In this document: positions 1-64,000 of the stretch, in pieces | Layout of the letters: every line of letters starts with the position of its first letter | How positions within the stretch are numbered: the stretch's first letter is position 1 | Made by a program: the position numbers and the translations under genes | Assembly (NCBI RefSeq): GCF_003201815.1 | Contig: NZ_QJKB01000002.1 | Span: 186,001 to 250,000, forward strand | DNA length: 64,000 bases | Direction: 5' to 3' | Source: Undibacterium pigrum | GTDB taxonomy: Bacteria; Pseudomonadota; Gammaproteobacteria; Burkholderiales; Burkholderiaceae_D | The notes under the pieces: model-generated | Told to the model about the DNA's origin: nothing | The model's input: the letters and a program-made list of their open reading frames with translations, nothing else | Databases searched by the model: none

Positions 1-203
1 TTATTGCCAAGCGCGAGGATTTTTAGCAAAGCCATGGTTTCCTGCTGTTTCTGATAGCTGTCGATGTCCATGACAACCATTTTCGCTTCCCCGTTCTGGG
101 TGATGATCAGAGGATCACCATGGTTCTCACTAAAATCCCTGGCGATCTCGGCGGCATTTGCTTTCAAGTAGGAAATGGGTTTGATTTGTTCGGAAAGCTT
201 CAT
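1..203 (-). CDS. Phd/YefM-family antitoxin, cut by left window edge
   Basis: The first 67 codons of a type II antitoxin are visible; the reading frame is still open at base 1, so the C-terminal end lies outside the window. The N-terminus (MKLSEQIKPISYLKANAAEI) and the later stretch around GDPLIITQNGEAKMVVMD are typical of the Phd/YefM DNA-binding fold, which represses its own operon and neutralises a partner toxin through its C-terminal tail. The ATG at 201-203 is preceded by a GGAG ribosome site. The partner toxin would normally follow downstream, beyond the edge. An inverted repeat overlapping the -10 box supports autoregulation. Confidence 0.85.
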   Translation of the reverse strand, partial: MKLSEQIKPISYLKANAAEIARDFSENHGDPLIITQNGEAKMVVMDIDSYQKQQETMALLKILALGN

Positions 204-237
204 GATCGCTCCAGATGAATAACGGACAGGAAGTCCA

Positions 238-260
238 ATTATAGTCCAAATATGGTCTAT
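238..260 (-). promoter_or_regulatory. Putative -10 box and operator of the antitoxin gene
   Basis: Reading the minus strand, a perfect TATAAT lies at 243-238, 35 bases upstream of the antitoxin start. It touches an inverted repeat, ATAGTCCA (241-248) and TGGTCTAT (253-260), matching at 7 of 8 positions around a 4-base centre. Phd/YefM proteins repress their promoters by binding such short palindromes, so this is a likely autorepression site. No convincing -35 box was seen. Confidence 0.5.
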
Positions 261-297
261 GCTCTTCTTTAAGAATCATGCGTGCGAATACGCAAAG

Positions 298-753
298 CTA
301 TTCGTACCTTGTATCGGCCTGTGGATAACACAGATAGTAATTATCAAACTCGGCTACTTCGCGCAAAACAAAGCCATGTCGAAGATAAAAACGGTTGGCA
401 TCACTGTCACGCAAGGCACCAACATGGATGACTTTTCCGAGTTCGTCGGCCTCTGTCAATATGAGCTTCATGACTGCACTACCGAGACCGTGTTGCTGAA
501 AATCTGGATGCAGGTAAAAATGGTCTAGCAAGAGATCATTGTCCTGCGGACGCAGTACTACAAACCCGGCGAGCAAGCCATCCAGTTTGATGAGCCTGGT
601 ATATTCGGTTGCAAAATTTTGCAGCAAACGCTGTCTTGCTCTCTCTGCATCAAAGCGGCCTATGCGTTCAAGACTGGGGCGCATGGCGAAGACGCGCAGT
701 TCAGCCAACTGCGCGGCATCATCGAGCGTGCAAGTTTCAAGTTTTAAATTCAT
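298..753 (-). CDS. GNAT-family N-acetyltransferase
   Basis: A 151-residue protein with the GNAT fold, which moves an acetyl group from acetyl-CoA to an unidentified amine. The segment LHPDFQQHGLGSAVMKLIL is the acetyl-CoA binding motif A (Q/RxxGxG/A), and the later DANRFYLRHGFV is motif B, where the conserved Tyr usually sits. An in-frame extension would add 16 residues, but the ATG at 751-753 begins one base after the stop of the upstream serine hydrolase gene, which points to translational coupling and a shared transcript. The substrate cannot be deduced. Confidence 0.8.
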   Translation of the reverse strand: MNLKLETCTLDDAAQLAELRVFAMRPSLERIGRFDAERARQRLLQNFATEYTRLIKLDGLLAGFVVLRPQDNDLLLDHFYLHPDFQQHGLGSAVMKLILTEADELGKVIHVGALRDSDANRFYLRHGFVLREVAEFDNYYLCYPQADTRYE

Positions 754-754
754 T

Positions 755-1816
755 TCACGAACAATTCTGCACCAGCAATTTCGCCATGTGGATAAAAACA
801 TTCTTATCCACAGTTTTTACATCCCATTTTCCCTGCACAGGAACGCGGCGCTGGTGGGAAATTACCATATCCAGTCTGGGGATAACCAGCAAGTATTGCC
901 CATGCAAACCCCAGGCCATGTAAGCGCCTTGCAGCGGTGAATCTACGGGTTCTTCGAGTACCCACCACATATAGCCATACGCAACACGACGTGCTGCTGT
1001 GCTGGCTGGATGCATCTCGGATGATGGCGTATAGATGCTGGTGCTCAGGCGCATCCAGTCTGCTGGTATCAACTGTTTGCCATTCCAGTTGCCTTCGTGC
1101 AGGGCCAGCAGGCCTATGCGTGTCATGTCCCTGGTGGATAAAAGAAAATGATAAGGCAGATGGATGGATTTGCTGCTGTCACCAAATTTCTTTTGTGCGC
1201 TGAGTTTATAGTCCTGCAATTGCAGGCTTTGGGCGATGTCTTCATCAAACAATTGATAGATACTTTTTTGGGTAGCATTTTCCAATACGGTGCCTGCTGC
1301 ATTGAAGTCCCAGTTGTTATATAAAAAGTAGCTGCCGGGGGCGTGTGAGCCGCGTGCAGGGGCATTTGCCAGATCATCGCCGCTATTGGCGGCAGCATGG
1401 AAAACACCTGAGCGTGCCGTCAGCAAGTCGCGCAGTCTGGCCTGTTTTTCTGTGGATAAGAGGCCGCCAACATCGTCAATCTTTGCGGCCTCCAGGGTCT
1501 GGTCCAGATTGATGGTGTCATTGGCGACGTATTTGCCATACAGCATGGACAGGATGCTTTTGCGCTGTGACTCTATGATGCCTGGTACGTCGGTACGACC
1601 ATAGCTGTACAGGATGCGACCATCCTTGATGGCGAGCAAGGCAGTGGTGGCCTGCTTTTGCACGTAGTCATCAAGCTCGGTCTGGCCTTGTTTGCATGTC
1701 GCACTGGTCGTGGCAACGCTGTCCCATTCAACACCCGGGAAAACTGTGGTGGCATGGCCAGTCAAGCTAATAGCCGTCAGCAGTGTAAGCAGTAATTTGA
1801 GTTTGTAAGTAGCCAT
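755..1816 (-). CDS. Exported serine hydrolase, beta-lactamase (class C/PBP-like) family
   Basis: A 353-residue protein with an N-terminal signal peptide (cleavage near residue 22, after GHA). It carries the S-x-x-K nucleophile motif as SQRK at residues 83-86, a YNN motif in the middle (FLYNNWDFN), which is the Y-x-N element, and an HGQ triad near the C-terminus in place of KTG. This pattern is found in the class C beta-lactamase-related hydrolases, many of which are esterases or peptidases rather than antibiotic-degrading enzymes. It is the first gene of a pair with the GNAT gene and may also be co-transcribed with the DJ-1-like gene 65 bases upstream. True beta-lactamase activity is not implied. 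Confidence 0.85.
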   Translation of the reverse strand: MATYKLKLLLTLLTAISLTGHATTVFPGVEWDSVATTSATCKQGQTELDDYVQKQATTALLAIKDGRILYSYGRTDVPGIIESQRKSILSMLYGKYVANDTINLDQTLEAAKIDDVGGLLSTEKQARLRDLLTARSGVFHAAANSGDDLANAPARGSHAPGSYFLYNNWDFNAAGTVLENATQKSIYQLFDEDIAQSLQLQDYKLSAQKKFGDSSKSIHLPYHFLLSTRDMTRIGLLALHEGNWNGKQLIPADWMRLSTSIYTPSSEMHPASTAARRVAYGYMWWVLEEPVDSPLQGAYMAWGLHGQYLLVIPRLDMVISHQRRVPVQGKWDVKTVDKNVFIHMAKLLVQNCS

Positions 1817-1881
1817 GGATACCCTTTCGCATGAGCATAGTACTACTTGACCAAAATCTAATCACTTGGTTCCTGGCCCCT

Positions 1882-2964
1882 CTATTGCGGGTATTCCATA
1901 AACGTACTGACCAATGCCCTGGTCGCTTGCCCATACGCCTTGCCTATTTCCTGCAAGGCCTTATCCATGGCTAGTGCCGGGGCGATGTCGGTAAGCCAGT
2001 GGTGCTCTTTTTTCAGTTTTTCTAAAACTGGAGCATCTGCAACCGCGTCGGGCAGCAGTTGCAGGCCATAGCGGCTCTGTACTGCCTGCATGCTGCTCGC
2101 AAAGGTTTTTACTTGCGAACGATAGGTGCGCGACCAGGCATCGGCGTACAGGGCCAGGGCGATATCGTTCACGCCTGTGCTCAGTGGCAGGGCGATTTCT
2201 TCATGCGACCAGAAACGCAGCCAGTTGCCTGCAATGGTCGTGACATGGGCGAGGCTCATGTTGAATTGCTGGCTGTCGTGTGTGGATAAGTAATCATTTA
2301 TCCCCAGCTCACTGGCCAGCGCAGTGGCTCGTTCATGACCAGCGATAGAAGCGACCAGGGCCAGTGATACTGGCAGGGATGCCGTTACCCCGGTTGTGGT
2401 GATGATCTTGCCATCGGCCATGTAGCGCTGGTTGCGCACCCAGGTCGTGTTTGGGAATTGCTTTTGCAAACTATCCATGGAATACCAGAAACCCACAGCG
2501 CGGCGCTGTTCCAGCAAACCGGCATGCGCCAATACCCAAACACCGTCGCAGATACCAACGATGACAGCGCCCCTGGCAGCCTGGGCCCTGACCCAGTTTT
2601 GCAGTACCGCTGCCTGAACATTGTGCAGGGCCGGGACGATGACATAATCAGCACCTTGTGGATAAGTCTGGTCAAATTCTGTCATTGTCGTTTCTGCCTG
2701 CATTTTGAGTGCAGGGTAGAGATGGACCACGCCGCTACCCGTTGCTACCGACAAGACTTGCGCTGTACCGCTAGCCTTGAGCACAGCATAGGGCACGACA
2801 AAGTCGGTGAGCTCGGTCATCTCATTATCTGCGACCACGGCAACGACGGGCTGTGCACGGCCAAAACGTGGTTGATAGTCAGGTAAAGGCATGGGCAAGC
2901 TACCTGCTTTGGCCATGGAAAGGCTCAAGGCCAGGAACAGGAAGAGCAGGATTTTTGTTTTCAT
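1882..2964 (-). CDS. Periplasmic DJ-1/PfpI-family protein
   Basis: A 360-residue protein with a clear signal peptide (MKTKILLFLFLALSLSMAKA). The body has the DJ-1/PfpI (class I amidotransferase-like) fold: the nucleophile elbow is GICDGVWVLAHAGLL, with Cys in the expected place, and the segment after it (FWYSMDSLQKQFPNTTWV) resembles the amidase-like half of GlxA/FtrA-type regulators. Unlike those regulators it has no DNA-binding domain, and it is exported. The remaining 150 or so C-terminal residues match nothing I recognise. It is divergent from a GlxA-type regulator whose sensor domain belongs to the same superfamily, so the two may act on or sense the same ligand; this is inference. Confidence 0.75.
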   Translation of the reverse strand: MKTKILLFLFLALSLSMAKAGSLPMPLPDYQPRFGRAQPVVAVVADNEMTELTDFVVPYAVLKASGTAQVLSVATGSGVVHLYPALKMQAETTMTEFDQTYPQGADYVIVPALHNVQAAVLQNWVRAQAARGAVIVGICDGVWVLAHAGLLEQRRAVGFWYSMDSLQKQFPNTTWVRNQRYMADGKIITTTGVTASLPVSLALVASIAGHERATALASELGINDYLSTHDSQQFNMSLAHVTTIAGNWLRFWSHEEIALPLSTGVNDIALALYADAWSRTYRSQVKTFASSMQAVQSRYGLQLLPDAVADAPVLEKLKKEHHWLTDIAPALAMDKALQEIGKAYGQATRALVSTFMEYPQ

Positions 2965-3046
2965 CAGTACACCGGGGGTTTATCCACAGGCACACTATAA
3001 TCATCAACATCTTGGCCGCAGTGCCAATCTTGTCGCAGATTCTGCC

Positions 3047-4030
3047 ATGGATACAAAATCACTTATCATTGTCTTTGTCACCCTGAATGGTGTGCAAAGC
3101 CTGGACCTGTCTGGCCCCATGGAGGTGTTTGCCGTGGCCAACCAGCACAAGCAGTCAGGCATGCCCACCTATCGCCTGATAGTCGCCAGCCCGCATGGTT
3201 GCAGTATCACCACCCACGCCGGGCTGGAAATACATGGGGTATGCGCACTCAGGGATTTGCCCACAGAGATTGATACCATCATCGTCACCGGTGGTAGTGA
3301 GGCTGCAATGCGCGAAGCTGCGGGAGAGAATATCCTGCTGCCCTGGTTGCAAGCGCGCAGTAAAGATACCCGCCGTATTGCCAGCGTCTGCATAGGTGCG
3401 CTGGTACTGGCTGCTGCCGGTCTGCTCAATGGCCGTCGCGCTACTACTCACTGGAATAGTTGTGCGCTATTGCAAAAGCTCTTTCCTGATGTGAAGCTCG
3501 ATGCTGATGCAATCTTCACCGCCGATGGCCCCATCTATACCTCGGCAGGAGTCACTGCCGGCATAGACCTGTGCCTGTCACTTGTGGAAACTGATGTTGG
3601 CCCGGCCTCAAGCCTGGCGGTAGCACGTGAACTCGTGCTGTACATGCGCCGTGCTGGCGGGCAATCGCAATACAGCACTACCCTGCAAAATCAATCCCTT
3701 GCTGCGCCACGCTTGCAACAATTACTCAGCGACATACTGGCCAACCCGGTTGGTGACTTGCGTAGCGCCACGCTGGCAGCGCGTGTACACATGAGCGAAC
3801 GCACTTTTTCGCGTGTTTTTCAACAGGAAACAGGCACCACCGCAGGACGTTTCGTCGACACTGCCCGCCTGGAATTTGCCAAGAACTTGCTGCTCACTAC
3901 AGATTGGCCACTGGCCCGTATCGCTGACCGGTCCGGCTATAACAGTCTCGATACCCTGCACCGCAGTTTTATCAAACACCTGGGCACCACGCCCGGGTTT
4001 TTTAGAGACAGGTTCGGCAGTTCAACATAA
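3047..4030 (+). CDS. GlxA/FtrA-type transcriptional regulator (DJ-1/PfpI domain plus AraC HTH)
   Basis: A 327-residue regulator. Residues 1 to about 190 form a DJ-1/PfpI domain (LDLSGPMEVFAVANQ near the start; ASVCIGALVLAAAGLLNGRRATTHW around the nucleophile elbow). Residues from about 225 to the end form an AraC-type double helix-turn-helix (LAARVHMSERTFSRVFQQET, then LARIADRSGYNSLDTLHRSF). The frame is open further upstream, but the ATG at 3047 is where homology starts, and it leaves an 82-base divergent promoter region shared with the DJ-1-like gene. Members of this group usually activate a neighbouring catabolic or stress gene in response to a nitrogenous metabolite; the ligand here is unknown. 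Confidence 0.85.
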   Translation: MDTKSLIIVFVTLNGVQSLDLSGPMEVFAVANQHKQSGMPTYRLIVASPHGCSITTHAGLEIHGVCALRDLPTEIDTIIVTGGSEAAMREAAGENILLPWLQARSKDTRRIASVCIGALVLAAAGLLNGRRATTHWNSCALLQKLFPDVKLDADAIFTADGPIYTSAGVTAGIDLCLSLVETDVGPASSLAVARELVLYMRRAGGQSQYSTTLQNQSLAAPRLQQLLSDILANPVGDLRSATLAARVHMSERTFSRVFQQETGTTAGRFVDTARLEFAKNLLLTTDWPLARIADRSGYNSLDTLHRSFIKHLGTTPGFFRDRFGSST

Positions 4031-4121
4031 AATTCCGTAAGCTTTTGATAGTGCCCCCGACTAATTTATATCTGTCGTATTATTCATGCATAAGTAAACA
4101 TATTCATAGAAAGTTCTCATC

Positions 4122-4637
4122 GTGAACAAGAAAAAATTACTCAGTGTCATTACAGCAGCGATGCTGGCAGCGGCCAGTTTTTCCGCATCGGCACAGGCAA
4201 ATAAAGATAATCAGCAGATGAGTTTTCAGGGGGCTGAGCTGAATGGCAAGAAAATTGCGCTCAGCGATTACGCAGGCAAGACCCTGCTGGTCAGCTTTTT
4301 TACGGCGGGTTGCAATCTCTGTGCGCGTGACTTGAAGCTCATGCGTGATTTTTATGATCGCAATATGAAGCGCAATTTTGTCTTGCTGGCGATTAATATT
4401 GATGCAGACAAGAAAGATTTTGATTCTTATGTGCAACTGATCAATCTGGCTGTGCCTGTAGAGCAACGTTTTCCCATTATCTGGCGCAATACGCCGGGTT
4501 ATAAGGACAATTTCGGTACTATTGTCAGCCAGCCCACGCATTTTGTGATTAATCCTAAAGGCCAGCTGGTCTTGAAGCGCGAAGGCAGTTTCCAGCCGAA
4601 TGACTGGGATAATCTGTGGGAATCGCTGGGCTCATGA
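4122..4637 (+). CDS. Exported thioredoxin-fold protein (TlpA/AhpC-like)
   Basis: A 171-residue protein that starts at a GTG codon. It has a signal peptide ending near ASA/QA (residues 22-26) followed by a thioredoxin fold. The redox motif is GCNLC with cysteines at residues 64 and 67, and the cis-Pro loop is visible as SQPTHFVINPKG. It most likely acts in the periplasm in thiol-disulfide exchange or peroxide reduction. It may be co-transcribed with the GNAT gene that begins 17 bases after its stop. The ribosome site is weak (AGAAAG), in keeping with the GTG start. Confidence 0.8.
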   Translation: MNKKKLLSVITAAMLAAASFSASAQANKDNQQMSFQGAELNGKKIALSDYAGKTLLVSFFTAGCNLCARDLKLMRDFYDRNMKRNFVLLAINIDADKKDFDSYVQLINLAVPVEQRFPIIWRNTPGYKDNFGTIVSQPTHFVINPKGQLVLKREGSFQPNDWDNLWESLGS

Positions 4638-4654
4638 AATAAGGATGGAATGGC

Positions 4655-5095
4655 ATGGACATAAAATACGAAGTGAGCATAGTTGATACTGCCCATGTAG
4701 AAAACATACGTCAGTGCTACGCCGTATTCAGCTACCTGCGGCCACACCTGGATGAAGAAGAATTCGTCAGCCGGGTACAAACCCAGATGGCTGAAGGCTA
4801 TACCATCGCCTGTATTCATGTGGATGGCGAGGTAGTAGCTGCTGCCGGTTATCGCGTCCAGCATTATCTGGCCTGGGGCAAGATTCTTTACCTTGATGAC
4901 TTGATCACCCACCCGCAAAAGAAAAATGCCGGTCTGGGATCAGCGTTAATGGACTGGGTAAAATTGCAGGCAAAGATCTTGAATTGCAATGAATTACACC
5001 TCGATACCGGCTATCAAAGGCATGATGCACACAGGCTGTACCTGAATAATGGTTTCGACCTGAGTTGTCACCATCTTTCCAAAAAAATAAGCTGA
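4655..5095 (+). CDS. GNAT-family N-acetyltransferase
   Basis: A 146-residue GNAT protein. The acetyl-CoA loop is seen as KKNAGLGSALMDWV, preceded by the strand LYLDDLITHPQ, and the C-terminal motif is HDAHRLYLNNGFD. The ATG at 4655 has an AAGGA ribosome site 10 bases upstream. The gene lies 17 bases behind the thioredoxin-fold gene on the same strand and ends 21 bases before a convergent gene. The acetyl acceptor cannot be told; small-molecule amines and N-terminal residues are both common in this family. Confidence 0.8.
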   Translation: MDIKYEVSIVDTAHVENIRQCYAVFSYLRPHLDEEEFVSRVQTQMAEGYTIACIHVDGEVVAAAGYRVQHYLAWGKILYLDDLITHPQKKNAGLGSALMDWVKLQAKILNCNELHLDTGYQRHDAHRLYLNNGFDLSCHHLSKKIS

Positions 5096-5116
5096 ACTCA
5101 TTGCCTGAATTTAAAC

Positions 5117-5893
5117 TTAAAATTCCAGCGGCAAACTCCAGCTAGTCGGGATGACATCATGCCTGACCACGGCGCGCTGTTGCTGGCGGCGTTGCAGGCT
5201 GTCGGGGCTCCAGGTTTTTTCCCAGCCGGGTGGATAGGCCAGGCCCTCACCTTGCCAGTCTGGCAGGCGCTGGCGTACAGCGATCACAGGCAGGTACAGT
5301 GGCAAAGGCTGCTCAGGGGTATCTGCCCCCAGGCTATAGGCATAATTTGGCAGCAAGGCATCGCAAACCGCTGCAAACCAGGCTGTGTGATCTTCATCCT
5401 GACCCAGTGCATTTGCCAGGCCAGCCGGATCGAAGCGGGCCAGGGCCTCTATCAGTTCTGCCGTACTGGCGCCGGGTGCATCGCCCCAGCCCATGACAGG
5501 GTTGAAATTGTAATCGGCACCTGAGCCATACCAGCCTTCACGCCAGGGTCTTTGCATCCAGTTGCGCGGGCCTGTGAATAACTGCCAGCGCCAGTGCAGG
5601 CCAGAAGCCTTGGGCCAGCTATACAGATAGAGTTTTTGATAACCGGCAGCATGCAAGTCCCTGACCACGGCCATCAAACGCGCATGCGGCATACGTTCTG
5701 GCGGGGTACGGCGGAACAGTATGGGTTCACCATCAGCATGCTGGACTTCATCTGTGGATAAGTTCAAGTCCAGGGTGCGTTTTTCATCGCCAAAACGCGC
5801 TGCCACCCAGCCACTCAGCAGGTTCACGGCAGTCAGTACGCCATAGCCACGATGGCGGTGAAAAATAACGGTTCCGGGGGCTATCGGTTTCAT
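5117..5893 (-). CDS. Conserved hypothetical protein with an SH3-like N-terminus
   Basis: A 258-residue protein I do not recognise as a named family. The first 50 residues (TVIFHRHRGYGVLTAVN, then WVAARFGDEKRTLDL) look like the small beta-barrel seen in CarD/DUF3553-type domains, in which a GxGxV turn is followed by a short strand with an RF(G) motif. The rest is rich in Trp and Pro (YLYSWPKASGLHWRWQL) and has no signal peptide or membrane segment. It stands alone between two plus-strand genes. A nucleic-acid or protein contact role would be a guess from the barrel only. Confidence 0.6.
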   Translation of the reverse strand: MKPIAPGTVIFHRHRGYGVLTAVNLLSGWVAARFGDEKRTLDLNLSTDEVQHADGEPILFRRTPPERMPHARLMAVVRDLHAAGYQKLYLYSWPKASGLHWRWQLFTGPRNWMQRPWREGWYGSGADYNFNPVMGWGDAPGASTAELIEALARFDPAGLANALGQDEDHTAWFAAVCDALLPNYAYSLGADTPEQPLPLYLPVIAVRQRLPDWQGEGLAYPPGWEKTWSPDSLQRRQQQRAVVRHDVIPTSWSLPLEF

Positions 5894-6040
5894 ATATTGG
5901 CAGTGTATCCGGGATGTATCAACAAGCTGTATGCGATGAAATGCAACAGCTTAGTGTAGCAGTTTTCACTGGCCCCCTATGCGCGTTACAATGTGTCTAA
6001 TCCAAAATTTTTGAAATCCTTCATCTACAGAGACTAGACC

Positions 6041-6526
6041 ATGACTTTGCGCATCATCGCCACTGGCGGCACTTTTGATAAACATTATGACGAACTGGCA
6101 GGCAAGCTCAGCTTTGCTGACAGCCACCTGCCTGAAGTGCTGAAACGTGCGCGTCTGACGATACCGGTAGAGCTGGAAGTCTGCATGCTGGTAGATTCAC
6201 TGGACATGAACGACAGCCACCGCAATACCGTCTTGCAGGCTTGCCAGCAATCGGCAGAAAAAGCGATTGTCATCATCCACGGTACCGACACCATGCGTGA
6301 AACGGCAGAAGTACTGGGTGCGGCCAATCTCGGCAAGACCATCGTGTTCACTGGCGCCATGATCCCTTACGAAATCGCTAATTCCGATGCCTTCTTCAAT
6401 CTGGGTTTTGCCTGCAGCGCGGCGCAACTCTTGCCAGCAGGTGTGCACGTCGCCATGAATGGCAAGGTCTTCCCCTGGAATGACGTACAAAAGAACCGTG
6501 AAGCTGGCGTATTCGTGAATAAGTAA
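6041..6526 (+). CDS. Single-domain asparaginase-family protein
   Basis: A 161-residue protein that matches only the N-terminal domain of type I/II L-asparaginases. Both catalytic threonine motifs are present: TGGTFDK near residue 8 and HGTDTMRETAE near residue 80. Full-length enzymes have about 330 residues, with a second domain that completes the active site by contact between subunits. The short form ends cleanly after KNREAGVFVNK, with its own stop and no downstream remnant, so it appears to be a complete compact family member rather than a truncation. It may hydrolyse asparagine or a related amide, but activity is not assured. Confidence 0.8.
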   Translation: MTLRIIATGGTFDKHYDELAGKLSFADSHLPEVLKRARLTIPVELEVCMLVDSLDMNDSHRNTVLQACQQSAEKAIVIIHGTDTMRETAEVLGAANLGKTIVFTGAMIPYEIANSDAFFNLGFACSAAQLLPAGVHVAMNGKVFPWNDVQKNREAGVFVNK

Positions 6527-6584
6527 ACCCGAAGTAAAATCCGCTAAGACCGGGTAAGGCTAATAGAGACGAATTGAGACCACC

Positions 6585-7079
6585 ATGAAACTGCTGCTGG
6601 CGACATTATTGCTGTGTATTTCCACCCTGACGCAGGCAGCAGAAACGCGTTTTGATTCCATCTATTTTTTCCAGTCGCAAGCCGAGCTGGAAAAAAAAGG
6701 CATCAATGTAGACACCTTTGGCCGTTATACGCGGACATTGCAAACGCAGATTTACCGTGCTTTGAAAAAAGTTAAATTGCCAGAAAGCTCGGGTTATCTG
6801 GTGGTGGCAATACGCTCGGATGGTGAAGTCACCTGCTGGCTGGACATGTCCCCTGCCGTGCATGAATATTACGATAACCAGATTTACGAAATCGTCAAAA
6901 AAATCCAGCCTGTCGATGTACAAAGCGGCATTCTGGTATTCGGCATGAAGATGGCGATAGACACTGCCGTCCACACCAAAAAAACTGTACCCGCCCCTGC
7001 CGACTGGGCAGAGGCTAAAAAGAAACTGAATGACCCGAATAATATAGAAGAGCTGGTGTTATCCAGGTGGCCTGAATGA
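6585..7079 (+). CDS. Small exported protein of unknown function
   Basis: A 164-residue protein with a signal peptide (MKLLLATLLLCISTLTQAA, cleavage after QAA). The mature part has mixed charge, no cysteine pair apart from a single CWLDM, and no transmembrane helix. The central stretch (SGYLVVAIRSDGEVTCWLD) has the rhythm of a TonB/TolA C-terminal beta-alpha module, which also opens with a conserved xVVxVxxxxDGxV segment, but the match is too weak to name it. It follows the asparaginase-like gene by 58 bases on the same strand, so co-transcription is possible. Confidence 0.6.
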   Translation: MKLLLATLLLCISTLTQAAETRFDSIYFFQSQAELEKKGINVDTFGRYTRTLQTQIYRALKKVKLPESSGYLVVAIRSDGEVTCWLDMSPAVHEYYDNQIYEIVKKIQPVDVQSGILVFGMKMAIDTAVHTKKTVPAPADWAEAKKKLNDPNNIEELVLSRWPE

Positions 7080-7241
7080 GGAAGGGACAATTTCAGATTA
7101 CGATGCTGGCCTCGTGAACCAGCTTCGGGCACACGACATCTTCTGCGCAACCGTCGCCCACATGTCAACAACTGCTCCACACGGTAGAATCAACATTCTT
7201 GAGCACCCATTTGCGTAAAATAATTGCCATGATGTTCAATA

Positions 7242-8624
7242 TCAGCGCCTGACAGGTTCTCTGAGAGTTATTGCAAGTCTGTTCGAAGAAGTAATCCACT
7301 CTTCCCCTTTTTTCTGAAGCTGGGTCAGATCATAGTTTTGTATGTCTTGTTGCAGAGTAAAGTAGCGCTGCCAGTTGCCTCCGGCGATAAAAGTGAGGAG
7401 TTTAAAAGCCAGTTCGTCTGAATTTTCCGTGATGTGCATATGATCCCTGGCAGCAGCTTTCTTTGCTTTTAAAAACGCTTGCTCAGTGACGGGCTGTTTT
7501 GGAAGATTCTCAAGTACGTCAATAAATTTGGTTTTGAATATGCCTTCACTGATCCCGTACTGAAAGTCTATCCCAAACATTAACAAGCCTGCTTGCTGAA
7601 GCAACATATAACTAGCTCTGGTACTCTTTATTTTTTCCAGGTCAGAAAAATCATTTTTTGTTCTTTCTGCGGAAAGCAGGACTCTGCTTAGCAAGTCCAT
7701 GGCCGCGGCATCAGGATGATTAATATCCACCGCCCGGTAAGAAATGATTGCATACGGTGCGGTGGTTTTTCTCAATAAGACAATTTCACGTTCACCATTT
7801 TGCGGCGGCTCAACGGTAACAATAGGCTTTTCTTCATACCTGGCTTCGCTGATGGGGCCAAATAATTGCAACACCGTATTGAGCACGTCGGCTTCATCAT
7901 ATTTTCCACTGATGATGAGTGTCGCATTTTCAGGTCTGTAATGTTGATACCAAAATTCCTGCATATCGCTCAATGTCAGATTTTGCAGATCACTGGGTAT
8001 CCCAACTGGGTCTCTGCCATAGGCATGCCAGGTGAAAAGATTTGACGTGGCTTCACGTAATAAGAAATTGAAGCGACCGGCTCCCGTATTTTCTCTTTCG
8101 TTAATAACTTGCCTCTTTGCTTGCTCCAGTTGTTCAGGCGTGGCATTGAAACTCGCCATCATCGAAGAACTGTATTGCAAGGCAAACTTGAGCGTCTTTG
8201 TATCAGAACCAGGCCAGGTTTGATAATCTGTAAAATCAAAATTGGTAATTCCTTTAACCCTGAAATCTGATATATGTCCTTGAAAATTCTTTTTGACATT
8301 TGCCCCCGACTCAATTAAAAGCAGATGCTCGAGCAAGTGCGCGAGACCTTTTTGCCCATATTTTTCCTTGCTGGAGCCACTGCGATAAATCAGGTGAGTT
8401 GTTACCGCAATCTGACGGGTATCAGGAATGAGTAACAAGGCCATTCCATTTTTTAGTTTAAATTCACGGACGCCGTGGACTTCTTGTTGAAACTTTATTG
8501 CATCGATATTTTGATCCACATCCGTATGCTCTCTCGCACACGCAAGTGAACATACAAAATAGCTGATCGTCAATAATAGTCGGGAAAATTTGCTGAAACT
8601 GCAGTTAATCATCGTGTCCATCAC
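7242..8624 (-). CDS. M16-family zinc metallopeptidase
   Basis: A 460-residue pitrilysin/insulinase-family peptidase with one N-terminal catalytic half and one C-terminal half. The inverted zinc motif HLLEH occupies residues 96-100 and the third ligand is Glu176 in NEREN, exactly 76 residues after His100, which is the family spacing. A signal sequence ends near ACA (residues 28-30), so it probably acts in the periplasm. Bacterial M16 proteins of this size often work as a pair of active and inactive subunits, but no partner gene is adjacent. The coding region appears AT-richer than its neighbours, a mild hint of separate origin. Confidence 0.85.
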   Translation of the reverse strand: MMDTMINCSFSKFSRLLLTISYFVCSLACAREHTDVDQNIDAIKFQQEVHGVREFKLKNGMALLLIPDTRQIAVTTHLIYRSGSSKEKYGQKGLAHLLEHLLLIESGANVKKNFQGHISDFRVKGITNFDFTDYQTWPGSDTKTLKFALQYSSSMMASFNATPEQLEQAKRQVINERENTGAGRFNFLLREATSNLFTWHAYGRDPVGIPSDLQNLTLSDMQEFWYQHYRPENATLIISGKYDEADVLNTVLQLFGPISEARYEEKPIVTVEPPQNGEREIVLLRKTTAPYAIISYRAVDINHPDAAAMDLLSRVLLSAERTKNDFSDLEKIKSTRASYMLLQQAGLLMFGIDFQYGISEGIFKTKFIDVLENLPKQPVTEQAFLKAKKAAARDHMHITENSDELAFKLLTFIAGGNWQRYFTLQQDIQNYDLTQLQKKGEEWITSSNRLAITLREPVRR

Positions 8625-9035
8625 ATCAAATATTTATTGCTGGAATTGCTTCACGGCCTGATTACAAGCCAGGTAAGTGAAACTGGGCTACAACAGCCGT
8701 GCTATTCATAAGGAGCAGAATTGTTCACACCTTACAGCGCAGCGTGTCATAAGGAAAACATCAGGCAAACCGGTACGCTTACTGCGTAGCCTCGACATCT
8801 TTTACACTGAGCAGTAGCATAAATGAAAACATTTAGAAATGTCACACAAAGTTAAAAATATATTTTAATCATGCTTAAAGATTAATTTATATACCGTGTC
8901 AGCTTGTGCATTGCATGTGCGTGACAGTGAAGTTTGTGCAGCAGGTGTGATCTGTTTTGTGATGACGAGAATACTCATTTGCAGAACTGCTGATTCGCAG
9001 TCTGCAAGCAAGAGTGTACTGAGCCTGTATTCAGG
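8625..9035. other. 411-base intergenic region with one hairpin and an AT-rich stretch
   Basis: No protein-coding gene is convincing here. At 8979-9007 a hairpin pairs TTGCAG/CTGCAA and ACTGC/GCAGT around a 6-base loop with one bulged A; it follows the end of hisC on the minus strand but lacks a T-run, so it is at best a weak terminator or 3' stabiliser. The stretch 8821-8900 is very AT-rich and lies upstream of the M16 peptidase, where its promoter should be. No clear -35/-10 pair was identified. Confidence 0.4.
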
Positions 9036-10100
9036 TCAGGCGGGATGGAGCAATAGCTTCAGCGCAGAGATCAGTGAGGCGGATTCTTCATCTGTACCTA
9101 TGGAAATCCGCAAGAATTCACTGATGCGCGGCAGCTTGAAATGGCGCACGATAATGCCGGATTCTCGCAAACCCAGGGCAATTTCTTCTGCCGCAAAACG
9201 AGGATGACGGGCGAAGATGAAATTCGTCGCTGATGGCAAGACTTCAAAATCCAGCTCCCGCATAGCTGCTGCCAGTCTCTCGCGCGTCGCCATCACTGCC
9301 TGACAAGTCTGCAAAAAATAATCCTGGTCTTCAAATGCAGCGATCGCGCCCGCCACTGCCAGCCTGTCCAGCGGGTAAGCATTGAAACTGTTTTTGACGC
9401 GGTTCAAGCCCGCAATCAAATCTGCATGCCCTGCCGCAAAACCTACCCGCAAACCCGCCAGCGAGCGAGACTTTGAGAGCGTATGCACGACCAGCAAATT
9501 GGGGTAGCGGTCTATCAAAGCAATCGCAGTCTCGCCACCAAAATCCACATAGGCTTCATCGATGACGACCACGCTGTCGCGATTATTTTTCAGCAGGAAT
9601 TCAATTTTTTCCAGCGGCACGGCGCAGCCGGTTGGCGCATTGGGATTGGCGAAAATAATCCCGCCATTTTCTTGCAGATAATCTTCTACATTGAGTTGAA
9701 ATTCGGCATCCAGTGGCACGCTGTGGTGAGCGATTTCATACAGGCCGCAATACACGGGATAAAAGCTGTAACTGATGTCAGGGAAGAGTAGAGGCTGCTG
9801 ATGTTTGAGCAAAGCCTGGAACACGTGGGCCAGCACTTCATCAGAGCTGTTACCGACAAAAACCTGGTCTGCCTGCAAGCCATAATAACTGGCGATGACG
9901 CTACGCAAATGATCTGAGCCGGGATCAGGATAGAGACGCAGGTCAGCATTGGTGGCTTGCTGTATCGCCGCCAGCACACGGGGTGAAGGCGGGTAAGGGT
10001 TTTCATTGGTATTGAGCTTGATGAGCCTGGCCATCTTTGGCTGCTCACCAGGGGTATAAGGGCTCAGCTTGTGGACAACTTCACTCCAGTATTTACTCAT
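9036..10100 (-). CDS. hisC: Histidinol-phosphate aminotransferase
   Basis: A 354-residue fold-type I PLP enzyme that converts imidazole acetol phosphate and glutamate to histidinol phosphate in histidine synthesis; some members also transaminate aromatic amino acids. Family marks are [12 protein letters not shown] near residue 30, ANPNAPTG at 151-158, DEAYVDF at 181-187, the PLP-binding lysine Lys210 in [12 protein letters not shown], and the C-terminal LRISIGT. It is not next to other his genes, as is usual for the second HisC copy (HisC2) in betaproteobacteria. It lies directly downstream of the marR gene on the same strand, 29 bases away. Confidence 0.92.
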
Positions 10101-10129
10101 GATTTGGTAATTTTTTAGCGAAAAATTGT

Positions 10130-10600
10130 TTACGTGCCGGTATCCAGATTGACTTTAACTCTTTGCAAGAGTTGCAGTAATTGCTGTTGTTCCTGACTAT
10201 CCATTGCCTGCAATGCCAGGGTATTAAGGCGTTTGGCCTGCTGGCGTAATGTAGTTAGCACGCTTTGTCCATCGGTAGTCAGTGTCAGCCTGACATTGCG
10301 CTTGTCGCTTTCATCGGCAACCGCATCAAGCAAGCCTTGATCACGCAAGCCCTTGATCAGCCTGGCCAGTTGCGCCTTGTCGCGGCCACTGTGCTTGGCC
10401 AGGTCACTCTGGGTAGAGCCAGGGTAATGGCCAAAATAGCTCAATACCTTGCCTTCCATATGGGTGATGTCGTGCGGGCCATCGCGCAAAGCCTGGTATT
10501 GCATGGAACGGTATTGATGCATGACCGTATGGATAAGGTCCAGCACCCCATCCTCATTATTTTCTTGAGAATGGTTGACATTGTCATTTGTTTTGCGCAT
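10130..10600 (-). CDS. MarR-family transcriptional repressor
   Basis: A 156-residue winged-helix regulator. The recognition region is [24 protein letters not shown] followed by the wing around [14 protein letters not shown], as in MarR. The longest frame begins with a TTG at 10618, inside a palindromic operator, so the ATG at 10600 is preferred; neither start has a good ribosome site, and a leaderless or still later start is possible. It is divergent from a siderophore-reductase gene with the operator between them, which suggests that it represses that gene and itself. hisC follows 29 bases downstream. Confidence 0.85.
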
Positions 10601-10621
10601 TATAGTAGATATTGTCAACTA
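10575..10621 (+). promoter_or_regulatory. Divergent promoter with two palindromes, probable MarR operators
   Basis: A TTGACA at 10575-10580 and CATTAT at 10598-10603 are 17 bases apart and form a plausible plus-strand promoter for the siderophore reductase. Two palindromes cover it: TGACATTGTCA (10576-10586, perfect) and a 19-base imperfect palindrome at 10603-10621 with outer arms TAGT/ACTA that matches its complement at 15 of 19 positions. Both contain the TTGTCA/TTGACA core. Sites over the -35 box and the start point would let MarR block transcription in both directions. Confidence 0.5.
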
Positions 10622-10638
10622 ATTTGATGGGTGAATAA

Positions 10639-11376
10639 ATGAGTATAGCCTCTGAAACCAGCCGCGTACAACGCGTACGCCATGAAATCAAACGCCGTAA
10701 TCTGCAAGTTGTCCGTGTTGAAAGCCCTACCCCGCACTTCCGCCGCATCACTCTCAGCGGTGCTGATCTGCCAGGTTTTATCAGTGCCTCTTTTGATGAT
10801 CATCTTAAGCTGATACTGGGTGCCGACAGCGACAATGTTGTCATGCGTGATTACACGCCCAGGCATTACGATGCCACCAAAGGTGAACTGGTGCTGGAAT
10901 TTTCCATACACGGTGATGGCCCCGCTGCCGCCTGGGCCAGCCAGGCAGATGTTGGTCATAGCGTCACTGTCGCCGGGCCGCGTGGTTCTTTAGTCATCCC
11001 CACCGACTATGACTGGCATTTGCTGGCCGGTGATGAAACCGCCTTGCCAGCGATATCGCGACGCCTGGAAGAATTGCCAGCTGGAGTGCGCGCCATTGTC
11101 ATCCTGCAAGTACCACCAGCCGAACGCCGTGAATTAAGTAGCGCGGCAGATATCAGCATAGTCTGGGTAGATAGCGCACAAGAGTTTTTGGACACCCTGC
11201 GCGCCCTGCCTTTGCCAGCGGGTGATGGTTATGCCTGGTGCGCCGGTGAAGCTGCCACCATGGCTGCAACACGCCGCATACTGGCTGAAGAAAAAGGCCA
11301 TGCTGGTACTGCCATGCGGGTAGCGGCTTACTGGAAACATGGTTTGATTGCGCATCATGAAAACCTGGAAAGCTGA
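10639..11376 (+). CDS. Siderophore-interacting protein, NADPH-dependent ferric-chelate reductase (ViuB/YqjH family)
   Basis: A 245-residue flavoprotein that releases iron from imported ferric siderophores by reducing Fe(III) in the cytoplasm. The FAD-binding motif RDYTPR is near residue 70 and is followed by EFSIHGDGPAAAWA; the NAD(P)H domain shows GDETALPAI, WCAGE and the C-terminal YWKHG typical of the family. The start ATG at 10639 lies 39 bases downstream of the marR start. Regulation is likely by the divergent MarR repressor; I see no Fur box. A hairpin terminator follows at 11387. Confidence 0.92.
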   Translation: MSIASETSRVQRVRHEIKRRNLQVVRVESPTPHFRRITLSGADLPGFISASFDDHLKLILGADSDNVVMRDYTPRHYDATKGELVLEFSIHGDGPAAAWASQADVGHSVTVAGPRGSLVIPTDYDWHLLAGDETALPAISRRLEELPAGVRAIVILQVPPAERRELSSAADISIVWVDSAQEFLDTLRALPLPAGDGYAWCAGEAATMAATRRILAEEKGHAGTAMRVAAYWKHGLIAHHENLES

Positions 11377-11386
11377 TCATTGATGA

Positions 11387-11406
11387 AATCCGGCTACAGC
11401 CGGATT
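11387..11406. terminator. Bidirectional hairpin between convergent genes
   Basis: AATCCGGC and GCCGGATT pair perfectly around a TACA loop. The hairpin sits 10 bases after the siderophore reductase stop and one base before the convergent LysR gene's stop codon at 11408-11410, so it can end transcripts from both sides. It is followed on the plus strand by TCTCATTT, a weak U-rich tail. Confidence 0.6.
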
Positions 11407-11407
11407 C

Positions 11408-12298
11408 TCATTTGAACTCTTCCACCAAAAAATCAATAAATGCCCTGACCTTGGCAGGTTGCTGGCGGCGGCTCAGGTAATACACATACAGGTCAGCCGC
11501 TGGCAAGGTATAGGCGGGCAGGACTATCTGCAGCCTGCCGCTCTCCAGGTATTTATTCAAATCCCATTCAGAGCGCACCAGTATGCCGTGGCCATCGAGT
11601 GCCCAGTTCAGCACCACATCGCCATCATTGCTCGACACTGCCCCGCGCACCTTGACCAGCTCTTCCTTGCGCCCTTTTTCCAGACGCCAGGTGCCATATA
11701 CATCATCATTTTGCCGGTGCAGGATGCAGCGGTGATGATGCAGCTCAGCCGGTGTCTGTGGGTGCCCGGCCTGTTTCAGATAGGTGGGTGAGGCGCATAA
11801 AAAGCGCCGGTTGCTCATGAGCTTGCGGGCACCCAGGCGTGAATCGGGCAACTCACCAAAGCGTATCGCCAGGTCATAGGCTTCTTCTACCAGGCCTATG
11901 GGGCGGTCAGTCAGTTGCAATTGCACTTCGACTTCTTCATGCAGATGGGCAAAGCGTGACACCAGCGGTGCAATGTGGGTGCGGCCAAAGCCTGGTGTGG
12001 CGTTAATCCGTAACAAGCCCTTGGGTGTGCCGCGGCTGCTGGATACAGATTCTTCCATGTCGCGGATACTGCCCAAAATCTGCGTAGCTTGCGCCAGATA
12101 AGACTCGCCCTCGCTGGTCAGGCTGAGGCGGCGGGTAGTACGGTTAACCAGGCGCACGCCCAGGCGCTGCTCCATCAGCATCAGGCGTTTGGTCACCGCA
12201 GGCGGGGTGATACCCAATTCGCGTGCTGTCGCCGACAAACTGCCCAGCTTGGCCAGTAGCACGAAAAAAGTCAGCTCAGGGGCGATATCGATATTCAC
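11408..12298 (-). CDS. LysR-family transcriptional regulator
   Basis: A 296-residue regulator counted from the GTG at 12298. The helix-turn-helix is LSATARELGITPPAVTKRLMLMEQRLG, and the effector domain (LRINATPGFGRTHIAPLV, AYDLAIRFGELPDSRLGARKL, GHGILVRSEWD) belongs to the DsdC/GcvA-like branch. A longer frame begins at a TTG 24 codons upstream, but the family normally opens at this point. The gene is divergent from the tartrate dehydratase gene, the usual arrangement for a LysR activator and its target, so it probably controls D-tartrate use. The assignment of effector is inferred from context. Confidence 0.88.
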   Translation of the reverse strand: MNIDIAPELTFFVLLAKLGSLSATARELGITPPAVTKRLMLMEQRLGVRLVNRTTRRLSLTSEGESYLAQATQILGSIRDMEESVSSSRGTPKGLLRINATPGFGRTHIAPLVSRFAHLHEEVEVQLQLTDRPIGLVEEAYDLAIRFGELPDSRLGARKLMSNRRFLCASPTYLKQAGHPQTPAELHHHRCILHRQNDDVYGTWRLEKGRKEELVKVRGAVSSNDGDVVLNWALDGHGILVRSEWDLNKYLESGRLQIVLPAYTLPAADLYVYYLSRRQQPAKVRAFIDFLVEEFK

Positions 12299-12331
12299 TT
12301 GAAGTAAATAATGGTTTAAATGTGAGTGAAT
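12293..12331. promoter_or_regulatory. Inverted repeat in the LysR/tartrate-dehydratase divergent region
   Basis: ATTCACT (12293-12299) and AGTGAAT (12325-12331) are perfect inverted arms 25 bases apart and lie in the roughly 100-base region between the LysR gene and the tartrate dehydratase gene. The left arm overlaps the proposed GTG start of the LysR gene. Spaced inverted arms of this kind suit a LysR tetramer, although the classic T-N11-A box was not clear. Confidence 0.35.
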
Positions 12332-12402
12332 TATATCTCTTGAAATGAAGAGTAAGCTTTGACCATGCAAATTCCTTTTTACAACTGTCAGGACAAAGCC
12401 AA

Positions 12403-13569
12403 ATGAAAATCGTAGAAATCCGCGAACAAACCGTTCCGATCAGCTCACCCATACGCAATGCCTATATCGACTTCAGCAAGATGACGCTGAGCCTGGTGGC
12501 TGTCGTGACCGACGTGGTAAGAGATGGCAAGCGCGTCATCGGATACGGTTTCAATTCCAATGGCCGCTATGGACAAGGCAAGCTCATGCGCGAACGCTTC
12601 ATCCCGCGTGTACTGGAAGCTGAGCCAGAAAGCCTGGTCAATGATGCAGGCGATAACCTTGATCCACACAAGATCTGGAATTGTATGTTCACCAATGAAA
12701 AACCCGGTGGTCATGGTGAACGTTCAGTGGCTATCGGCACCATCGACATGGCAGTCTGGGATGCAGTCGCCAAGATAGAGGGCAAACCGCTATTCCGTTT
12801 GCTGGCAGAACGTTATGGCAATGGCACGCCAGACCGCAATATCTTTGTCTACGCAGCAGGTGGCTATTATTACCCCGGCCAGAACCACGACAAACTCAAG
12901 GATGAAATGCGCAGCTATATTGACCGTGGCTATACCGTGGTCAAGAAAAAGATAGGTGGTGCCTCACTGGATGAAGACTTGCGCCGCATTGACTCCATTC
13001 TCAGTGTGCTAGGCGATGGCCAGAAGCTGGCGGTGGATGCGAATGGCCGCTTTGATCTCGACACTGCCATTAAATATGCCAAGGCACTCTCGCAATACGA
13101 CTTGTTCTGGTATGAAGAACCGGGTGACCCGCTGGACTTTGAACTACAGGCAACATTGCGCAATTACTACCCCAATCCCATGGCAACAGGTGAAGACCTG
13201 TTCTCCATGCAGGATGCCCGCAATCTGATACGTTACGGCGGCATGCGCGCAGACCGCGACTGGTTGCAGTTCGATTGCGCCCTCAGCTATGGCCTCGTCG
13301 AATACCTGCGTACGCTGGACATGCTGCGTGAACATGGCTGGTCAGCCAAACGTTGCATCCCTCATGGCGGCCATCAGATGTCGCTGAATATCGCCGCTGG
13401 CCTTGGCCTCGGCGGCAATGAATCTTATCCCGACCTGTTCCAGCCCTATGGTGGATTTCCGGATGGTGTCAAGGTGGTCAACGGCCACATCCTTCTGCCA
13501 GAATTGCCAGGCATAGGTTTTGAAGGCAAGGCAGATTTGTATGTTGAGATGCGCAAACTGGCAGAATAG
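12403..13569 (+). CDS. tarD: D(-)-tartrate dehydratase, enolase superfamily
   Basis: A 388-residue enolase-superfamily enzyme that dehydrates D-tartrate to oxaloacetate. The sequence follows the characterised Bradyrhizobium TarD closely as I remember it: SSPIRNAYIDF, VVGYGFNSNGRYGQG-like segment near residue 48, NEKPGGHGERS, YAAGGYYYPG and CIPHGGHQMSLN. Catalytic positions are intact: the KKK segment at 181-183, metal ligands Asp212, Glu239 and Glu264, and His321. It is preceded by a divergent LysR regulator. No dedicated tartrate transporter is adjacent. The symbol is given on family resemblance and intact catalytic residues. Confidence 0.88.
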   Translation: MKIVEIREQTVPISSPIRNAYIDFSKMTLSLVAVVTDVVRDGKRVIGYGFNSNGRYGQGKLMRERFIPRVLEAEPESLVNDAGDNLDPHKIWNCMFTNEKPGGHGERSVAIGTIDMAVWDAVAKIEGKPLFRLLAERYGNGTPDRNIFVYAAGGYYYPGQNHDKLKDEMRSYIDRGYTVVKKKIGGASLDEDLRRIDSILSVLGDGQKLAVDANGRFDLDTAIKYAKALSQYDLFWYEEPGDPLDFELQATLRNYYPNPMATGEDLFSMQDARNLIRYGGMRADRDWLQFDCALSYGLVEYLRTLDMLREHGWSAKRCIPHGGHQMSLNIAAGLGLGGNESYPDLFQPYGGFPDGVKVVNGHILLPELPGIGFEGKADLYVEMRKLAE

Positions 13570-13669
13570 TGGATAGTGACTGGATAGCGGGTTTGAAGCG
13601 AACAACACAATTTAATGACAGGGTTCTGTTGCTGTATATTGGCGCACCGCAATTTCAATTTGTTTTAGC

Positions 13670-14536
13670 ATGTACAAACCCAGGCCTTTTTCGTCTGCAA
13701 GAAGCAAGCGAATATTCACTTTATTGGCATTGTCTATATTCCCTGCTTCTGTTCTTGCTGGCGATATCCTTAGCTGCAAGGACGTAAATGGCAAAACCAT
13801 TTATACCGACGACGGCGCAAAATGCGCAGGGCAGGTGCAAAAATTTCAGGGGCATGACTCTGCTAGCTCGGGCCTGGCAAACTACAGGTCGCCGCCACGT
13901 GTGTATCAAAGCATACCGGGAGACTGGAAAATATTGGTAGAGCAGGATATGGCAATTGCCGACCCCAAGCTGACAGCCAAAGCCAGCAGCAGATTACAGC
14001 AGGCTCTGGCCAGTATCCTGGAGAAATTACCTGCTGCATCACATGCCCATGTCAAAGGGCTTAATTTTTACCTGCTATGGGGACCAAATTCACCCAAGGG
14101 TGGGCAAAAAGGCGGGATGCGTGCGATTTTGCAATTCAATCCTGTTACCTACCCACTGTATGATCCTGTCTGGAAAAATGCCGTCATCATTTACAGTGCA
14201 ACAAACTTCGTTGCAGTGGATGAAGTGGTCGTGCGAAAAGACTTGAGCCATGAGATAGGGCACACCTGGCATCTGCGCGACTGGCCAGTGAAACATCCTG
14301 AAGTGACAGATGCCTTCCAGGCAGCAAAGCTCGCTGGCCTGTATAAAAATGTGGAAACCTATCAGGGCAAGATGCTGGACTCTGCCTATGCACTGGCCAA
14401 TGAAAGAGAGTATTTTGCCGAGCTGACGGCCATGTATTTCATGGGCAGTACCTACTATCCTTACGACAAAGCAGGCCTGAAAAAATATGATGCGCGTGGA
14501 TATCAGATGATAGAACAGTATTGGGGGATACGCTGA
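13670..14536 (+). CDS. Exported DUF4124-like protein with a lethal-factor-like HExxH metallopeptidase domain
   Basis: A 288-residue protein with a signal peptide (cleavage after VLA, residue 30). Residues 31-60 (DILSCKDVNGKTIYTDDG) resemble a DUF4124 module with two cysteines. The C-terminal half has a zinc motif HEIGH at residues 194-198 and, 47 residues later, NEREYFAEL (244-252). This closely parallels anthrax lethal factor, where HEFGH is followed by NEAEFFAE and the first Glu of that motif binds zinc; here that would be Glu245. I therefore read it as a gluzincin peptidase of the ATLF/M34-like group acting outside the cytoplasm. Substrate unknown; it ends 11 bases before a convergent gene. 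Confidence 0.72.
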   Translation: MYKPRPFSSARSKRIFTLLALSIFPASVLAGDILSCKDVNGKTIYTDDGAKCAGQVQKFQGHDSASSGLANYRSPPRVYQSIPGDWKILVEQDMAIADPKLTAKASSRLQQALASILEKLPAASHAHVKGLNFYLLWGPNSPKGGQKGGMRAILQFNPVTYPLYDPVWKNAVIIYSATNFVAVDEVVVRKDLSHEIGHTWHLRDWPVKHPEVTDAFQAAKLAGLYKNVETYQGKMLDSAYALANEREYFAELTAMYFMGSTYYPYDKAGLKKYDARGYQMIEQYWGIR

Positions 14537-14547
14537 TATCTGCCTTA

Positions 14548-15123
14548 TCAACAATACCAGCGCCAGGCCGCCAGCATTTGACTGGCATCTGCACTGCCAG
14601 CCAGTAATTTATCCAGATCATCAACAACCCGCGCACGTGCGGCGGCTGTCAATTCATAAGTCTCATCAAAAGCCTGCTCATCCAGTTCGTGCATGGTATT
14701 CGCGACGCAGGCGATGGCGGCAAAGGCTGTCAGCAAGTCTGGTGCGAATAACTGGAAATCAGGCTTGCCGCCAGCCAGCGCAAAATAGACTTGTCCTGAT
14801 ATGGTATCGAGCATGAAGGGATTGCTGCCTTCCGTCGCTATCACCAGCCAGTGGTCCTGCCACTCAGGCAGGCGCTCACCAGTATTGCCATGCCAGCGAT
14901 AGCAAGCCTGGCGCGACCATAAATGCTTCAATGTGGGAATGTCAACGGGGTTACCACCCGCAGCTATGCTTAAACCCATAGGCCCATGTTTTTCATGCAC
15001 CTCACCCCACGGGCCTATCTCTTCATAGAAGCTGGCAAGGGCAGCAGGCAGGGCTACTTCACCCTGCCATTCACTTGTCGCTTGCGGGCGCAATTCTCCC
15101 CAGGGTGACAGCAAGTCACGCAA
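14548..15123 (-). CDS. SUKH (SMI1/KNR4)-like protein
   Basis: A 191-residue protein. The opening LPAALASFYEEIGPWG is the hallmark of SMI1/KNR4 (SUKH) domains, and the later WLVIATEGSNPFMLDTISG matches the second conserved strand pair in which a residue after GSNPF contacts ligand. SUKH proteins are often immunity proteins of contact-dependent or polymorphic toxins, but solitary ones occur in many genomes. No toxin gene is adjacent. The frame opens at a TTG codon 20 bases after the alaC stop; there is no earlier ATG or GTG in frame, so the start is uncertain. Confidence 0.65.
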   Translation of the reverse strand: MRDLLSPWGELRPQATSEWQGEVALPAALASFYEEIGPWGEVHEKHGPMGLSIAAGGNPVDIPTLKHLWSRQACYRWHGNTGERLPEWQDHWLVIATEGSNPFMLDTISGQVYFALAGGKPDFQLFAPDLLTAFAAIACVANTMHELDEQAFDETYELTAAARARVVDDLDKLLAGSADASQMLAAWRWYC

Positions 15124-15143
15124 GACAGCAATAATGATCGTGC

Positions 15144-16397
15144 TTATTTTGTCACCCCATCATCCTTGAACATGGTTTTCAAACCACGCAAAGCCTGGCG
15201 TATGCGCGACTCATTTTCAATCAAGGCAAAGCGCACATATTCATCGCCATATTCACCAAAGCCTATGCCGGGTGAAACGCATAGTTTGGCTTTTTCCAGT
15301 ACCTGTTTGGAAAATTCCAGCGAACCCAGATGGCGGTAGTGCTCAGGGATATGTGCCCAGATATACATTGATGCTTTTGGTTTTTCCACCATCCAGCCCA
15401 GTTCATGCAAGCCTTTGACCAGTACATCGCGACGGCGCTGGTATTGGTCACGTATCTCATTGACGCAAGTCTGGTCACCTTCCAGCGCAGCAATCGCAGC
15501 TACCTGTACCGGTGTGAAACTGCCATAGTCATGGTAACTCTTGATACGGGCGAGTGCTGCCACCAGTTCCTTGTTACCGACCATGAAGCCTATGCGCCAG
15601 CCCGCCATGTTGTAACTCTTGGACATCGTGAAAAACTCGACGGCCACATCGCGTGCCCCTGGCACCTGCATGATGGATGGTGCCTTCCAGCCGTCGTAGG
15701 TGATATCGGCATATGCCAGGTCATGCACTACCAGGATATTGTGTTCTTTGGCCAGCTTGACCACGCGCTCGAAAAATTCCAGCTCCACACATTGCGCGGT
15801 GGGATTCGATGGAAAGCCAAAGATCATCATCTTTGGCTTGGGATACGTTTCGCGTATAGCTCTTTCGAGTTCCGCAAAAAAATCCACGCCCGGGCTCATG
15901 CGTATGGAGCGTATATCGGCACCGGCGATCACTGCACCATAGATATGGATGGGGTAGCTGGGGTTGGGCACCAGTACCGTGTCGCCCTTGTCCAATGTCG
16001 CCAGCATCAAGTGAGCCAGGCCTTCTTTCGAACCTATGGTGACGATGGCTTCGCTGTCAGGATTGATATCGACTTCGTAACGGCTCTTATACCAGTGCGC
16101 AATTGCACGGCGCAAACGGGGTATGCCCTTGGAGGCAGAATAACCGTGGGTGTCAGGGCGTTGTGCCACTTCGACCAGTTTTTCTACGATGTGTGCAGGT
16201 GTCGCGCCATCGGGATTACCCATGGACATATCAATGATGTCTTCGCCACGACGGCGTGCAGCCATCTTCAGCTCGGCAGTGATATTGAATACGTAAGGGG
16301 GGAGACGGTTGATACGAGCGAAAGAGAACTTTGTTGCAGGCGCAGGCGTGCCTTCAACAGCAGAACCCCGGCCCGGCGGAGTAGATGTATTTGTCAT
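15144..16397 (-). CDS. alaC: Alanine-forming glutamate-pyruvate aminotransferase, AlaC type
   Basis: A 417-residue fold-type I aminotransferase. Marks are [21 protein letters not shown], the phosphate-loop region [35 protein letters not shown], and the PLP lysine in [16 protein letters not shown]. AlaC makes alanine from pyruvate and glutamate. A frame extension of 55 residues upstream (rich in Arg and Ser, no homology) is not used; the ATG at 16397 starts the usual AlaC N-terminus and clears the divergent region. It is transcribed away from the peroxidase gene. Homoserine biosynthesis genes, which sometimes follow alaC in betaproteobacteria, are not here. Confidence 0.88.
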
Positions 16398-16588
16398 GAT
16401 CTGAATTGTACGTAGCCCTTGCAATCCATAAGACTGCAAGAACGGGCGCCCGGAACCGTCCGAGCGACGTTGAAGCGATTTGCCTCGCGTTTGATTGTAG
16501 CGAGCAATCTGGATTTCAGCAAGATGCGTTATGCTTGCTAAAACAAATTTGTCGCTATTCAATCAATTCGAAAAAAGTGGAGCCGTAC

Positions 16589-17482
16589 ATGAACTTATTC
16601 CAGGAAGGCATATTACAGGCAGCCCCTGCCCATGCCGTTTATCTCAGTCTGAATATCAAGGCAGGTGCAGACGCAGTAACCGTCAAGAGCGTCGTGCGCG
16701 CACTGGCAGACAAGACCGATGGCCAGAGTCTGGTCATAGGCTTTGGTGTCAGCCTCTTGCAAGTATTGGGCAGCGAGATCGCAGGCATGAAAGAATTCCA
16801 TGGCATAGATGGCAGTCGCATGCGCCTGCCAGCGACACCTGCCGCATTGTGGTGCTGGTTGCGCCAGCATGAACGCGGTGACCTGGTTCGTCAATTACAT
16901 CAACTCCTTGCTTTGCTGGCACCCGCGTTTGAAGTGCAGCAGCAGGTTGATGCCTTCAAATACAAAGAAGGCCGTGACCTCAGCGGTTATGAAGATGGTA
17001 CAGAAAATCCGCATGACGATGCAGCCATCGCTGCTGCTTTTGTTGCGGGTGACACGCCAGGTCTGGCGGGTTCGAGCTTTGTCGCCATCCAGCAATGGCT
17101 GCACAAATTTGATCGTTTTGATGCCATGGCAACAGCAGACCAGGACAATGCCGTGGGCCGTCGACGAGTTGATAATGAAGAGCTGGAAGATGCGCCAGAA
17201 TCAGCCCACGTCAAGCGTACTGCACAAGAAGATTTCACGCCTGAAGCTTTCATGCTCAGGCGTTCCATGCCCTGGTCTGCACAGGATAAAGCAGGTCTGT
17301 ATTTTGTCGCCTTTGCCAATTCCTTCTACCCATTTGAAGTGCAGTTGAAACGCATGTCAGGTGCTGAAGATGGTGTCACTGATGCCCTGTTCCAGTTCAC
17401 GGTGCCGCAGACAGGCAGCTATTTCTGGTGCCCGCCCATGCAGGATGGCAAGCTCGATGTACGGCTATTAAATCTGATCTGA
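16589..17482 (+). CDS. DyP-type haem peroxidase
   Basis: A 298-residue dye-decolorising peroxidase, which uses hydrogen peroxide to oxidise dyes, phenols or other bulky substrates. The signature GYEDGTENP holds the catalytic Asp136, the proximal haem ligand is His207 in AHVKRT, and the distal Arg pair lies at 224-225 in LRRSMPW. It has no twin-arginine signal, so it is cytoplasmic or encapsulated. No encapsulin gene is next to it. The start ATG at 16589 replaces a 61-residue upstream extension without homology. Its last 15 bases overlap the 3' end of the convergent c-di-GMP gene. Confidence 0.9.
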   Translation: MNLFQEGILQAAPAHAVYLSLNIKAGADAVTVKSVVRALADKTDGQSLVIGFGVSLLQVLGSEIAGMKEFHGIDGSRMRLPATPAALWCWLRQHERGDLVRQLHQLLALLAPAFEVQQQVDAFKYKEGRDLSGYEDGTENPHDDAAIAAAFVAGDTPGLAGSSFVAIQQWLHKFDRFDAMATADQDNAVGRRRVDNEELEDAPESAHVKRTAQEDFTPEAFMLRRSMPWSAQDKAGLYFVAFANSFYPFEVQLKRMSGAEDGVTDALFQFTVPQTGSYFWCPPMQDGKLDVRLLNLI

Positions 17483-20400
17483 TTCCGGCGCTTTTAACAG
17501 GGCGTGGAAGCCTTCCAGCGGCAATGGCTTGGAGAAGTAATAACCCTGGAAGGCATAGCAGTTATGGGCAATCAAAAACGCCCGCTGGGCGCTAGTTTCC
17601 ACGCCTTCGGCAATCACGTTCAAACCAAGGTTAACGCCGAGAGAAATAATGGCGCGCACGATGGTCGCATCATTTTCATCATGACTGAGATCACGCACAA
17701 AAGACTGATCTATTTTTAACTGGTTCAGCGGCAGGCGTTGCAAGTACGCCAGCGAAGAATAGCCAGTGCCAAAATCATCCATGGAAAAAGCGATACCCAG
17801 TTTTTTCAATTCATGCATTTTCTCTGTCGTAGCATCGACATTGTCGAGCACCGTACTCTCGGTCAGTTCTATTTTCAGGCGGGTCGCATCTATCTTGTGG
17901 CGGCGTATGATTTCACTGAGGGTATCGACAAAATCAGGCTGCTGGAATTGCTTGGCGCTGACATTCACAGCCAGGGTCAGGTGACGGGTCTCCTTGCTGC
18001 TTTCCCATTGCTTGATCTGGGCGCAGGCAGTTTCCAGCACCCATAAACCTATGGGGATAATCAGGCCGGTTTCTTCTGCCAGCGGGATGAAATCTGCCGG
18101 TGAAATAAAACCACGGTCAGGGTGTATCCAGCGCAGCAGGGCTTCAGCACCGATGAGCTTGCCTTCAGAATTAACCTGCACCTGGTAGTAAAGCTGGAAT
18201 TGATTATTCGCCAGTGCCACGCGTAAATTCGATTCCAGCAACATGCGCACCACAAGTATCGCCTGCATGGCGGGATCAAAAAAGCGCACTGCATTGCGGC
18301 CTGCCGTCTTGGCTTCATACATGGCAGTATCAGCACGCTTGAACAAATCCTTGACCGTGATATCGCCACCCTGGAACAGGCAGACACCGATGCTGCTCGA
18401 TCCATGATGTTCAAAGTCAGTGATCATATAAGGCTGGCTCAGTAGCTGACGTATCTTCTCGGCGATGCGGTCAGCCTGGCGCAGGGCATCTTCTTTTTCT
18501 ATGCTCAGTTCTTCCAGCACTACGACAAATTCATCGCCACCGAGTCGTGCCACGGTATCACTGTCACGCACGCAGGTTTGCAGGCGGCTGGCGGTTTCTA
18601 TCAAAAGCAGATCGCCAGCGTCATGGCCGCGGGTATCGTTGAGGGTCTTGAAATTATCAAGGTCAATGAAAAGGATGGCGCTATGATTGTCCTTGCGGTT
18701 GCTGACCGAGATCAGGTGTTGCAACCTGTCCATGAGCAAACGGCGATTCGGTAATTGCGTCAGCGGATCATAAAAAGCCAGATTGCGTATCTCGGCTTCA
18801 TAACCTTTGTGGCGGCTGATGTCATTGAAAGAACCTATGTAATTGCTGACTTCACCACGGTTATCGGTGATGGCCGTCAGTGTCACCATTTGCGGATAAA
18901 TTTCCCCATTCTTGCGGCGGCTCCATAGTTCACCATGCCAGTAGCGGTGTTCGGCCAGTGAGAGATTGATCTGCTCAAAAAAATCCCTGTCCTGCTGTTT
19001 GGTCTTGTGCAAGGGCGGACGCCTGCCTATCAGGTCTTCTGTCGTATAACCAGAAATGCGGGTGAACGCCTGGTTCAGCCTCAGCATGATCCAGTTGGCA
19101 TCCGTGACGAAAATACCTTCCTGTGATTCAAAGGTGCAGGCAGCAATGCGCAAATCCTGCTCGGCCTGTTTGCGTTCTGTGATGTCGGTAATGAAGCAAT
19201 GCCATAGCATAGAACCACCAGGTTCAGGCTCAGGCAGGCCATCCAGATACAGCCAGCGCACCGTGCCATCCTTGCGATGCATGCGGAATTCACTTTGCCA
19301 GGGTGCCAGATTGCGCATGGCATCGCGTATCAGCTCAGTACCCTTTTCTATATCTCGCGGGTCTATGCGGGCAAACAAATGCAGGGCATCGTTCCTGACT
19401 TCTTCATGCGTGACTTCAAACATCTGCACGATGGCATCGCTGGCAAACGGGATGGAGGCGCTATGGTCAGGCCGTATGCGGTATTGCAAGACCAGGCCAG
19501 GCAGGCGCGAGGCGACTTTATTGATGCGCTGATAAGCCTCCTGTATCTGTCGCGTGGCGTCTATGCTTTCTGACTGCAGGGCAGTGATGATCAGGGTGAT
19601 CAGCACCATGGTCGTCATATAGGCCCAGAGTATCAGCAGGTTGGCCTGGCCACCATCATAAAACGGCCCCATGCTGTGGGAAGTAGTCCAGGCCGAGAAT
19701 AAAGAGGTGATCAGCACCGCGCAGGAGGCACCGGTAATGCCAAAACGCATGGCTGCCCAGATCATGATGCCCACCATGATGAAAGTCAGGTGCAGATGGC
19801 TATAAGGAGATGCAAAAATCAGCCAGTTGGCCAGTGCAAACACCAGCAGGAAGCCAAAAATCTCTTTCCTGCGTCTGGATAGACCAGCCAGGGACTTGAA
19901 TGAAAAAGACAGCAGCAAGGGAGCGGCCAGCAAGGCACCGACAGTATCGCCTGCCCACCAGGTCAGCCAGACTGCCGCCAGATCCGTGTTGAGGCCATGC
20001 AACCAGAGCGTTAATGTGCCACCCGTTGCCGAGATGCACATGCCCAGCATGACCGCCATGCCAAAGCCGATGACATCGCGCCGCCTGGAAAAATCTCGTC
20101 TGAAACCCTGTTTGCGTAATAACCATTTACTGAGCACAGGCCCCAGGGTATTGCCCACGGCCAGGCTGCCAGCCACCAGTACGCTAAAGCCTGCCGATAT
20201 TTCCAGCAACCATGCCGCTATAAATATGGCAACTGCAGCCAGCCTGCCATAACGCAGCAAGCCTGTGATGGCGATGCCGGTTGGCAACCAGATCAGGCTG
20301 ACATTGGGATTGATATAGGGGATGGATAAACCTATGCGGCCAGCACCAAAGTAGGCCAGCATGATCAATAGAAAATGCCCCAGCCTTATTTCCTGGCGAA

Positions 20401-20515
20401 AATTTCTGGTATGGGCAAATTGCTCAGGCTTGTACATGAATAAAGACTTTAAAAGACTTGAGCAATTATGCGGCAAAGCAAGAATGGCGTTAGTTAACTT
20501 TTGATAAGTCAACAT
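17468..20515 (-). CDS. Membrane sensor MASE1-PAS-PAS-GGDEF-EAL protein (c-di-GMP turnover)
   Basis: A 1015-residue signalling protein. Residues about 40-330 form a MASE1 integral membrane sensor with roughly eight helices; two PAS/PAC modules follow (about 340-580, ending in ITERKQAEQDLR and NDISRHKGYEAEI). The cyclase domain has an intact GGDEF at 659-663 with an RxxD inhibitory site (RDSD, residues 650-653) five residues before it, and the phosphodiesterase domain has EAL at 791-793 with DDFGTGYSSL. Both halves look catalytically competent, so it may switch between making and breaking c-di-GMP. Another Met at residue 27 (position 20437) is an alternative start. Its 3' end overlaps the peroxidase gene. 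Confidence 0.92.
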   Translation of the reverse strand: MLTYQKLTNAILALPHNCSSLLKSLFMYKPEQFAHTRNFRQEIRLGHFLLIMLAYFGAGRIGLSIPYINPNVSLIWLPTGIAITGLLRYGRLAAVAIFIAAWLLEISAGFSVLVAGSLAVGNTLGPVLSKWLLRKQGFRRDFSRRRDVIGFGMAVMLGMCISATGGTLTLWLHGLNTDLAAVWLTWWAGDTVGALLAAPLLLSFSFKSLAGLSRRRKEIFGFLLVFALANWLIFASPYSHLHLTFIMVGIMIWAAMRFGITGASCAVLITSLFSAWTTSHSMGPFYDGGQANLLILWAYMTTMVLITLIITALQSESIDATRQIQEAYQRINKVASRLPGLVLQYRIRPDHSASIPFASDAIVQMFEVTHEEVRNDALHLFARIDPRDIEKGTELIRDAMRNLAPWQSEFRMHRKDGTVRWLYLDGLPEPEPGGSMLWHCFITDITERKQAEQDLRIAACTFESQEGIFVTDANWIMLRLNQAFTRISGYTTEDLIGRRPPLHKTKQQDRDFFEQINLSLAEHRYWHGELWSRRKNGEIYPQMVTLTAITDNRGEVSNYIGSFNDISRHKGYEAEIRNLAFYDPLTQLPNRRLLMDRLQHLISVSNRKDNHSAILFIDLDNFKTLNDTRGHDAGDLLLIETASRLQTCVRDSDTVARLGGDEFVVVLEELSIEKEDALRQADRIAEKIRQLLSQPYMITDFEHHGSSSIGVCLFQGGDITVKDLFKRADTAMYEAKTAGRNAVRFFDPAMQAILVVRMLLESNLRVALANNQFQLYYQVQVNSEGKLIGAEALLRWIHPDRGFISPADFIPLAEETGLIIPIGLWVLETACAQIKQWESSKETRHLTLAVNVSAKQFQQPDFVDTLSEIIRRHKIDATRLKIELTESTVLDNVDATTEKMHELKKLGIAFSMDDFGTGYSSLAYLQRLPLNQLKIDQSFVRDLSHDENDATIVRAIISLGVNLGLNVIAEGVETSAQRAFLIAHNCYAFQGYYFSKPLPLEGFHALLKAPESDQI

Positions 20516-20760
20516 TCTTTGTCATTCGTTTAATCATGACAAAAATATATCAAGACAGTCTCCCTTAATCTTAGATCAATATCCGCGCTCTTTCAATTTG
20601 CCTTTGAATTGCGAATTTTGCCGAACCCTGCCGAATTTTTACATTTTGAATTTTTACATCTTTAATTTTTACACTTTGTTTACGCCCCCTGTTTAAGTCT
20701 TTACGAATTTTTTACACGCTTCTCACTATGCTTCACTGTGTAAAAACGAAGGAGTAAAGC
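20516..20760 (+). promoter_or_regulatory. kdp promoter region with four AATTTTTACA boxes
   Basis: This 245-base region separates the GGDEF-EAL gene from the kdp operon. Three exact copies of AATTTTTACA begin at 20634, 20649 and 20664, spaced 15 bases apart, and a fourth with one extra T (AATTTTTTACA) lies at 20706-20716. The Escherichia coli KdpE site is also a T-rich tract ending in TTTTTTTACA, so these are likely KdpE-binding boxes. The last box is about 45 bases before the first start codon and could sit over a -35 element. A strong AAGGAG ribosome site is present at 20749-20754. Confidence 0.6.
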
Positions 20761-20865
20761 ATGGAATATCTGATGGAATTTTTATATCTCGCAGGCATGG
20801 GAATGTTCTTCCTGCTGGTCTGGGCCCTGGTGCTGGCCTGCGACACTCTGGGAGCAAAAGCATGA
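20761..20865 (+). CDS. 34-residue membrane peptide leading the kdp operon
   Basis: The reading frame encodes one predicted transmembrane helix ([16 protein letters not shown]) with a charged start and end. It has a strong ribosome site (AAGGAG six bases before the ATG) and its stop overlaps the kdpF start as ATGA, so the two are translationally coupled. I do not recognise it as KdpF, which is the next ORF. It could be an extra small subunit of the Kdp complex or a leader peptide that sets translation of kdpF. Confidence 0.6.
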
Positions 20866-20951
20866 ATCCCTTCTACATCCTGGGCACGGTGGTGGCTGCC
20901 GCCTTGTTCGTCTATCTGATCGCAGCCTTGTTGAATGCCGAGGAGCTGTGA
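20862..20951 (+). CDS. kdpF: KdpF, small subunit of the potassium-transporting ATPase
   Basis: A 29-residue single-helix peptide ([20 protein letters not shown], then AALLNAEEL). Its position directly before kdpA, its length and its N-terminal helix fit KdpF, which stabilises the KdpABC complex in the inner membrane. The start overlaps the stop of the upstream small ORF, and its own TGA shares one base with the kdpA ATG. Conservation in KdpF is low, so position is a main part of the evidence. Confidence 0.8.
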
Positions 20952-22759
20952 TGACTACGCAAGCAATTGTTTTATTGGTATTGTTCCTGACCGTACTATT
21001 GCTCCTGGCTTATCCCCTTGGTGGCTTCATCGCCAGAATAGCGGATGACAAGGCTGCTGTACCCGGCATGGGCTGGTTACGCTGGCTGGAAAAAGGCCTG
21101 TATCGCCTCGCCGGTGTGAAAACTGAAGCGGGCATGGGCTGGAAGCAATATGCCATCGCCCTGCTGATCTTTAATACCCTGGGTGCGCTGCTGGTGTATG
21201 CCGTGCAGCGCCTGCAAGTCTGGTTGCCTTTGAATCCGCAAAACATGGCCAATGTCAGCATGGATTCATCCCTCAATACCGCCGTCAGCTTTGTCGCCAA
21301 TACCAACTGGCAAGGCTATGCCGGCGAATCCACCATGAGTTACCTGACCCAGATGCTGGTGCTGGCTGGACAAAACTTCTTTTCCGCAGCGACCGGCATA
21401 GCAGTCGTGTTTGCGCTGATACGTGGTTTCAGCCGTCATTCAGCCACATCCATAGGCAATTTCTGGACTGATATCACACGTTCCACTCTGTATCTTCTGT
21501 TGCCACTGGCTGTCATTTTTGCGGCCTTCCTCATGGGCCAGGGCGTGATCCAGAATTTCTCTGGCTATAAAGAGGTGCAACTGATCGACCCTGTCACCTA
21601 CAGCCAGCCCAAGCTCGGACCCGACGCCCAGCCTTTAAAAGATGACAAGGGCGCACCTGTCATGGAAACCCTGACGGCTACTACCCAGACCCTGCCCATG
21701 GGCCCGGTTGCCTCACAAGAAGCGATCAAGATGCTGGGCACCAATGGTGGCGGCTTTTTCAATGCCAACTCGGCACATCCTTATGAAAACCCCAGCTACC
21801 TGAGCAATTTCATGGAGATGATCGCCATCTTTCTGATCCCTGCTGCACTGTGCTTTGCCTTTGGCCACATGGTTGGTGATATGCGCCAGGGTTGGGCGGT
21901 TTTGACGGCAATGACAGTCTTGTTCGTGGCCATGACGCTGACGGTGATGCTGTCTGAGCAGCAGACTCATCCTGTACTGGCCAGCATGAATATCGACCAG
22001 GCCACGTCAGCTCTGCAAGCCGGTGGCAATATGGAAGGCAAGGAAACCCGCTTTGGCATAAGTGCCTCCAGCCTGTTTGTCGCTGTGACCACCGCAGCGT
22101 CTTGCGGCGCGGTGAATGCCATGCATGATTCCCTCATGCCTATCGGCGGCCTGGTGCCTATCGTGCTCATGCAGTTTGGTGAAGTAGTGTTTGGCGGCGT
22201 AGGCAGTGGCCTGTACGGCATGCTGATCTTCGCGATACTGGCCGTTTTTATCGCTGGCCTGATGATAGGCCGCACACCGGAATACCTGGGCAAAAAAATC
22301 CAGGCATTTGAAATGAAGATGACTTCCATCGCCATCCTGGTGACACCTGTTCTGGTGCTGGCAGGCACGGCCATCGCAGTCATGTCAGAAGCAGGCAAGG
22401 CCGGCATCCTGAATCCTGGTGCCCATGGTTTTTCTGAAGTGCTGTATGCCTTTACTTCAGCCGCCAATAACAATGGCAGCGCCTTTGCCGGCCTGAGTGC
22501 GAATACACCCTTTTACAACATCATGCTGGCGATCGCCATGTGGTTTGGCCGCTTTGCCATGATCGTGCCTGTGCTGGCGATAGCCGGTTCACTGGCAGGC
22601 AAGAAAAGGCTGGAAGCCAATGCTGGCACCATGCCCACCCATGGCCCCATGTTCATCGCCTTGCTGGTGGGTACGGTGGTGCTTATCAGCGTGCTCAATT
22701 ATGTGCCTGCCCTGGCACTGGGTCCGGTGGTTGAACATCTGCAACTGATAGCGAAATAA
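20951..22759 (+). CDS. kdpA: Potassium-transporting ATPase, KdpA channel subunit
   Basis: A 602-residue polytopic membrane protein, the potassium-selective channel subunit of the Kdp P-type ATPase. The selectivity filter segment [18 protein letters not shown] is complete, and later pore loops are visible as [24 protein letters not shown] and [13 protein letters not shown], giving the four-fold repeat of a channel. The ATG at 20951 overlaps the kdpF stop (TGATG); the frame also opens at the GTG just before it. Length is normal for the family. Confidence 0.97.
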
Positions 22760-22781
22760 CGCACGAAATAATTTGGGGAAC

Positions 22782-22819
22782 CTGAATGAGGCTTTGCCTG
22801 ATGGAGCACACTCATTCAG
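22782..22819 (+). other. Stem-loop between kdpA and kdpB
   Basis: CTGAATGAG (22782-22790) and CTCATTCAG (22811-22819) form a perfect 9-base stem with a 20-base loop inside the 87-base kdpA-kdpB gap. No T-run follows, so it is more likely an mRNA stability or processing element than a terminator. Confidence 0.4.
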
Positions 22820-22846
22820 ACCCACTCGTAGTCTAAGGGGATTAAC

Positions 22847-25015
22847 ATGTCTAGTACCAGTGTACAAAAGTCGACAGACAGCAAAGTCAATACAGCCGCC
22901 AAACCTGGCGCTGGACAAGCTGGCGACACAACATCCAGCGGCAAGCCACGCTTGTCGCTATTCGACAGCAGTCTGATCATGCCTGCCGTCATCGATTCAT
23001 TCAAAAAACTCAGCCCACGCACGCAATTACGCAGTCCGGTGATGTTTGTAGTCTATGTAGGCAGCATCATCACCAGCATGTTGTTCGTGCAATCCCTGAT
23101 GGGTGAAGGGGAAGCCAGCCCTGGCTTTATCCTGGCGATTTCCATCTGGTTATGGTTCACCGTCCTGTTTGCCAATTTTGCCGAAGCACTGGCAGAAGGC
23201 CGTAGCAAGGCCCAGGCCGCTTCCCTGCGCGCATTGAAGCAAACCGTGATGGCCAAGAAACTGGCGATACCAAAACATGGCACCACCTGGCTGCCAGCCC
23301 AGGCCAATGACTTGCGCAAGGGCGATGTGGTACTGGTCGAAGCCAACGACGTTATCCCTATCGATGGTGAAGTCATAGAAGGTGTGGCGACAGTCGATGA
23401 AAGCGCCATCACTGGTGAATCCGCACCCGTGATACGTGAATCTGGCGGTGATTTTTCTGCCGTCACCGGTGGTACCCGCGTCTTGTCAGACTGGCTGGTG
23501 ATGCGTGTAACATCCAACCCTGGTGAAGCCTTCATCGACCGCATGATCGCCATGGTAGAAGGTGCGAAACGCCAGAAGACACCGAATGAAGTTGCCCTGA
23601 CCATTTTGCTGGTGGCCCTGACCATCATCTTCCTGGTGGTGACGGTGACCTTGCTGCCATTCTCGCTGTTCAGCGTCGATGCCGCCAAGGCCGCCGGTTT
23701 TGCTTCTGCCCCTATCTCCATCACGGTGCTGATTGCCTTGCTGGTTTGCCTGATTCCTACCACCATAGGCGGCTTGCTGTCTGCCATTGGTGTGGCTGGC
23801 ATGAGCCGCATGATGCAGGCGAATGTCATCGCTACGTCTGGCCGTGCGGTGGAAGCTGCCGGTGACGTTGACGTCTTGATGCTGGATAAAACCGGCACTA
23901 TCACCCTGGGTAACCGTCAGGCGTCTGATTTTTTCCCTGCGGCTGGTGTGACGCTGCCACAACTGGCTGACTCTGCCCAACTGGCTTCTCTCGCAGATGA
24001 AACACCAGAAGGCCGCAGCATCGTCATCTTCGCCAAGCAAAAATACAATTTGCGTGAACGTGAGATGGCCAGCCTGAATGCGACTTTTGTGCAATTCACT
24101 GCACAAACCCGCATGAGTGGTGTCGATATCGGCAATCGTCAGATACGCAAGGGCGCTGCAGATTCCGTCAAGAAGTTCGTTGAATCCCTCGGTCGCCCCT
24201 TTCCTGCCGAACTCAGTAAAACCGTGGATGATATTTCACGCCGTGGCAGCACGCCATTGGTCGTCGTTGATGATGGCAAGGTCATGGGCGCGATAGAACT
24301 CAAAGATATCGTCAAGGGTGGCATCAAGGAAAGATTTGCCGAGTTGCGCCGCATGGGTATCAAGACCATCATGATTACTGGCGACAACCGCCTGACAGCC
24401 GCCGCCATCGCAGCCGAGGCCGGTGTTGATGACTTTCTGGCAGAAGCCACGCCAGAAGACAAGCTCAAACTGATACGCAGCCACCAGGCAGAAGGCCGTC
24501 TGGTCGCCATGACAGGTGACGGCACCAATGATGCACCGGCACTGGCACAGGCTGACGTGGCAGTCGCCATGGCATCCGGCACGCAGGCAGCAAAAGAGGC
24601 TGGCAATATGGTGGACCTGGATTCCAATCCTACCAAGCTGCTGGAAATCGTCGAGATAGGCAAACAGATGCTGATGACACGTGGTTCGCTGACGACGTTT
24701 TCGATTGCGAATGATATCGCCAAATATTTTGCGATTATCCCGGCAGCCTTTGTCGCCACTTATCCACAGCTCAAGGCGCTGGACATCATGCACCTGACCA
24801 GCCCTTCATCGGCCATCATGTCTGCGGTGATCTTCAATGCCCTGATCATCGTCTTCCTGATCCCGCTGGCTTTGAAAGGTGTCAAATACCGCGCCATCGG
24901 TGCATCGCTGCTGTTGCGCCGTAACCTGCTGATCTATGGCCTGGGTGGCATCGTCCTGCCTTTTGTTGGCATCAAGCTCATTGATGTCATCCTGGCCGTT
25001 TTGCATCTTGCCTGA
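22847..25015 (+). CDS. kdpB: Potassium-transporting ATPase, KdpB catalytic subunit
   Basis: A 722-residue P-type ATPase subunit that hydrolyses ATP and passes potassium into the cell with KdpA. The phosphorylated Asp347 lies in [10 protein letters not shown], the actuator motif is AITGES, and the hinge is [21 protein letters not shown]. The N-terminal 30 residues, rich in Ser, Thr and Lys, are longer than in E. coli KdpB. The membrane segments MLFVQSL and [12 protein letters not shown] are in the usual places. It lies 87 bases after kdpA, the widest gap in the operon. Confidence 0.97.
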
Positions 25016-25042
25016 ATTTATATCGCTCAATAAGGAATCATC

Positions 25043-25645
25043 ATGAGTACTATTACAAACAATGACACTGATAGTTCAATTTTTCGCCCCGCCATCGTCC
25101 TGCTCGCCGGGCTGACACTGGTGGTTGGCGTTATCTATCCCTATGCCATGACAGGCCTGGGCAAAGTAATGTTTAACGATCAGGCAGAAGGCAGCCTGGT
25201 CGTACAGGATGGCAAGACCGTTGGTTCTTCCCTGATAGGCCAGGCTTTCACGTCGCCGAAATACTTTTGGGGCAGGCCATCTGCGACTGGTCCCATGCCA
25301 AATAATGCAGGCGCATCCAGTGGTTCCAACTTTGGCCCCACCAATGTGGCGCAATTTGATGCGATCAAAGGCCGGGTAGAGGCCTTGAAGGCGGCTGACC
25401 CTGGCAATACGGCAAAAATCCCAGTCGATCTGGTGACGGCATCGGCCAGTGGGCTAGATCCTGAAATCAGCCTGGCTGCAGCCAATTACCAGCTCGCCCG
25501 GGTGGCACGCGAACGCAAGCTGCAAGAGTCGCAAGTCAAGGCTATCATAGACCAGTTGGCGCAACATCCCGCCCTGGGTTTGCTGGGTGAGGCCAGGGTC
25601 AATGTGCTGGCTTTGAATCTGGCACTGGACAAGCTCGCCAAGTAG
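25043..25645 (+). CDS. kdpC: Potassium-transporting ATPase, KdpC subunit
   Basis: A 200-residue protein with one N-terminal membrane helix (AIVLLAGLTLVVGVIYPYAM) and a periplasmic domain. Signature motifs are GSSLIGQAFTSPKYFWGRPSA and SASGLDPEISLAAANYQLARVA. KdpC assembles and stabilises the KdpAB complex and helps ATP binding. An AAGGA ribosome site precedes the ATG, which lies 27 bases after the kdpB stop. Confidence 0.96.
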   Translation: MSTITNNDTDSSIFRPAIVLLAGLTLVVGVIYPYAMTGLGKVMFNDQAEGSLVVQDGKTVGSSLIGQAFTSPKYFWGRPSATGPMPNNAGASSGSNFGPTNVAQFDAIKGRVEALKAADPGNTAKIPVDLVTASASGLDPEISLAAANYQLARVARERKLQESQVKAIIDQLAQHPALGLLGEARVNVLALNLALDKLAK

Positions 25646-25663
25646 TTTAAGAATAAGATCAAT

Positions 25664-28390
25664 ATGGCCACTAATAGCGAACAACGCCCTGACCCTGATG
25701 TCTTGCTTGCCCATGTGCAGGAGCAAGAACGCCGGGCCACGCGTGGCAAGCTGCGTATCTATTTCGGTGCATCCGCTGGCGTAGGCAAGACCTACGCCAT
25801 GCTGACTGCCGCACGCAAGCTGGTGGCCGAGGGCCAGCAGGTATTGGTCGGTGTCATAGAAACCCATGGCCGTGATGAAACCGCAGCCCTGGTCGATGGT
25901 CTCGAAGTCTTGCCTCCGAAAGCCATCGCTTACCGCGACAAGACCCTCAGTGAATTTGACATAGACACAGCGCTGGAGCGTCACCCGCCATTGATCTTGA
26001 TGGATGAACTCGCACATTCCAATGCTGCCGGTTCACGCCACCCCAAGCGCTGGCAAGACGTGGATGAATTACTAAGCGCCGGTATCGATGTGTATACCAC
26101 CGTCAATGTCCAGCATCTGGAAAGCCTGAATGACGTGGTCGGTGGCATCACCGGCATACGCGTCAATGAAACTCTGCCGGACAAGGTGTTTGATGAAGCT
26201 GATGAAGTCGTGCTGGTGGATATCCCGGCTGACGAGTTATTGGCCAGGCTCAAGTCTGGCCGCGTCTATAAGCTGCAACAGGCAGAACGCGCTGCCAAGA
26301 ATTTTTTCCGCAAAGGTAATCTGATCGCTTTGCGCGAGCTGGCCCTGCGCCGCACCGCCGACAGGGTCGAAGATGATGTACAGGCCTATCGCATAGAAAA
26401 GTCCATAGGCACGATCTGGAAGACCGATGCCGCCCTGCTGGCCTGCATAGGCCCGCACGGTGATGCCAACCACCTGGTACGCAGCGCTGCCCGCCTGGCC
26501 AGCCAGATGAATGCAGAATGGCATGCCGTGTATGTAGAGACACCGCAGTTGCAAAGGCTGCCATCGGCGCAGCGCGAACGCATATTAAAAACCCTGAAGC
26601 TGGCGCAAGACCTGGGTGCAGTGACTGCCGTGCTGACCGGCAAGGATATTGCGCTGGCGATAGTTGATTATGCCCATAGCCACAATTTTTCGCGTGTGGT
26701 GCTGGGGCGTCGCAACAGTAAGTGGAATGGTAAGTGGCGACTAGCTTGGCAGCAAGCTAAACTGTTGAACGATATCGCCGACTACGCTCCCGATCTGGAT
26801 TTGATCGAGGTAGGTGAGGCCAGGATCGCCAGATCGGAAACCGCTCAAGAAAAACAGACACAGGCTGTCAGTATCAATGAGCCTGCCACACCGCGTGTAC
26901 CAGCACGGCACTGGCGTTATGTTTACGCCGCCCTGGCCAGTGTGGCAGCAGGGTTGGTTGCCGCCCCCTTGTTCGAGGTTTTCAATCTCGTCAATATTGC
27001 CATGCTGTTTTTACTGACCGTGGTCCTGGTCGCCGTCAAATTTGGCCGTGGCCCTTCGGTGCTGGCAACGATAGTTGGTATTGCTGTATTTGATTTCTTT
27101 TTTGTACAACCGCGCTTTTCTTTTGCCGTCAGTGATTTTCAATACCTGATGACCTTTGCCGTCATGCTGGTGGTCGGCCTGATCACCGGTCACCTGACGG
27201 CAGATTTGCGCTATCAGGCCAGGGTCGCCAGCCATAGGGAAAACCGCGCGCGTGCCCTGTATGAATTTGCCCGTGACTTGTCCGGCGTCTTGCAGGCTGA
27301 GCAGATTTCAGAAACCACCCAAGTCATCGTGCAGCGTGCCTTCCGCGCCAAGGCTACTTTGCTCTTGCCGGATGATGCAGGGCGTCTGCAGGCACCAGAT
27401 AATATGCTCGCAGGCCTGGACCTGGGTATCGCGCAATGGGCTTTCGACAAGGTAGAGGCAGCAGGCATAGGCACGGATACCCTGCCCGCCAGTAACTTCT
27501 TTTACCTGCCTCTGGTCGCACCCATGCGCACCCGCGGCTTGCTGGCGATACAGCCAGAGAGCAAGCGCTGGATCATGATACCCGAGCAAAGACAGCAACT
27601 CGATACCTTTGCCGCCCTGGCAGCAATCGCGCTGGAACGCGTGCACTATATCGAGGTCGCGCAAGATGCCCTGATTCATATGGAATCTGAACGCCTGCGC
27701 AATTCACTGCTGGCTGCGCTGTCGCATGATTTGCGCACACCACTGACTTCGCTGGTGGGTATTTCGGAATCACTGGCCATGTCCAAACCCGCACTGGCGG
27801 ATGCACAACTGCACATGGCGCAAGCCCTGCGTGACGAGACCCTGCGCCTGTCTGCCCTGGTGACTAATTTGCTCGACATGGCGAGGATAGAAAGTGGCGA
27901 AGTCAAACTGAATTTGCAGTGGCTGACATTTGAAGAAGTAGTCGGCACTTCCCTGCGCATCTGCAGTGCGCAACTGCAAACACATCAAGTGGAAACCAGG
28001 CTGGAAGCTGCTTTACCACTGATTAATTTTGATGCTGTGCTGATAGAACGGGTACTGTGTAACCTGCTGGAAAATGCCTGCAAATATACCCCGGCAAATT
28101 CCCTCATCACCATTTCTGCCGAGCTCAATGGCAGCATGCTGGAAGCCAAGGTCTATGACAATGGGCCGGGTCTACCAGCCGGGCGTGAAGAAGCCATATT
28201 TGAAAAATTTACCCGTGGTGAACGTGAATCTGCCCTGCCCGGCGTTGGCCTGGGGCTGGCAATTTGCCGTGCCATTATCACGGCCCACAAGGGCAGCATG
28301 CATGCAGCGCAATCGCCGAATGGTGGAGCCTGTTTCATCTTTACCCTGCCTTTAGGCACGCCACCGGCGATGCCTGATCTTGAAGAATAA
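25664..28390 (+). CDS. kdpD: Osmosensitive potassium-channel histidine kinase KdpD
   Basis: A 908-residue sensor kinase. The N-terminal KdpD domain has a Walker-type loop GASAGVGKT (residues 35-43) and HPKRWQDV; a universal-stress-type domain follows (about 245-375); four membrane helices lie at about 405-510 (DUF4118); a GAF-like region precedes the kinase core. The phosphorylated His688 is in LSHDLRTPLTSL, and the ATPase lid shows NLLENACKYTP, DNGPGLP and GVGLGLAICRAI. KdpD responds to low potassium and ionic stress and phosphorylates KdpE. All functional parts appear intact. Confidence 0.96.
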   Translation: MATNSEQRPDPDVLLAHVQEQERRATRGKLRIYFGASAGVGKTYAMLTAARKLVAEGQQVLVGVIETHGRDETAALVDGLEVLPPKAIAYRDKTLSEFDIDTALERHPPLILMDELAHSNAAGSRHPKRWQDVDELLSAGIDVYTTVNVQHLESLNDVVGGITGIRVNETLPDKVFDEADEVVLVDIPADELLARLKSGRVYKLQQAERAAKNFFRKGNLIALRELALRRTADRVEDDVQAYRIEKSIGTIWKTDAALLACIGPHGDANHLVRSAARLASQMNAEWHAVYVETPQLQRLPSAQRERILKTLKLAQDLGAVTAVLTGKDIALAIVDYAHSHNFSRVVLGRRNSKWNGKWRLAWQQAKLLNDIADYAPDLDLIEVGEARIARSETAQEKQTQAVSINEPATPRVPARHWRYVYAALASVAAGLVAAPLFEVFNLVNIAMLFLLTVVLVAVKFGRGPSVLATIVGIAVFDFFFVQPRFSFAVSDFQYLMTFAVMLVVGLITGHLTADLRYQARVASHRENRARALYEFARDLSGVLQAEQISETTQVIVQRAFRAKATLLLPDDAGRLQAPDNMLAGLDLGIAQWAFDKVEAAGIGTDTLPASNFFYLPLVAPMRTRGLLAIQPESKRWIMIPEQRQQLDTFAALAAIALERVHYIEVAQDALIHMESERLRNSLLAALSHDLRTPLTSLVGISESLAMSKPALADAQLHMAQALRDETLRLSALVTNLLDMARIESGEVKLNLQWLTFEEVVGTSLRICSAQLQTHQVETRLEAALPLINFDAVLIERVLCNLLENACKYTPANSLITISAELNGSMLEAKVYDNGPGLPAGREEAIFEKFTRGERESALPGVGLGLAICRAIITAHKGSMHAAQSPNGGACFIFTLPLGTPPAMPDLEE

Positions 28391-28397
28391 GCACACG

Positions 28398-29105
28398 ATG
28401 ACTACTGCTACTCAAACAACGCCAGTCGCCTTGCTGGTCGAAGATGAACCACAGATACGCCGCTTCGTGCGCAATGCGCTCGAAGAAGAACAATGGCAAG
28501 TCCATGAATCAGTCAACTTGCAACGTGGTCTCGTCGATGCTGGTACACGCCAGCCTGACCTCATCATCCTTGACCTGGGTCTGCCAGATGGCGACGGCAT
28601 CGACTTCATCCTCGATGTACGCAAATGGTCTAATGTTCCCATCATCGTCTTGTCTGCCCGCGTCAGTGAACAGGACAAGATCAAGGCGCTCGATGCCGGC
28701 GCTGATGATTACCTCAGCAAGCCTTTTGGCGTGGGTGAACTACTGGCACGCGTACGTGCGACGTTCCGGCGTCAGCGCCAGCCTGGTGTCAATGTCGACG
28801 GCATAGTCCAGTTTGGCGATGTCAAGGTCGATATGAAAGCCCGCCTCGTCACCAAGGCCGGGGCGATGGTGAAACTGACACCGACAGAGTTCCGGCTGCT
28901 GATGGTGCTGGTCACCAATGTAGGCAGGGTCGTCACCAACCCGCAATTACTGCGTGAAGTCTGGGGCCCCAGCCATTCTGAAAGCGGTCATTACCTGCGC
29001 ATCTACATGGGGCATTTGCGACAGAAACTCGAAGATGACCCGGCGCAGCCGCGCTATTTGTTGACAGAGACAGCGATAGGCTACCGCCTCCTGCTCCCAA
29101 CTTAA
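28398..29105 (+). CDS. kdpE: Response regulator KdpE
   Basis: A 235-residue OmpR-type regulator. The receiver has the acidic pair in LLVEDEPQI, the phosphoacceptor Asp in LIILDLGLPDGDG and the Lys in SKPFGVGEL; the C-terminal winged helix shows LTPTEFRLLMVLV and SHYLRIYMGHLRQKLE. A TTG-initiated frame overlapping kdpD would add six residues, but the ATG at 28398, seven bases after the kdpD stop, fits better. It should activate the kdp promoter, whose T-rich repeats lie 8 kb upstream at the head of the same operon, closing an autoregulatory loop. Confidence 0.96.
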   Translation: MTTATQTTPVALLVEDEPQIRRFVRNALEEEQWQVHESVNLQRGLVDAGTRQPDLIILDLGLPDGDGIDFILDVRKWSNVPIIVLSARVSEQDKIKALDAGADDYLSKPFGVGELLARVRATFRRQRQPGVNVDGIVQFGDVKVDMKARLVTKAGAMVKLTPTEFRLLMVLVTNVGRVVTNPQLLREVWGPSHSESGHYLRIYMGHLRQKLEDDPAQPRYLLTETAIGYRLLLPT

Positions 29106-29127
29106 AACCACATTGCCTATTTGAATA

Positions 29128-29153
29128 ACCGGCAGCAGCCTTTGCTCGCCGGT
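29128..29153 (+). terminator. Possible terminator after the kdp operon
   Basis: ACCGGC (29128-29133) and GCCGGT (29148-29153) pair, with a further AGC/GCT inside the loop. The tail that follows is GGGACTTTTG, a poor U-run. It lies 22 bases after the kdpE stop and before the TorF gene, so it may end or attenuate the long kdp transcript. Confidence 0.45.
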
Positions 29154-29202
29154 GGGACTTTTGCATCCTTAAATTTTGCAAATACTTTTTGAGCGGACTC
29201 AA

Positions 29203-29937
29203 ATGAAAAAACTCATCATGGCAGCAGCCATCAGCACCGTCTTTTTTGCCGGATATGCCAGCGCAGAAGATGCCAAACCTGAGCATGAAATCAGCTTCAA
29301 TGCAGCAGTGACTTCTGATTACCGTTATCGCGGCATTTCGCAAACACGCCTGCAAGCTGCATTGCAGGGCGGTGCTGACTATACCCATAATCCCAGCGGC
29401 TTTTATGCCGGCACATGGGCATCCACCATCAAATGGACCAAGGATGCTGGCGGTGGTGGCGATGTGGAAATTGATCTGTACGCAGGCAAGCGCGGTGAGC
29501 TCAGCAAGGACATCAGCTATGACGTCGGTGTACTCAGCTATGTCTATCCATCCAATGGCCTGGCGGTGAGTGCGAATACCACAGAGATTTATGGTCAGCT
29601 TTCCTACGGCCCGGCTTATGCCAAATATTCACACTCTGTCACCAACCTGTTCGGTTTTGCCGATAGTAAAAACAGTGGCTATCTGGACCTGGGTGCGAAT
29701 GTGGAAATGGCCACCGGCCTGACACTGAACCTGCATGCCGGTCACCAGCAAGTGAAGAATAATGGTGCTTACAGTTATACAGACTGGAAGCTGGGTTTGA
29801 CAAAAGACTTTGGTATCGTTACAGGTGCTGTGGCCGTCATCGGCACCAATGCGGGTGAAGTGGCTTATGCATCGCCAGCCAACGGCAAGTTCCTCGGCAA
29901 GACAGCACTGGTAGTAATGGTTAGCAAAACCTTCTGA
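29203..29937 (+). CDS. TorF-family putative porin
   Basis: A 244-residue outer-membrane protein with a signal peptide ending in AGYASA. The mature N-terminus AAVTSDYRYRGISQTRLQAALQGGADY is the TorF family (Gcw_chp) signature. Alternating short beta-strands continue to a terminal Phe (MVSKTF), which suits insertion by the BAM machinery. The ATG at 29203 is used because the nine upstream residues have no signal-peptide character. It is a single gene between the kdp terminator and a convergent hairpin. The transported solute is unknown. Confidence 0.85.
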   Translation: MKKLIMAAAISTVFFAGYASAEDAKPEHEISFNAAVTSDYRYRGISQTRLQAALQGGADYTHNPSGFYAGTWASTIKWTKDAGGGGDVEIDLYAGKRGELSKDISYDVGVLSYVYPSNGLAVSANTTEIYGQLSYGPAYAKYSHSVTNLFGFADSKNSGYLDLGANVEMATGLTLNLHAGHQQVKNNGAYSYTDWKLGLTKDFGIVTGAVAVIGTNAGEVAYASPANGKFLGKTALVVMVSKTF

Positions 29938-29950
29938 GTCAGAACATGGT

Positions 29951-29972
29951 GAGCCAGATGCAATTCTGGCTC
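29951..29972. terminator. Hairpin between the TorF gene and the ParA-like operon
   Basis: GAGCCAGA and TCTGGCTC form a perfect 8-base stem with a TGCAAT loop, 13 bases after the TorF stop and 28 bases beyond the stop of the convergent ParA-like gene. It lacks a strong T-run on either side but is placed to act in both directions. Confidence 0.45.
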
Positions 29973-30000
29973 ATGCTAGGCAGGGGAAATTACAGGGCAA

Positions 30001-30582
30001 TCATGGTAAATAGATTGCCCTGTAAAGCTGAGTCAGCGACATATCATGCGCCTGATCGAGGTAAATGAATTTGATATGGCAAAGCTGTCGGGATAAGTCA
30101 CTGATAAATTTCTGGCTTTGCATGCAAGCGATTTTATCTATCGTGATCAGCACTGGTAAACCCTTATTTTTATTGCGCGCCAGCCTGATGCATTTATAGA
30201 GTTTGGCCTGTTTTTCTTTATTCCATTTATCCAGTTCTGTATGGCATACCAACAGCTCACAGCAGGATAAAGCGGTGGCAGCATCTGCATAAAATGGCTT
30301 GGAAATATCCATCACTATATCGTGGAAATTTGCATTTCCAGGCGTCAGCTCTTTAGCTATGGCACAGCAAGAAAGTGCAGTAGAACTGGCTGCCGTTTTT
30401 ATCTCCTGGCGTGACCATGCAATATTCTCAGCTTCTTTGCGGTATTGGTTAGCCTGTTTTCTTGCGCTATTTTGTTTAAGCAGCAAGACGTTCCTGCCTG
30501 CATGTGCCCGGCGTTCAGCCAACCTGGTGGCTGTGCTCAACTTTGCTGATGCAAAGTCTGCAGTCACTATCGCCACTATCAT
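30001..30582 (-). CDS. ParA/MinD-like protein with lost Walker A glycines (second copy)
   Basis: A 193-residue protein counted from the ATG at 30582, which overlaps the TGA of the upstream membrane-protein gene as ATGA; a longer in-frame start exists but lies inside that gene. It aligns along its length with the other ParA-like gene of this operon: MIVAIVTADFASAKLSTATR against MIITIAHGAGDCAKSIVADN, NVLLLKQN against KLILLDND, and DIVMDISKPFYADAATAL against DIVIDAEARDCMGSRSAL. The glycines of the P-loop and the acidic residue after the second strand are gone, so ATP hydrolysis is unlikely. It has many Lys and Cys residues. Role unknown, probably a non-catalytic partner of its paralogue. Confidence 0.65.
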   Translation of the reverse strand: MIVAIVTADFASAKLSTATRLAERRAHAGRNVLLLKQNSARKQANQYRKEAENIAWSRQEIKTAASSTALSCCAIAKELTPGNANFHDIVMDISKPFYADAATALSCCELLVCHTELDKWNKEKQAKLYKCIRLARNKNKGLPVLITIDKIACMQSQKFISDLSRQLCHIKFIYLDQAHDMSLTQLYRAIYLP

Positions 30583-31049
30583 GGTTGGTGCAATCCTGAA
30601 GAAAACTGCGCATGCAAGCCAGCTAGCAATTCCTGTGTTGCCAGCATGATTATTATCAAGGCCAACAATTTTTGCAAGCTGATGAGTAGCAGTGCATAGT
30701 TCTTTTGACGAGGCCACTGTACACCCGGGCGGGCGATTGCTAGCTGTATGAAGCTTGTGGAGACTAGCACCAACATAACTTCTATTAAGCAGCTATCGGT
30801 GTTCGTTTGATATGCCGTGAGTGAAGACAGGGATGCAGCTGCCAGCAAGCAAAGCGAGATGCTAAAACCTTGCTCAGTTTCTTTATTTTTCTGCTTGATC
30901 CCCATGAATATGCAAATAGCAGTTGCCAGTAATATCAGTCCAGAAATTATCTGCAAGCGCAAGTCTTGTATCTGTAAACAGGCAAGCACAGCAAAGCCAG
31001 ACAAAGTCATACTGCTATATGCAGCAAGTGCAATAAACAGGCGTTTCAT
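30579..31049 (-). CDS. Four-helix inner-membrane protein, unknown function
   Basis: A 156-residue protein that I do not recognise. Four hydrophobic segments are visible: LFIALAAYSSMTLSGFAVLA, LQIISGLILLATAICIFMG, a third around SISLCLLAAASLSSLTA with a fourth after SCLIEVMLVLVSTSFIQLAIA, and LLISLQKLLALIIIMLATQE, so four or five helices. It sits between the two ParA-like genes, five bases after the first and overlapping the second by four bases. Tight packing implies that the three products act together, with this protein as the possible membrane anchor or receptor of the ParA-like pair. Confidence 0.7.
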   Translation of the reverse strand: MKRLFIALAAYSSMTLSGFAVLACLQIQDLRLQIISGLILLATAICIFMGIKQKNKETEQGFSISLCLLAAASLSSLTAYQTNTDSCLIEVMLVLVSTSFIQLAIARPGVQWPRQKNYALLLISLQKLLALIIIMLATQELLAGLHAQFSSGLHQP

Positions 31050-31054
31050 TGCAT

Positions 31055-31702
31055 TCAGTGGCTGGCAAAAACCTTGCTGGACAAAGCCTGCATGGCCTTG
31101 ATTGTCATGGGATGGGCAGCAGGGTATTCGCAGACAGACAAGCCATGCTGATAGGCCTGATGAAAACTGCCGCCGCAGAATAAGGGATAGGGAAATAATT
31201 CTGCAGCGTCCAGCTTGCTGACAAAATCTTTTACCCTGATCACTTTATCAGCGGCAGCCTGTACATCACTGCAACTCATGACGACCAGAGTGCGCATGCG
31301 CGGGTTTTCTGCTTGTGCAAGCTGTATGCGCTTGCTCAGTTCCTGCTCTTGCAATTGCGCCAGTTGATCAAGGTCGATGACGAGTATGGTGACATGGGCA
31401 GCCTGCAAGGCGCTGCGGCTGCCCATGCAGTCGCGTGCTTCTGCATCAATGACAATATCCTGATAATGAAAACCCAGGTTTTCCAGTTCAGCCTGCATGC
31501 CCTTGCCGCTGACTCTGCGCACGGTCACGGGTGTGCAGTCAGCCTTGCAGCGACGGGCACGGCTCCAGTCCAGAGATGAGTGACGGGCGTCATTATCGAG
31601 CAAGATAAGTTTGCTGCCAGACAGTGTACGCAAGGTAGCGAGATTGTCGGCCACGATGGATTTGGCGCAGTCTCCCGCGCCATGTGCAATGGTGATGATC
31701 AT
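31055..31702 (-). CDS. ParA/MinD-like ATPase homologue with altered Walker A (first copy)
   Basis: A 215-residue protein of the ParA/VirC1-like deviant P-loop superfamily. The nucleotide loop reads HGAGDCAKSIVADNLA, where the family has KGGVGKTT; the signature Lys before the loop and the last Gly are changed, but the Lys-Ser pair is kept. The next strand KLILLDNDARHSSLDWSRAR matches the conserved LLDxDPQxSxxxW segment, and DIVIDAEARD is the Walker B strand. Such proteins position plasmids, chromosomes or secretion machines. It lies 17 bases after dapA and five bases before the membrane gene. Reduced or altered ATPase activity is inferred. Confidence 0.75.
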   Translation of the reverse strand: MIITIAHGAGDCAKSIVADNLATLRTLSGSKLILLDNDARHSSLDWSRARRCKADCTPVTVRRVSGKGMQAELENLGFHYQDIVIDAEARDCMGSRSALQAAHVTILVIDLDQLAQLQEQELSKRIQLAQAENPRMRTLVVMSCSDVQAAADKVIRVKDFVSKLDAAELFPYPLFCGGSFHQAYQHGLSVCEYPAAHPMTIKAMQALSSKVFASH

Positions 31703-31719
31703 AGATAATTTCTTTGTGC

Positions 31720-32664
31720 TTAGCGCACCATGCGCAGGTTACGGACATTGTTGATAACTGGACCAGGCAAGCTCCTGGCTTTGACAGGTAGAGGCAAATC
31801 AGAGAGTCTCTGCAGCTCATGTGCAAGTTTGATTTTCCCGGCAAGCGACATGGCTGTCATGGGCAGGCGCAGTTCTTCCTGTATCAGACCCTGCATCGCC
31901 AGTGCGGCTTTGACGGGGGCTGGATTGGATTCTGAAAACAACAGACGTATGAGATTCTGCATTTTCGCAAACAGAGCCTGTGCTTCAGGAAAATAATCAG
32001 CGCGCATGAGTTCATACAATTGCACGAACAAATCAGGCCGCACATGCGCCGCCGCAGAAATAGCACCCTGGCCACCCATGCTCAAGGTATCCATCAACAT
32101 GGCATCGTCTCCGCATAAAACTTTCAGATGACTGCAATTCACCAGCCCCATCATTTGCGTCAGATTGCCACTGCTCTCCTTGATGGCGACAATATTCTTT
32201 TGCTTTTCCAGCGCGATAATGGTGCTCAGGTCTATGTTCACCCCCGTCCTGGCGGGCACGTTATACAGGACGACATCTTTCTCAGTCGCCCTGGCGATAG
32301 TCTCAAGATGCAGGCGCACACCTTCTTGTGAAGGACGTAGATAAGATGGCGCGCTGACCAGAAATCCTTGCAGGTGCTGGTCATCATAAGCGTGTACTTT
32401 TTCTGCCAGCGAATGTGTATCGCTACCGCTGATACCCATCAGTACAGGACAAGAATTTTTCGTCACTTCCAGCACGGCAGTCAATAGCTGTTTCTGCTCA
32501 TGCTCATTCAATGTTGCGGCCTCGCCGGTAGTGCCACAGACCACCAGGCCATGTATGCCTGCTGCCATCAATTGTGTGGCCAGTTGCTGTACTTTATCCA
32601 GCTCAGGTCTGCCATTTTTAAATGGCGTGACGAGTGGAACCCAGATGCCTTCGTAGATAGACAT
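31720..32664 (-). CDS. dapA: 4-hydroxy-tetrahydrodipicolinate synthase (DapA family)
   Basis: A 314-residue class I aldolase that joins pyruvate and aspartate semialdehyde in the lysine/meso-diaminopimelate pathway. The family residues are in place: GTTGE at 44-48, the catalytic Tyr134 in YNVPARTG, and the Schiff-base Lys162 in AIKESSG; the Arg-containing segment around residue 139 is intact. The C-terminal 20 residues (SLPGPVINNVRNLRMVR) extend a little beyond the usual end. It is encoded within an operon that otherwise holds unknown and ParA-like genes, not lysine genes, so it may be a second copy or a paralogue with another keto-acid substrate. Confidence 0.85.
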   Translation of the reverse strand: MSIYEGIWVPLVTPFKNGRPELDKVQQLATQLMAAGIHGLVVCGTTGEAATLNEHEQKQLLTAVLEVTKNSCPVLMGISGSDTHSLAEKVHAYDDQHLQGFLVSAPSYLRPSQEGVRLHLETIARATEKDVVLYNVPARTGVNIDLSTIIALEKQKNIVAIKESSGNLTQMMGLVNCSHLKVLCGDDAMLMDTLSMGGQGAISAAAHVRPDLFVQLYELMRADYFPEAQALFAKMQNLIRLLFSESNPAPVKAALAMQGLIQEELRLPMTAMSLAGKIKLAHELQRLSDLPLPVKARSLPGPVINNVRNLRMVR

Positions 32665-32706
32665 AGTGATCTCTTTAAAGATTTGATTTGTCGACGTGTC
32701 TTAAAA

Positions 32707-33105
32707 TCAGGTCGCGATCAGCGGTGTGATTTTCCCGAATTCGGCCTGCGGCAAGGCGCGCATGATATGACTGATGATGGTGTCGACTGAGGACTTGCTA
32801 AGGCATAACCACACCTTCATTTTGCTGGCATGGTCTACTGGTTTAACGCGCATGAACAAGACCAGGTCACCACAGGTTTTGAGTATCAGATGGCGCAGTT
32901 CAGTGATGCTGGCGGAGTCGACCGTGATACGCATGACGAAATCATTTTGGACCAATTTCGCTGATGTTTTATAGGTGACTACAGGCTGATGCTGGGCATA
33001 AGCGCTTTGGCGTTCGCGATGTTTTTCAAATAAGAACTTCTCGCGCTTGCAGGATGCCAGGACATCTGAATAGTTTTCAGATGTGTGGCCGGAATGATGA
33101 TTCAT
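32707..33105 (-). CDS. Hypothetical protein, first gene of the dapA/ParA-like operon
   Basis: A 132-residue soluble protein with no signal peptide or membrane segment. The N-terminal third is basic and polar (CKREKFLFEKHRERQSAYAQ), and the rest has a compact alpha-beta look with repeated short strands (FVMRITVDSASITELRHLIL, DLVLFMRVKPVDHASKMKVW) that resembles an ACT-like fold, which would suit an amino-acid sensor beside dapA; the resemblance is by eye only. The ATG at 33105 is preferred to an upstream start because a GAG-rich ribosome site lies just before it. It precedes dapA by 42 bases. Confidence 0.6.
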   Translation of the reverse strand: MNHHSGHTSENYSDVLASCKREKFLFEKHRERQSAYAQHQPVVTYKTSAKLVQNDFVMRITVDSASITELRHLILKTCGDLVLFMRVKPVDHASKMKVWLCLSKSSVDTIISHIMRALPQAEFGKITPLIAT

Positions 33106-33251
33106 CGTAATCTCGTGTTGTTTGACACAAAACAAGATTAGCAGTCACAGCGTAAATATTCTCTAAAAAACAGGGGTGAAAATCGTAAACATCATGTAAA
33201 TGTTTTTGTTTCAAATGCCCTGGTACAGAAAACCATCTTCACTCCTTGGCT

Positions 33252-36200
33252 TCATTCCTTGGCTTCATTAAGCAATTGTGCCAGAGATGCATGCAAAAGC
33301 TCTGCCTGCACGGGTTTGTGCATGAGGATAAGTTCGGCTTTTTTTGCATCGTCCGACAATTGCGCCGAAATATCGCCAGTAATCAGGATGGCGGGAATCT
33401 GATGATTGAATTCTTCGCGCAGCTTGTTGATCACGTCTATGCCATTTTCATTGAGTTTCAGGCTGTAGTCACAGACCAGTAAATCAGGAATTCTGATTTC
33501 TTCACTGCACAGGTCCAATGCCTGCATGCCCGAGGTGGCCGTGATGACACGCGCATCCCATTGTTCCAGCAAGGCACGCATGGCGACCAGTATGCGTTCA
33601 TCGTCATCGATGACGACGATCAGGGCTTGTAATAAAGAAGCAGTCGCACCGGCTTTGCTGCGGCTTTGCCTGTCTCTCATCTCCTCACTCAGGATGAGTG
33701 GCAGGCTGATTGCAAAAGTGGAACCTTTGCCTGGCTGGGAGCGCAATTGTATGGGGATGTGCATGAGCCTTACCAGTCTCTGCACTATTGCCAGCCCCAG
33801 GCCCATTCCCTTGGTGCTGCGTTGTGATTCGACCTGGAAGAATTCTTCAAAAATGGTTTCCTGGTCATGCAGGGAAATGCCTATGCCAGTATCTTCTACT
33901 GAAACTTGCAGTAGCTGCCCGGATTCCGTGCAGTTGACGATCACCTGGCCCGCAGGCGTGTAGCGGATAGCATTGGCAATCAGGTTGCGCAAGATTTGCT
34001 CTATCAGTGCAGGGTCACTATTGACCACCGCCATACTATGCAATATCTGGAAATGCAGGCCTTTCACCAGGGCCTGCGGTGCGAACTCTACTTCCAGCCG
34101 TCCCAGCACTTCTGCAATCGCAAATTCCTGTAATTGTGGTTCTACGATCTGTGCATCCAGGCGTGACAAATCCAGCAGATTGGCAAACATGTCATCCATG
34201 GTGCGGGCGCAATGCCGGAGATTATTGACGACGGGGCGCACATCGGCAGGCAGTTCAAAATTATTCAGGGCACCAAGATACAGATTCAGGGCATGCATGG
34301 GTTGGCGCAAATCATGGCTGGCAACAGCCAGGAAACGCGTCAATTCACTTTGCTGCAACTCTTGCCGCTTGTTTACCCTGAGCAGGGCTTGATTGGTTTT
34401 TTCCAGTTCTTCTTTTTGTGCGCTGACTTCCATGGTCCTGCTGTTGACTTCGGCTTCCAGAGCATCCTTTTGCTGTACCAGTGCACAGACTCGCCAGAGG
34501 TAGGTAAACCACATGGCAGCCAGCAAACCTGCCGCCAGCATCAGCCTGAACCAGATGGTATGCCAGAAGGGCGGCAAGATAGTAATTTTCAGGCTTCTGC
34601 CGGTTTCATTCCATATACCATCCTTGTTGGCTGCCTTGACCCTGAAGGTGTAAACACCGGGATCGAGATTGGTATAAGTGGCATAACGCTTGCTGGCATC
34701 TGTGTAGACCCAGTCCTGATCAAATCCCTGTAATTGATAAGCGTATTGATTGCGCTGGGGGTCGGCATAATGTAACGCAGAAAATTCCAGGGAAAAAATC
34801 GTATGTGCATGCTTTAAAGTGATTTCATGTGCATCCTGAATTTGCCCTTGCATGGAAAACCCCTGTGGTAGTTTTCCTGTCGTTACAGATTGATTAAAAA
34901 TTTTCAGGTCGGTGAGCAAGACCTGCGGTGCTGCAAGGTTGTCACGGATTTCCTCAGGCTTGAAACTGATCAGCCCGGACGGGCTGCCAAAATACATCTT
35001 GCCAGCTTTATCCATGCGGCAGGAGTTCAGATAATAGGATTCTGCGAGGCCATCATCATAGGTGTAATGCCTTGATTCGCCGGTTGCCGGATCAAGACGC
35101 ATCAGTTCACTTTCCAGACTCATCCACAAGCGTCCCTTGCTGTCTTCCAGCAGGCAATTGACAGGCTGATTGATGGGGAAATTCTGGAATTGTGCCTGTT
35201 GGTCTTTCCAGCCTGTCAGTTTGCTCAGGCCAGTTTCCGTACCCACCCATAACTGTTTTTTGCTGTCCTTGAAAACATGCAGTACATTGTCATGTAGCAG
35301 GCTGTGCGCATTATTTGCATCGCGCTGGATATGCCTGAACTTGCCAGACTGTAGTTCAAATATGTCCAGGCCATTCTGAGTCGCTACCCAAAATACGCCA
35401 GCTTCATCCATCAACAGGGCATTGACGATATCATGCGCGATACTGTCAGTTTTATTGGTCTGGTGTTTGTAGACGCTCAGTTCATCCTTGCGGGTATCCA
35501 GCTTGAGCAAACCATTGATACTGGCGAGCCACAAATTACCCTCCTTGTCGGCATGCATATCATTGATGTTGAATTTCGTCGATGGTTCACCCGGTTTGGA
35601 TGTTCGCAATACCAGTTCATCAGACTTTTCATCCAGCCTTGCCAGGCCAGCCCGGGTTGATGCCCAGGTCTGGCCATTGGCCGTTACACGCACACCGTTG
35701 ACGATATCAAGATCATTGATGCGGTTGTCTCCGTCCGGAGTCTGGCGTATGGTTTTCAATACCTTGCCGGATACCGGGTCCAGCAGTTTCAGGCCTTTTC
35801 CTATCGTGCTTATCCACCATAGCTGCTCGTTATATTCGGTCATGGATGCCACCTTGCTGTCTTTCAGCGTATCGGCATTCATAGGCAAATAAGAGAAATT
35901 GGTAAAGCCTCCACTGGCGAGGTCAACTCGGTTAACGCCTCCTGACCAGGTGCCAACCCAGAGTGAGCCAGTCTTGTCCTGATGCAGCGCCTCTACCTGG
36001 TTATCGGACAAGCTTTCAGTGATGCCGGGCTGGTTCTGGTAACTGGTGAATTTCTGGCTGCCTGCATCCCAGCGTAGCAAGCCTTTGTCAGCCATGCCTA
36101 CCCAGATGTTGTGTTCACGGTCTTCCATGATCCTGTAGGCAACGCCAGGTATCCAGCCTTCGCTCATGCCAAATGTGCGGCGGCTTATCTGAGCCTGGCC

Positions 36201-36968
36201 CAACTGCCAGGTTTCCAGGCCATTATTGCTTCCTATCCACAGGTTTTGCGCATGGTCGATCAGCAATCCCCTTATGGCCTTTTGTGTTCCATCCTTGTTC
36301 TGCGTAGCTTCAGCCTGATAATGCTTGAATTGATCACTGCCATATTTCTTGAAGTCCAGACCGGATACCGTGCCTATCCAGAGATTTTTTTGTGCATCCA
36401 GTGCCAGGGAAGTCAGCTTGTCATCTATCAGGGAGTCGGGCCTGGCATCATCATGCTGGAAGAGCGTGAATTTTTCTGTACCAGGGTTGAAATGCTTGAG
36501 CCCTTTGCGGCTGGCTATCCACAGTCCGTTATCGCCATCGCCGATGATCATGCGTACAGGGTTATTTGTGCGATTGTCTGCGTCGCTTGAATAATAGCGT
36601 TTGAAATTATTGGTCCGCCTGTCATACAGATGCAGGCCGCCGCGGCTGCTGCCTGCCCACAGTCGCCCGGATTTATCTATGTAGAGGCTGCGTATCCAGT
36701 TGTCATCCAGGCTGGCAGTATTTTCCGGCTGGTTCTTGTAGATGGTGAATTTGTAGCCGTCAAAGCGGGACAATCCCTGTTGTCCGGCCAGCCAGATATA
36801 TCCTTGTGCGTCTTGCACGATATCGGTAATTGGCCCGGCCTGTATGCCTTGTTTTCTCTTGATATGTTCAAATTGCAGGCTGCGCATGGGCGTGCTTGCA
36901 CTGGCAATGTGCCAGTTTGATAGCAGCAGGGCAAAGATTATCAGCAGGCAGGCGCGGAAAATATGCAT
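33252..36968 (-). CDS. Hybrid histidine kinase with periplasmic beta-propeller sensor (HTCS-like)
   Basis: A 1238-residue sensor with a signal sequence, then about 14 two-component propeller repeats (each holding a GxLWxGT/S-like turn such as GRLWAGSSRGGLHLYD and GSLWVGTWSGGVNRVD), a Y_Y_Y domain (YAYQLQGFDQDWVYTD) and one membrane helix (IWFRLMLAAGLLAAMWFTYLW). The kinase core has His885 in ASHDLRQPMHAL and an ATPase domain with GMGLGLAIV. A C-terminal receiver carries Asp1167 in LLVCDYSL. Unlike the Bacteroides HTCS proteins it stops after the receiver with no AraC output domain, so the phosphate must pass to another protein. It lies downstream of an iron/carboxylate uptake cluster, separated from it by a terminator. 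Confidence 0.9.
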   Translation of the reverse strand: MHIFRACLLIIFALLLSNWHIASASTPMRSLQFEHIKRKQGIQAGPITDIVQDAQGYIWLAGQQGLSRFDGYKFTIYKNQPENTASLDDNWIRSLYIDKSGRLWAGSSRGGLHLYDRRTNNFKRYYSSDADNRTNNPVRMIIGDGDNGLWIASRKGLKHFNPGTEKFTLFQHDDARPDSLIDDKLTSLALDAQKNLWIGTVSGLDFKKYGSDQFKHYQAEATQNKDGTQKAIRGLLIDHAQNLWIGSNNGLETWQLGQAQISRRTFGMSEGWIPGVAYRIMEDREHNIWVGMADKGLLRWDAGSQKFTSYQNQPGITESLSDNQVEALHQDKTGSLWVGTWSGGVNRVDLASGGFTNFSYLPMNADTLKDSKVASMTEYNEQLWWISTIGKGLKLLDPVSGKVLKTIRQTPDGDNRINDLDIVNGVRVTANGQTWASTRAGLARLDEKSDELVLRTSKPGEPSTKFNINDMHADKEGNLWLASINGLLKLDTRKDELSVYKHQTNKTDSIAHDIVNALLMDEAGVFWVATQNGLDIFELQSGKFRHIQRDANNAHSLLHDNVLHVFKDSKKQLWVGTETGLSKLTGWKDQQAQFQNFPINQPVNCLLEDSKGRLWMSLESELMRLDPATGESRHYTYDDGLAESYYLNSCRMDKAGKMYFGSPSGLISFKPEEIRDNLAAPQVLLTDLKIFNQSVTTGKLPQGFSMQGQIQDAHEITLKHAHTIFSLEFSALHYADPQRNQYAYQLQGFDQDWVYTDASKRYATYTNLDPGVYTFRVKAANKDGIWNETGRSLKITILPPFWHTIWFRLMLAAGLLAAMWFTYLWRVCALVQQKDALEAEVNSRTMEVSAQKEELEKTNQALLRVNKRQELQQSELTRFLAVASHDLRQPMHALNLYLGALNNFELPADVRPVVNNLRHCARTMDDMFANLLDLSRLDAQIVEPQLQEFAIAEVLGRLEVEFAPQALVKGLHFQILHSMAVVNSDPALIEQILRNLIANAIRYTPAGQVIVNCTESGQLLQVSVEDTGIGISLHDQETIFEEFFQVESQRSTKGMGLGLAIVQRLVRLMHIPIQLRSQPGKGSTFAISLPLILSEEMRDRQSRSKAGATASLLQALIVVIDDDERILVAMRALLEQWDARVITATSGMQALDLCSEEIRIPDLLVCDYSLKLNENGIDVINKLREEFNHQIPAILITGDISAQLSDDAKKAELILMHKPVQAELLHASLAQLLNEAKE

Positions 36969-37079
36969 CTTTGAGACATGGATTTGGTGTAGGAAGGCAT
37001 GATGACCGCATATCCAGGTCGCGGCAATAGCAGTGATACCTAAGTATGTCTCAGGATGCCGGATTTTTCATTAAAGTAA

Positions 37080-37114
37080 CAAAAAGCCCACAAAGTTTTG
37101 CACTATGTGGGCTT
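37080..37114 (-). terminator. Rho-independent terminator of the iron-type ABC transporter operon
   Basis: On the minus strand the arms AAGCCCACA and TGTGGGCTT (37084-37092 and 37106-37114) form a perfect 9-base stem, followed at once by TTTTT (37085-37081). It lies 40 bases after the ATP-binding gene's stop and before the hybrid kinase gene, so the two are separate transcription units. Confidence 0.85.
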
Positions 37115-37153
37115 GTTGGCAGCCTGGCATGGCCAGGTTGTAGTGGTTGCGCC

Positions 37154-38218
37154 TCAGTACAGCCAGAGCTTGTCGGCATCCAGTTGCAGATAATAATCGC
37201 CAGGGGTGAGCTTGAATGGCGAGTATGCCCGCAAGCCGCCTTCTGCGGGGCCAAACAGACATTCCCAGCGGTCACCCAGATACATGCAGGTAGTCAGTGG
37301 CAGCTTGATGGCATTCTCGGTATGGCTGTCGGTGATTCTGACTTTTTCCAGGCGGATGATGGCAGTGACTTCCTCCGCCACATCTTTGCCGCGCACCGTG
37401 GCTTTCAATTGCTCGCCATTGACGCTGATGGTGGCGGTGTCGCCATTACGCTGCACGATCTTGCCTTTCAGCTTGTTATTACTGCCCATAAATTCAGCGG
37501 TAAACAAAGTGTTGGGGGTTTCATACATACTTTGTGGCGTACCTTGCTGCTCTATAACGCCGTTGTTCAATAACAGGATGCGGTCAGAGATCGCCATCGC
37601 CTCACCCTGGTCATGCGTGACCATCAGCGCCGACAGATTCAGCCTGACGATCAGTTCACGCAGAAAAGCACGTGCTTCTTCACGCAGCTTGGCATCGAGG
37701 TTGGACAGCGGTTCATCCAGCAGGATAACCGGTGGGTTGTATACCAGCGCGCGGGCAATCGCCACACGTTGTTGCTGGCCGCCCGACAATTGATGCGGGA
37801 AACGTTCGCCCAGATGACCCAGGCCAAGCTGGCCCAATACATCCTTGACCTTGTCACTGATCTCGCTATTGCCCAGTTTGCGCAGTTTCAAACCATAGGC
37901 GACATTGTCAAATACAGTTTTATGTGGCCACAAGGCGTAGGACTGGAATACCAGGCCCAGGTTGCGTTGTTCGGCCGGTATTTCCAGCCCTTTGCTGCCA
38001 TCAAAAATGGCGCGTTCACCCAGGGTGATGGTGCCTGTCTTGGGCGACTCCAGTCCGGCGACTGCGCGCAACAAGGTAGTCTTGCCGCTGCCGGAAGGGC
38101 CGAGCAGGGCGACGACTTCGCCACGCTGCAAGTTCATCGACACGCCTTTGAGAATGGGGTTGGCAGTCGCTCCGGAACCATATTCCAGGGTCAGATCTTT
38201 TACGCTTAATTCAGACAT
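37154..38218 (-). CDS. ABC transporter ATP-binding protein, iron/polyamine/sulfate (FbpC-like) family
   Basis: A 354-residue importer ATPase. Motifs in order are Walker A LLGPSGSGKTTLL (about 38-50), Q-loop VFQSYALWPHKTV, signature LSGGQQQRVAIARAL, Walker B VILLDEPLSNLDAKLRE and the switch His in VTHDQGEAMAI. The C-terminal third is a TOBE-type regulatory domain. It forms a unit with the fused permease and binding protein upstream. The general architecture is that of ferric iron (AfuC/FbpC) systems, but related proteins move 2-aminoethylphosphonate, spermidine or sulfate, so the cargo is not fixed by sequence alone. Confidence 0.88.
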   Translation of the reverse strand: MSELSVKDLTLEYGSGATANPILKGVSMNLQRGEVVALLGPSGSGKTTLLRAVAGLESPKTGTITLGERAIFDGSKGLEIPAEQRNLGLVFQSYALWPHKTVFDNVAYGLKLRKLGNSEISDKVKDVLGQLGLGHLGERFPHQLSGGQQQRVAIARALVYNPPVILLDEPLSNLDAKLREEARAFLRELIVRLNLSALMVTHDQGEAMAISDRILLLNNGVIEQQGTPQSMYETPNTLFTAEFMGSNNKLKGKIVQRNGDTATISVNGEQLKATVRGKDVAEEVTAIIRLEKVRITDSHTENAIKLPLTTCMYLGDRWECLFGPAEGGLRAYSPFKLTPGDYYLQLDADKLWLY

Positions 38219-38312
38219 AGTGTGCTCTCGTATAATTTTTTAAGGCTATGTAATGTTTTGTTCTTGCTGCGCTATCAGTGGCTGGCTAAGTGGCTGGCTC
38301 AATGTCTCAGCT

Positions 38313-40091
38313 TCAATGACTCAGCTTCACGCCAAAACGCAGGGCCAGACCCAGACCTATGGCTACCAGAGTGATATTGATGAAGGACAGTGCTGCCACC
38401 AGATCAACAGAACCACCCGCCCACAGTGAAACGATCAAGGCACCAATGACTTCAGTGCCTGGCGACAGCAAGTACACGCCAGTTGAATATTCACGCTCAA
38501 AAATCAGGAAGACCATGAGCCAGGCACCCAGCAAACCAAACTTGACCAGAGGCAGGGTCACATCACGCGTGACCTGGCCACGGCTGGCACCAACGGCGCG
38601 GGCCGCTTCTTCCAGCTCAGGGCCAACCTGCAGCAGGGCTGTGGAAATCAGGCGCAAGCCATAAGCCATCCACACCACGGAATAAGCAATCCATACCGAA
38701 AAGATGGTGGAACGCAAGGCGCGTAATTGCGGGATGACGTTTTCTATCAACCAGACACAGAAGGCATTATCAAAACCCTTAAGACCCCCTTCGAGCCAGC
38801 TGGGCACGAACAGGAAGACCCAGAGGAAAGACAGGCCAGCCAGCAGACCGGGGACTGCACGTGGCACCAGTACGCTATAGTCGAGCAGGCGGGTAATGCC
38901 ATCCGGTTTGCGGTGCATGGCCAGGGCAATGCCAGCATAGCAAATCACTGCCAGCGCACCGCCGATGATACCTATCAGCACAGTATTGAAAATGCCGCGC
39001 ATCAGCGAAGGTTGTTCGAGGATATCCTTGAAATGCTGCAGGGTGATCACATCGGCCAGCTTGACACCTTCACCCCAGTAGGAGACGAAGGCGCGCAGCA
39101 CTATGCCAGACAGTGGCAGTACGATAGTAAAGATCAGCCAGGCGGCCAGTACGCCAAAAGCCAGCCATTTCCACTTGCCCAGTGGCAGCGGTTTCTGGCG
39201 TGAGCCCTTGCCCTTGATAGACACATATTTATTCGCTGATTTCAACAGCCAGCGTTGTACCATGACCAGTGGCATGGTCACTGCCACCAGACAGACTGCT
39301 GCAGCCGCCATCAGATGATAAGACGGTGTACCCAGTTTATTGGTGAGCTTGTACAGATAAGTCGCCAGCACCAGATGGCCTTCCGGATCACCCAGCACCA
39401 GTACCAGACCGAAGACTTCAAAACCCAGGAAGAACACCAGCACCGCAGCAAAAGCCAGCGCTGGCATGATCATGGGCAGTGACACATGCATGGCGACCTG
39501 GAAAGGTGACGCACCGGCGACACGTGCTGCTTCTTCCACGTCAGAACCCAGACTCTTCAGGGCTGCAGATGAATACAGGTAGACATGCGGCACATGGGTC
39601 AGACCAGCGATCAGGACGATACTGAAGAAGGAGTAGATATTCCATGGCTCCACCCCGGTCATCTGCTTGACCCACAGGGTATAAAAACCAACTGGCCCCA
39701 TGGATACCACATAACCAAAACCCATCACCATGGGCGAAACAAAGATAGGCACCAGCAACATCGGTTCTATCCAGCTGCGCCCTGGCAAATCGGTACGTAT
39801 CATCAGGAAAGCCAGCAAGCCACCCAGTGGCACGGCAATCCCGGCCAGACCTGAGGCGAGGATAAGACCATTCCAGAAAGCCTGGCGAAAATCAGGGTCG
39901 TCGAAAATGAAGCGATAAGAATCCAGGCCCAGCTCTTTTACCGGTGAAAAGAAAGGGGCATTCAAAAAACTCTGGAATAAAATCAGTGACAGCGGCGTAA
40001 ATATCGCCAGCAGCGTCAGCGTCACAACCAGGCCACGCGGCCAGTTGAATTGTGACCACCGGCTGCGTGGGGGTAGACTCAGGGTGCTCAT
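38313..40091 (-). CDS. ABC transporter permease, duplicated FbpB/AfuB type
   Basis: A 592-residue permease with two fused halves, each holding a binding-protein-dependent transport (EAA) loop: EEAARVAGASPFQVAMHVSLP at about residues 185-205 and EEAARAVGASRGQVTRDVTLP at about 495-515. About twelve membrane helices are predicted. Such single-chain double permeases are typical of ferric iron importers of the FbpB/SfuB kind. It starts 112 bases after the binding-protein gene, with a stem-loop in the gap, and is followed by the ATPase. Confidence 0.9.
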   Translation of the reverse strand: MSTLSLPPRSRWSQFNWPRGLVVTLTLLAIFTPLSLILFQSFLNAPFFSPVKELGLDSYRFIFDDPDFRQAFWNGLILASGLAGIAVPLGGLLAFLMIRTDLPGRSWIEPMLLVPIFVSPMVMGFGYVVSMGPVGFYTLWVKQMTGVEPWNIYSFFSIVLIAGLTHVPHVYLYSSAALKSLGSDVEEAARVAGASPFQVAMHVSLPMIMPALAFAAVLVFFLGFEVFGLVLVLGDPEGHLVLATYLYKLTNKLGTPSYHLMAAAAVCLVAVTMPLVMVQRWLLKSANKYVSIKGKGSRQKPLPLGKWKWLAFGVLAAWLIFTIVLPLSGIVLRAFVSYWGEGVKLADVITLQHFKDILEQPSLMRGIFNTVLIGIIGGALAVICYAGIALAMHRKPDGITRLLDYSVLVPRAVPGLLAGLSFLWVFLFVPSWLEGGLKGFDNAFCVWLIENVIPQLRALRSTIFSVWIAYSVVWMAYGLRLISTALLQVGPELEEAARAVGASRGQVTRDVTLPLVKFGLLGAWLMVFLIFEREYSTGVYLLSPGTEVIGALIVSLWAGGSVDLVAALSFINITLVAIGLGLALRFGVKLSH

Positions 40092-40156
40092 GCTAGGCCC
40101 ATTAAGAATGTGGTTGCGTTTATGTTAGCGGCCGAGAAATGGCCGTGGGATGCGAT

Positions 40157-40190
40157 TCGCAATGCCAGTGGTGCTGAACCGGCATTGCGA
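40157..40190 (-). other. Stem-loop between binding-protein and permease genes
   Basis: TCGCAATGCC (40157-40166) and GGCATTGCGA (40181-40190) pair perfectly over 10 bases with a 14-base loop and no T-run. A stable hairpin between a binding-protein gene and the genes that follow is a known way to keep the binding-protein mRNA at higher level than the permease mRNA; that role is inferred here. Confidence 0.5.
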
Positions 40191-40203
40191 CAGCTTTACA
40201 GGC

Positions 40204-41310
40204 TTATTTTTTGCCCGCAGTTTCTTTCCACTGTTTCAGGAAAGCGAGGCGTTTATTTTGATCAAGGTATTGCAACAACATAGGGTTGACTGGCAAAGGC
40301 TTGAGGCCCACACCAATCAGTTTTGCCAGGTCAGAATACGTGGTTTCACCCTTGACGTCAGCGCGTATAGCATACAGCTTGGCTTCATTGGCGATCATGG
40401 TCTGGCCGCGCTTGGAGAGTGTGTAATCCAGCCACAGTTTGGCTGCGTTCGGGTGCTTGGCGGCTTTGCTGATGAACATCACGCGTGACAAGACCAGGGT
40501 GTAATCCTTGGGGATTTGCACACCTATCGATGGGTCTTTGGCAGCGCGTACCAGAGCATAGGAACCAAGGATGTTATAACCCAGCAGGTTTTCACCGGAA
40601 GACAGACGTTCCAGCATGGTGCCGGTAGATGACTGCACGCGCACGCTGGCATTGCCGAAGGCTTTGGCCAGTTCCCAGAATTCTTTGTTTTCACGACTGT
40701 CCTGGGTAATGAACATGAAACCTACGCCAGATTTTTCAATGTCGTAAGTCGTCACCTTGTTTTTGAATTTATCCAGCTTGCTGTTGATGAGCTTGGCAAA
40801 TTCTGCATGGGTTTTGGGTACTTCATCGGCACTGACGAGACGCTTGTTATAAACGAAAACTGCCGGTTCAAAAGTCGTACCGTAAGCAGAATTATTCCAG
40901 ATGGCCCATTGCGGTATGCCGCTGATTTCTGGCGATGCATATTGCATGCCATAGCCATCAGAGACCAGTTTGGTTTGCAAGTCCATGGCAGAAGACCACA
41001 TCAGGTCGGCGCTATTGCCACCAGCAGCCATTTCCGAGATATAGCGGTTATATACTTCGGTGGAATTCATGTCATTGTATTCGACCTGCACATCCGGATA
41101 CATGCTGCGAAAATCCTTTATCAGCGACTCCACTGCCTTGGTATCCGTCGCGCTGTAGATGACCAGCTTGCCTTCTTTTTTTGCGCCATCGACGATCTTG
41201 CTGTAATCAGCCGGATAACCCGCTGGTGCCTGCGCCTGTGCATTGAGCATCATGATGCTGCCGACAGCGAGTGCGGCCATGCTCTTGATGAAGTAATTTT
41301 TTGTTTGCAT
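40204..41310 (-). CDS. Periplasmic binding protein of an iron-type ABC importer
   Basis: A 368-residue exported protein (signal peptide ending MLNAQAQA) of extracellular solute-binding family 1/6, close in plan to FbpA/AfuA. The N-terminal DGAKKEGKLVIYSATDTKAVESL and the later EVYNRYISEMAAGGNSADLMW are typical. The Tyr pair that binds iron in FbpA is not obvious near the C-terminus, so the cargo may be a ferric chelate, phosphonate or another anion rather than free Fe(III). It is transcribed ahead of the permease and ATPase. Confidence 0.82.
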   Translation of the reverse strand: MQTKNYFIKSMAALAVGSIMMLNAQAQAPAGYPADYSKIVDGAKKEGKLVIYSATDTKAVESLIKDFRSMYPDVQVEYNDMNSTEVYNRYISEMAAGGNSADLMWSSAMDLQTKLVSDGYGMQYASPEISGIPQWAIWNNSAYGTTFEPAVFVYNKRLVSADEVPKTHAEFAKLINSKLDKFKNKVTTYDIEKSGVGFMFITQDSRENKEFWELAKAFGNASVRVQSSTGTMLERLSSGENLLGYNILGSYALVRAAKDPSIGVQIPKDYTLVLSRVMFISKAAKHPNAAKLWLDYTLSKRGQTMIANEAKLYAIRADVKGETTYSDLAKLIGVGLKPLPVNPMLLQYLDQNKRLAFLKQWKETAGKK

Positions 41311-41384
41311 TTGTCTTCTCCTGTTATTGTTTGTTCGGGTAATACAAGTTGAGTGAACTGATTTGAACGTGCTACTGGCAAGTG

Positions 41385-42395
41385 TTAACGCACCATGCCA
41401 AATTCTTTCGCTTGCAGGCGGTAATTACTGACAGCTTTTTGTATATATTCTGTCAGCTCCTTGCCTGTCATGGCAAAGGGAAACAGGCCGTGGATTTTTC
41501 TTTGCTCATCAAAGGCCGGGGTATTCATGGCTTGCTGGAAATAAGTGACCCATCTTTGATAGTCCTTGTCGCTGACTTGCGGCCCCATGTAGACGCCACG
41601 GATAATCGGCCAGGTGACGTCAAAGCCCTGCTCCCTCGCCGTGGGCACATTTGCCAGTGGGCCAGGCAGGCGGGCATCGGATAGCACAGCCAGTACGCGT
41701 ATCTTGTCATCGCGGGCATGCAGGGCTGCTTCAGAGGCATCGCCAGAGACCGCTTGTACGTGGTCAGCCAGCAAGGCAGTGAAAGATTCGCCGCCGCCTT
41801 CAAACGCCACCAGGCGCATGGATTTGGAATCTATACCCAGTTGCTTGCCAATCTGGGCCATTTTCAGCCAGTCCTGGCTGCCTACTGTGCCACCGGCACC
41901 GATGGCGATATTGGCAGGCTTGCTCTTGATGGCTTCCATCAGCTCACGCAGGTTTTTGTAGGGGGAATCCTTGCGGACTGCGATCATGCCGTAATCGGTA
42001 CCGATCGCTGCCACCCAGCGCACATGGCTGGCATCAGATTTGCCAAACTTGCCTTCGGCCAGGTTCAGTAAAGAACCGCCGGAATAGGCAACCAGGGTAT
42101 TCGCCTCGGCTTTTCTTTGGGAAATGATGGTGGTCCAGGCAATTGCGCCCACGCCGCCAGGCAGGTAATTGATTTGCATGGGCTGACTGACGCCTGTCTG
42201 TTGTGCCTGTTGCGCCTGCTGTGCCAGCTTGCAGGTCAGGTCCATGCCGCCACCGGGTTTGGCCGGGACTATGCACATGGCTGCCCCGGGCTTTTCTGCT
42301 GCTGTCACCGCTGCCACCGGCTGGACTGCACCCGCATGCATGCAGGCCAGCAGGCTGCTCAGCAAGAATGTCAGATGTGTATACCGGATTTGCAT
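41385..42395 (-). CDS. Bug/TctC-type tripartite tricarboxylate receptor
   Basis: A 336-residue exported binding protein of the Bug family. It has a signal peptide (LLSSLLACMHAGA) and the family landmarks: a first loop AMCIVPAKPGGGMDLTCKLA for carboxylate binding, GAIAWTTIISQRKAEANTLVAYS, and IAIGAGGTVGSQDW. Bug proteins hold carboxylates such as citrate or amino acids and may feed a TctAB permease or signal to a two-component system. No TctA or TctB gene is in the window. It opens the run of minus-strand genes that continues with the iron-type ABC transporter, 74 bases upstream of the binding-protein gene. Confidence 0.88.
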   Translation of the reverse strand: MQIRYTHLTFLLSSLLACMHAGAVQPVAAVTAAEKPGAAMCIVPAKPGGGMDLTCKLAQQAQQAQQTGVSQPMQINYLPGGVGAIAWTTIISQRKAEANTLVAYSGGSLLNLAEGKFGKSDASHVRWVAAIGTDYGMIAVRKDSPYKNLRELMEAIKSKPANIAIGAGGTVGSQDWLKMAQIGKQLGIDSKSMRLVAFEGGGESFTALLADHVQAVSGDASEAALHARDDKIRVLAVLSDARLPGPLANVPTAREQGFDVTWPIIRGVYMGPQVSDKDYQRWVTYFQQAMNTPAFDEQRKIHGLFPFAMTGKELTEYIQKAVSNYRLQAKEFGMVR

Positions 42396-42488
42396 GATAA
42401 GACCATAGTGGATGGGTTACATGGATCATACCGAAACGAATCTTTCAGTACGCTTTCACAATAGATGAGCCTGACGGACTGCGACGCG

Positions 42489-42755
42489 AGAACTCATTTC
42501 ATAAATAGAGTGAGATGCGTTTGCCTCATAACGTGGGCTAGCAAGGCGGACGAGGCAGTCAATAGCTTTTCCTATTGACAACGAGTCCAACGCAGTCCAA
42601 TGCGCGTTATGAGGCAAACCCTTCGGGAACTGACGATTTGGGCGCATTGCTGCGTTGCGCCCCTCGCTAAGGCAGCAGCCTTAGCAGCGGGCCACGCCTT
42701 GCACTGCATCCCAAATCGTCTTGTTCGCACTCACCCTATTTATGAAATGAGTTCT
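42489..42755. repeat. 267-base palindromic element with terminal inverted repeats (MITE-like)
   Basis: Terminal inverted repeats of 25 bases lie at 42490-42514 and 42730-42754 and differ at one position; the key core is TTTCATAAATAG and its complement CTATTTATGAAA. Inside are two nested hairpins. The first pairs GTTTGCCTCATAACG (42519-42533) with CGTTATGAGGCAAAC (42605-42619) and includes a small CAATAG/CTATTG stem. The second pairs GACGATTTGGG with CCCAAATCGTC (ends 42632 and 42720) and includes a GCTAAGG/CCTTAGC stem. It contains no gene. It abuts the stop codon of the adjacent LivJ-type gene. It looks like a non-autonomous mobile or structured repeat. Confidence 0.7.
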
Positions 42756-42758
42756 AGC

Positions 42759-43874
42759 TTACCGCAATATCACACCATTTTTACCAACGATGGTCAGTTC
42801 TACAAAATGCGAGCCATCATGGTCTTTGGGGCCGTAACTGACTTCTACGCCACCCAGATGGACATTACGCATGTTTTCCAGTGCCTGCAGTAACTTCCTT
42901 GAATCTGGATTGGCGCCAGCGCGGCGCAAAGCTTCAGCCATTAATTTTGCAGCAACATAGCCTTCCAGTACAGCATAGGACAAAGGCGGCGGATTTTTTG
43001 CCGATTTCAAGGCTTTTTGCAATTCCTTGACCACAGGTATGCCTATGTCCCGTGGATAAGGCATGACTTGCATGACACCTATGCCACGGCCTTCTGCTCC
43101 CAGGGATTTGAAAAAATCATCAGAATTGACATTCGACAGCATTAAAAATTGTGGTCTCTGCCCCAGTTTTTGCATTTGCCGTATGAAGTCGGCGCAAGCG
43201 GCTGGTGTGCATGCCATCAATACCGCTTGCGGGGATGCTGCCGCGATACTGACAACGGCTGCATCGACTTTCATTTCCTTTCTATCGTATCTGGCGATGA
43301 CAGCCGCACGCATGTTGCGTTTTTCCAGATTGCTGACAAAGCCGTTCAGGCCATCTTTACCAAAGCTGTCATCCTGATGCAGGATGGCGACTTTGCTGAT
43401 TCTCAGGTCGGCCAGCGAGTCCACCATTTTGGCCGTCTCATCCTGGTAGCTGGCCCGCAGATTGAATACCTGGGGCTGCAGAGGCTGATGCAGGCTCAGC
43501 GCGCCAGAAAAAGGAGCGACCAGTGGTATTGCATGCTTGTCCAGCAGTGGCAGGATGGCTTCTATAGTCGGCGTGCTACGGTAGCCAAACAGGGCAATCG
43601 CATGGTCTTCGTTGATGAGTTTCAGGGTATTTTCTTTGGTCAGCGCCGGATCACGCTTGTCATCATAGCTGATGAGTTCTATGCTTTTGCCATGAATGCC
43701 GCCCTGGCGGTTCAGTGCGTCAAAGTATAACTGTGCACCTTCACGGTTTTCCTTGCCAGTGGCCTGGCCCGACAATTCTACCGACTGGCCTATGACGATT
43801 TTGCCTTCTGCAATGGCGAGGGTCGGGCAGATGAAGCAGGCGAGCAGGAAGAAACTGAGGCGTAAGGGCTTCAT
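42759..43874 (-). CDS. LivJ-type ABC transporter substrate-binding protein
   Basis: A 371-residue type I periplasmic binding protein (signal peptide ending PTLAIA). The opening KIVIGQSVELSGQATGKENREGAQLYFDALNRQGGI is characteristic of the branched-chain amino acid/amide receptor group. The ATG at 43874 is used; the longer frame adds 40 residues with no homology. No permease or ATPase is nearby. Since the next gene is a chemoreceptor and a TctDE pair follows, it may serve in sensing as well as uptake. The palindromic element at 42489 begins four bases after its stop codon. Confidence 0.85.
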   Translation of the reverse strand: MKPLRLSFFLLACFICPTLAIAEGKIVIGQSVELSGQATGKENREGAQLYFDALNRQGGIHGKSIELISYDDKRDPALTKENTLKLINEDHAIALFGYRSTPTIEAILPLLDKHAIPLVAPFSGALSLHQPLQPQVFNLRASYQDETAKMVDSLADLRISKVAILHQDDSFGKDGLNGFVSNLEKRNMRAAVIARYDRKEMKVDAAVVSIAAASPQAVLMACTPAACADFIRQMQKLGQRPQFLMLSNVNSDDFFKSLGAEGRGIGVMQVMPYPRDIGIPVVKELQKALKSAKNPPPLSYAVLEGYVAAKLMAEALRRAGANPDSRKLLQALENMRNVHLGGVEVSYGPKDHDGSHFVELTIVGKNGVILR

Positions 43875-44015
43875 GATGATAGTCTCCGGAATTTTTTTTG
43901 TAAGGGAGCATAGAGCTGGGAGGCTTTCAGTTTGCTTGCAGTGATTAAGCTTTTGAGGAATTGTGATGCGCGGATATTCGCATATTGGGTGCATTGGGGT
44001 AATCTTATAAACGTC

Positions 44016-44335
44016 ATTCCAGCGTGGGTTTGGCTGGAATCCAGTGACGTTCGTGATATAGCATATTGTTTGTTACATGCCACACTTTGATTAAAACGAT
44101 CGCCCTCCGTAGATACAAGCCGGGTCTCGGCCCGGCAGCCGAAATTCTTTCTTTGCGTCGCCAAAGAAAGAATTCAAAGAAAGGCGACCCAGGCGTAGTC
44201 GCCCCTGCGGGGTTCCCGTTTATGCAGTACAAAAAATGGGAAGATCCGAAACTCGCTTCGCTCAAACAGCGGCTCTTCTTGATCCATTTTCTGTACTGCA
44301 CAAACGGCGCCTACACATGGGAACTGCGAAGGTCA
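44016..44335. repeat. Structured non-coding repeats in a 569-base gap
   Basis: The gap between 43874 and 44444 holds no convincing gene, only nested palindromes. ATTCCAGC/GCTGGAAT (44016-44023, 44033-44040) is a small palindrome of the widely scattered CATTCC-GGAATCC kind. AATTCTTTCTTTG/CAAAGAAAGAATT (44143-44155, 44162-44174) is a perfect 13-base stem. TGCAGTACA with its following bases (44223-44239) pairs with 44284-44300 with one mismatch over 17 bases. The whole looks like an intergenic repeat of the family that fills gaps in betaproteobacterial genomes. Confidence 0.55.
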
Positions 44336-44394
44336 AAAACAACGTCAACACATCCTTTATTCAGATTGCTTCGTGTATTGCAACCCAACAAATC

Positions 44395-44420
44395 AAAAAG
44401 GACGCCTGCGCGTCCTTTTG
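44395..44420 (-). terminator. Terminator of the chemoreceptor gene
   Basis: AAAAGGACGC and GCGTCCTTTT pair perfectly around a CTGC loop, 24 bases beyond the chemoreceptor stop. On the minus strand the stem is followed by TTTTTG, a good U-run; the plus strand also has a TTTT tail, so it can act in both directions. Confidence 0.85.
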
Positions 44421-44443
44421 TCGTTAGTGAAAATACCGTCCCT

Positions 44444-46366
44444 TTACAACTTAAACACACTCACCGTCTGCACCAGCGCCTGCGATTGTTCCTGCAAGCC
44501 TTCGGCGGCTGCAGCAGCCTGTTCTACCAGGGCGGCGTTTTGCTGGGTCATTTCATCCATTTGTGTGATGGCCAGGTCGATTTGTTCTATGCCTGTGCTT
44601 TGCTCTGCCGTGGCGGTGACGATTTCTGACATGATGTCGGTGACGCGTTTGACGCTGGCGACGATATCGTTCATGGCTTTACCAGCATGGCCAGCCAGTT
44701 CGTTACCGGCGTCGACCTGTTCTACGCTGCTGCCTATCAGGCCCTTGATTTCTCGGGCAGCGGTGGCGCTGCGCTGGGCCAGGTTGCGGACTTCGGTGGC
44801 GACTACGGCAAAGCCACGGCCTTGTTCACCTGCGCGGGCGGCTTCGACGGCGGCGTTCAGGGCCAGGATATTGGTCTGGAAGGCGATGCCGTCTATGACG
44901 CCAATAATTTCAGAAATCTTGCGGGAACTGTCATTGATGGCTTCCATGGTGTGGATAACCTGGCTGACGATACCACCGCCGTCGGTGGCTACCTTGCTGG
45001 CATCATTGACGAGTTGATTGGCCTGTCTGGCGCTGTCGGAGTTTTGCCTGACCGTACCTGTCATTTGCTCCATTGACGAAGCGGTTTCTTCCAGACTGGA
45101 AGCCTGGGTCTCGGTACGTGCTGACAAGTCCACGTTACCCCTGGCAATATCGTGTGTGCCATTATTGATATTTTCTATGCTGTCCCTGACATTGCCGACT
45201 ATGTCGATCAGGCTGACACGCATATCTTCAAGTGCCTGTAACAGACGACCGGTTTCATTGTGACCATTGATGTCAACCGGGAAGCGCAGGTCACCACTGG
45301 CAATATGTTGCGCCACTACGATGGCTTGTTCCAGCGGCATGCTGACTGAGCGTGCTATGGCCCTGGCAAACAAACCAGCTACACAAATCAGTGCCAGCAT
45401 GGCAAAGATCATGGTCCACCTGAGCTGGTAAAAATCACTGATGCGCTGGTCCAGTATGCTGTGCAATTCCTTGCTTGCATCGGCATTTAACTGGAATTGT
45501 GTGTCTATGGCCCGGGTAGTCAGTTGTACATATTCTACCGATGAAAAATCCAGGGTCTCGGCCTTGGCTATTTTTTCAGTGGCCACTTTCATCGCGCCCA
45601 TGGCTTGTCCGGTAGCTTCCTTCATGATGGCCCCGAGTTTTTTCTCGATATCGGGATTGCTGAGTACGGCCTTGTTGAAAGAATTGTTCATCTGCTGGGT
45701 GCGGTCATTTGATCTCGCGACAAGATCAGATACCACCATCTTGTCTTCCTGTGTCGCTTCTTTTTTCGCCAGCAACCCGGCACCCTTGGCGCGCATGCGC
45801 CCCAGTTCTTCCGTCAGGTAGGGCTGGACATAGTACATCGCCTGTATCAGCTGATAACTGTCTATGTTGGGGTCAAGGCTGAGACCATAATAATCGCCGA
45901 TAAGATCATTGACCAGCAGCAGTTTGGGGACCAGGGCGCTGTGGGCCTGATAACTGGCAGGTACGGCGATTGTGGCTTTGGTAACTTGCTCACGCAAGGT
46001 GCTCCAGTCTTGTTCGGCCTTGTTCCAGGCATCGGTGATGGCTTTGTCATTGATTTTTTTGACTATCGCAGCCATGCCTGCATATGAATTATCGGCCTCT
46101 TTCTGCTTGGCTTCGCGCTTCTCTTTTTCACTTGTGATACCGCCCAGTACCAGTGCGGATAATCCTCTGTGCTGTTGCGTCAGTTGTACCGTTTTAAGTA
46201 TCAGGGCCATGGCTGGCAAGCCTTGTTTTTCAGCCAGCGCTGCATCCAGGTTTTTGGAAGATTCGAGGTAATACAGGGCAGTCGGTATGGCTGTCAAAAT
46301 CAGAGCTATTACGCTGAGTAGCACAAATTTTTGCCATAGCAATAACTTTGTCAACATCGATGTCAT
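44444..46366 (-). CDS. Methyl-accepting chemotaxis protein with NIT-like sensor
   Basis: A 640-residue chemoreceptor. Membrane helix 1 is at about 13-33 and helix 2 at about 317-337, enclosing a large periplasmic domain with [14 protein letters not shown], similar to the QxxRGxS motif of nitrate/nitrite sensing (NIT) domains. A HAMP follows ([22 protein letters not shown]), then the signalling domain with the conserved tip [33 protein letters not shown]. No pentapeptide for CheR/CheB is seen at the C-terminus. It is flanked by a binding protein and divergent from a TctD-type regulator. The ligand is not proven. Confidence 0.9.
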
Positions 46367-46566
46367 TTCAGCCCCCTGGTTGTTAAATCTATAAGATTAT
46401 CTTGTCAGGCAGAAAGTTTATAAATTTATCTTAGGTCAGACCTGGCATAAATACGATGCGTTTATTGAAAGTCCGGGGTTTTCCATGTCAGAAATAGTTA
46501 CAGAAATAGTGACGCTTTTGAATCAGGCTGGTAGCCTAGCGTGTATCTGGAGTGAACAGGCTGTGT

Positions 46567-47241
46567 ATGCGCATACTATTAGTTGAAGACCATATCGAGT
46601 TATCCCACTGGCTGGCCAAGGCTCTGCGCGATGCGCATCTGACGGTGGAAACTGCCATGAACGGCGCAGATGCCGATGCGCTTTTGCATACTCAGGAGTA
46701 TGCGCTGGTGATTCTTGATCTGAGCCTGCCCAGGATGGATGGCATGGATGTGCTGAAACGCATGCGTGCCCGTGGCAGCAAGACACCGGTATTGATACTG
46801 ACGGCCCGTGGTGGGCTGAATGACCGCGTGCAGGGCCTGAACTCTGGTGCAGATGATTACCTGCCCAAGCCATTTGAGCTGGCCGAACTGGAGGCCCGTG
46901 TCAAAGCCCTGTTGCGCCGTGCCCAGGGTAATGAGGCCGTCACCCTGACTTGCGGTGCGTTGAGTTTTGATACCGTCATACGGCAGTTCCATTACGAAGG
47001 CCTGCCGCTGTCACTGACGCCGCGTGAATATGCGGTGCTGGAAACCCTGATCAGCCGCCCCGGCCAGGCGGTATCCAAGGACAAGCTGTTTGATGAAGTG
47101 TTCGCCCTGGATGACGATGCCAATCTGGATGCCATAGAAATCTATATCCACAGGCTAAGAAAAAAACTCGACACCGTCAGCACTGGCAAGGTCGTCATCG
47201 TTACCCTGCGTGGCATAGGTTATTTGCTGGAAGCACGCTGA
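46567..47241 (+). CDS. Response regulator of the TctD/QseB type
   Basis: A 224-residue OmpR-family regulator that pairs with the kinase behind it. The receiver has the acidic residues in LLVEDH, the phosphoacceptor Asp in VILDLSLPRMDG, and Lys in PKPFELAELEARV; the winged helix shows LTPREYAVLETLISRPGQ and YIHRLRKKLD. The ATG at 46567 is used (AGG six bases before); a GTG 15 bases upstream is an alternative but has poor spacing. It controls carboxylate uptake genes in known TctD cases. It is divergent from the chemoreceptor gene. Confidence 0.92.
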   Translation: MRILLVEDHIELSHWLAKALRDAHLTVETAMNGADADALLHTQEYALVILDLSLPRMDGMDVLKRMRARGSKTPVLILTARGGLNDRVQGLNSGADDYLPKPFELAELEARVKALLRRAQGNEAVTLTCGALSFDTVIRQFHYEGLPLSLTPREYAVLETLISRPGQAVSKDKLFDEVFALDDDANLDAIEIYIHRLRKKLDTVSTGKVVIVTLRGIGYLLEAR

Positions 47242-48692
47242 TGGCCAGGCCTTATCGACTCGGGAGTTTACGCGGGCAGTTCTTGCGCTGGTTATTGATA
47301 CCCCTGGTCTTGCTGGTGGCTTTGAATGCTTTTTCGGTTTACCGCAATGCGCTCGATGCGGCGGACCTTGCCTATGACCGTTCGCTGCTGGCTTCTGCCA
47401 GGGCGCTGGCAGAGAGGGTGCAGATTGTCGATGGCAAAGTAGTGGCGAATGTACCCTATGTGGCGCTGGACAGTTTTGAAACCGATACCCTGGGGCGTCT
47501 GTATTACAAGGTGACTGGCGTCAATGGCGAATTTGTGTCCGGTTATGAAGACCTGCCGGACCTGCCAAAAAATGTGCCACGCTCAGAAATCTATCCCGCC
47601 CTGGTACATTTTTTTCACGCTGATTATCAGGACCAGGCTGTGCGCATCGCCGCCCTGCACCAGCCTGTGTATGACGACCAGATGCGTGGCATAGCCCTGA
47701 TAGAAGTCGGCGAAACCATGGATGCCCGGCGCGGCCTGTCACGTAAAATTCTTATCGATACCCTGTTGCGCCAGGCCGCACTGGTGCTGGCCGTGGCACT
47801 CATGGTCTGGGTCGCTCTGCGTTTCGTACTCTCACCCATCATGCAATTGCGTGCTGATGTAGAAGCACGTGAGCCTACCGACTTGTCTGATTTTGACCCA
47901 AATGTCGTGCACAAGGAAATACGCCCGCTGGTGAATGCCATGAATGCCTATATGGCGCGGCTACAGACTTTGATCAATGGACAAAAACGCTTCATCGCCG
48001 ATGCCTCGCACCAGTTGCGCACGCCGCTGACAGTATTGAAAACCCAGGCCGAACTGGCCTTGCGTGAAAACGATGCAGCAGCCATGCGCCAAATCGTTGC
48101 CAGCATCGCCCAGACTACCGATGCCACGGTGCATCTGGCGAACCGCCTGCTGACACTGGCGCGTACTGGCCATGGTGCTGCCGCAGCCGAGCTGGAATAT
48201 ATCTTGCTGAACCAGCTGGCGCAAGAAGTTTGCCTGGAACTGGCCATGCCCGCCGTGCGCAAACAAATCGACCTGGCACTGGAAGCCGATGAAGCTATTT
48301 CCTATCGCGGCAACACCTTGCTGCTGCATGAAATGCTCAGCAACTTGCTGGACAATGCCATACGCTATACGCCAGAAGGCGGGCGCATCATCTTGCGGGT
48401 TTATTTTCAAGAAGGGCAAGCAGTGATCGATATCCAGGATACCGGCCCGGGCATACCTGAAGCTGAACGTGAAAAAGTGTTTGAACCCTTTTACCGCGCC
48501 TCCGCCAGTTCTGTCATGAACCCTGGTGGCACTGGCCTTGGTTTATGCATAGTCCATGACATCGTCAAGCTGCATGGCGGCGATATCAGCCTGGCTGATG
48601 CCAGCCTGCAAGAAGACGCTCAAACAGACAGCATCGGCTTGTCGGTTTTGCCAGGCTTACGCGTGAAAATCCGTTTCCCCATCCAGGACTGA
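47241..48692 (+). CDS. Sensor kinase of the TctE type
   Basis: A 483-residue histidine kinase that overlaps the regulator gene by one base. The N-terminal 2CSK_N sensor lies between two membrane helices (RWLLIPLVLLVALNAFSVY and ALVLAVALMVWVALRFVLSP). The phosphorylated His is in IADASHQLRTPLTVLKTQAE, and the ATPase domain has LLDNAIRYTPEGG, DTGPGIP and GTGLGLCIV. TctE senses tricarboxylates such as citrate, often with a Bug receptor; the only Bug gene nearby is 4.8 kb away, at 41385-42395, and may be its partner. A TctABC transporter is absent. Confidence 0.92.
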   Translation: MARPYRLGSLRGQFLRWLLIPLVLLVALNAFSVYRNALDAADLAYDRSLLASARALAERVQIVDGKVVANVPYVALDSFETDTLGRLYYKVTGVNGEFVSGYEDLPDLPKNVPRSEIYPALVHFFHADYQDQAVRIAALHQPVYDDQMRGIALIEVGETMDARRGLSRKILIDTLLRQAALVLAVALMVWVALRFVLSPIMQLRADVEAREPTDLSDFDPNVVHKEIRPLVNAMNAYMARLQTLINGQKRFIADASHQLRTPLTVLKTQAELALRENDAAAMRQIVASIAQTTDATVHLANRLLTLARTGHGAAAAELEYILLNQLAQEVCLELAMPAVRKQIDLALEADEAISYRGNTLLLHEMLSNLLDNAIRYTPEGGRIILRVYFQEGQAVIDIQDTGPGIPEAEREKVFEPFYRASASSVMNPGGTGLGLCIVHDIVKLHGGDISLADASLQEDAQTDSIGLSVLPGLRVKIRFPIQD

Positions 48693-48754
48693 CTGGTGTA
48701 GGATACTCAGTAGCAGTATCGGATTTAAAATCACCATAGCGAAGGAGGCTTTTC

Positions 48755-49069
48755 ATGGCAGATACTCCCCCACTGAAAATAGTGCAAGGCACGGCTTTGA
48801 ACGAGCAGCAAAAGAAAGACCTGTTACACCGCCTGGCCAGGGTAGAAGGGCAATTGCGTGGGGTACAAAAACTGATCGCCAAGGCAGCAGTGCCGGCCGA
48901 CTGTGAGGCGGTCGCGCAACAAATGTCGGCAGCACGCAAGGCGCTGGACCGCTCTTTTGTTACTTTGCTGACCAGTGCAGTTGTCACCCATGCAGAAAAG
49001 GCAGAGACTACAGAAGAAGCCATCGCCAGTACCAGGCGGCTGGCCTCATTGCTGGAAAAATTTGCCTGA
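48755..49069 (+). CDS. Metal- or formaldehyde-sensing repressor, CsoR/RcnR/FrmR family
   Basis: A 104-residue four-helix repressor (DUF156). The core HRLARVEGQLRGVQKLI matches the family; Cys50 in the PADCEAV turn takes the place of the first Cys ligand of CsoR. At the positions that hold His and Cys in copper sensors the residues are Ala75 and His79, so the ligand set differs from both CsoR (Cys-His-Cys) and RcnR (His-Cys-His-His). The effector is therefore open. A strong AAGGAGG ribosome site precedes it. No metal efflux gene is adjacent. Confidence 0.85.
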   Translation: MADTPPLKIVQGTALNEQQKKDLLHRLARVEGQLRGVQKLIAKAAVPADCEAVAQQMSAARKALDRSFVTLLTSAVVTHAEKAETTEEAIASTRRLASLLEKFA

Positions 49070-49124
49070 AGCCAGGAAGCCTGTAAAAGATTTATCACAA
49101 GAGCTAACACAAGAGTCATCAAGC

Positions 49125-49964
49125 ATGCCTACCCTAGTCCAGCCAGATCGTTCTGACCTTGTACGCAGATGGTGGCTGCCGCTGTGCCTGCTATTATTTT
49201 TTGTGTTTGGCTTATTTACCTCTTCGTCAATTAAAGCAACTGAAACGGCAAAACAGGAAAAGCTGGTTTTGCTGATACGCGAGCTGCGTAATGACGCCGG
49301 TGACATGGTGCCCATACGCGATGAAATCCGCCAGCTACTGAATTACTTTGAACATCAGCTGCAAATCAAATTTGAAATCCGGCGCTATCCCTGGACGCGG
49401 CTGTTGATCAATGCCAGGGCCGGTGAAGGCATAGTTTTTGGTTTGTCAAAAAACCGCGAACGCTTGCAGACATATCAGTTTTCTGAAGCCATCTATGCCA
49501 ACTATGTCTGGCTGGTCACGCGTAGTGATGCCACCTTCACTTATAACAGCATGCTGGATTTAAAAGGCAAGACCGTTGGTATCATACGTGGCACCAGCTA
49601 TGGTGATGAATTCGATAGCCAGCGCAATGTCCTGTTCCAGGTAGAAGAAGACATAGGCTCGCATGGCGCACGCCTGAAAAAACTCATCAATAAAAGAATG
49701 GATGTGATGATCTTTGGCGACCGCCGCGCCCAGGCAGACGAGGTCGAACAATTATTGCTGCGCATCTTGCGCAAGGAATCCAGCACTACAGACAAAACAG
49801 TGGAACAGGGCTTCAAGGTCTTGTCCAAACCCATGCTGGTCGACGAATTGCATTTTGCTGCTGTTGGTAGCCAGTATGAAGAATGGATACGCAAGCTCAA
49901 TGCAGCCATCCTGTTGGGACGAAAATCCGGCGAGATCAGCCGCATACTTATCAGTGATAAATAA
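49125..49964 (+). CDS. Periplasmic substrate-binding protein, family 3-like
   Basis: A 279-residue exported protein with an uncleaved or cleaved N-terminal hydrophobic segment (WWLPLCLLLFFVFGLFTSSS). The body resembles the bacterial extracellular solute-binding family 3 proteins in the GltI/amino-acid branch: FEIRRYPWTRLLINARAGEG, FSEAIYANYVWLVTR, DLKGKTVGIIRGTSYG. The genes for a permease and ATPase are absent. Solitary proteins of this kind are frequent in betaproteobacteria and may feed signalling domains or a distant importer. The true start is the ATG at 49125; the longer frame runs back into the preceding gene. Confidence 0.7.
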   Translation: MPTLVQPDRSDLVRRWWLPLCLLLFFVFGLFTSSSIKATETAKQEKLVLLIRELRNDAGDMVPIRDEIRQLLNYFEHQLQIKFEIRRYPWTRLLINARAGEGIVFGLSKNRERLQTYQFSEAIYANYVWLVTRSDATFTYNSMLDLKGKTVGIIRGTSYGDEFDSQRNVLFQVEEDIGSHGARLKKLINKRMDVMIFGDRRAQADEVEQLLLRILRKESSTTDKTVEQGFKVLSKPMLVDELHFAAVGSQYEEWIRKLNAAILLGRKSGEISRILISDK

Positions 49965-49992
49965 GTGTGCAAGTGCCAATGCAAGTAGAGAA

Positions 49993-50388
49993 ATGAAGGT
50001 GCAAGTTTTGATGTTTGTACATATCTTGCGTAACCTGCCAGAGCACCCAAACTGGGAAGGCAGCTTTTATGAACAACTCACGGAATACGGGACATGGAAC
50101 AAGAAAGAATTCTGGCTGCTGCATCGCGATCTTGTCCTGGCAGCGCATGAACTGAAAGATGCCGAGACAGTTGATAAGCAACTGGCTGAGGCAATAGTCA
50201 GGCTGCAAGCAAATGTAGACAGACTACTCATGGCGCATTTCGATCAGAACGATGTTTTTACAATTCTCGATTTGAGTGCCGACGAAACCTATGCATTCAA
50301 GGAAAGATTTGAAATGGCAGTAGCGGGTGTTTTCTCAGGCAAAGTTATTGCTGAGGATGCATTTGAGTTGATCAACCCACTATTGTAA
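49993..50388 (+). CDS. Hypothetical cytoplasmic protein
   Basis: A 131-residue protein, acidic to neutral, without signal peptide or membrane helix. The segments DLVLAAHELKDAETVDKQLAEA and VRLQANVDRLLMAHFDQNDV suggest a helical bundle, and the N-terminal EYGTWNKKEFWLLHRDL is rich in aromatic residues. The frame is open 93 codons further upstream, but that part lies in another frame of the binding-protein gene; the ATG at 49993 with an AGAGAA ribosome site is preferred. No family is recognised. It ends 33 bases before the convergent radical SAM gene. Confidence 0.6.
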   Translation: MKVQVLMFVHILRNLPEHPNWEGSFYEQLTEYGTWNKKEFWLLHRDLVLAAHELKDAETVDKQLAEAIVRLQANVDRLLMAHFDQNDVFTILDLSADETYAFKERFEMAVAGVFSGKVIAEDAFELINPLL

Positions 50389-50421
50389 AAATTAATCAGC
50401 GCCTGCGTAGTGTATGCGGGA

Positions 50422-51972
50422 TCACGCCACCATATGCCGCGCCTGTCTCTGCGGGATGGATTTCGTCACTTCCCTGGCGGCTTCTTTCCGGGTTTGTCTT
50501 TGTGGAGCAGAAGGGTCAGCCTTGTTGCCCTGCTTGTGCATGGCCTGACCTGCATAGTCGCTCGACATGGCCAGCTGTATCGCTTCTGCGGCAGTGCCCT
50601 GTACTTCCAGTAGCCACTTGTTGACCAGGGCTGCCAGCTTGTCGAGGGCGATGCGGTGGGTGGCATCGGTATTGGCAAACAGCCAGTCAGACAAGGCCAT
50701 GAAATTTTCGAAAGCAGTATCTGCCAGTATCAAGGGCAGGCTATGGGAAAAACGTCCTGAATTGGCAATCAGGTCCCAATAGCGGGCAAAGCGTATCAGC
50801 CTTTGCATATCGGCGAAGGCGATGTCCTTGTTGGCCAGGATGGTGTAAGGTGGTTGTGGGTCAAAGGCCAGTTGATAGGCTTCAGTATGACGGATGATGG
50901 GCGTGCCGCGCAGGCGCTTCAGGATGCCGAACTGTATCTCGTGCGGACCCAGTGCCACCAGCTTGTTAAAACCCTGGGCAAAACTCTCCATGGTTTCACC
51001 AGGCAAGCCCGCAATCAAATCCACATGCAAATGCGCATGCGAATGTTCGCAAAGCCAGCGTATATTCTCGGCGGCCTTGTCATTGTTTTGCTTGCGGCTG
51101 ATCAATGCCTGCACTTCTGGATTAAAGCTTTGTATGCCTATCTCGAATTGCAGGCTGCCTTCCGGGAATTTTTGTATGCCTTCTTTCAAGGCATCCGGCA
51201 AATGATCAGGCACCACTTCAAAATGCGCGTACACAGGATCATGCGGCGCAGCTTCGAGTTTATCGAGGAAGAATTGCATGATCTTCAAACTGGTTTTGAT
51301 ATTCAGGTTGAAGGTACGGTCGACAAACTTGAACAGCCGCGCACCACGCTGATATAGCCCTTCCATCTCTTGCAGGAACTGGTCTATATCAAATGGCCAG
51401 GCCGTCTTGTCGAGTGCAGACAAACAGAATTCACACTTGAAAGGACAGCCGCGCGACGCTTCCACATACAGGGTGCGGTGACGGATATCCTGGTCGCTAT
51501 ACAAATGGTAAGGCAATTGTATGTCGGCCATAGGCGCTTGTACGCCTGCGTGTACTTTCATCAGTGGTTGCGGACCTTTCAGGATTTGCTGGCACAGGCT
51601 GGCAAAACTGACGTCGCCCCAACCAGTGATGACATAGTCGGCCAGGCGTATGATTTCCTGGTCGGCAGTTTCATGCGATACCTCAGGGCCGCCGAGTATG
51701 ACCACCGCCTCAGGTGCCACGCGTTTTAATACCGCAACGATTTGCGTGGTTTCCACGACATTCCAGATATACACACCAAAACCGACGATGAACTTTTCGC
51801 CGGGTTTGCGCAAGGCCAGGATACGTTCGACGATGTCGGTACTGCGTGCACCGATAACAAATTCCTGGATTTGTGTGACTGGCTGCAACTCGCCCATGTT
51901 TGCAAGCAAATAGCGTAATCCCAGCGAAGCATGGGAATAGCGGGCATTCAGGGTAGTCAGCAGGATGGTCAT
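50422..51972 (-). CDS. B12-binding domain radical SAM protein
   Basis: A 516-residue enzyme with an N-terminal cobalamin-binding domain (TLNARYSHASLGLRYLLANM, FGVYIWNVVETTQIVAVLK, ILGGPEVS) and a radical SAM core in which Cys176, Cys180 and Cys183 (CPFKCEFC) hold the iron-sulfur cluster. The C-terminal part matches the DUF4080 group, whose members modify unknown substrates. Class B methylases also have this order of domains. The ATG at 51972 is chosen over an upstream frame extension. It stands alone and is transcribed on the minus strand, convergent with the hypothetical gene at 49993. Confidence 0.88.
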   Translation of the reverse strand: MTILLTTLNARYSHASLGLRYLLANMGELQPVTQIQEFVIGARSTDIVERILALRKPGEKFIVGFGVYIWNVVETTQIVAVLKRVAPEAVVILGGPEVSHETADQEIIRLADYVITGWGDVSFASLCQQILKGPQPLMKVHAGVQAPMADIQLPYHLYSDQDIRHRTLYVEASRGCPFKCEFCLSALDKTAWPFDIDQFLQEMEGLYQRGARLFKFVDRTFNLNIKTSLKIMQFFLDKLEAAPHDPVYAHFEVVPDHLPDALKEGIQKFPEGSLQFEIGIQSFNPEVQALISRKQNNDKAAENIRWLCEHSHAHLHVDLIAGLPGETMESFAQGFNKLVALGPHEIQFGILKRLRGTPIIRHTEAYQLAFDPQPPYTILANKDIAFADMQRLIRFARYWDLIANSGRFSHSLPLILADTAFENFMALSDWLFANTDATHRIALDKLAALVNKWLLEVQGTAAEAIQLAMSSDYAGQAMHKQGNKADPSAPQRQTRKEAAREVTKSIPQRQARHMVA

Positions 51973-52705
51973 GATACAGATGGCGGGAGCGGCTAAAACC
52001 ACTATTGTACGCCTCTAGTGCAGGTAGCCTGCCATGAATCCGGTACGCCTCAGCGCGACGCCTGTCGGTCGCGCTTGTGCGGATAGTGAAACTTGCTCAT
52101 CTGGCATGGATATGCCGATGTTGACATTACTAAGAACTTACAACGAATGCTGTTACAACGACGACTACACAATAATACAGATACTACTACGACAAGAGAC
52201 TACAACAGGACAACGATCAGTCAGTCAGAGCAGCAGTCAGCATAACGATAGTTGCCAGAATTTGAGCAAAAACGATAACGGTGATCATGTTTATTTCCTT
52301 GGTTGATTAAAAACAAGTTCATGTTACAAGAAGGAAACTTGCCAATCCAATTACATGTTTAGATGACCGTTATACGATTTGTGAATGTCATTGTTTAGTC
52401 ATATTTCCAATTGGCATGAATGTGAGCTTTCCGGTAAGCCCTCAGTCTTGAAACGCATAGACCATCGCCCGGTAATTCCGCGCAGCGACGGTTTTCTTCC
52501 TCAGGCATTTCATCTTACGCAGATCACCTCTGCTACCTCGCTTGTCAGCCCGTTTTACTCGTCAAAGTGCGCGCCTCAAAAATCGTTGAAGAGGTGTTTT
52601 TGACACTTCATTCTCAGTTTCCTGCATTTCGTCGCATGCCCCTCGCGAATTGACAGCGCAAGTTCTAAAGTACACACATCAACCAACCACAAAGAGGAAA
52701 ACGAA
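51973..52705. other. 733-base intergenic region, no large gene
   Basis: A 7-base hairpin GCGCGAC/GTCGCGC (52053-52059 and 52068-52074) lies upstream of the radical SAM gene. Two plus-strand frames (52034-52306 and 52385-52603) lack ribosome sites and protein-like composition and are left out. The only supported coding element is the 23-residue minus-strand ORF at 52217-52288. The part 52290-52380 holds a likely promoter for it, and 52385-52690 holds the likely promoter and 5' leader of the small exported protein gene at 52706. Nothing else is seen. Confidence 0.5.
52217..52288 (-). CDS. 23-residue hydrophobic peptide
   Basis: A short ORF (MITVIVFAQILATIVMLTAA, then LTD) that forms one membrane helix. 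It has a strong ribosome site AAGGA nine bases before the ATG, and upstream on the minus strand TTGGAT and TAACAT are 18 bases apart, a weak but possible promoter. Small single-helix peptides of this size include type I toxins and stress-induced membrane peptides, but no antisense RNA gene is evident. It is too short for the usual gene finders, so the call rests on the ribosome site and the composition. Confidence 0.45.
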   Translation of the reverse strand: MITVIVFAQILATIVMLTAALTD

Positions 52706-53050
52706 ATGAAAAACACATACAACAACACATTCAAAACTGGCCTGATTTTGTCTACAGCATTGTTGACTGGCGCACTGGCAATCACTGCTGCTTTCACACA
52801 AGGCAAGGCTGAAGCAAGCCAGAATGTCGCCAGCATCGCCAGCGTAACCATCTCTGCAAAACGCATGACTGCAGAACAAAAACTGGCCTACGACACTGCT
52901 GACAACCTGGCACAAAACGTCACACACACTGTGCTGATCAGTGCTAAAAGATTGACTGCGCAAGAAAAACTGGCGATCGATATGGAAGACCAGATTGAAC
53001 GTCAGCAACTGGCAGAAAAAGCAGCATCCCGCAAGCACGTACAAGGCTGA
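52706..53050 (+). CDS. Small exported protein with a duplicated ISAKR motif
   Basis: A 114-residue protein with an N-terminal signal or anchor (TGLILSTALLTGALAITAAF). The mature part holds two copies of a short module: VTISAKRMTAEQKLAYDTAD and VLISAKRLTAQEKLAIDMED, about 29 residues apart. The copies share ISAKR-x-TA-x-x-KLA-x-D and are helix-prone and charged. I know no family with this motif. A GAGGAAAA ribosome site stands before the ATG, and the gene sits alone upstream of a MITE-like element. It may be an outer-layer or periplasmic binding peptide. Confidence 0.7.
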   Translation: MKNTYNNTFKTGLILSTALLTGALAITAAFTQGKAEASQNVASIASVTISAKRMTAEQKLAYDTADNLAQNVTHTVLISAKRLTAQEKLAIDMEDQIERQQLAEKAASRKHVQG

Positions 53051-53204
53051 TGAGCATGTGTTTTGTGAGCGATAGCAATCGCCAAAGCCACAAGGGATGC
53101 CAGGAAGTGCAAACGGTTTTTTTCTTCATGACAGCCCGTTTTTAAAACAAAGATTTTCGACAAACAGACGGAAGTTTTTGTTTTGAAAATGGGCAAAGGG
53201 TATC

Positions 53205-53332
53205 AGAGGCTGTTGCAAAGTTAAACTAACTTGGCGTCCCCGGCTAGGCGTCGTCGGCGCAGACAGTGCTTTAGCACTGGGTTTTACATGCGGGCGGCGC
53301 AACAACGCCAGGTTAATTTTGCAACAGCCTCT
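53205..53332. repeat. 128-base MITE-like element
   Basis: Terminal inverted repeats of 20 bases (53205-53224 and 53313-53332) match at 19 positions, with the core AGAGGCTGTTGCAAA; this sequence resembles the ends of IS5-type elements. The inner part carries another inverted pair (AACTTGGCGT and ACGCCAGGTT, 9 of 10) and a CAGTGCT/AGCACTG hairpin at 53264-53279. No transposase is present, so it would have moved, if at all, with help from elsewhere. Its right end overlaps the stop codon of the HDOD gene by two bases. Confidence 0.7.
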
Positions 53333-54335
53333 AAGGTTCTTCCTGCGAATGCAGCGCTGTTAAACAGCGCTGCATTTCTGCGTCTGCCGATAAACGCAAT
53401 TCATCCTCATCGGCATCAATGACACCAGCATTCACCAGCAATCTGATCTTGCTGATGTCACTCGCCTGTTTCAGCACCAGACCCAGATCCTGCAATTCAC
53501 CTTCATGACTGACCTGGGCTTTGAGTGCCTGCATGACGGCATCGGGGAAATCCCATTCTTTGGCAATGCGGTAAGACAGGATATGCGCCATGTGAAAAAA
53601 ACGCAGGCGAAATTCGGTAGCCAGTGGCATGACCGGGGCCAGCATGATTTGATCAAGACTGCGAAAGGCAATGATCAAGCCTATGTTTTGCAAAAGACCT
53701 GCGAGATAAGCATGAAAACCATCCAGCCCTCTATCTTGTGCCAGCAGGCGGCAGGCTTGCGCGCATTTTTCTGACTGTTCCCAGATCAAAGGTGCAACCA
53801 CGCTGGTGATACGTCCGGACTGCAGTTGTATCAGTGGCCTGAAAGCCGTGCGTGCTACCAGCAGGCGCAAGCCATTGATGCCCAGCAGGCGTATGGCATT
53901 GTCGAGATTGCTGATCTTGTCTGCCGGGCTGTAGTAAGAACTGTTGACTTCGCTGATGATCTCGGCCAGCAAAGTCACATCCCTGGAAATATGGTTGGCC
54001 AGCTCATCGACAGAGACATTTTCATTGCGCAGGCTTTTCAGCAATTGCGGCAGCACGCTGGGTACGCGTGGTATGTGGCGGGTATCGCTGAAGTCGGCAC
54101 GCACCAGACGGTCCAGCGCGATCAGCAAGGGTTTTTCTGCGCCGTGCTGTATCTGCTTGCCATGCACACCCAGCAACCAGGGGTAAAAGCGTGAATCAAC
54201 ATCAAATGCTGCTTGCCAGGCCCCCTCTTCTGCCACGATATCTTCAGGTTCGCTGAATACTGTCACGGCTTGCAGGGCGTCGGCAGACTGGTCCTTGCTG
54301 AAACGCCTGATCAGGCTGCGCAAATAGCCTAGCAT
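53331..54335 (-). CDS. HDOD-domain protein
   Basis: A 334-residue signalling protein whose central HDOD domain (about 85-290) includes VPSVLPQLLKSLRNENVSVDELANHISRDVTLLAEIISEVNSS and SNLDNAIRLLGINGLRLLVARTAF. HDOD domains resemble HD phosphohydrolases but lack their metal ligands and often act in c-di-GMP or stress regulation. The C-terminal end runs up to the MITE-like element, and the TAG stop lies at its edge, so the last residues may be derived from a longer ancestor. A second HDOD gene is at 61627. Confidence 0.85.
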   Translation of the reverse strand: MLGYLRSLIRRFSKDQSADALQAVTVFSEPEDIVAEEGAWQAAFDVDSRFYPWLLGVHGKQIQHGAEKPLLIALDRLVRADFSDTRHIPRVPSVLPQLLKSLRNENVSVDELANHISRDVTLLAEIISEVNSSYYSPADKISNLDNAIRLLGINGLRLLVARTAFRPLIQLQSGRITSVVAPLIWEQSEKCAQACRLLAQDRGLDGFHAYLAGLLQNIGLIIAFRSLDQIMLAPVMPLATEFRLRFFHMAHILSYRIAKEWDFPDAVMQALKAQVSHEGELQDLGLVLKQASDISKIRLLVNAGVIDADEDELRLSADAEMQRCLTALHSQEEP

Positions 54336-54583
54336 CTTGCCTCCGGCTGGTAGCGGCAGAATGACGGCAGGCAGTGCAGCAACATAGGAGGCGCTCCATA
54401 CGGTTGATGCCTGCTATATTCGCACAAACTCGGGCCGCTTTGCACACCCACCATGAGGGCTGTTGCTTGTTTACGGGCTCAAGTAACAAATGTTGCAATA
54501 ATTAACTGGAATAAAGTCCCACAGTTTTTATAAGATAAGCATTACACCTGCTTTTCTTTTCATCCCTGCTAACGGAGTACAAG

Positions 54584-55609
54584 ATGCCTGTGTCATTCCC
54601 TATGTCTGTCTTTCCACGTCCTGCATTGCCTGCGCTGGCGCTTTGCCTGGTAGTGTCGCTGGCCTTGCCTGTTGCTTCAGCCAGTGCAGGTGTGCTGCGC
54701 GACAAGATCATGGAAAAACGCCAGGAGAGAAAAGAGCAGAGAGACGCGCAGGCCGCAGAAAAAAATGAAATGAGTGACCCGGAAACAACAGATCTTGCTC
54801 CCCAGGGCCTGCCTGCCGGTACCAGGGTTTTGCGTGACATTGCCTATGGCAGCGACAAGCAGCAGACCATGGACATCTACCTGCCCGCCAATGCAGCAAG
54901 CCAGAAAAACATGCCTGTGATCTTCATGGTGCATGGCGGTGCCTGGAGAACAGGTAGCAAGACTGCCCGTGGCGTGGTCGAAAACAAGGTAGCGCACTGG
55001 CTGCCCAGGGGTTATGTCTTCATCTCCATCAATTACCGTATGCTGCCAGAGATAAAGCCCCTGGAGCAGGCAGATGATGTGGCCAAAGCACTGGCGGCGG
55101 CGCAAACCAAGGCGGCAGAATGGGGCGGCTCGCGCAACCGTTTCATCCTCATGGGCCACTCTGCTGGCGCCCATCTGGTATCACTGCTGGCCAGCTCACC
55201 CGCAATCGCTGCAAAAGCTGGTGCTTCAGCATGGCTGGCCACTGTCTCCCTCGACAGTGCCGCTTACGATATCAGCAAGATCATGGAGCAAAAACATTAT
55301 CGCTTTTATGATGATGCCTTTGGCACGGACCCCGCCTACTGGCAGGCTGCCTCACCCAGCCTGCAATTGAAGCAATTGGCCTCGCCTTTCATGGCAGTCT
55401 GCTCCAGCATAAGGCCAGACAAACCCTGTGCTCAGGCTGAAGTATTCATCCACAAAGCCAAATCCCTGGGCATGCAGGCTGTCTTGCTGCCGCAAAGCCT
55501 TAGCCATGCAGAGATCAATAAAAACCTGGGTCTGGATAATACCTACACGACAGCAGTGGACAATTTTTTAAAGCAGTTTGATACGGTGCTGCATGCAGGG
55601 CATGATTAA
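54584..55609 (+). CDS. Exported alpha/beta-hydrolase (esterase/lipase family)
   Basis: A 341-residue enzyme with a signal peptide (ALALCLVVSLALPVASASA) and then a charged linker (KIMEKRQERKEQRDAQA). The oxyanion motif HGGAW, the nucleophile elbow GHSAGAH and the C-terminal His in SHAEINKN are in place for a carboxylesterase of the HSL/BD-FAE type. The start at 54584 has GGAG ahead of it. A MazF-like gene follows and overlaps its last codons by 8 bases, so the two are translated from one message. Confidence 0.85.
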   Translation: MPVSFPMSVFPRPALPALALCLVVSLALPVASASAGVLRDKIMEKRQERKEQRDAQAAEKNEMSDPETTDLAPQGLPAGTRVLRDIAYGSDKQQTMDIYLPANAASQKNMPVIFMVHGGAWRTGSKTARGVVENKVAHWLPRGYVFISINYRMLPEIKPLEQADDVAKALAAAQTKAAEWGGSRNRFILMGHSAGAHLVSLLASSPAIAAKAGASAWLATVSLDSAAYDISKIMEQKHYRFYDDAFGTDPAYWQAASPSLQLKQLASPFMAVCSSIRPDKPCAQAEVFIHKAKSLGMQAVLLPQSLSHAEINKNLGLDNTYTTAVDNFLKQFDTVLHAGHD

Positions 55610-55955
55610 TCGCGGTGAGATTTACTGGGCCTGCCCTGATGAAGAACGTGGCAATATTGCTGGCTTGGCTCATCCACATGTGATTGTGCAAGACAATGTC
55701 TTCAATCATTCACGCATCACTACGGTCATTATTTGCGCCCTGACGACCAACCTCAAGCGCGTGACCGAGCCGGGCAATGTCATGCTCGATGCCGGTGAGG
55801 CTGGTCTGGAGAAGCAAAGCGTGGTCGTGGTGTCCCAGGTATCGTCGATAGCCAAGACTCAGCTTGGTGAATACATAGGGTGCTTGACTGATGACAGGAT
55901 TGAGCAGATTCTGGCGGGAATGAGATTTCAGCAGAGGGCGTTTTTTAATAGCTAA
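55602..55955 (+). CDS. MazF/PemK-type endoribonuclease toxin, no antitoxin adjacent
   Basis: A 117-residue protein of the MazF/PemK/ChpB group. The opening INRGEIYWACPDEERG, the hydrophobic strand HPHVIVQDNVFN, VTEPGNVML and SVVVVSQVSSI follow the plan of these mRNA-cleaving toxins. No antitoxin ORF precedes it; the nearest neighbour is the exported esterase, whose last codons it overlaps. A separate Phd/YefM antitoxin gene lies 55 kb away at the left edge. It may be a solitary member with a partner in trans or a repurposed domain. Confidence 0.8.
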   Translation: MINRGEIYWACPDEERGNIAGLAHPHVIVQDNVFNHSRITTVIICALTTNLKRVTEPGNVMLDAGEAGLEKQSVVVVSQVSSIAKTQLGEYIGCLTDDRIEQILAGMRFQQRAFFNS

Positions 55956-55991
55956 ATTTAATATCTAAAGAGCTTGTGTGGATGCATATAT

Positions 55992-56058
55992 TGTAGGAGC
56001 GGCTTCAGCCGCGAACAATTCACCGCATGGCGTGTTCGCGGCTGAAGCCGCTCCTACA
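55992..56058. repeat. REP-like perfect hairpin
   Basis: Two perfect inverted 26-base arms (55992-56017 and 56033-56058) enclose a 15-base loop. The arm contains GTAGGAGCGGCTTCAGCCGC, a sequence well known as a repetitive extragenic palindrome in pseudomonads and relatives. It lies between the convergent MazF and chitinase genes, where it can end both transcripts. A related copy is at 57907. Confidence 0.8.
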
Positions 56059-56082
56059 GAGAACAGTTCGCTTTGATATTCC

Positions 56083-57510
56083 TTATTTGGGCTCGTAATG
56101 CAAACCACCCTGCAAACCTGCCTCAGGATTCAATCCTGTATACAGGCTGCGTAGCAGACTACCCTCTTCATCGTCCTGCCCCAGATGCCAGAACATGGCA
56201 CCGGCCAGCTTGTATTTTTTCAGGTAAGCGATTTTGTAAGCGAAAGAAATTTCATTGTCATAGCTGATGAAGATTTTCTTTTCTGCGTTATATATCCATG
56301 GCACCTTGGTCTCATTACTGAAAAAAGACTGATAACCCAGGTTGGCGGCCAGCAGTTTCTTGATTTCACCATAGCCTGGCATGCGTGGGTCTTTGCGGGC
56401 AGTACAGGTGTCACAACCCACCAGCAAGCTGGGGTCACCTGCATACACATCACCTGCAGGCGTGACAAAGGGTTGATACAGACCACGGTTCTCTCCGGCT
56501 TCTACCTGGAAATAAGCACGGCCATAGAATGGCAAGCCCAGCACCAGCTTGCTGGCTGGCACACCGGCATACAGGTATTGCTGTACGGTGGCATCCACAG
56601 TCAGCGGCAAAGGTGAAGGGAAGCGTTGTTCCAGTGCCTTCTTGCTCAATGCCGGTTTGATGGGCAGGGCGCGCAGGGGATTATCAAACATGTGTTCACG
56701 CGCATCACCAAACAGATGGGCATTGTGGTTCGTCAGTTTTTCCCATGGGCCAGTCAGGTCATAACTCATGAGATTGATGTAATCAACCTGGGCCGCGATT
56801 TGTGGCAAATGCAGGTAGGTGCGCGCCATATTGAAAGCGCCACCAGCTACAGCGATCGTCAGTTGCGGGGTTAGCTTGTTGTCCGGCCTGGTGGCTTTCA
56901 ACTGGCCCAGTTGCGTGCGCATTTCCTTGAGCAAATCAACAAAGTTCCGGGCATCTTCTGCACGCGGATATTCCCAGTCTATGTCGATACCGTCGAAACC
57001 ATATTCACGCACCATATCTACGCAGGACTGTGTCAGTTTTTTTCTATTGTCTGCTGTTGCAGCGGCAGTGCGGTAACGGCCTACGGTAGGGCTTTCGTCA
57101 TTGCTGTAGCCCCAGCCACCGATGGAAAATTGCAAACGCAAATCAGGATTATGTTTTTTCAAGCCCTGCAATTCCTGGAAAATCTTTGCTGCTGCTGGCA
57201 GCTTCGTGCCTTCTTCCAGTATGCATTTCCCATCCTGGCTGATGGTCAGGAAAGAAAAATTCAGGTGCGTCAGCATGCGTGCTTTTTCGGCGGTAATCGC
57301 TGACACCGGGAAGGCAACTTTGCCCTCGTCATAATGATTGATTTCTTCTTTGTCGAGTGCATAATAAGCCATCACGACAGGTTTATTTTGCGCCTTTACC
57401 GCAGGCTTGCTGACTTCTTTGGCATGGGCCGGAGTGGCTAAGACCAGTATGCCAAACAGGCAGGACAAACTGGACAGCAGGGGACGTGGGGAGAGGTCTG
57501 TAATTTTCAT
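56083..57510 (-). CDS. Glycoside hydrolase family 18 chitinase
   Basis: A 475-residue secreted enzyme with a signal peptide ending ATPAHA. The GH18 catalytic motif DGIDIDWEYP holds Asp173, Asp176, Asp178 and the acid/base Glu180. Later GH18 marks are MSYDLTGPW, YGRAYF and the terminal AMFWHLGQDDEEGSLLRSL. It cuts beta-1,4 N-acetylglucosamine chains by a substrate-assisted mechanism. Several in-frame starts lie within five codons (TTG 57525, ATG 57516 and 57510). It appears to act in the periplasm or outside the cell. There is no separate chitin-binding domain. Confidence 0.9.
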   Translation of the reverse strand: MKITDLSPRPLLSSLSCLFGILVLATPAHAKEVSKPAVKAQNKPVVMAYYALDKEEINHYDEGKVAFPVSAITAEKARMLTHLNFSFLTISQDGKCILEEGTKLPAAAKIFQELQGLKKHNPDLRLQFSIGGWGYSNDESPTVGRYRTAAATADNRKKLTQSCVDMVREYGFDGIDIDWEYPRAEDARNFVDLLKEMRTQLGQLKATRPDNKLTPQLTIAVAGGAFNMARTYLHLPQIAAQVDYINLMSYDLTGPWEKLTNHNAHLFGDAREHMFDNPLRALPIKPALSKKALEQRFPSPLPLTVDATVQQYLYAGVPASKLVLGLPFYGRAYFQVEAGENRGLYQPFVTPAGDVYAGDPSLLVGCDTCTARKDPRMPGYGEIKKLLAANLGYQSFFSNETKVPWIYNAEKKIFISYDNEISFAYKIAYLKKYKLAGAMFWHLGQDDEEGSLLRSLYTGLNPEAGLQGGLHYEPK

Positions 57511-57674
57511 ATACATAGCATGCAAGCGCAGGCAAGTCGGGTCAACAGGTTTTTATTTTTTAGCTAATCAGGGCATACCACTTGCGCAGCTTGCTTGTAA
57601 GCAGAGAATACCAGTCCACTAGCATACCAGACTGGTATGGCATACTGTGCACCTGATTAAATGAAAGCGACACC

Positions 57675-57887
57675 ATGACGACAGAAGAAAGACTGATAGA
57701 CCTGGAAATACGCCTGACCCGTCAGGATGACCTGGTCGACACCCTCAATACCCAGGTGTACAGGCAACAAAAGAAAATCGACGAGCTGGAGGCACTGTGC
57801 ACTGCAATGGCAGCGCGCCTGCGGGAAGTAGCTGTGGCGGCGAGTCAGCAGACTGCGGTGGTGGATGAGAGGCCACCGCATTATTGA
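57675..57887 (+). CDS. slyX: SlyX family protein
   Basis: A 70-residue coiled-coil protein with the SlyX pattern: ERLIDLEIRLTRQDDLVDTLN followed by VYRQQKKIDELEALCTAM and the C-terminal RPPHY. Its function is unknown; in enteric bacteria it is encoded near slyD. Here it is alone, between the chitinase gene and a REP-like hairpin. Confidence 0.88.
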   Translation: MTTEERLIDLEIRLTRQDDLVDTLNTQVYRQQKKIDELEALCTAMAARLREVAVAASQQTAVVDERPPHY

Positions 57888-57906
57888 GTGTGATCAAACG
57901 ATGCTG

Positions 57907-57974
57907 TGCAGGAGCGGCTTTAGCTGCGAATTGCCTGCTAAGACGAAATGTTCGCGGCTAAAGCCTCTCCTGCA
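57907..57974. repeat. REP-like hairpin, second copy
   Basis: Arms of 24 bases at 57907-57930 and 57951-57974 match with two mismatches and share the GGAGCGGCTTTAGC core with the element at 55992. The loop is 20 bases. It lies between the slyX gene and the convergent binding-protein gene, again at shared 3' ends. Confidence 0.7.
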
Positions 57975-57985
57975 AGACCTGGTTT

Positions 57986-59152
57986 TTACTCCGCCTGATA
58001 AACCCACTTCCCACCCTTGATCTGCACCATGACACGGGCCCTTTGATCGAGACCCAGGTGGTCAGTTTTGCTCATATTGACTACACCATTGGTGGTAGCC
58101 AGTCCTTGTGTCGCTTCCAGGGCATCACGCAAGGCTGCGCGGAATTCTGCAGTACCGGGCGCAGCTTTCTTCAAGGCGACGGGGATGGCTTGTTGCAGCA
58201 GCAGGCCAGCGTCCCAGGCATAGGAGGCGAATGCGGCCAGGCTGCCTGCGCCGTAAGTGGTTTCAAATTTGCTGGAGAAATCCAGCGCGGCTTTTTTGAC
58301 GGGGTTGTTGTCAGCCAGTTGTTTGGCGACCATGACCGGGCCGGTAGGCAGGAAGGTGCCATCGCAGTCTTTGCCGCAAACGCGCAGGAAGTCGCTGTTG
58401 GCGACGCCGTGGTTGTGGTAGATGCGGCCTTTATAGCCACGCTCTGCCAGGGTTTTGGGTGGCAGGGCGGCGGGCGTACCGGATGCACCGACGACGATGG
58501 CTTCTGGATTACTGGACATCAGTTTCAAGACCTGGCCGACCACGCTGTTATCGCTGCGGCTGAAACGTTCTGTCGCGACGACCTTGATTTTTTTCAGCTC
58601 GGCATACTTCGTCACTTCCACCAGAAAGGCTTCACCCAGGGCATCTGAGAAACCGATGAAGCCCATGGTCTTGATACCTTTCCTGCTCATGTCTTCGGCG
58701 ATCGCAATCGCCATCATGGTGTCGGTCTGCGGGGTCTTGAACATCCAGGCTTTATTCGCATCCATGGGTTCTATGATGCGGTTGCTGGATGCCAGGCTGA
58801 TGGTCGGGGTCTTGCCTTCACCGATGACGCCTAGCATGGCGAGGGAGTTGGGCGTAGTGGTCGAACCTATGATGGCATCGACTTTCTCTTCCGAAATCAG
58901 CTTGCGCGTATTGGTCACGGTTTGCGTGGTGTCTGAGGCATCGTCGAGGACGATATAGTCGACTTTTTTACCCGCGATTTCCTTGGGCAGCATGGCAATC
59001 GCATTTTTCTCGGGGATGCCCAGCGAGGCCGCCGGGCCTGTAGATGAAATGGTCACGCCTATCTTGATCTGTGCCTGCGCATTGAGGCTGGCGCAAAGCA
59101 TGATCGTTGCTGCTGCCAGCAGGCTTTTTTTGATGTGCTTGTTTGTCTTCAT
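57986..59152 (-). CDS. LivJ-type ABC transporter substrate-binding protein
   Basis: A 388-residue type I periplasmic binding protein (signal peptide ending LNAQA). The opening KIGVTISSTGPAASLGIPEKNAIAMLPKEIAGKKVDYIVLDDASD and the terminal MVQIKGGKWV are typical of receptors for branched-chain amino acids and aromatic acids. The ATG at 59152 has a GGAGA ribosome site; a longer frame adds 27 residues and is not used. It follows the P450 gene by 31 bases. No permease or ATPase genes are adjacent; the ligand may be an aromatic or terpenoid acid to match the P450, by inference. Confidence 0.88.
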   Translation of the reverse strand: MKTNKHIKKSLLAAATIMLCASLNAQAQIKIGVTISSTGPAASLGIPEKNAIAMLPKEIAGKKVDYIVLDDASDTTQTVTNTRKLISEEKVDAIIGSTTTPNSLAMLGVIGEGKTPTISLASSNRIIEPMDANKAWMFKTPQTDTMMAIAIAEDMSRKGIKTMGFIGFSDALGEAFLVEVTKYAELKKIKVVATERFSRSDNSVVGQVLKLMSSNPEAIVVGASGTPAALPPKTLAERGYKGRIYHNHGVANSDFLRVCGKDCDGTFLPTGPVMVAKQLADNNPVKKAALDFSSKFETTYGAGSLAAFASYAWDAGLLLQQAIPVALKKAAPGTAEFRAALRDALEATQGLATTNGVVNMSKTDHLGLDQRARVMVQIKGGKWVYQAE

Positions 59153-59183
59153 TTTGTCTCCGTATTTTTTGTTGTGAGTCGTT

Positions 59184-60422
59184 TTATAGTTTGCAGGGTA
59201 CTGATAAAAAACCGCGGAAGCGTGCGCGCCCACCTCTGACGGGTGCTGCGCTTAATTCATAATCAGGGAAGCGGGCCAGCAGGCGAGAAATCGCCACCCG
59301 GCCTTCAAGCCGTGCCAAAAACATGCCTGCGCACTGGTGTATGCCGGAGGCAAATGCCAGATGGCGGTTCGGGCTGCGGCTGATGTCGAGTTTGTCAGGA
59401 TCAGGGAATTGCAAGGGGTCACGATTGGCCGCGCCTATGCACAGGCTGATGCGGCTGCCAGCGACGATATTGATATCGCCAATTTGTGTATCCACCGTCG
59501 TCATGCGGTTGCCTAACTGGTTGGAACTTTCAAAGCGCAAAAATTCTTCGATGGCGGTATTGATCATTTCTGGCTGGGCGATCAGGCGGGCTTTTTGTTC
59601 TGGCCATTCCTGCAGGGCAACCAGGCCATTGCCTATCAGGTTGGTAGTGGTTTCATGCCCGGCATTGAGCAGGAAAACACAGTTTTGCAAGAGCTCGGTT
59701 TCAGTCAGTTTTTCACCATTCGCCTCGCCTTCTATCAGGCGGGTCAGCATGTCCGTTTTCGGGTCACCAGGATGCAGGCGGCGTTGTGCCACCAGTTGTT
59801 TCAGGTAATCCAGAAATTCTGCAACACATTGATTGGCATAGGCAAAAAATTCTGGCGTAATGGCGGGTTCCAGCGCACCAAGTATGGCGAGTGACCATTC
59901 ACGCAAGGGTTCGCGTTCATCATGCGGCACGGCCAGCAGATTACCGATGATTTCTACCGGTATGGCTGAGGCGAAATCGCTGATGAGATCAACCTCATTC
60001 TTGTTTTCCATCTGATCCAGCAAACCATCGACGAGTTTGATGAGGCCGGGTTCGGTATCTGCCATGGCAGCGGGTGTCAGGCCACCCATGATAAGGCGGC
60101 GCACCCTTGTGTGCAATGGCGGGTCATTGAAGACCAGGCTATTGGTGTGGTGTTCATACAGCAGGGTATCGCCGTAGCGCGGTTTGAATTCCAGTTTTTT
60201 GTCCGAGCTGAAGGTCCTTGCATCCTTATACACATGCACCAGGTCGGCATAGCGTGTCAGCAGGTAAGAGCCATCCGGCATCTTGCGCACGGGTGTCTGT
60301 TCGCGCAGGGCGTGGTAATAGGGATAGGGGTTCTGGTAAAAATCTGCGGGCAGGTGGCGCAGGTCAAAATCATCACTAATGAGCGGCACTGATGTGACGA
60401 TATTCTGATACTGAGAAGACAT
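59184..60422 (-). CDS. Cytochrome P450
   Basis: A 412-residue soluble bacterial P450 (class I size). The I-helix motif is LLNAGHETTTN, the ExxR pair is EEFLRF, and the haem-ligand loop is FASGIHQCAGMFLARLE with Cys364. It oxidises an unknown hydrophobic substrate with electrons from a ferredoxin and reductase encoded elsewhere. The ATG at 60422 replaces a frame extension. It is flanked in the same direction by a metallo-hydrolase 78 bases upstream and a LivJ-type binding protein 31 bases downstream, which look like one transcription unit for import and breakdown of an organic compound. Confidence 0.92.
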   Translation of the reverse strand: MSSQYQNIVTSVPLISDDFDLRHLPADFYQNPYPYYHALREQTPVRKMPDGSYLLTRYADLVHVYKDARTFSSDKKLEFKPRYGDTLLYEHHTNSLVFNDPPLHTRVRRLIMGGLTPAAMADTEPGLIKLVDGLLDQMENKNEVDLISDFASAIPVEIIGNLLAVPHDEREPLREWSLAILGALEPAITPEFFAYANQCVAEFLDYLKQLVAQRRLHPGDPKTDMLTRLIEGEANGEKLTETELLQNCVFLLNAGHETTTNLIGNGLVALQEWPEQKARLIAQPEMINTAIEEFLRFESSNQLGNRMTTVDTQIGDINIVAGSRISLCIGAANRDPLQFPDPDKLDISRSPNRHLAFASGIHQCAGMFLARLEGRVAISRLLARFPDYELSAAPVRGGRARFRGFLSVPCKL

Positions 60423-60500
60423 AAAAATCCCGGCAAAGGACAGAGTTTGCACTGTGTCCGATTTGCCGGGGACTGTCAATCAGGCAGATGACAATTCAGA

Positions 60501-61481
60501 TCATGGCAGAGGTGCGTAATTGAGTGGCGTCCAGGCATAGCCCTTGCCTTCTTTGCGCACATAACCGAGGGCAGGGAAGGCCAGGTGGGCGGCACCGACC
60601 AGATAGCCTTGCTGCGCTGCATCAGCGTAAGCTTTTTGTCTTTGCGCATAGGCTGCCTTGCTGTCGCTATCAAATTGTATGGTGACCGTAGGGTCGTCAA
60701 ACTGCACTGCAGCAACGTGCATCAGGTCGCCCCACAGCATCAGGGTCTGGCCCTTGCTTTCAACTTTATAGGTGCTGTGACCAGGGGTATGGCCATGAGC
60801 TACTACCGCTCTGATACCGGGCACCAGTTCAGTATCACCTTCAAAGGCTTTCAGTTTGCCTGCCTGCACATAGGGCTTCAGTATGGCGATGGCCTTTTCA
60901 AAACTGCCTTTGGCGTCCGCTTTGGCTTTGTCCAGGTTGGCCTGGCTTAACCAGTAATCGGTGTCATGCTGGTCTATACGTATGGTAGCGTTAGGAAATA
61001 CAGCTTTGTCACCATCGACCAGGCCACCGATGTGGTCCGTGTGCATGTGAGTGATGTAGATCTCATCAACTTGTTCAGGCAGGTAACCGGAAGCTTTCAG
61101 GTTGGCCTGCAGCTTGCCTGTCGTTGGGCCAAAGAATGCACCAGCACCACTATCGATCAAAATGAGCTTGCTGCCGGTATTGATGAGGAAGGCATTGAAT
61201 GAAGTGACTACCGGAGTCTGCTGATGGTATTTGGCGAGCGCCTTGCCAACTTTTTCTGGCGTGGTATTGGTCAGCAGTTTGTCGACAGGCAGGGGTACGG
61301 TGCCATCAGACAAGGCAGTGACTTCAAAATCACCCAGCATGGTGCGGTAAAAGCCGGGTGCGCTGGTTTTTACCATCGGTGCGGCAGCGTGAGCGCTGAT
61401 GGCGGGAATGCCAAACACGGCGATGCCAGCGAGGATGGACGAACTGAACAGGCCGGAACGGAGCAAACTTTTCAATTGCAT
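60501..61481 (-). CDS. Exported metallo-beta-lactamase fold hydrolase
   Basis: A 326-residue enzyme with a signal peptide (cleavage near SAHAA). The zinc motif HMHTDHIGG lies at residues 145-153, with AHGHTPGHS and LWGDLMH giving the later ligands. The spacing and GFYRTMLGDFEVTALSDGT at the mature N-terminus match the MBL-fold hydrolases related to N-acyl homoserine lactonases and arylsulfatases. It is not a typical antibiotic beta-lactamase. The ATG at 61481 precedes the signal peptide. It is upstream of the P450 gene. Confidence 0.85.
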   Translation of the reverse strand: MQLKSLLRSGLFSSSILAGIAVFGIPAISAHAAAPMVKTSAPGFYRTMLGDFEVTALSDGTVPLPVDKLLTNTTPEKVGKALAKYHQQTPVVTSFNAFLINTGSKLILIDSGAGAFFGPTTGKLQANLKASGYLPEQVDEIYITHMHTDHIGGLVDGDKAVFPNATIRIDQHDTDYWLSQANLDKAKADAKGSFEKAIAILKPYVQAGKLKAFEGDTELVPGIRAVVAHGHTPGHSTYKVESKGQTLMLWGDLMHVAAVQFDDPTVTIQFDSDSKAAYAQRQKAYADAAQQGYLVGAAHLAFPALGYVRKEGKGYAWTPLNYAPLP

Positions 61482-61626
61482 GGTTTTTCCTTTGAAGATG
61501 GCAGGGACGCAGCAGACTGGCAACTTTAGCCTGACAGTTTGCTGTGATGGGCGAAAATTGTAAATGCGACAGCTATTATGCCGAATTTCTGCCTGCTTCG
61601 TTGGGAGCCGCTTGTTCGCGTCAGTA

Positions 61627-62478
61627 TTAGCTGATCAGGGAGGCAGTCAGGGCATCGACTTCTTCAGCTGACTCAGACAGGATGGAAAGCAGGGTGCCTT
61701 CCCCAACCGCAAAATCAATTTCTGATGCTGACTGGCGTATGCTTTCTGGCGAGCGTGGGTCAAGCGGCGAAGGCACTGCTGCCAGTTCATTGGCTAGCAA
61801 CAGGGTGTCACCCAGGGTTTCTGGCGGCATGACGCGCATACCATACCACAGGGCTTCTACGGCTGATACCACGCGTTTGGGCACCAGCAATTTATTCAGG
61901 ACTGCACGGCCTATGAAGGTTTCATCGGTTTCTGCCAGGGTATCTGGTGTTGCCGGGGCAGGATCAACTTCCAGCAGGGCCGGGAATTCCTGGGCGCGTG
62001 ATAACAGGTAAAAGCCACCAACTTCATGCACGATACCGGCAAACAACGCAGTCTCAGCATCCACCTTGCTGACCTTACGGGCAATCAGATGTGCCAGTGC
62101 GGCAACATAGGCAGAATGACGCCACAGCGCTTCCATTTTGCTGCGTATGGCAGTGTCAGAGACAGCGGCACTGAGCTGACGCATGACAACAGCAGCAGTG
62201 ACTGATCGTAAGGTATTGAAACCCAGTATAGTGATGGCAGTACGGATATTGGTGACGCCACCGCCAAAGCGGTTGTAGGCAACAGAATTGGCAATGGCTA
62301 CCACGCGGGCAGACATCAGGGGTTCCGTCATGACCAGTTTTGCGGCAGTTTCTATGCCGCAATCGGGGTCGTCGAGTGCCTGTTGTATTTTCAGCGAGGC
62401 ATTCACATTGGTCGGAAATACCAGGTCGCCCTTGCTGGCTTGCGCAACGATACTCTTTAATGCTTCCGACTTGTTCAT
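61627..62478 (-). CDS. HDOD-domain protein
   Basis: A 283-residue protein that is mostly one HDOD domain: FPTNVNASLKIQQALDDPDCGIETAAKLVMTEPLMSARVVAIANSV, then GGVTNIRTAITILGFNTLRSVTAAVV and LFAGIVHEVGGFYLL. It lacks metal ligands of true HD enzymes. It follows the chemoreceptor gene by 51 bases without a terminator, so the two may be co-transcribed; HDOD proteins near chemoreceptors are often linked to motility or surface signalling. Confidence 0.85.
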   Translation of the reverse strand: MNKSEALKSIVAQASKGDLVFPTNVNASLKIQQALDDPDCGIETAAKLVMTEPLMSARVVAIANSVAYNRFGGGVTNIRTAITILGFNTLRSVTAAVVMRQLSAAVSDTAIRSKMEALWRHSAYVAALAHLIARKVSKVDAETALFAGIVHEVGGFYLLSRAQEFPALLEVDPAPATPDTLAETDETFIGRAVLNKLLVPKRVVSAVEALWYGMRVMPPETLGDTLLLANELAAVPSPLDPRSPESIRQSASEIDFAVGEGTLLSILSESAEEVDALTASLIS

Positions 62479-62529
62479 AATGTGTTTGTTGGAGCAGACC
62501 TGACGCAGGAAATCTGCCCCACAAGCCCG

Positions 62530-64000
62530 CTAATTTTTATTGAAACCTAATGCCCTCACCAGTTTACCAGCAGTTGCCATGATCAAGGAGGGTTCTTCAT
62601 CAGTATAGTCGTTGCGTACCGGTGTCGCTTGTACTTGCTGTACCCGTCTTACCGTATTTGCAGAATTATCCAGTTTGAAAGCCGAGACAGCTCTGGCCAG
62701 GTTATTGGCCTGCTCTTCCATACTCTCGGCTGCTGCTGCTGCCTCTTCTACCAGTGCGGCATTTTGTTGTGTCATTTCATCCATCTGATTGATGGCACGG
62801 TTGACTTCTTCTATGCCTGAACTTTGTTCCTGGCCAGCCGCCGTGATCTCTGCCATGATCTGCGCTACATGTTTGACCGAGCTGACGATTTCAGTCATGG
62901 TCTTGCCCGCCGCATCGACCAGCTTGCCACCAGCATCGACTTTTTCAACCGAGTCACCGATCAGAGTCTTGATTTCCTTGGCGGCACTGGCACTGCGCTG
63001 GGCCAGGTTACGCACCTCGGATGCCACGACAGCAAAGCCGCGCCCCTGTTCACCGGCACGGGCCGCTTCCACTGCCGCATTCAGCGCCAGGATATTGGTC
63101 TGGAAGGCAATACCGTCGATGACGCTGATGATGTCGACAATCTTGCGTGAGCTTTCCTTGATGGAGTTCATGGTATGCACGACCTTGCCCACTTCTTCAC
63201 CACCCTTGATGGCAAAGTTGGATGCAGAAGTAACCAGGCCATTGGCCTGTCTGGCATTATCGGCATTGTGTCTGACAGTGGCGGTAATTTCTTCCATGGA
63301 GCTGGCGGTTTCTTCCAGCGCACCAGCCTGGTTTTCAGTACGGGAAGAAAGGTCAGAGTTACCCGTAGAGATTTCTACTGCGGCAATCGCAATGGCGTCA
63401 GTACCCTGCCTGACTTCACTGACGATATTGTGCAGGTTGTCACTCATTTCCTTGAGTGCATTCAGCAGCTCACTGATTTCATCCGTGCCGTCAGAGGCTT
63501 CGCGGAAAGTAAGCTCACCCGCAGCAACGCGCTTGGCAATCGAGACGGCATCCCGCAAAGGTGTGGTGATGCTGCGTGTCAGGAAGATGGAAAATCCCGC
63601 ACCAAATAACAGTATGACTGCACCAATGGCGAACAGTGTCATGGTCAGTTGCTTGCCCTTGCTTTCGGCAATGGCAGACAATTCAGAGGCTGATTTGTTT
63701 TGGATATCCACCAGTTTATTGATTTCAAGCAAGGCTTTTTGTTGCAGTGGGTCAACCTGGGTGGCAATGAGTTTGACCGCTTCTTCACCATTAAAGGCCA
63801 GCAGCATTTTCATGGCTTCTTTGATGGGCACGTCAATTTGCTTGTCGAATTCAGAAACGCTGTCGACTATTTTCTTTTCTTCATCGCTGAGACCCAGGGC
63901 AACGAGTTTTTCGCGGGCTTCGGCAAAACGGGCTTGCTGTTTTTTGGAAATGGTTTTTTGTTTGTCGATTTCACCAATATCGCTTTGCAGGCCGATATTG
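62530..64000 (-). CDS. Methyl-accepting chemotaxis protein, cut by right window edge
   Basis: The frame is open to base 64000, so the N-terminus lies outside; 489 residues are visible. Upstream of the apparent GTG at 63831 the protein continues with KLVALGLSDEEKKIVDSVSEF, part of a four-helix-bundle (4HB_MCP) sensor. A membrane helix (LTMTLFAIGAVILLFGAGFSI), HAMP and a signalling domain with the tip [33 protein letters not shown] follow. The C-terminus ends in VRALGFNKN with no CheR-binding pentapeptide. The HDOD gene lies just downstream. Confidence 0.92.
   Translation of the reverse strand, partial: NIGLQSDIGEIDKQKTISKKQQARFAEAREKLVALGLSDEEKKIVDSVSEFDKQIDVPIKEAMKMLLAFNGEEAVKLIATQVDPLQQKALLEINKLVDIQNKSASELSAIAESKGKQLTMTLFAIGAVILLFGAGFSIFLTRSITTPLRDAVSIAKRVAAGELTFREASDGTDEISELLNALKEMSDNLHNIVSEVRQGTDAIAIAAVEISTGNSDLSSRTENQAGALEETASSMEEITATVRHNADNARQANGLVTSASNFAIKGGEEVGKVVHTMNSIKESSRKIVDIISVIDGIAFQTNILALNAAVEAARAGEQGRGFAVVASEVRNLAQRSASAAKEIKTLIGDSVEKVDAGGKLVDAAGKTMTEIVSSVKHVAQIMAEITAAGQEQSSGIEEVNRAINQMDEMTQQNAALVEEAAAAAESMEEQANNLARAVSAFKLDNSANTVRRVQQVQATPVRNDYTDEEPSLIMATAGKLVRALGFNKN

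Follow-up and report, generated by a model that had tools for sequence, protein, structure and literature searches.

A five-gene operon of Undibacterium pigrum that looks like an undescribed side-branch of the potassium-shortage response

What could bring a lysine-pathway synthase, two ParA-like proteins, a membrane protein and a small protein of no recognized family together in a single operon? This question is raised by five minus-strand genes within the 64-kb stretch of DNA analyzed in the present study (the window): orf132 (32707-33105), a dapA paralog (31720-32664), the gene for ParA-like protein 1 (31055-31702), a membrane protein gene (30579-31049), and the gene for ParA-like protein 2 (30001-30582). 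From orf132 to the last gene, the intergenic gaps are 42, 17, 5, and -4 bases, the final value being a 4-base overlap of the ATG for ParA-like protein 2 with the stop codon of the membrane protein gene. The coordinates bear out the layout given in a preliminary description of this DNA, and its statement that the operon has no internal terminator agrees with our scan, in which no minus-strand terminator-like site was detected between the five genes. In the same scan, minus-strand promoter-like matches fell within the operon, with 9 promoter-like sites on both strands of the 5-kb region versus 5.5 expected. Judging from this arrangement, the five genes are likely to be read as one transcript.

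The complete gene order was detected at the loci of ten Undibacterium relatives (L021-L030), which gives a positive answer to the question, posed in the preliminary description, of whether the order is kept in related genomes. When the window copy was compared with those of near relatives, the dN/dS ratios were 0.05-0.14 for orf132, dapA, and ParA-like protein 1 and 0.17-0.36 for the membrane protein gene and ParA-like protein 2, with one pair of the latter being saturated and with the exclusion of orf132 of L021, in which a deletion left the protein short of approximately 27 residues beside an intact dapA. Based on the full order in ten relatives and these ratios, the association of the five genes exceeds chance.

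Outside the genus of the window, the recurrent unit is orf132-dapA. The orf132 gene was located directly upstream of a module-type DapA in 74 of 94 same-family genomes and within 6 kb of it in 90, although these counts are partly circular because the profile used to recognize this DapA type derives mainly from copies linked to orf132; linkage to orf132 was found at none of 33 other DapA paralogs. The core is orf132 with the dapA paralog and not the ParA pair, and the ParA-membrane-ParA trio was ruled out as the core because orf132-dapA occurs at several loci (e.g., L141 and L147-L151) at which no ParA-like match was found.

This result bears on the view taken in the preliminary description, in which the last three genes were regarded as a functional module, namely, a membrane-associated ParA/MinD-type positioning system (ParA-membrane protein-ParA), with dapA and orf132 attached to report the status of precursors. 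In each of the ten relatives with the full order, the membrane protein gene lies between two ParA-like genes, and ParA-like protein 2 was modelled with a ParF/MipZ-like fold, which is a ParA fold; the label "ParA/MinD-like" is appropriate for the fold. It does not extend to the ATPase motif. The deviant Walker A motif of ParA/MinD ATPases is KGGxGK[ST], whereas ParA-like protein 1 carries the eroded form HGAGDCAKS, having lost the signature lysine and the glycine of GKT, and ParA-like protein 2 has lost the whole P-loop; similarity to the partition ATPases (ParF, MipZ; NF041546) is confined to the fold and a weak profile similarity. Two Rugamonas relatives carry NGGSGKT. A plasmid partition origin was also rejected, with the plasmid search giving only distant ParA relatives with identities of 30.5% or less among the 20 of 501 records listed. 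Regarding the membrane protein, which was originally described as a four-helix protein, family profiles suggest that it is a reduced relative of the MarC/NAAT family: the full-length relatives in L027, L028, and L031 scored above the Pfam MarC cut-off (PF01914), those in L025 and L029 scored below it, L026 was unmatched, and any match of the window copy, which is cut to 156 residues, was below detection. A MarC-like gene beside orf132-dapA was recognized in the genus of the window, to which the systematic search was confined. Considering the eroded or absent P-loops, the reduction and more relaxed constraint of the MarC-related membrane gene, and the loci without ParA-like matches, a positioning module appears to be highly improbable, and the following paragraphs concern the orf132-dapA pair.

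Dihydrodipicolinate synthase (DHDPS), the product of dapA, is the first enzyme of the lysine branch and is known for direct feedback by lysine. The window paralog resembles this family (TIGR00674, PF00701) in its score (251.2 bits versus a TIGR00674 cut-off of 206.15) and in the presence of T44/T45, Y107, Y133, R138, and K161, the catalytic residues in the numbering of the E. coli sequence. Y107, Y133, R138, and K161 were retained in all 18 module DapAs compared, and position 44 was S or A in two of them. The paralog differs from the family in being a second copy, in its co-location with orf132, and in the replacement of H56, N80, E84, and Y106, residues of the site through which lysine inhibits the enzyme. 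These four residues were replaced in 18 of 18 module DapAs and retained in both of the housekeeping copies compared, in which positions 49 and 53 are not as in E. coli. Therefore, inhibition by lysine appears to have been lost in the module DapA, which may be insensitive to this amino acid. The loss of lysine-site residues is not unique, as another DapA paralog in the same genome is also devoid of H56 and E84. A housekeeping role for the operon dapA was ruled out by a second, higher-scoring dapA in this genome, which is followed by a lipoprotein-like gene resembling bamC.

The orf132 protein was predicted by AlphaFold2 and a fold search to adopt a stand-alone ferredoxin-like fold of the PII/ACT type (beta-alpha-beta-beta-alpha-beta) at residues 55-128, with low model confidence over the first 50 residues, and it looks like a small regulator-like protein, putatively of this type. 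No significant family was detected for the window copy in Pfam/NCBIfam searches, and the L027 copy had no match in Pfam; the conserved features of the protein are its own, namely, H92 and an LPxAEFG motif. Close folds included SbtB and GlnK chains, some of which were solved with their transporters, while unrelated proteins of the ferredoxin-like fold, which is common to many unrelated families, scored almost as high. PII proteins have a long T-loop at the beta2-beta3 connection, whereas this connection is short in the model (residues 91-94), and orf132 also differs from PII-like proteins (SbtB, CPII, and DUF3240) in its conserved motif and the lack of a family match. Its assignment as a PII protein was rejected: the fold fits, but no family profile matches. 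The same differences in motif and family match separate it from ACT regulators, such as IlvN of AHAS, with the likeness consisting of fold similarity to IlvN only. The pairing of a PII/ACT-type fold with a DHDPS in which the lysine-site residues are replaced fits the earlier suggestion that dapA and orf132 tie the operon to amino-acid metabolism. Among the matches listed in searches of open-access PMC for a PII-like or ACT partner of DapA, or for DapA with ParA-like proteins or MarC, no paper described this system.

The preliminary description overlooked the potassium link, i.e., the KdpE-type boxes and the adjoining kdp genes, which is the best functional clue to the operon. KdpDE is a textbook two-component system, and the window carries kdpD and kdpE (25664-29105, plus strand), each of which scored above its NCBIfam cut-off. 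A KdpE-type box (TTTACATGATGTTTACG, 33184-33200, minus strand) is located upstream of orf132, with a second repeat element containing one mismatch (TTTAGAGAATATTTACG, 33151-33167, minus strand) 33 bp downstream of it, and the kdp promoter of the window has two such boxes (20668-20684 and 20700-20716, plus strand) with a spacing of 32 bp. The operon is preceded by two TTTA[CT][AG] direct repeats 5 bp apart, and the E. coli KdpE site described in PMC3264566 has the same layout, with the 6-bp half-sites TTTATA and TTTACA in direct repeat and 5 bp between them. The pattern TTTAYR-N5-TTTAYR had three matches in the window versus 0.13 expected, two before kdp and one before orf132, and none of 100 shuffled windows had three matches. 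From these sites, we infer putative control of the orf132 operon by KdpE.

The association with kdp may also reflect shared ancestry and chance, with an amino-acid operon situated beside kdp and boxes that are fortuitous AT-rich promoter sequences. In the whole genome (G000, 6.4 Mb), 25 pattern sites were found versus 33 for the reversed control, and the box alone proves nothing because the pattern is not enriched; among fourteen further sites in this genome, one is inside a reading frame and most of the others have no clear downstream gene. Across loci that are not phylogenetically independent, many being from related genomes, 34 of 66 orf132 matches had the exact box in the 400 bp preceding them (1.7% in random windows), and 61 had a box with up to one mismatch there (3.3% in random windows). 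The 32 matches without an exact box, which include six of seven g6 loci and three TMEM175-type loci, are in line with chance, and the sole one-mismatch match at several loci (such as L103-L105, L155, and L156) is the second, TTTAGA-type element. On the other hand, the control loci, which amount to 216,979 bp, had no exact site, and the box before orf132 persists where kdp is distant or on another contig (G036, G070, G150, and G011). In the 12 boxes before orf132 in genus g29, the half-sites are nearly invariant and the 5-bp spacer is variable. The ParA1-like genes of this genus, which are unlinked to orf132, carry an exact box at 12 of 12 loci, these boxes being nearly identical including the spacer, and an exact box was found upstream of kdpA in all seven genomes in which kdpA was located.

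The neighborhood of the module points in the same direction. A K+ or cation transporter gene was present near 42 of 53 module loci, which are likewise not independent, versus none of 20 controls: Kdp at 27, ChaA-like at 11, TMEM175 at three, and Kup at one. The ChaA-like proteins score below the ChaA cut-off and their role in K+ transport is unsure, and the count without them is 31 of 53. No K+ gene was found at 11 of 53 loci, which favors chance, whereas three kinds of non-Kdp transporter adjoin orf132-dapA. We regard chance as an improbable explanation.

The variation in transporter type by genus is also consistent with orf132 mainly regulating a K+ transporter (KdpFABC, Kup, ChaA-like, or TMEM175) in the manner of GlnK-AmtB or SbtB-SbtA, with the DapA paralog being a secondary effector or an independent passenger of the regulon. 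Besides the SbtB and GlnK folds described above, this analogy may draw on 33 genomes with an orf132 match and no module-type DapA match, and on L181 and L182 from another family, in which orf132 is part of the kdp locus and the 10 kb fetched contain no DapA match. However, the tight orf132-dapA tandem is better explained by joint action, and the short beta2-beta3 connection takes the place of the long T-loop of PII. This possibility deserves mention, but appears to be unlikely.

We consider it reasonably probable that the operon is a KdpDE-controlled accessory branch of the response to potassium limitation. It resembles the KdpDE-kdpFABC regulon of E. coli in sharing its direct-repeat box with the local kdp promoters, with kdp adjacent. 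When K+ is scarce, phosphorylated KdpE would bind the box before orf132, and the five genes would be induced at the same time as kdpFABC. The orf132 protein would sense a metabolite or an ion-linked signal and, as a regulatory partner in contact with DapA, gate the second DHDPS, such that diaminopimelate/lysine flux continues under K+ limitation despite normal lysine feedback. The degraded ParA-like proteins and MarC remnant would be accessories confined to certain lineages, probably acting as scaffolds or adaptors without ATPase activity. A more specific version, a metabolic switch under potassium control, is speculative and offered tentatively. In this version, KdpDE would induce a dedicated DHDPS that is free of feedback and controlled by a new partner of the PII/ACT type, such that lysine or diaminopimelate is made at low K+, possibly with cationic amino acids replacing K+ or wall synthesis being sustained, and the degenerate ParA pairs would act as adaptors specific to the regulon.

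According to PMC7657598, KdpDE in E. coli has essentially one target operon, with kdp having been called the sole target of KdpE; that study adds adeP, uxaA, and uxaC, and its main text mentions neither dapA nor lysine. The box-bearing operon of the window differs from these targets in carrying dapA. Papers on the KdpDE regulon of Burkholderiales or on KdpE with DapA, among the matches listed in open-access PMC, did not include one on this system, and the five-gene operon looks like an undescribed side-branch of the potassium-shortage response. If this is true, K+ shortage is tied directly to the branch point of the aspartate family by a second operon of the KdpE type that is conserved within a bacterial family, a stand-alone PII/ACT-like protein is placed beside DHDPS, and proteins now without a family match receive a first functional frame, which makes the wider cell response to K+ depletion directly testable.

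The convergent neighbor of the operon encodes a TorF family putative porin (TIGR02001; 29206-29937, plus strand). Between the convergent ends is a perfect 9-bp inverted repeat (29950-29973), which was found by reading the sequence and was absent from the output of the terminator scan; it has no T-run and is a possible bidirectional terminator. The TorF gene adjoins orf132 in other genera and families too, and at two loci from another family, both genes are flanked by kdpB on one side and kdpDE on the other, all in the same orientation.

The five-gene cluster is best explained as an accessory operon putatively controlled by KdpDE, in which a PII/ACT-fold protein (orf132) is combined with a DHDPS that lacks lysine-site residues, and to which the ParA-like and MarC-derived genes would be lineage-specific additions. 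As had been described, orf132 (32707-33105), the dapA paralog (31720-32664), ParA-like 1 (31055-31702), the membrane protein gene (30579-31049), and ParA-like 2 (30001-30582) follow one another on the minus strand with gaps of 42, 17, 5, and -4 bases, and a terminator scan of the region likewise found no internal minus-strand terminator-like site among them. Several minus-strand promoter-like matches lie within the operon, the regional total on both strands being 9 versus 5.5 expected, and a perfect inverted repeat separates the operon end from the convergent TorF gene. The next gene upstream of orf132 encodes a hybrid sensor kinase on the same strand (33252-36968; 1238 residues), which has a full-length match in the relative's locus L025; its counterparts in L021-L024 comprise only 476-513 residues, with most of the N-terminal part absent.

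Regarding the core of the operon, this is orf132 together with DapA. The orf132 profile matched in 125 of 392 family genomes and in 6 of 399 genomes of the order, 2 of these 6 being family members. A clean score break set apart the module DapA, the second DHDPS copy besides the housekeeping enzyme (93 matches at 458.9 bits or more and one cut fragment; the next at 384.2 bits or less). In a count that is partly circular because the DapA profile was made mostly from linked copies, 74 of these 94 had orf132 directly upstream in the same orientation, a further 16 had it within 6 kb though not immediately upstream, and 4 lacked it within that distance; none of the 33 lower-scoring DapA paralogs had orf132 within 6 kb. 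Outside the family, orf132 was beside a DapA in 2 of 4 loci (L183 and L184), and 33 genomes showed an orf132 match without a module-type DapA. On the output of the DapA paralog and the role of orf132, we infer rather than observe. In E. coli K-12 (L187), dapA adjoins gcvR, which encodes an ACT-domain protein, a loose parallel to orf132-dapA.

The kdpA, kdpD, and kdpE genes adjoin the operon in the window. Among 53 stretches (4.5-18.3 kb each) holding both orf132 and DapA, 42 carried a K+/cation transporter gene (Kdp 27, ChaA-like 11, TMEM175 3, Kup 1), or 31 without the ChaA-like proteins, which score below the ChaA cut-off; the gene was absent from 11, at least 2 of which reach a contig edge. 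As controls, 20 loci (10.4-10.9 kb each) were taken from among the 33 lower-scoring DapA paralogs; they contained none at E 1e-12, with one weak KdpD-like match (29% identity) at E 1e-5. Seven genomes checked each had only 1-2 Kup, 0-3 TMEM175, 0-2 Na_Ca_ex-type, and one KdpA. In L181 and L182, orf132 and TorF are flanked by kdpB and kdpDE, on a single strand; in L148, orf132-dapA is located between kdpB/TorF and kdpD; and in L183, orf132 and dapA precede a reading frame of 586 residues and kdpD in the same orientation. One 11-kb stretch (L096) held three orf132-like matches near kdpA.

Sequence evidence suggests that the operon belongs to the KdpE regulon. The KdpE site has been reported as TTTATA-N5-TTTACA (PMC3264566). 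The pattern TTTAYR-N5-TTTAYR matched three times in the window (0.13 expected), at 20668 and 20700 in the kdp promoter and at 33184-33200, 95 nt before orf132 in the 146-bp gap behind the sensor kinase gene. In 64 stretches from relatives, an exact box occurred no more than 400 bp from the domain start upstream of 34 of 66 orf132 matches, and a box with at most one mismatch upstream of 61, in some cases as the second, TTTAGA-type element alone; random windows from the same loci gave 1.7 and 3.3%, respectively. The 20 control loci (216,979 bp) contained no exact and 8 one-mismatch sites. In genus g29, in which kdp is far off, the exact box stood at a constant distance from orf132 in 12/12 loci, its spacer being more variable than its half-sites. 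Across genomes, kdpA was preceded by an exact box in all seven in which it was located. Counting against regulon membership, the exact box was absent from 6 of 7 loci of genus g6 and from all 3 TMEM175-type loci, and it was not enriched across the U. pigrum genome (25 sites versus 33 for a reversed control pattern).

For at least 43 of the 94 module DapA genes, the next gene downstream is ParA-like 1. Within the genus (Undibacterium, Oxalobacteraceae in the NCBI classification), ParA-like 1 was matched in 17 of 43 genomes, with at least 44% identity in 12 of these, our own included. The preliminary description had asked whether the gene order is kept elsewhere, and the complete cluster indeed recurs with its five genes in unchanged order in 10 relatives' loci (L021-L030); that of the twelfth genome (G019) is apparently divided between contigs, with ParA1-membrane-ParA2 at the end of one (L031) and orf132-dapA on another (L145). 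Between the window copies and those of near relatives, dN/dS was 0.06-0.14 for orf132 (L021 copy omitted), 0.06-0.12 for dapA, 0.05-0.13 for ParA-like 1, 0.17-0.36 for the membrane gene (three relatives only), and 0.24-0.34 for ParA-like 2 (one pair saturated). The orf132 of the close relative in L021 (9995-10312) is missing approximately 27 residues, corresponding to the first strand and helix, and dapA there is intact.

Boxes were also found before other genes. A ParA1-like gene of g29, unlinked to orf132, had an exact box upstream in 12/12 loci with a nearly identical spacer throughout, and two of these genomes had no orf132 match; in three ParA1-like loci from other genera, the box was absent or had one mismatch. 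A PTS EIIA-type (PtsN-like) gene is a possible further regulon member. In the U. pigrum genome (L250, C3 near 39354), a box lies just 5' of such a gene and almost abuts its first possible start, and in L147 (3655-4149) such a gene is divergent to orf132, with the box on the opposite strand. The same box with an identical spacer is present in U. pigrum and genome G010 (L251 and L263), the former copy being upstream of an ornithine cyclodeaminase-family gene. On contig C32 of G010 (266433-266559), 11 overlapping box matches fall within an 11-bp tandem repeat, TTTATACTGCG.
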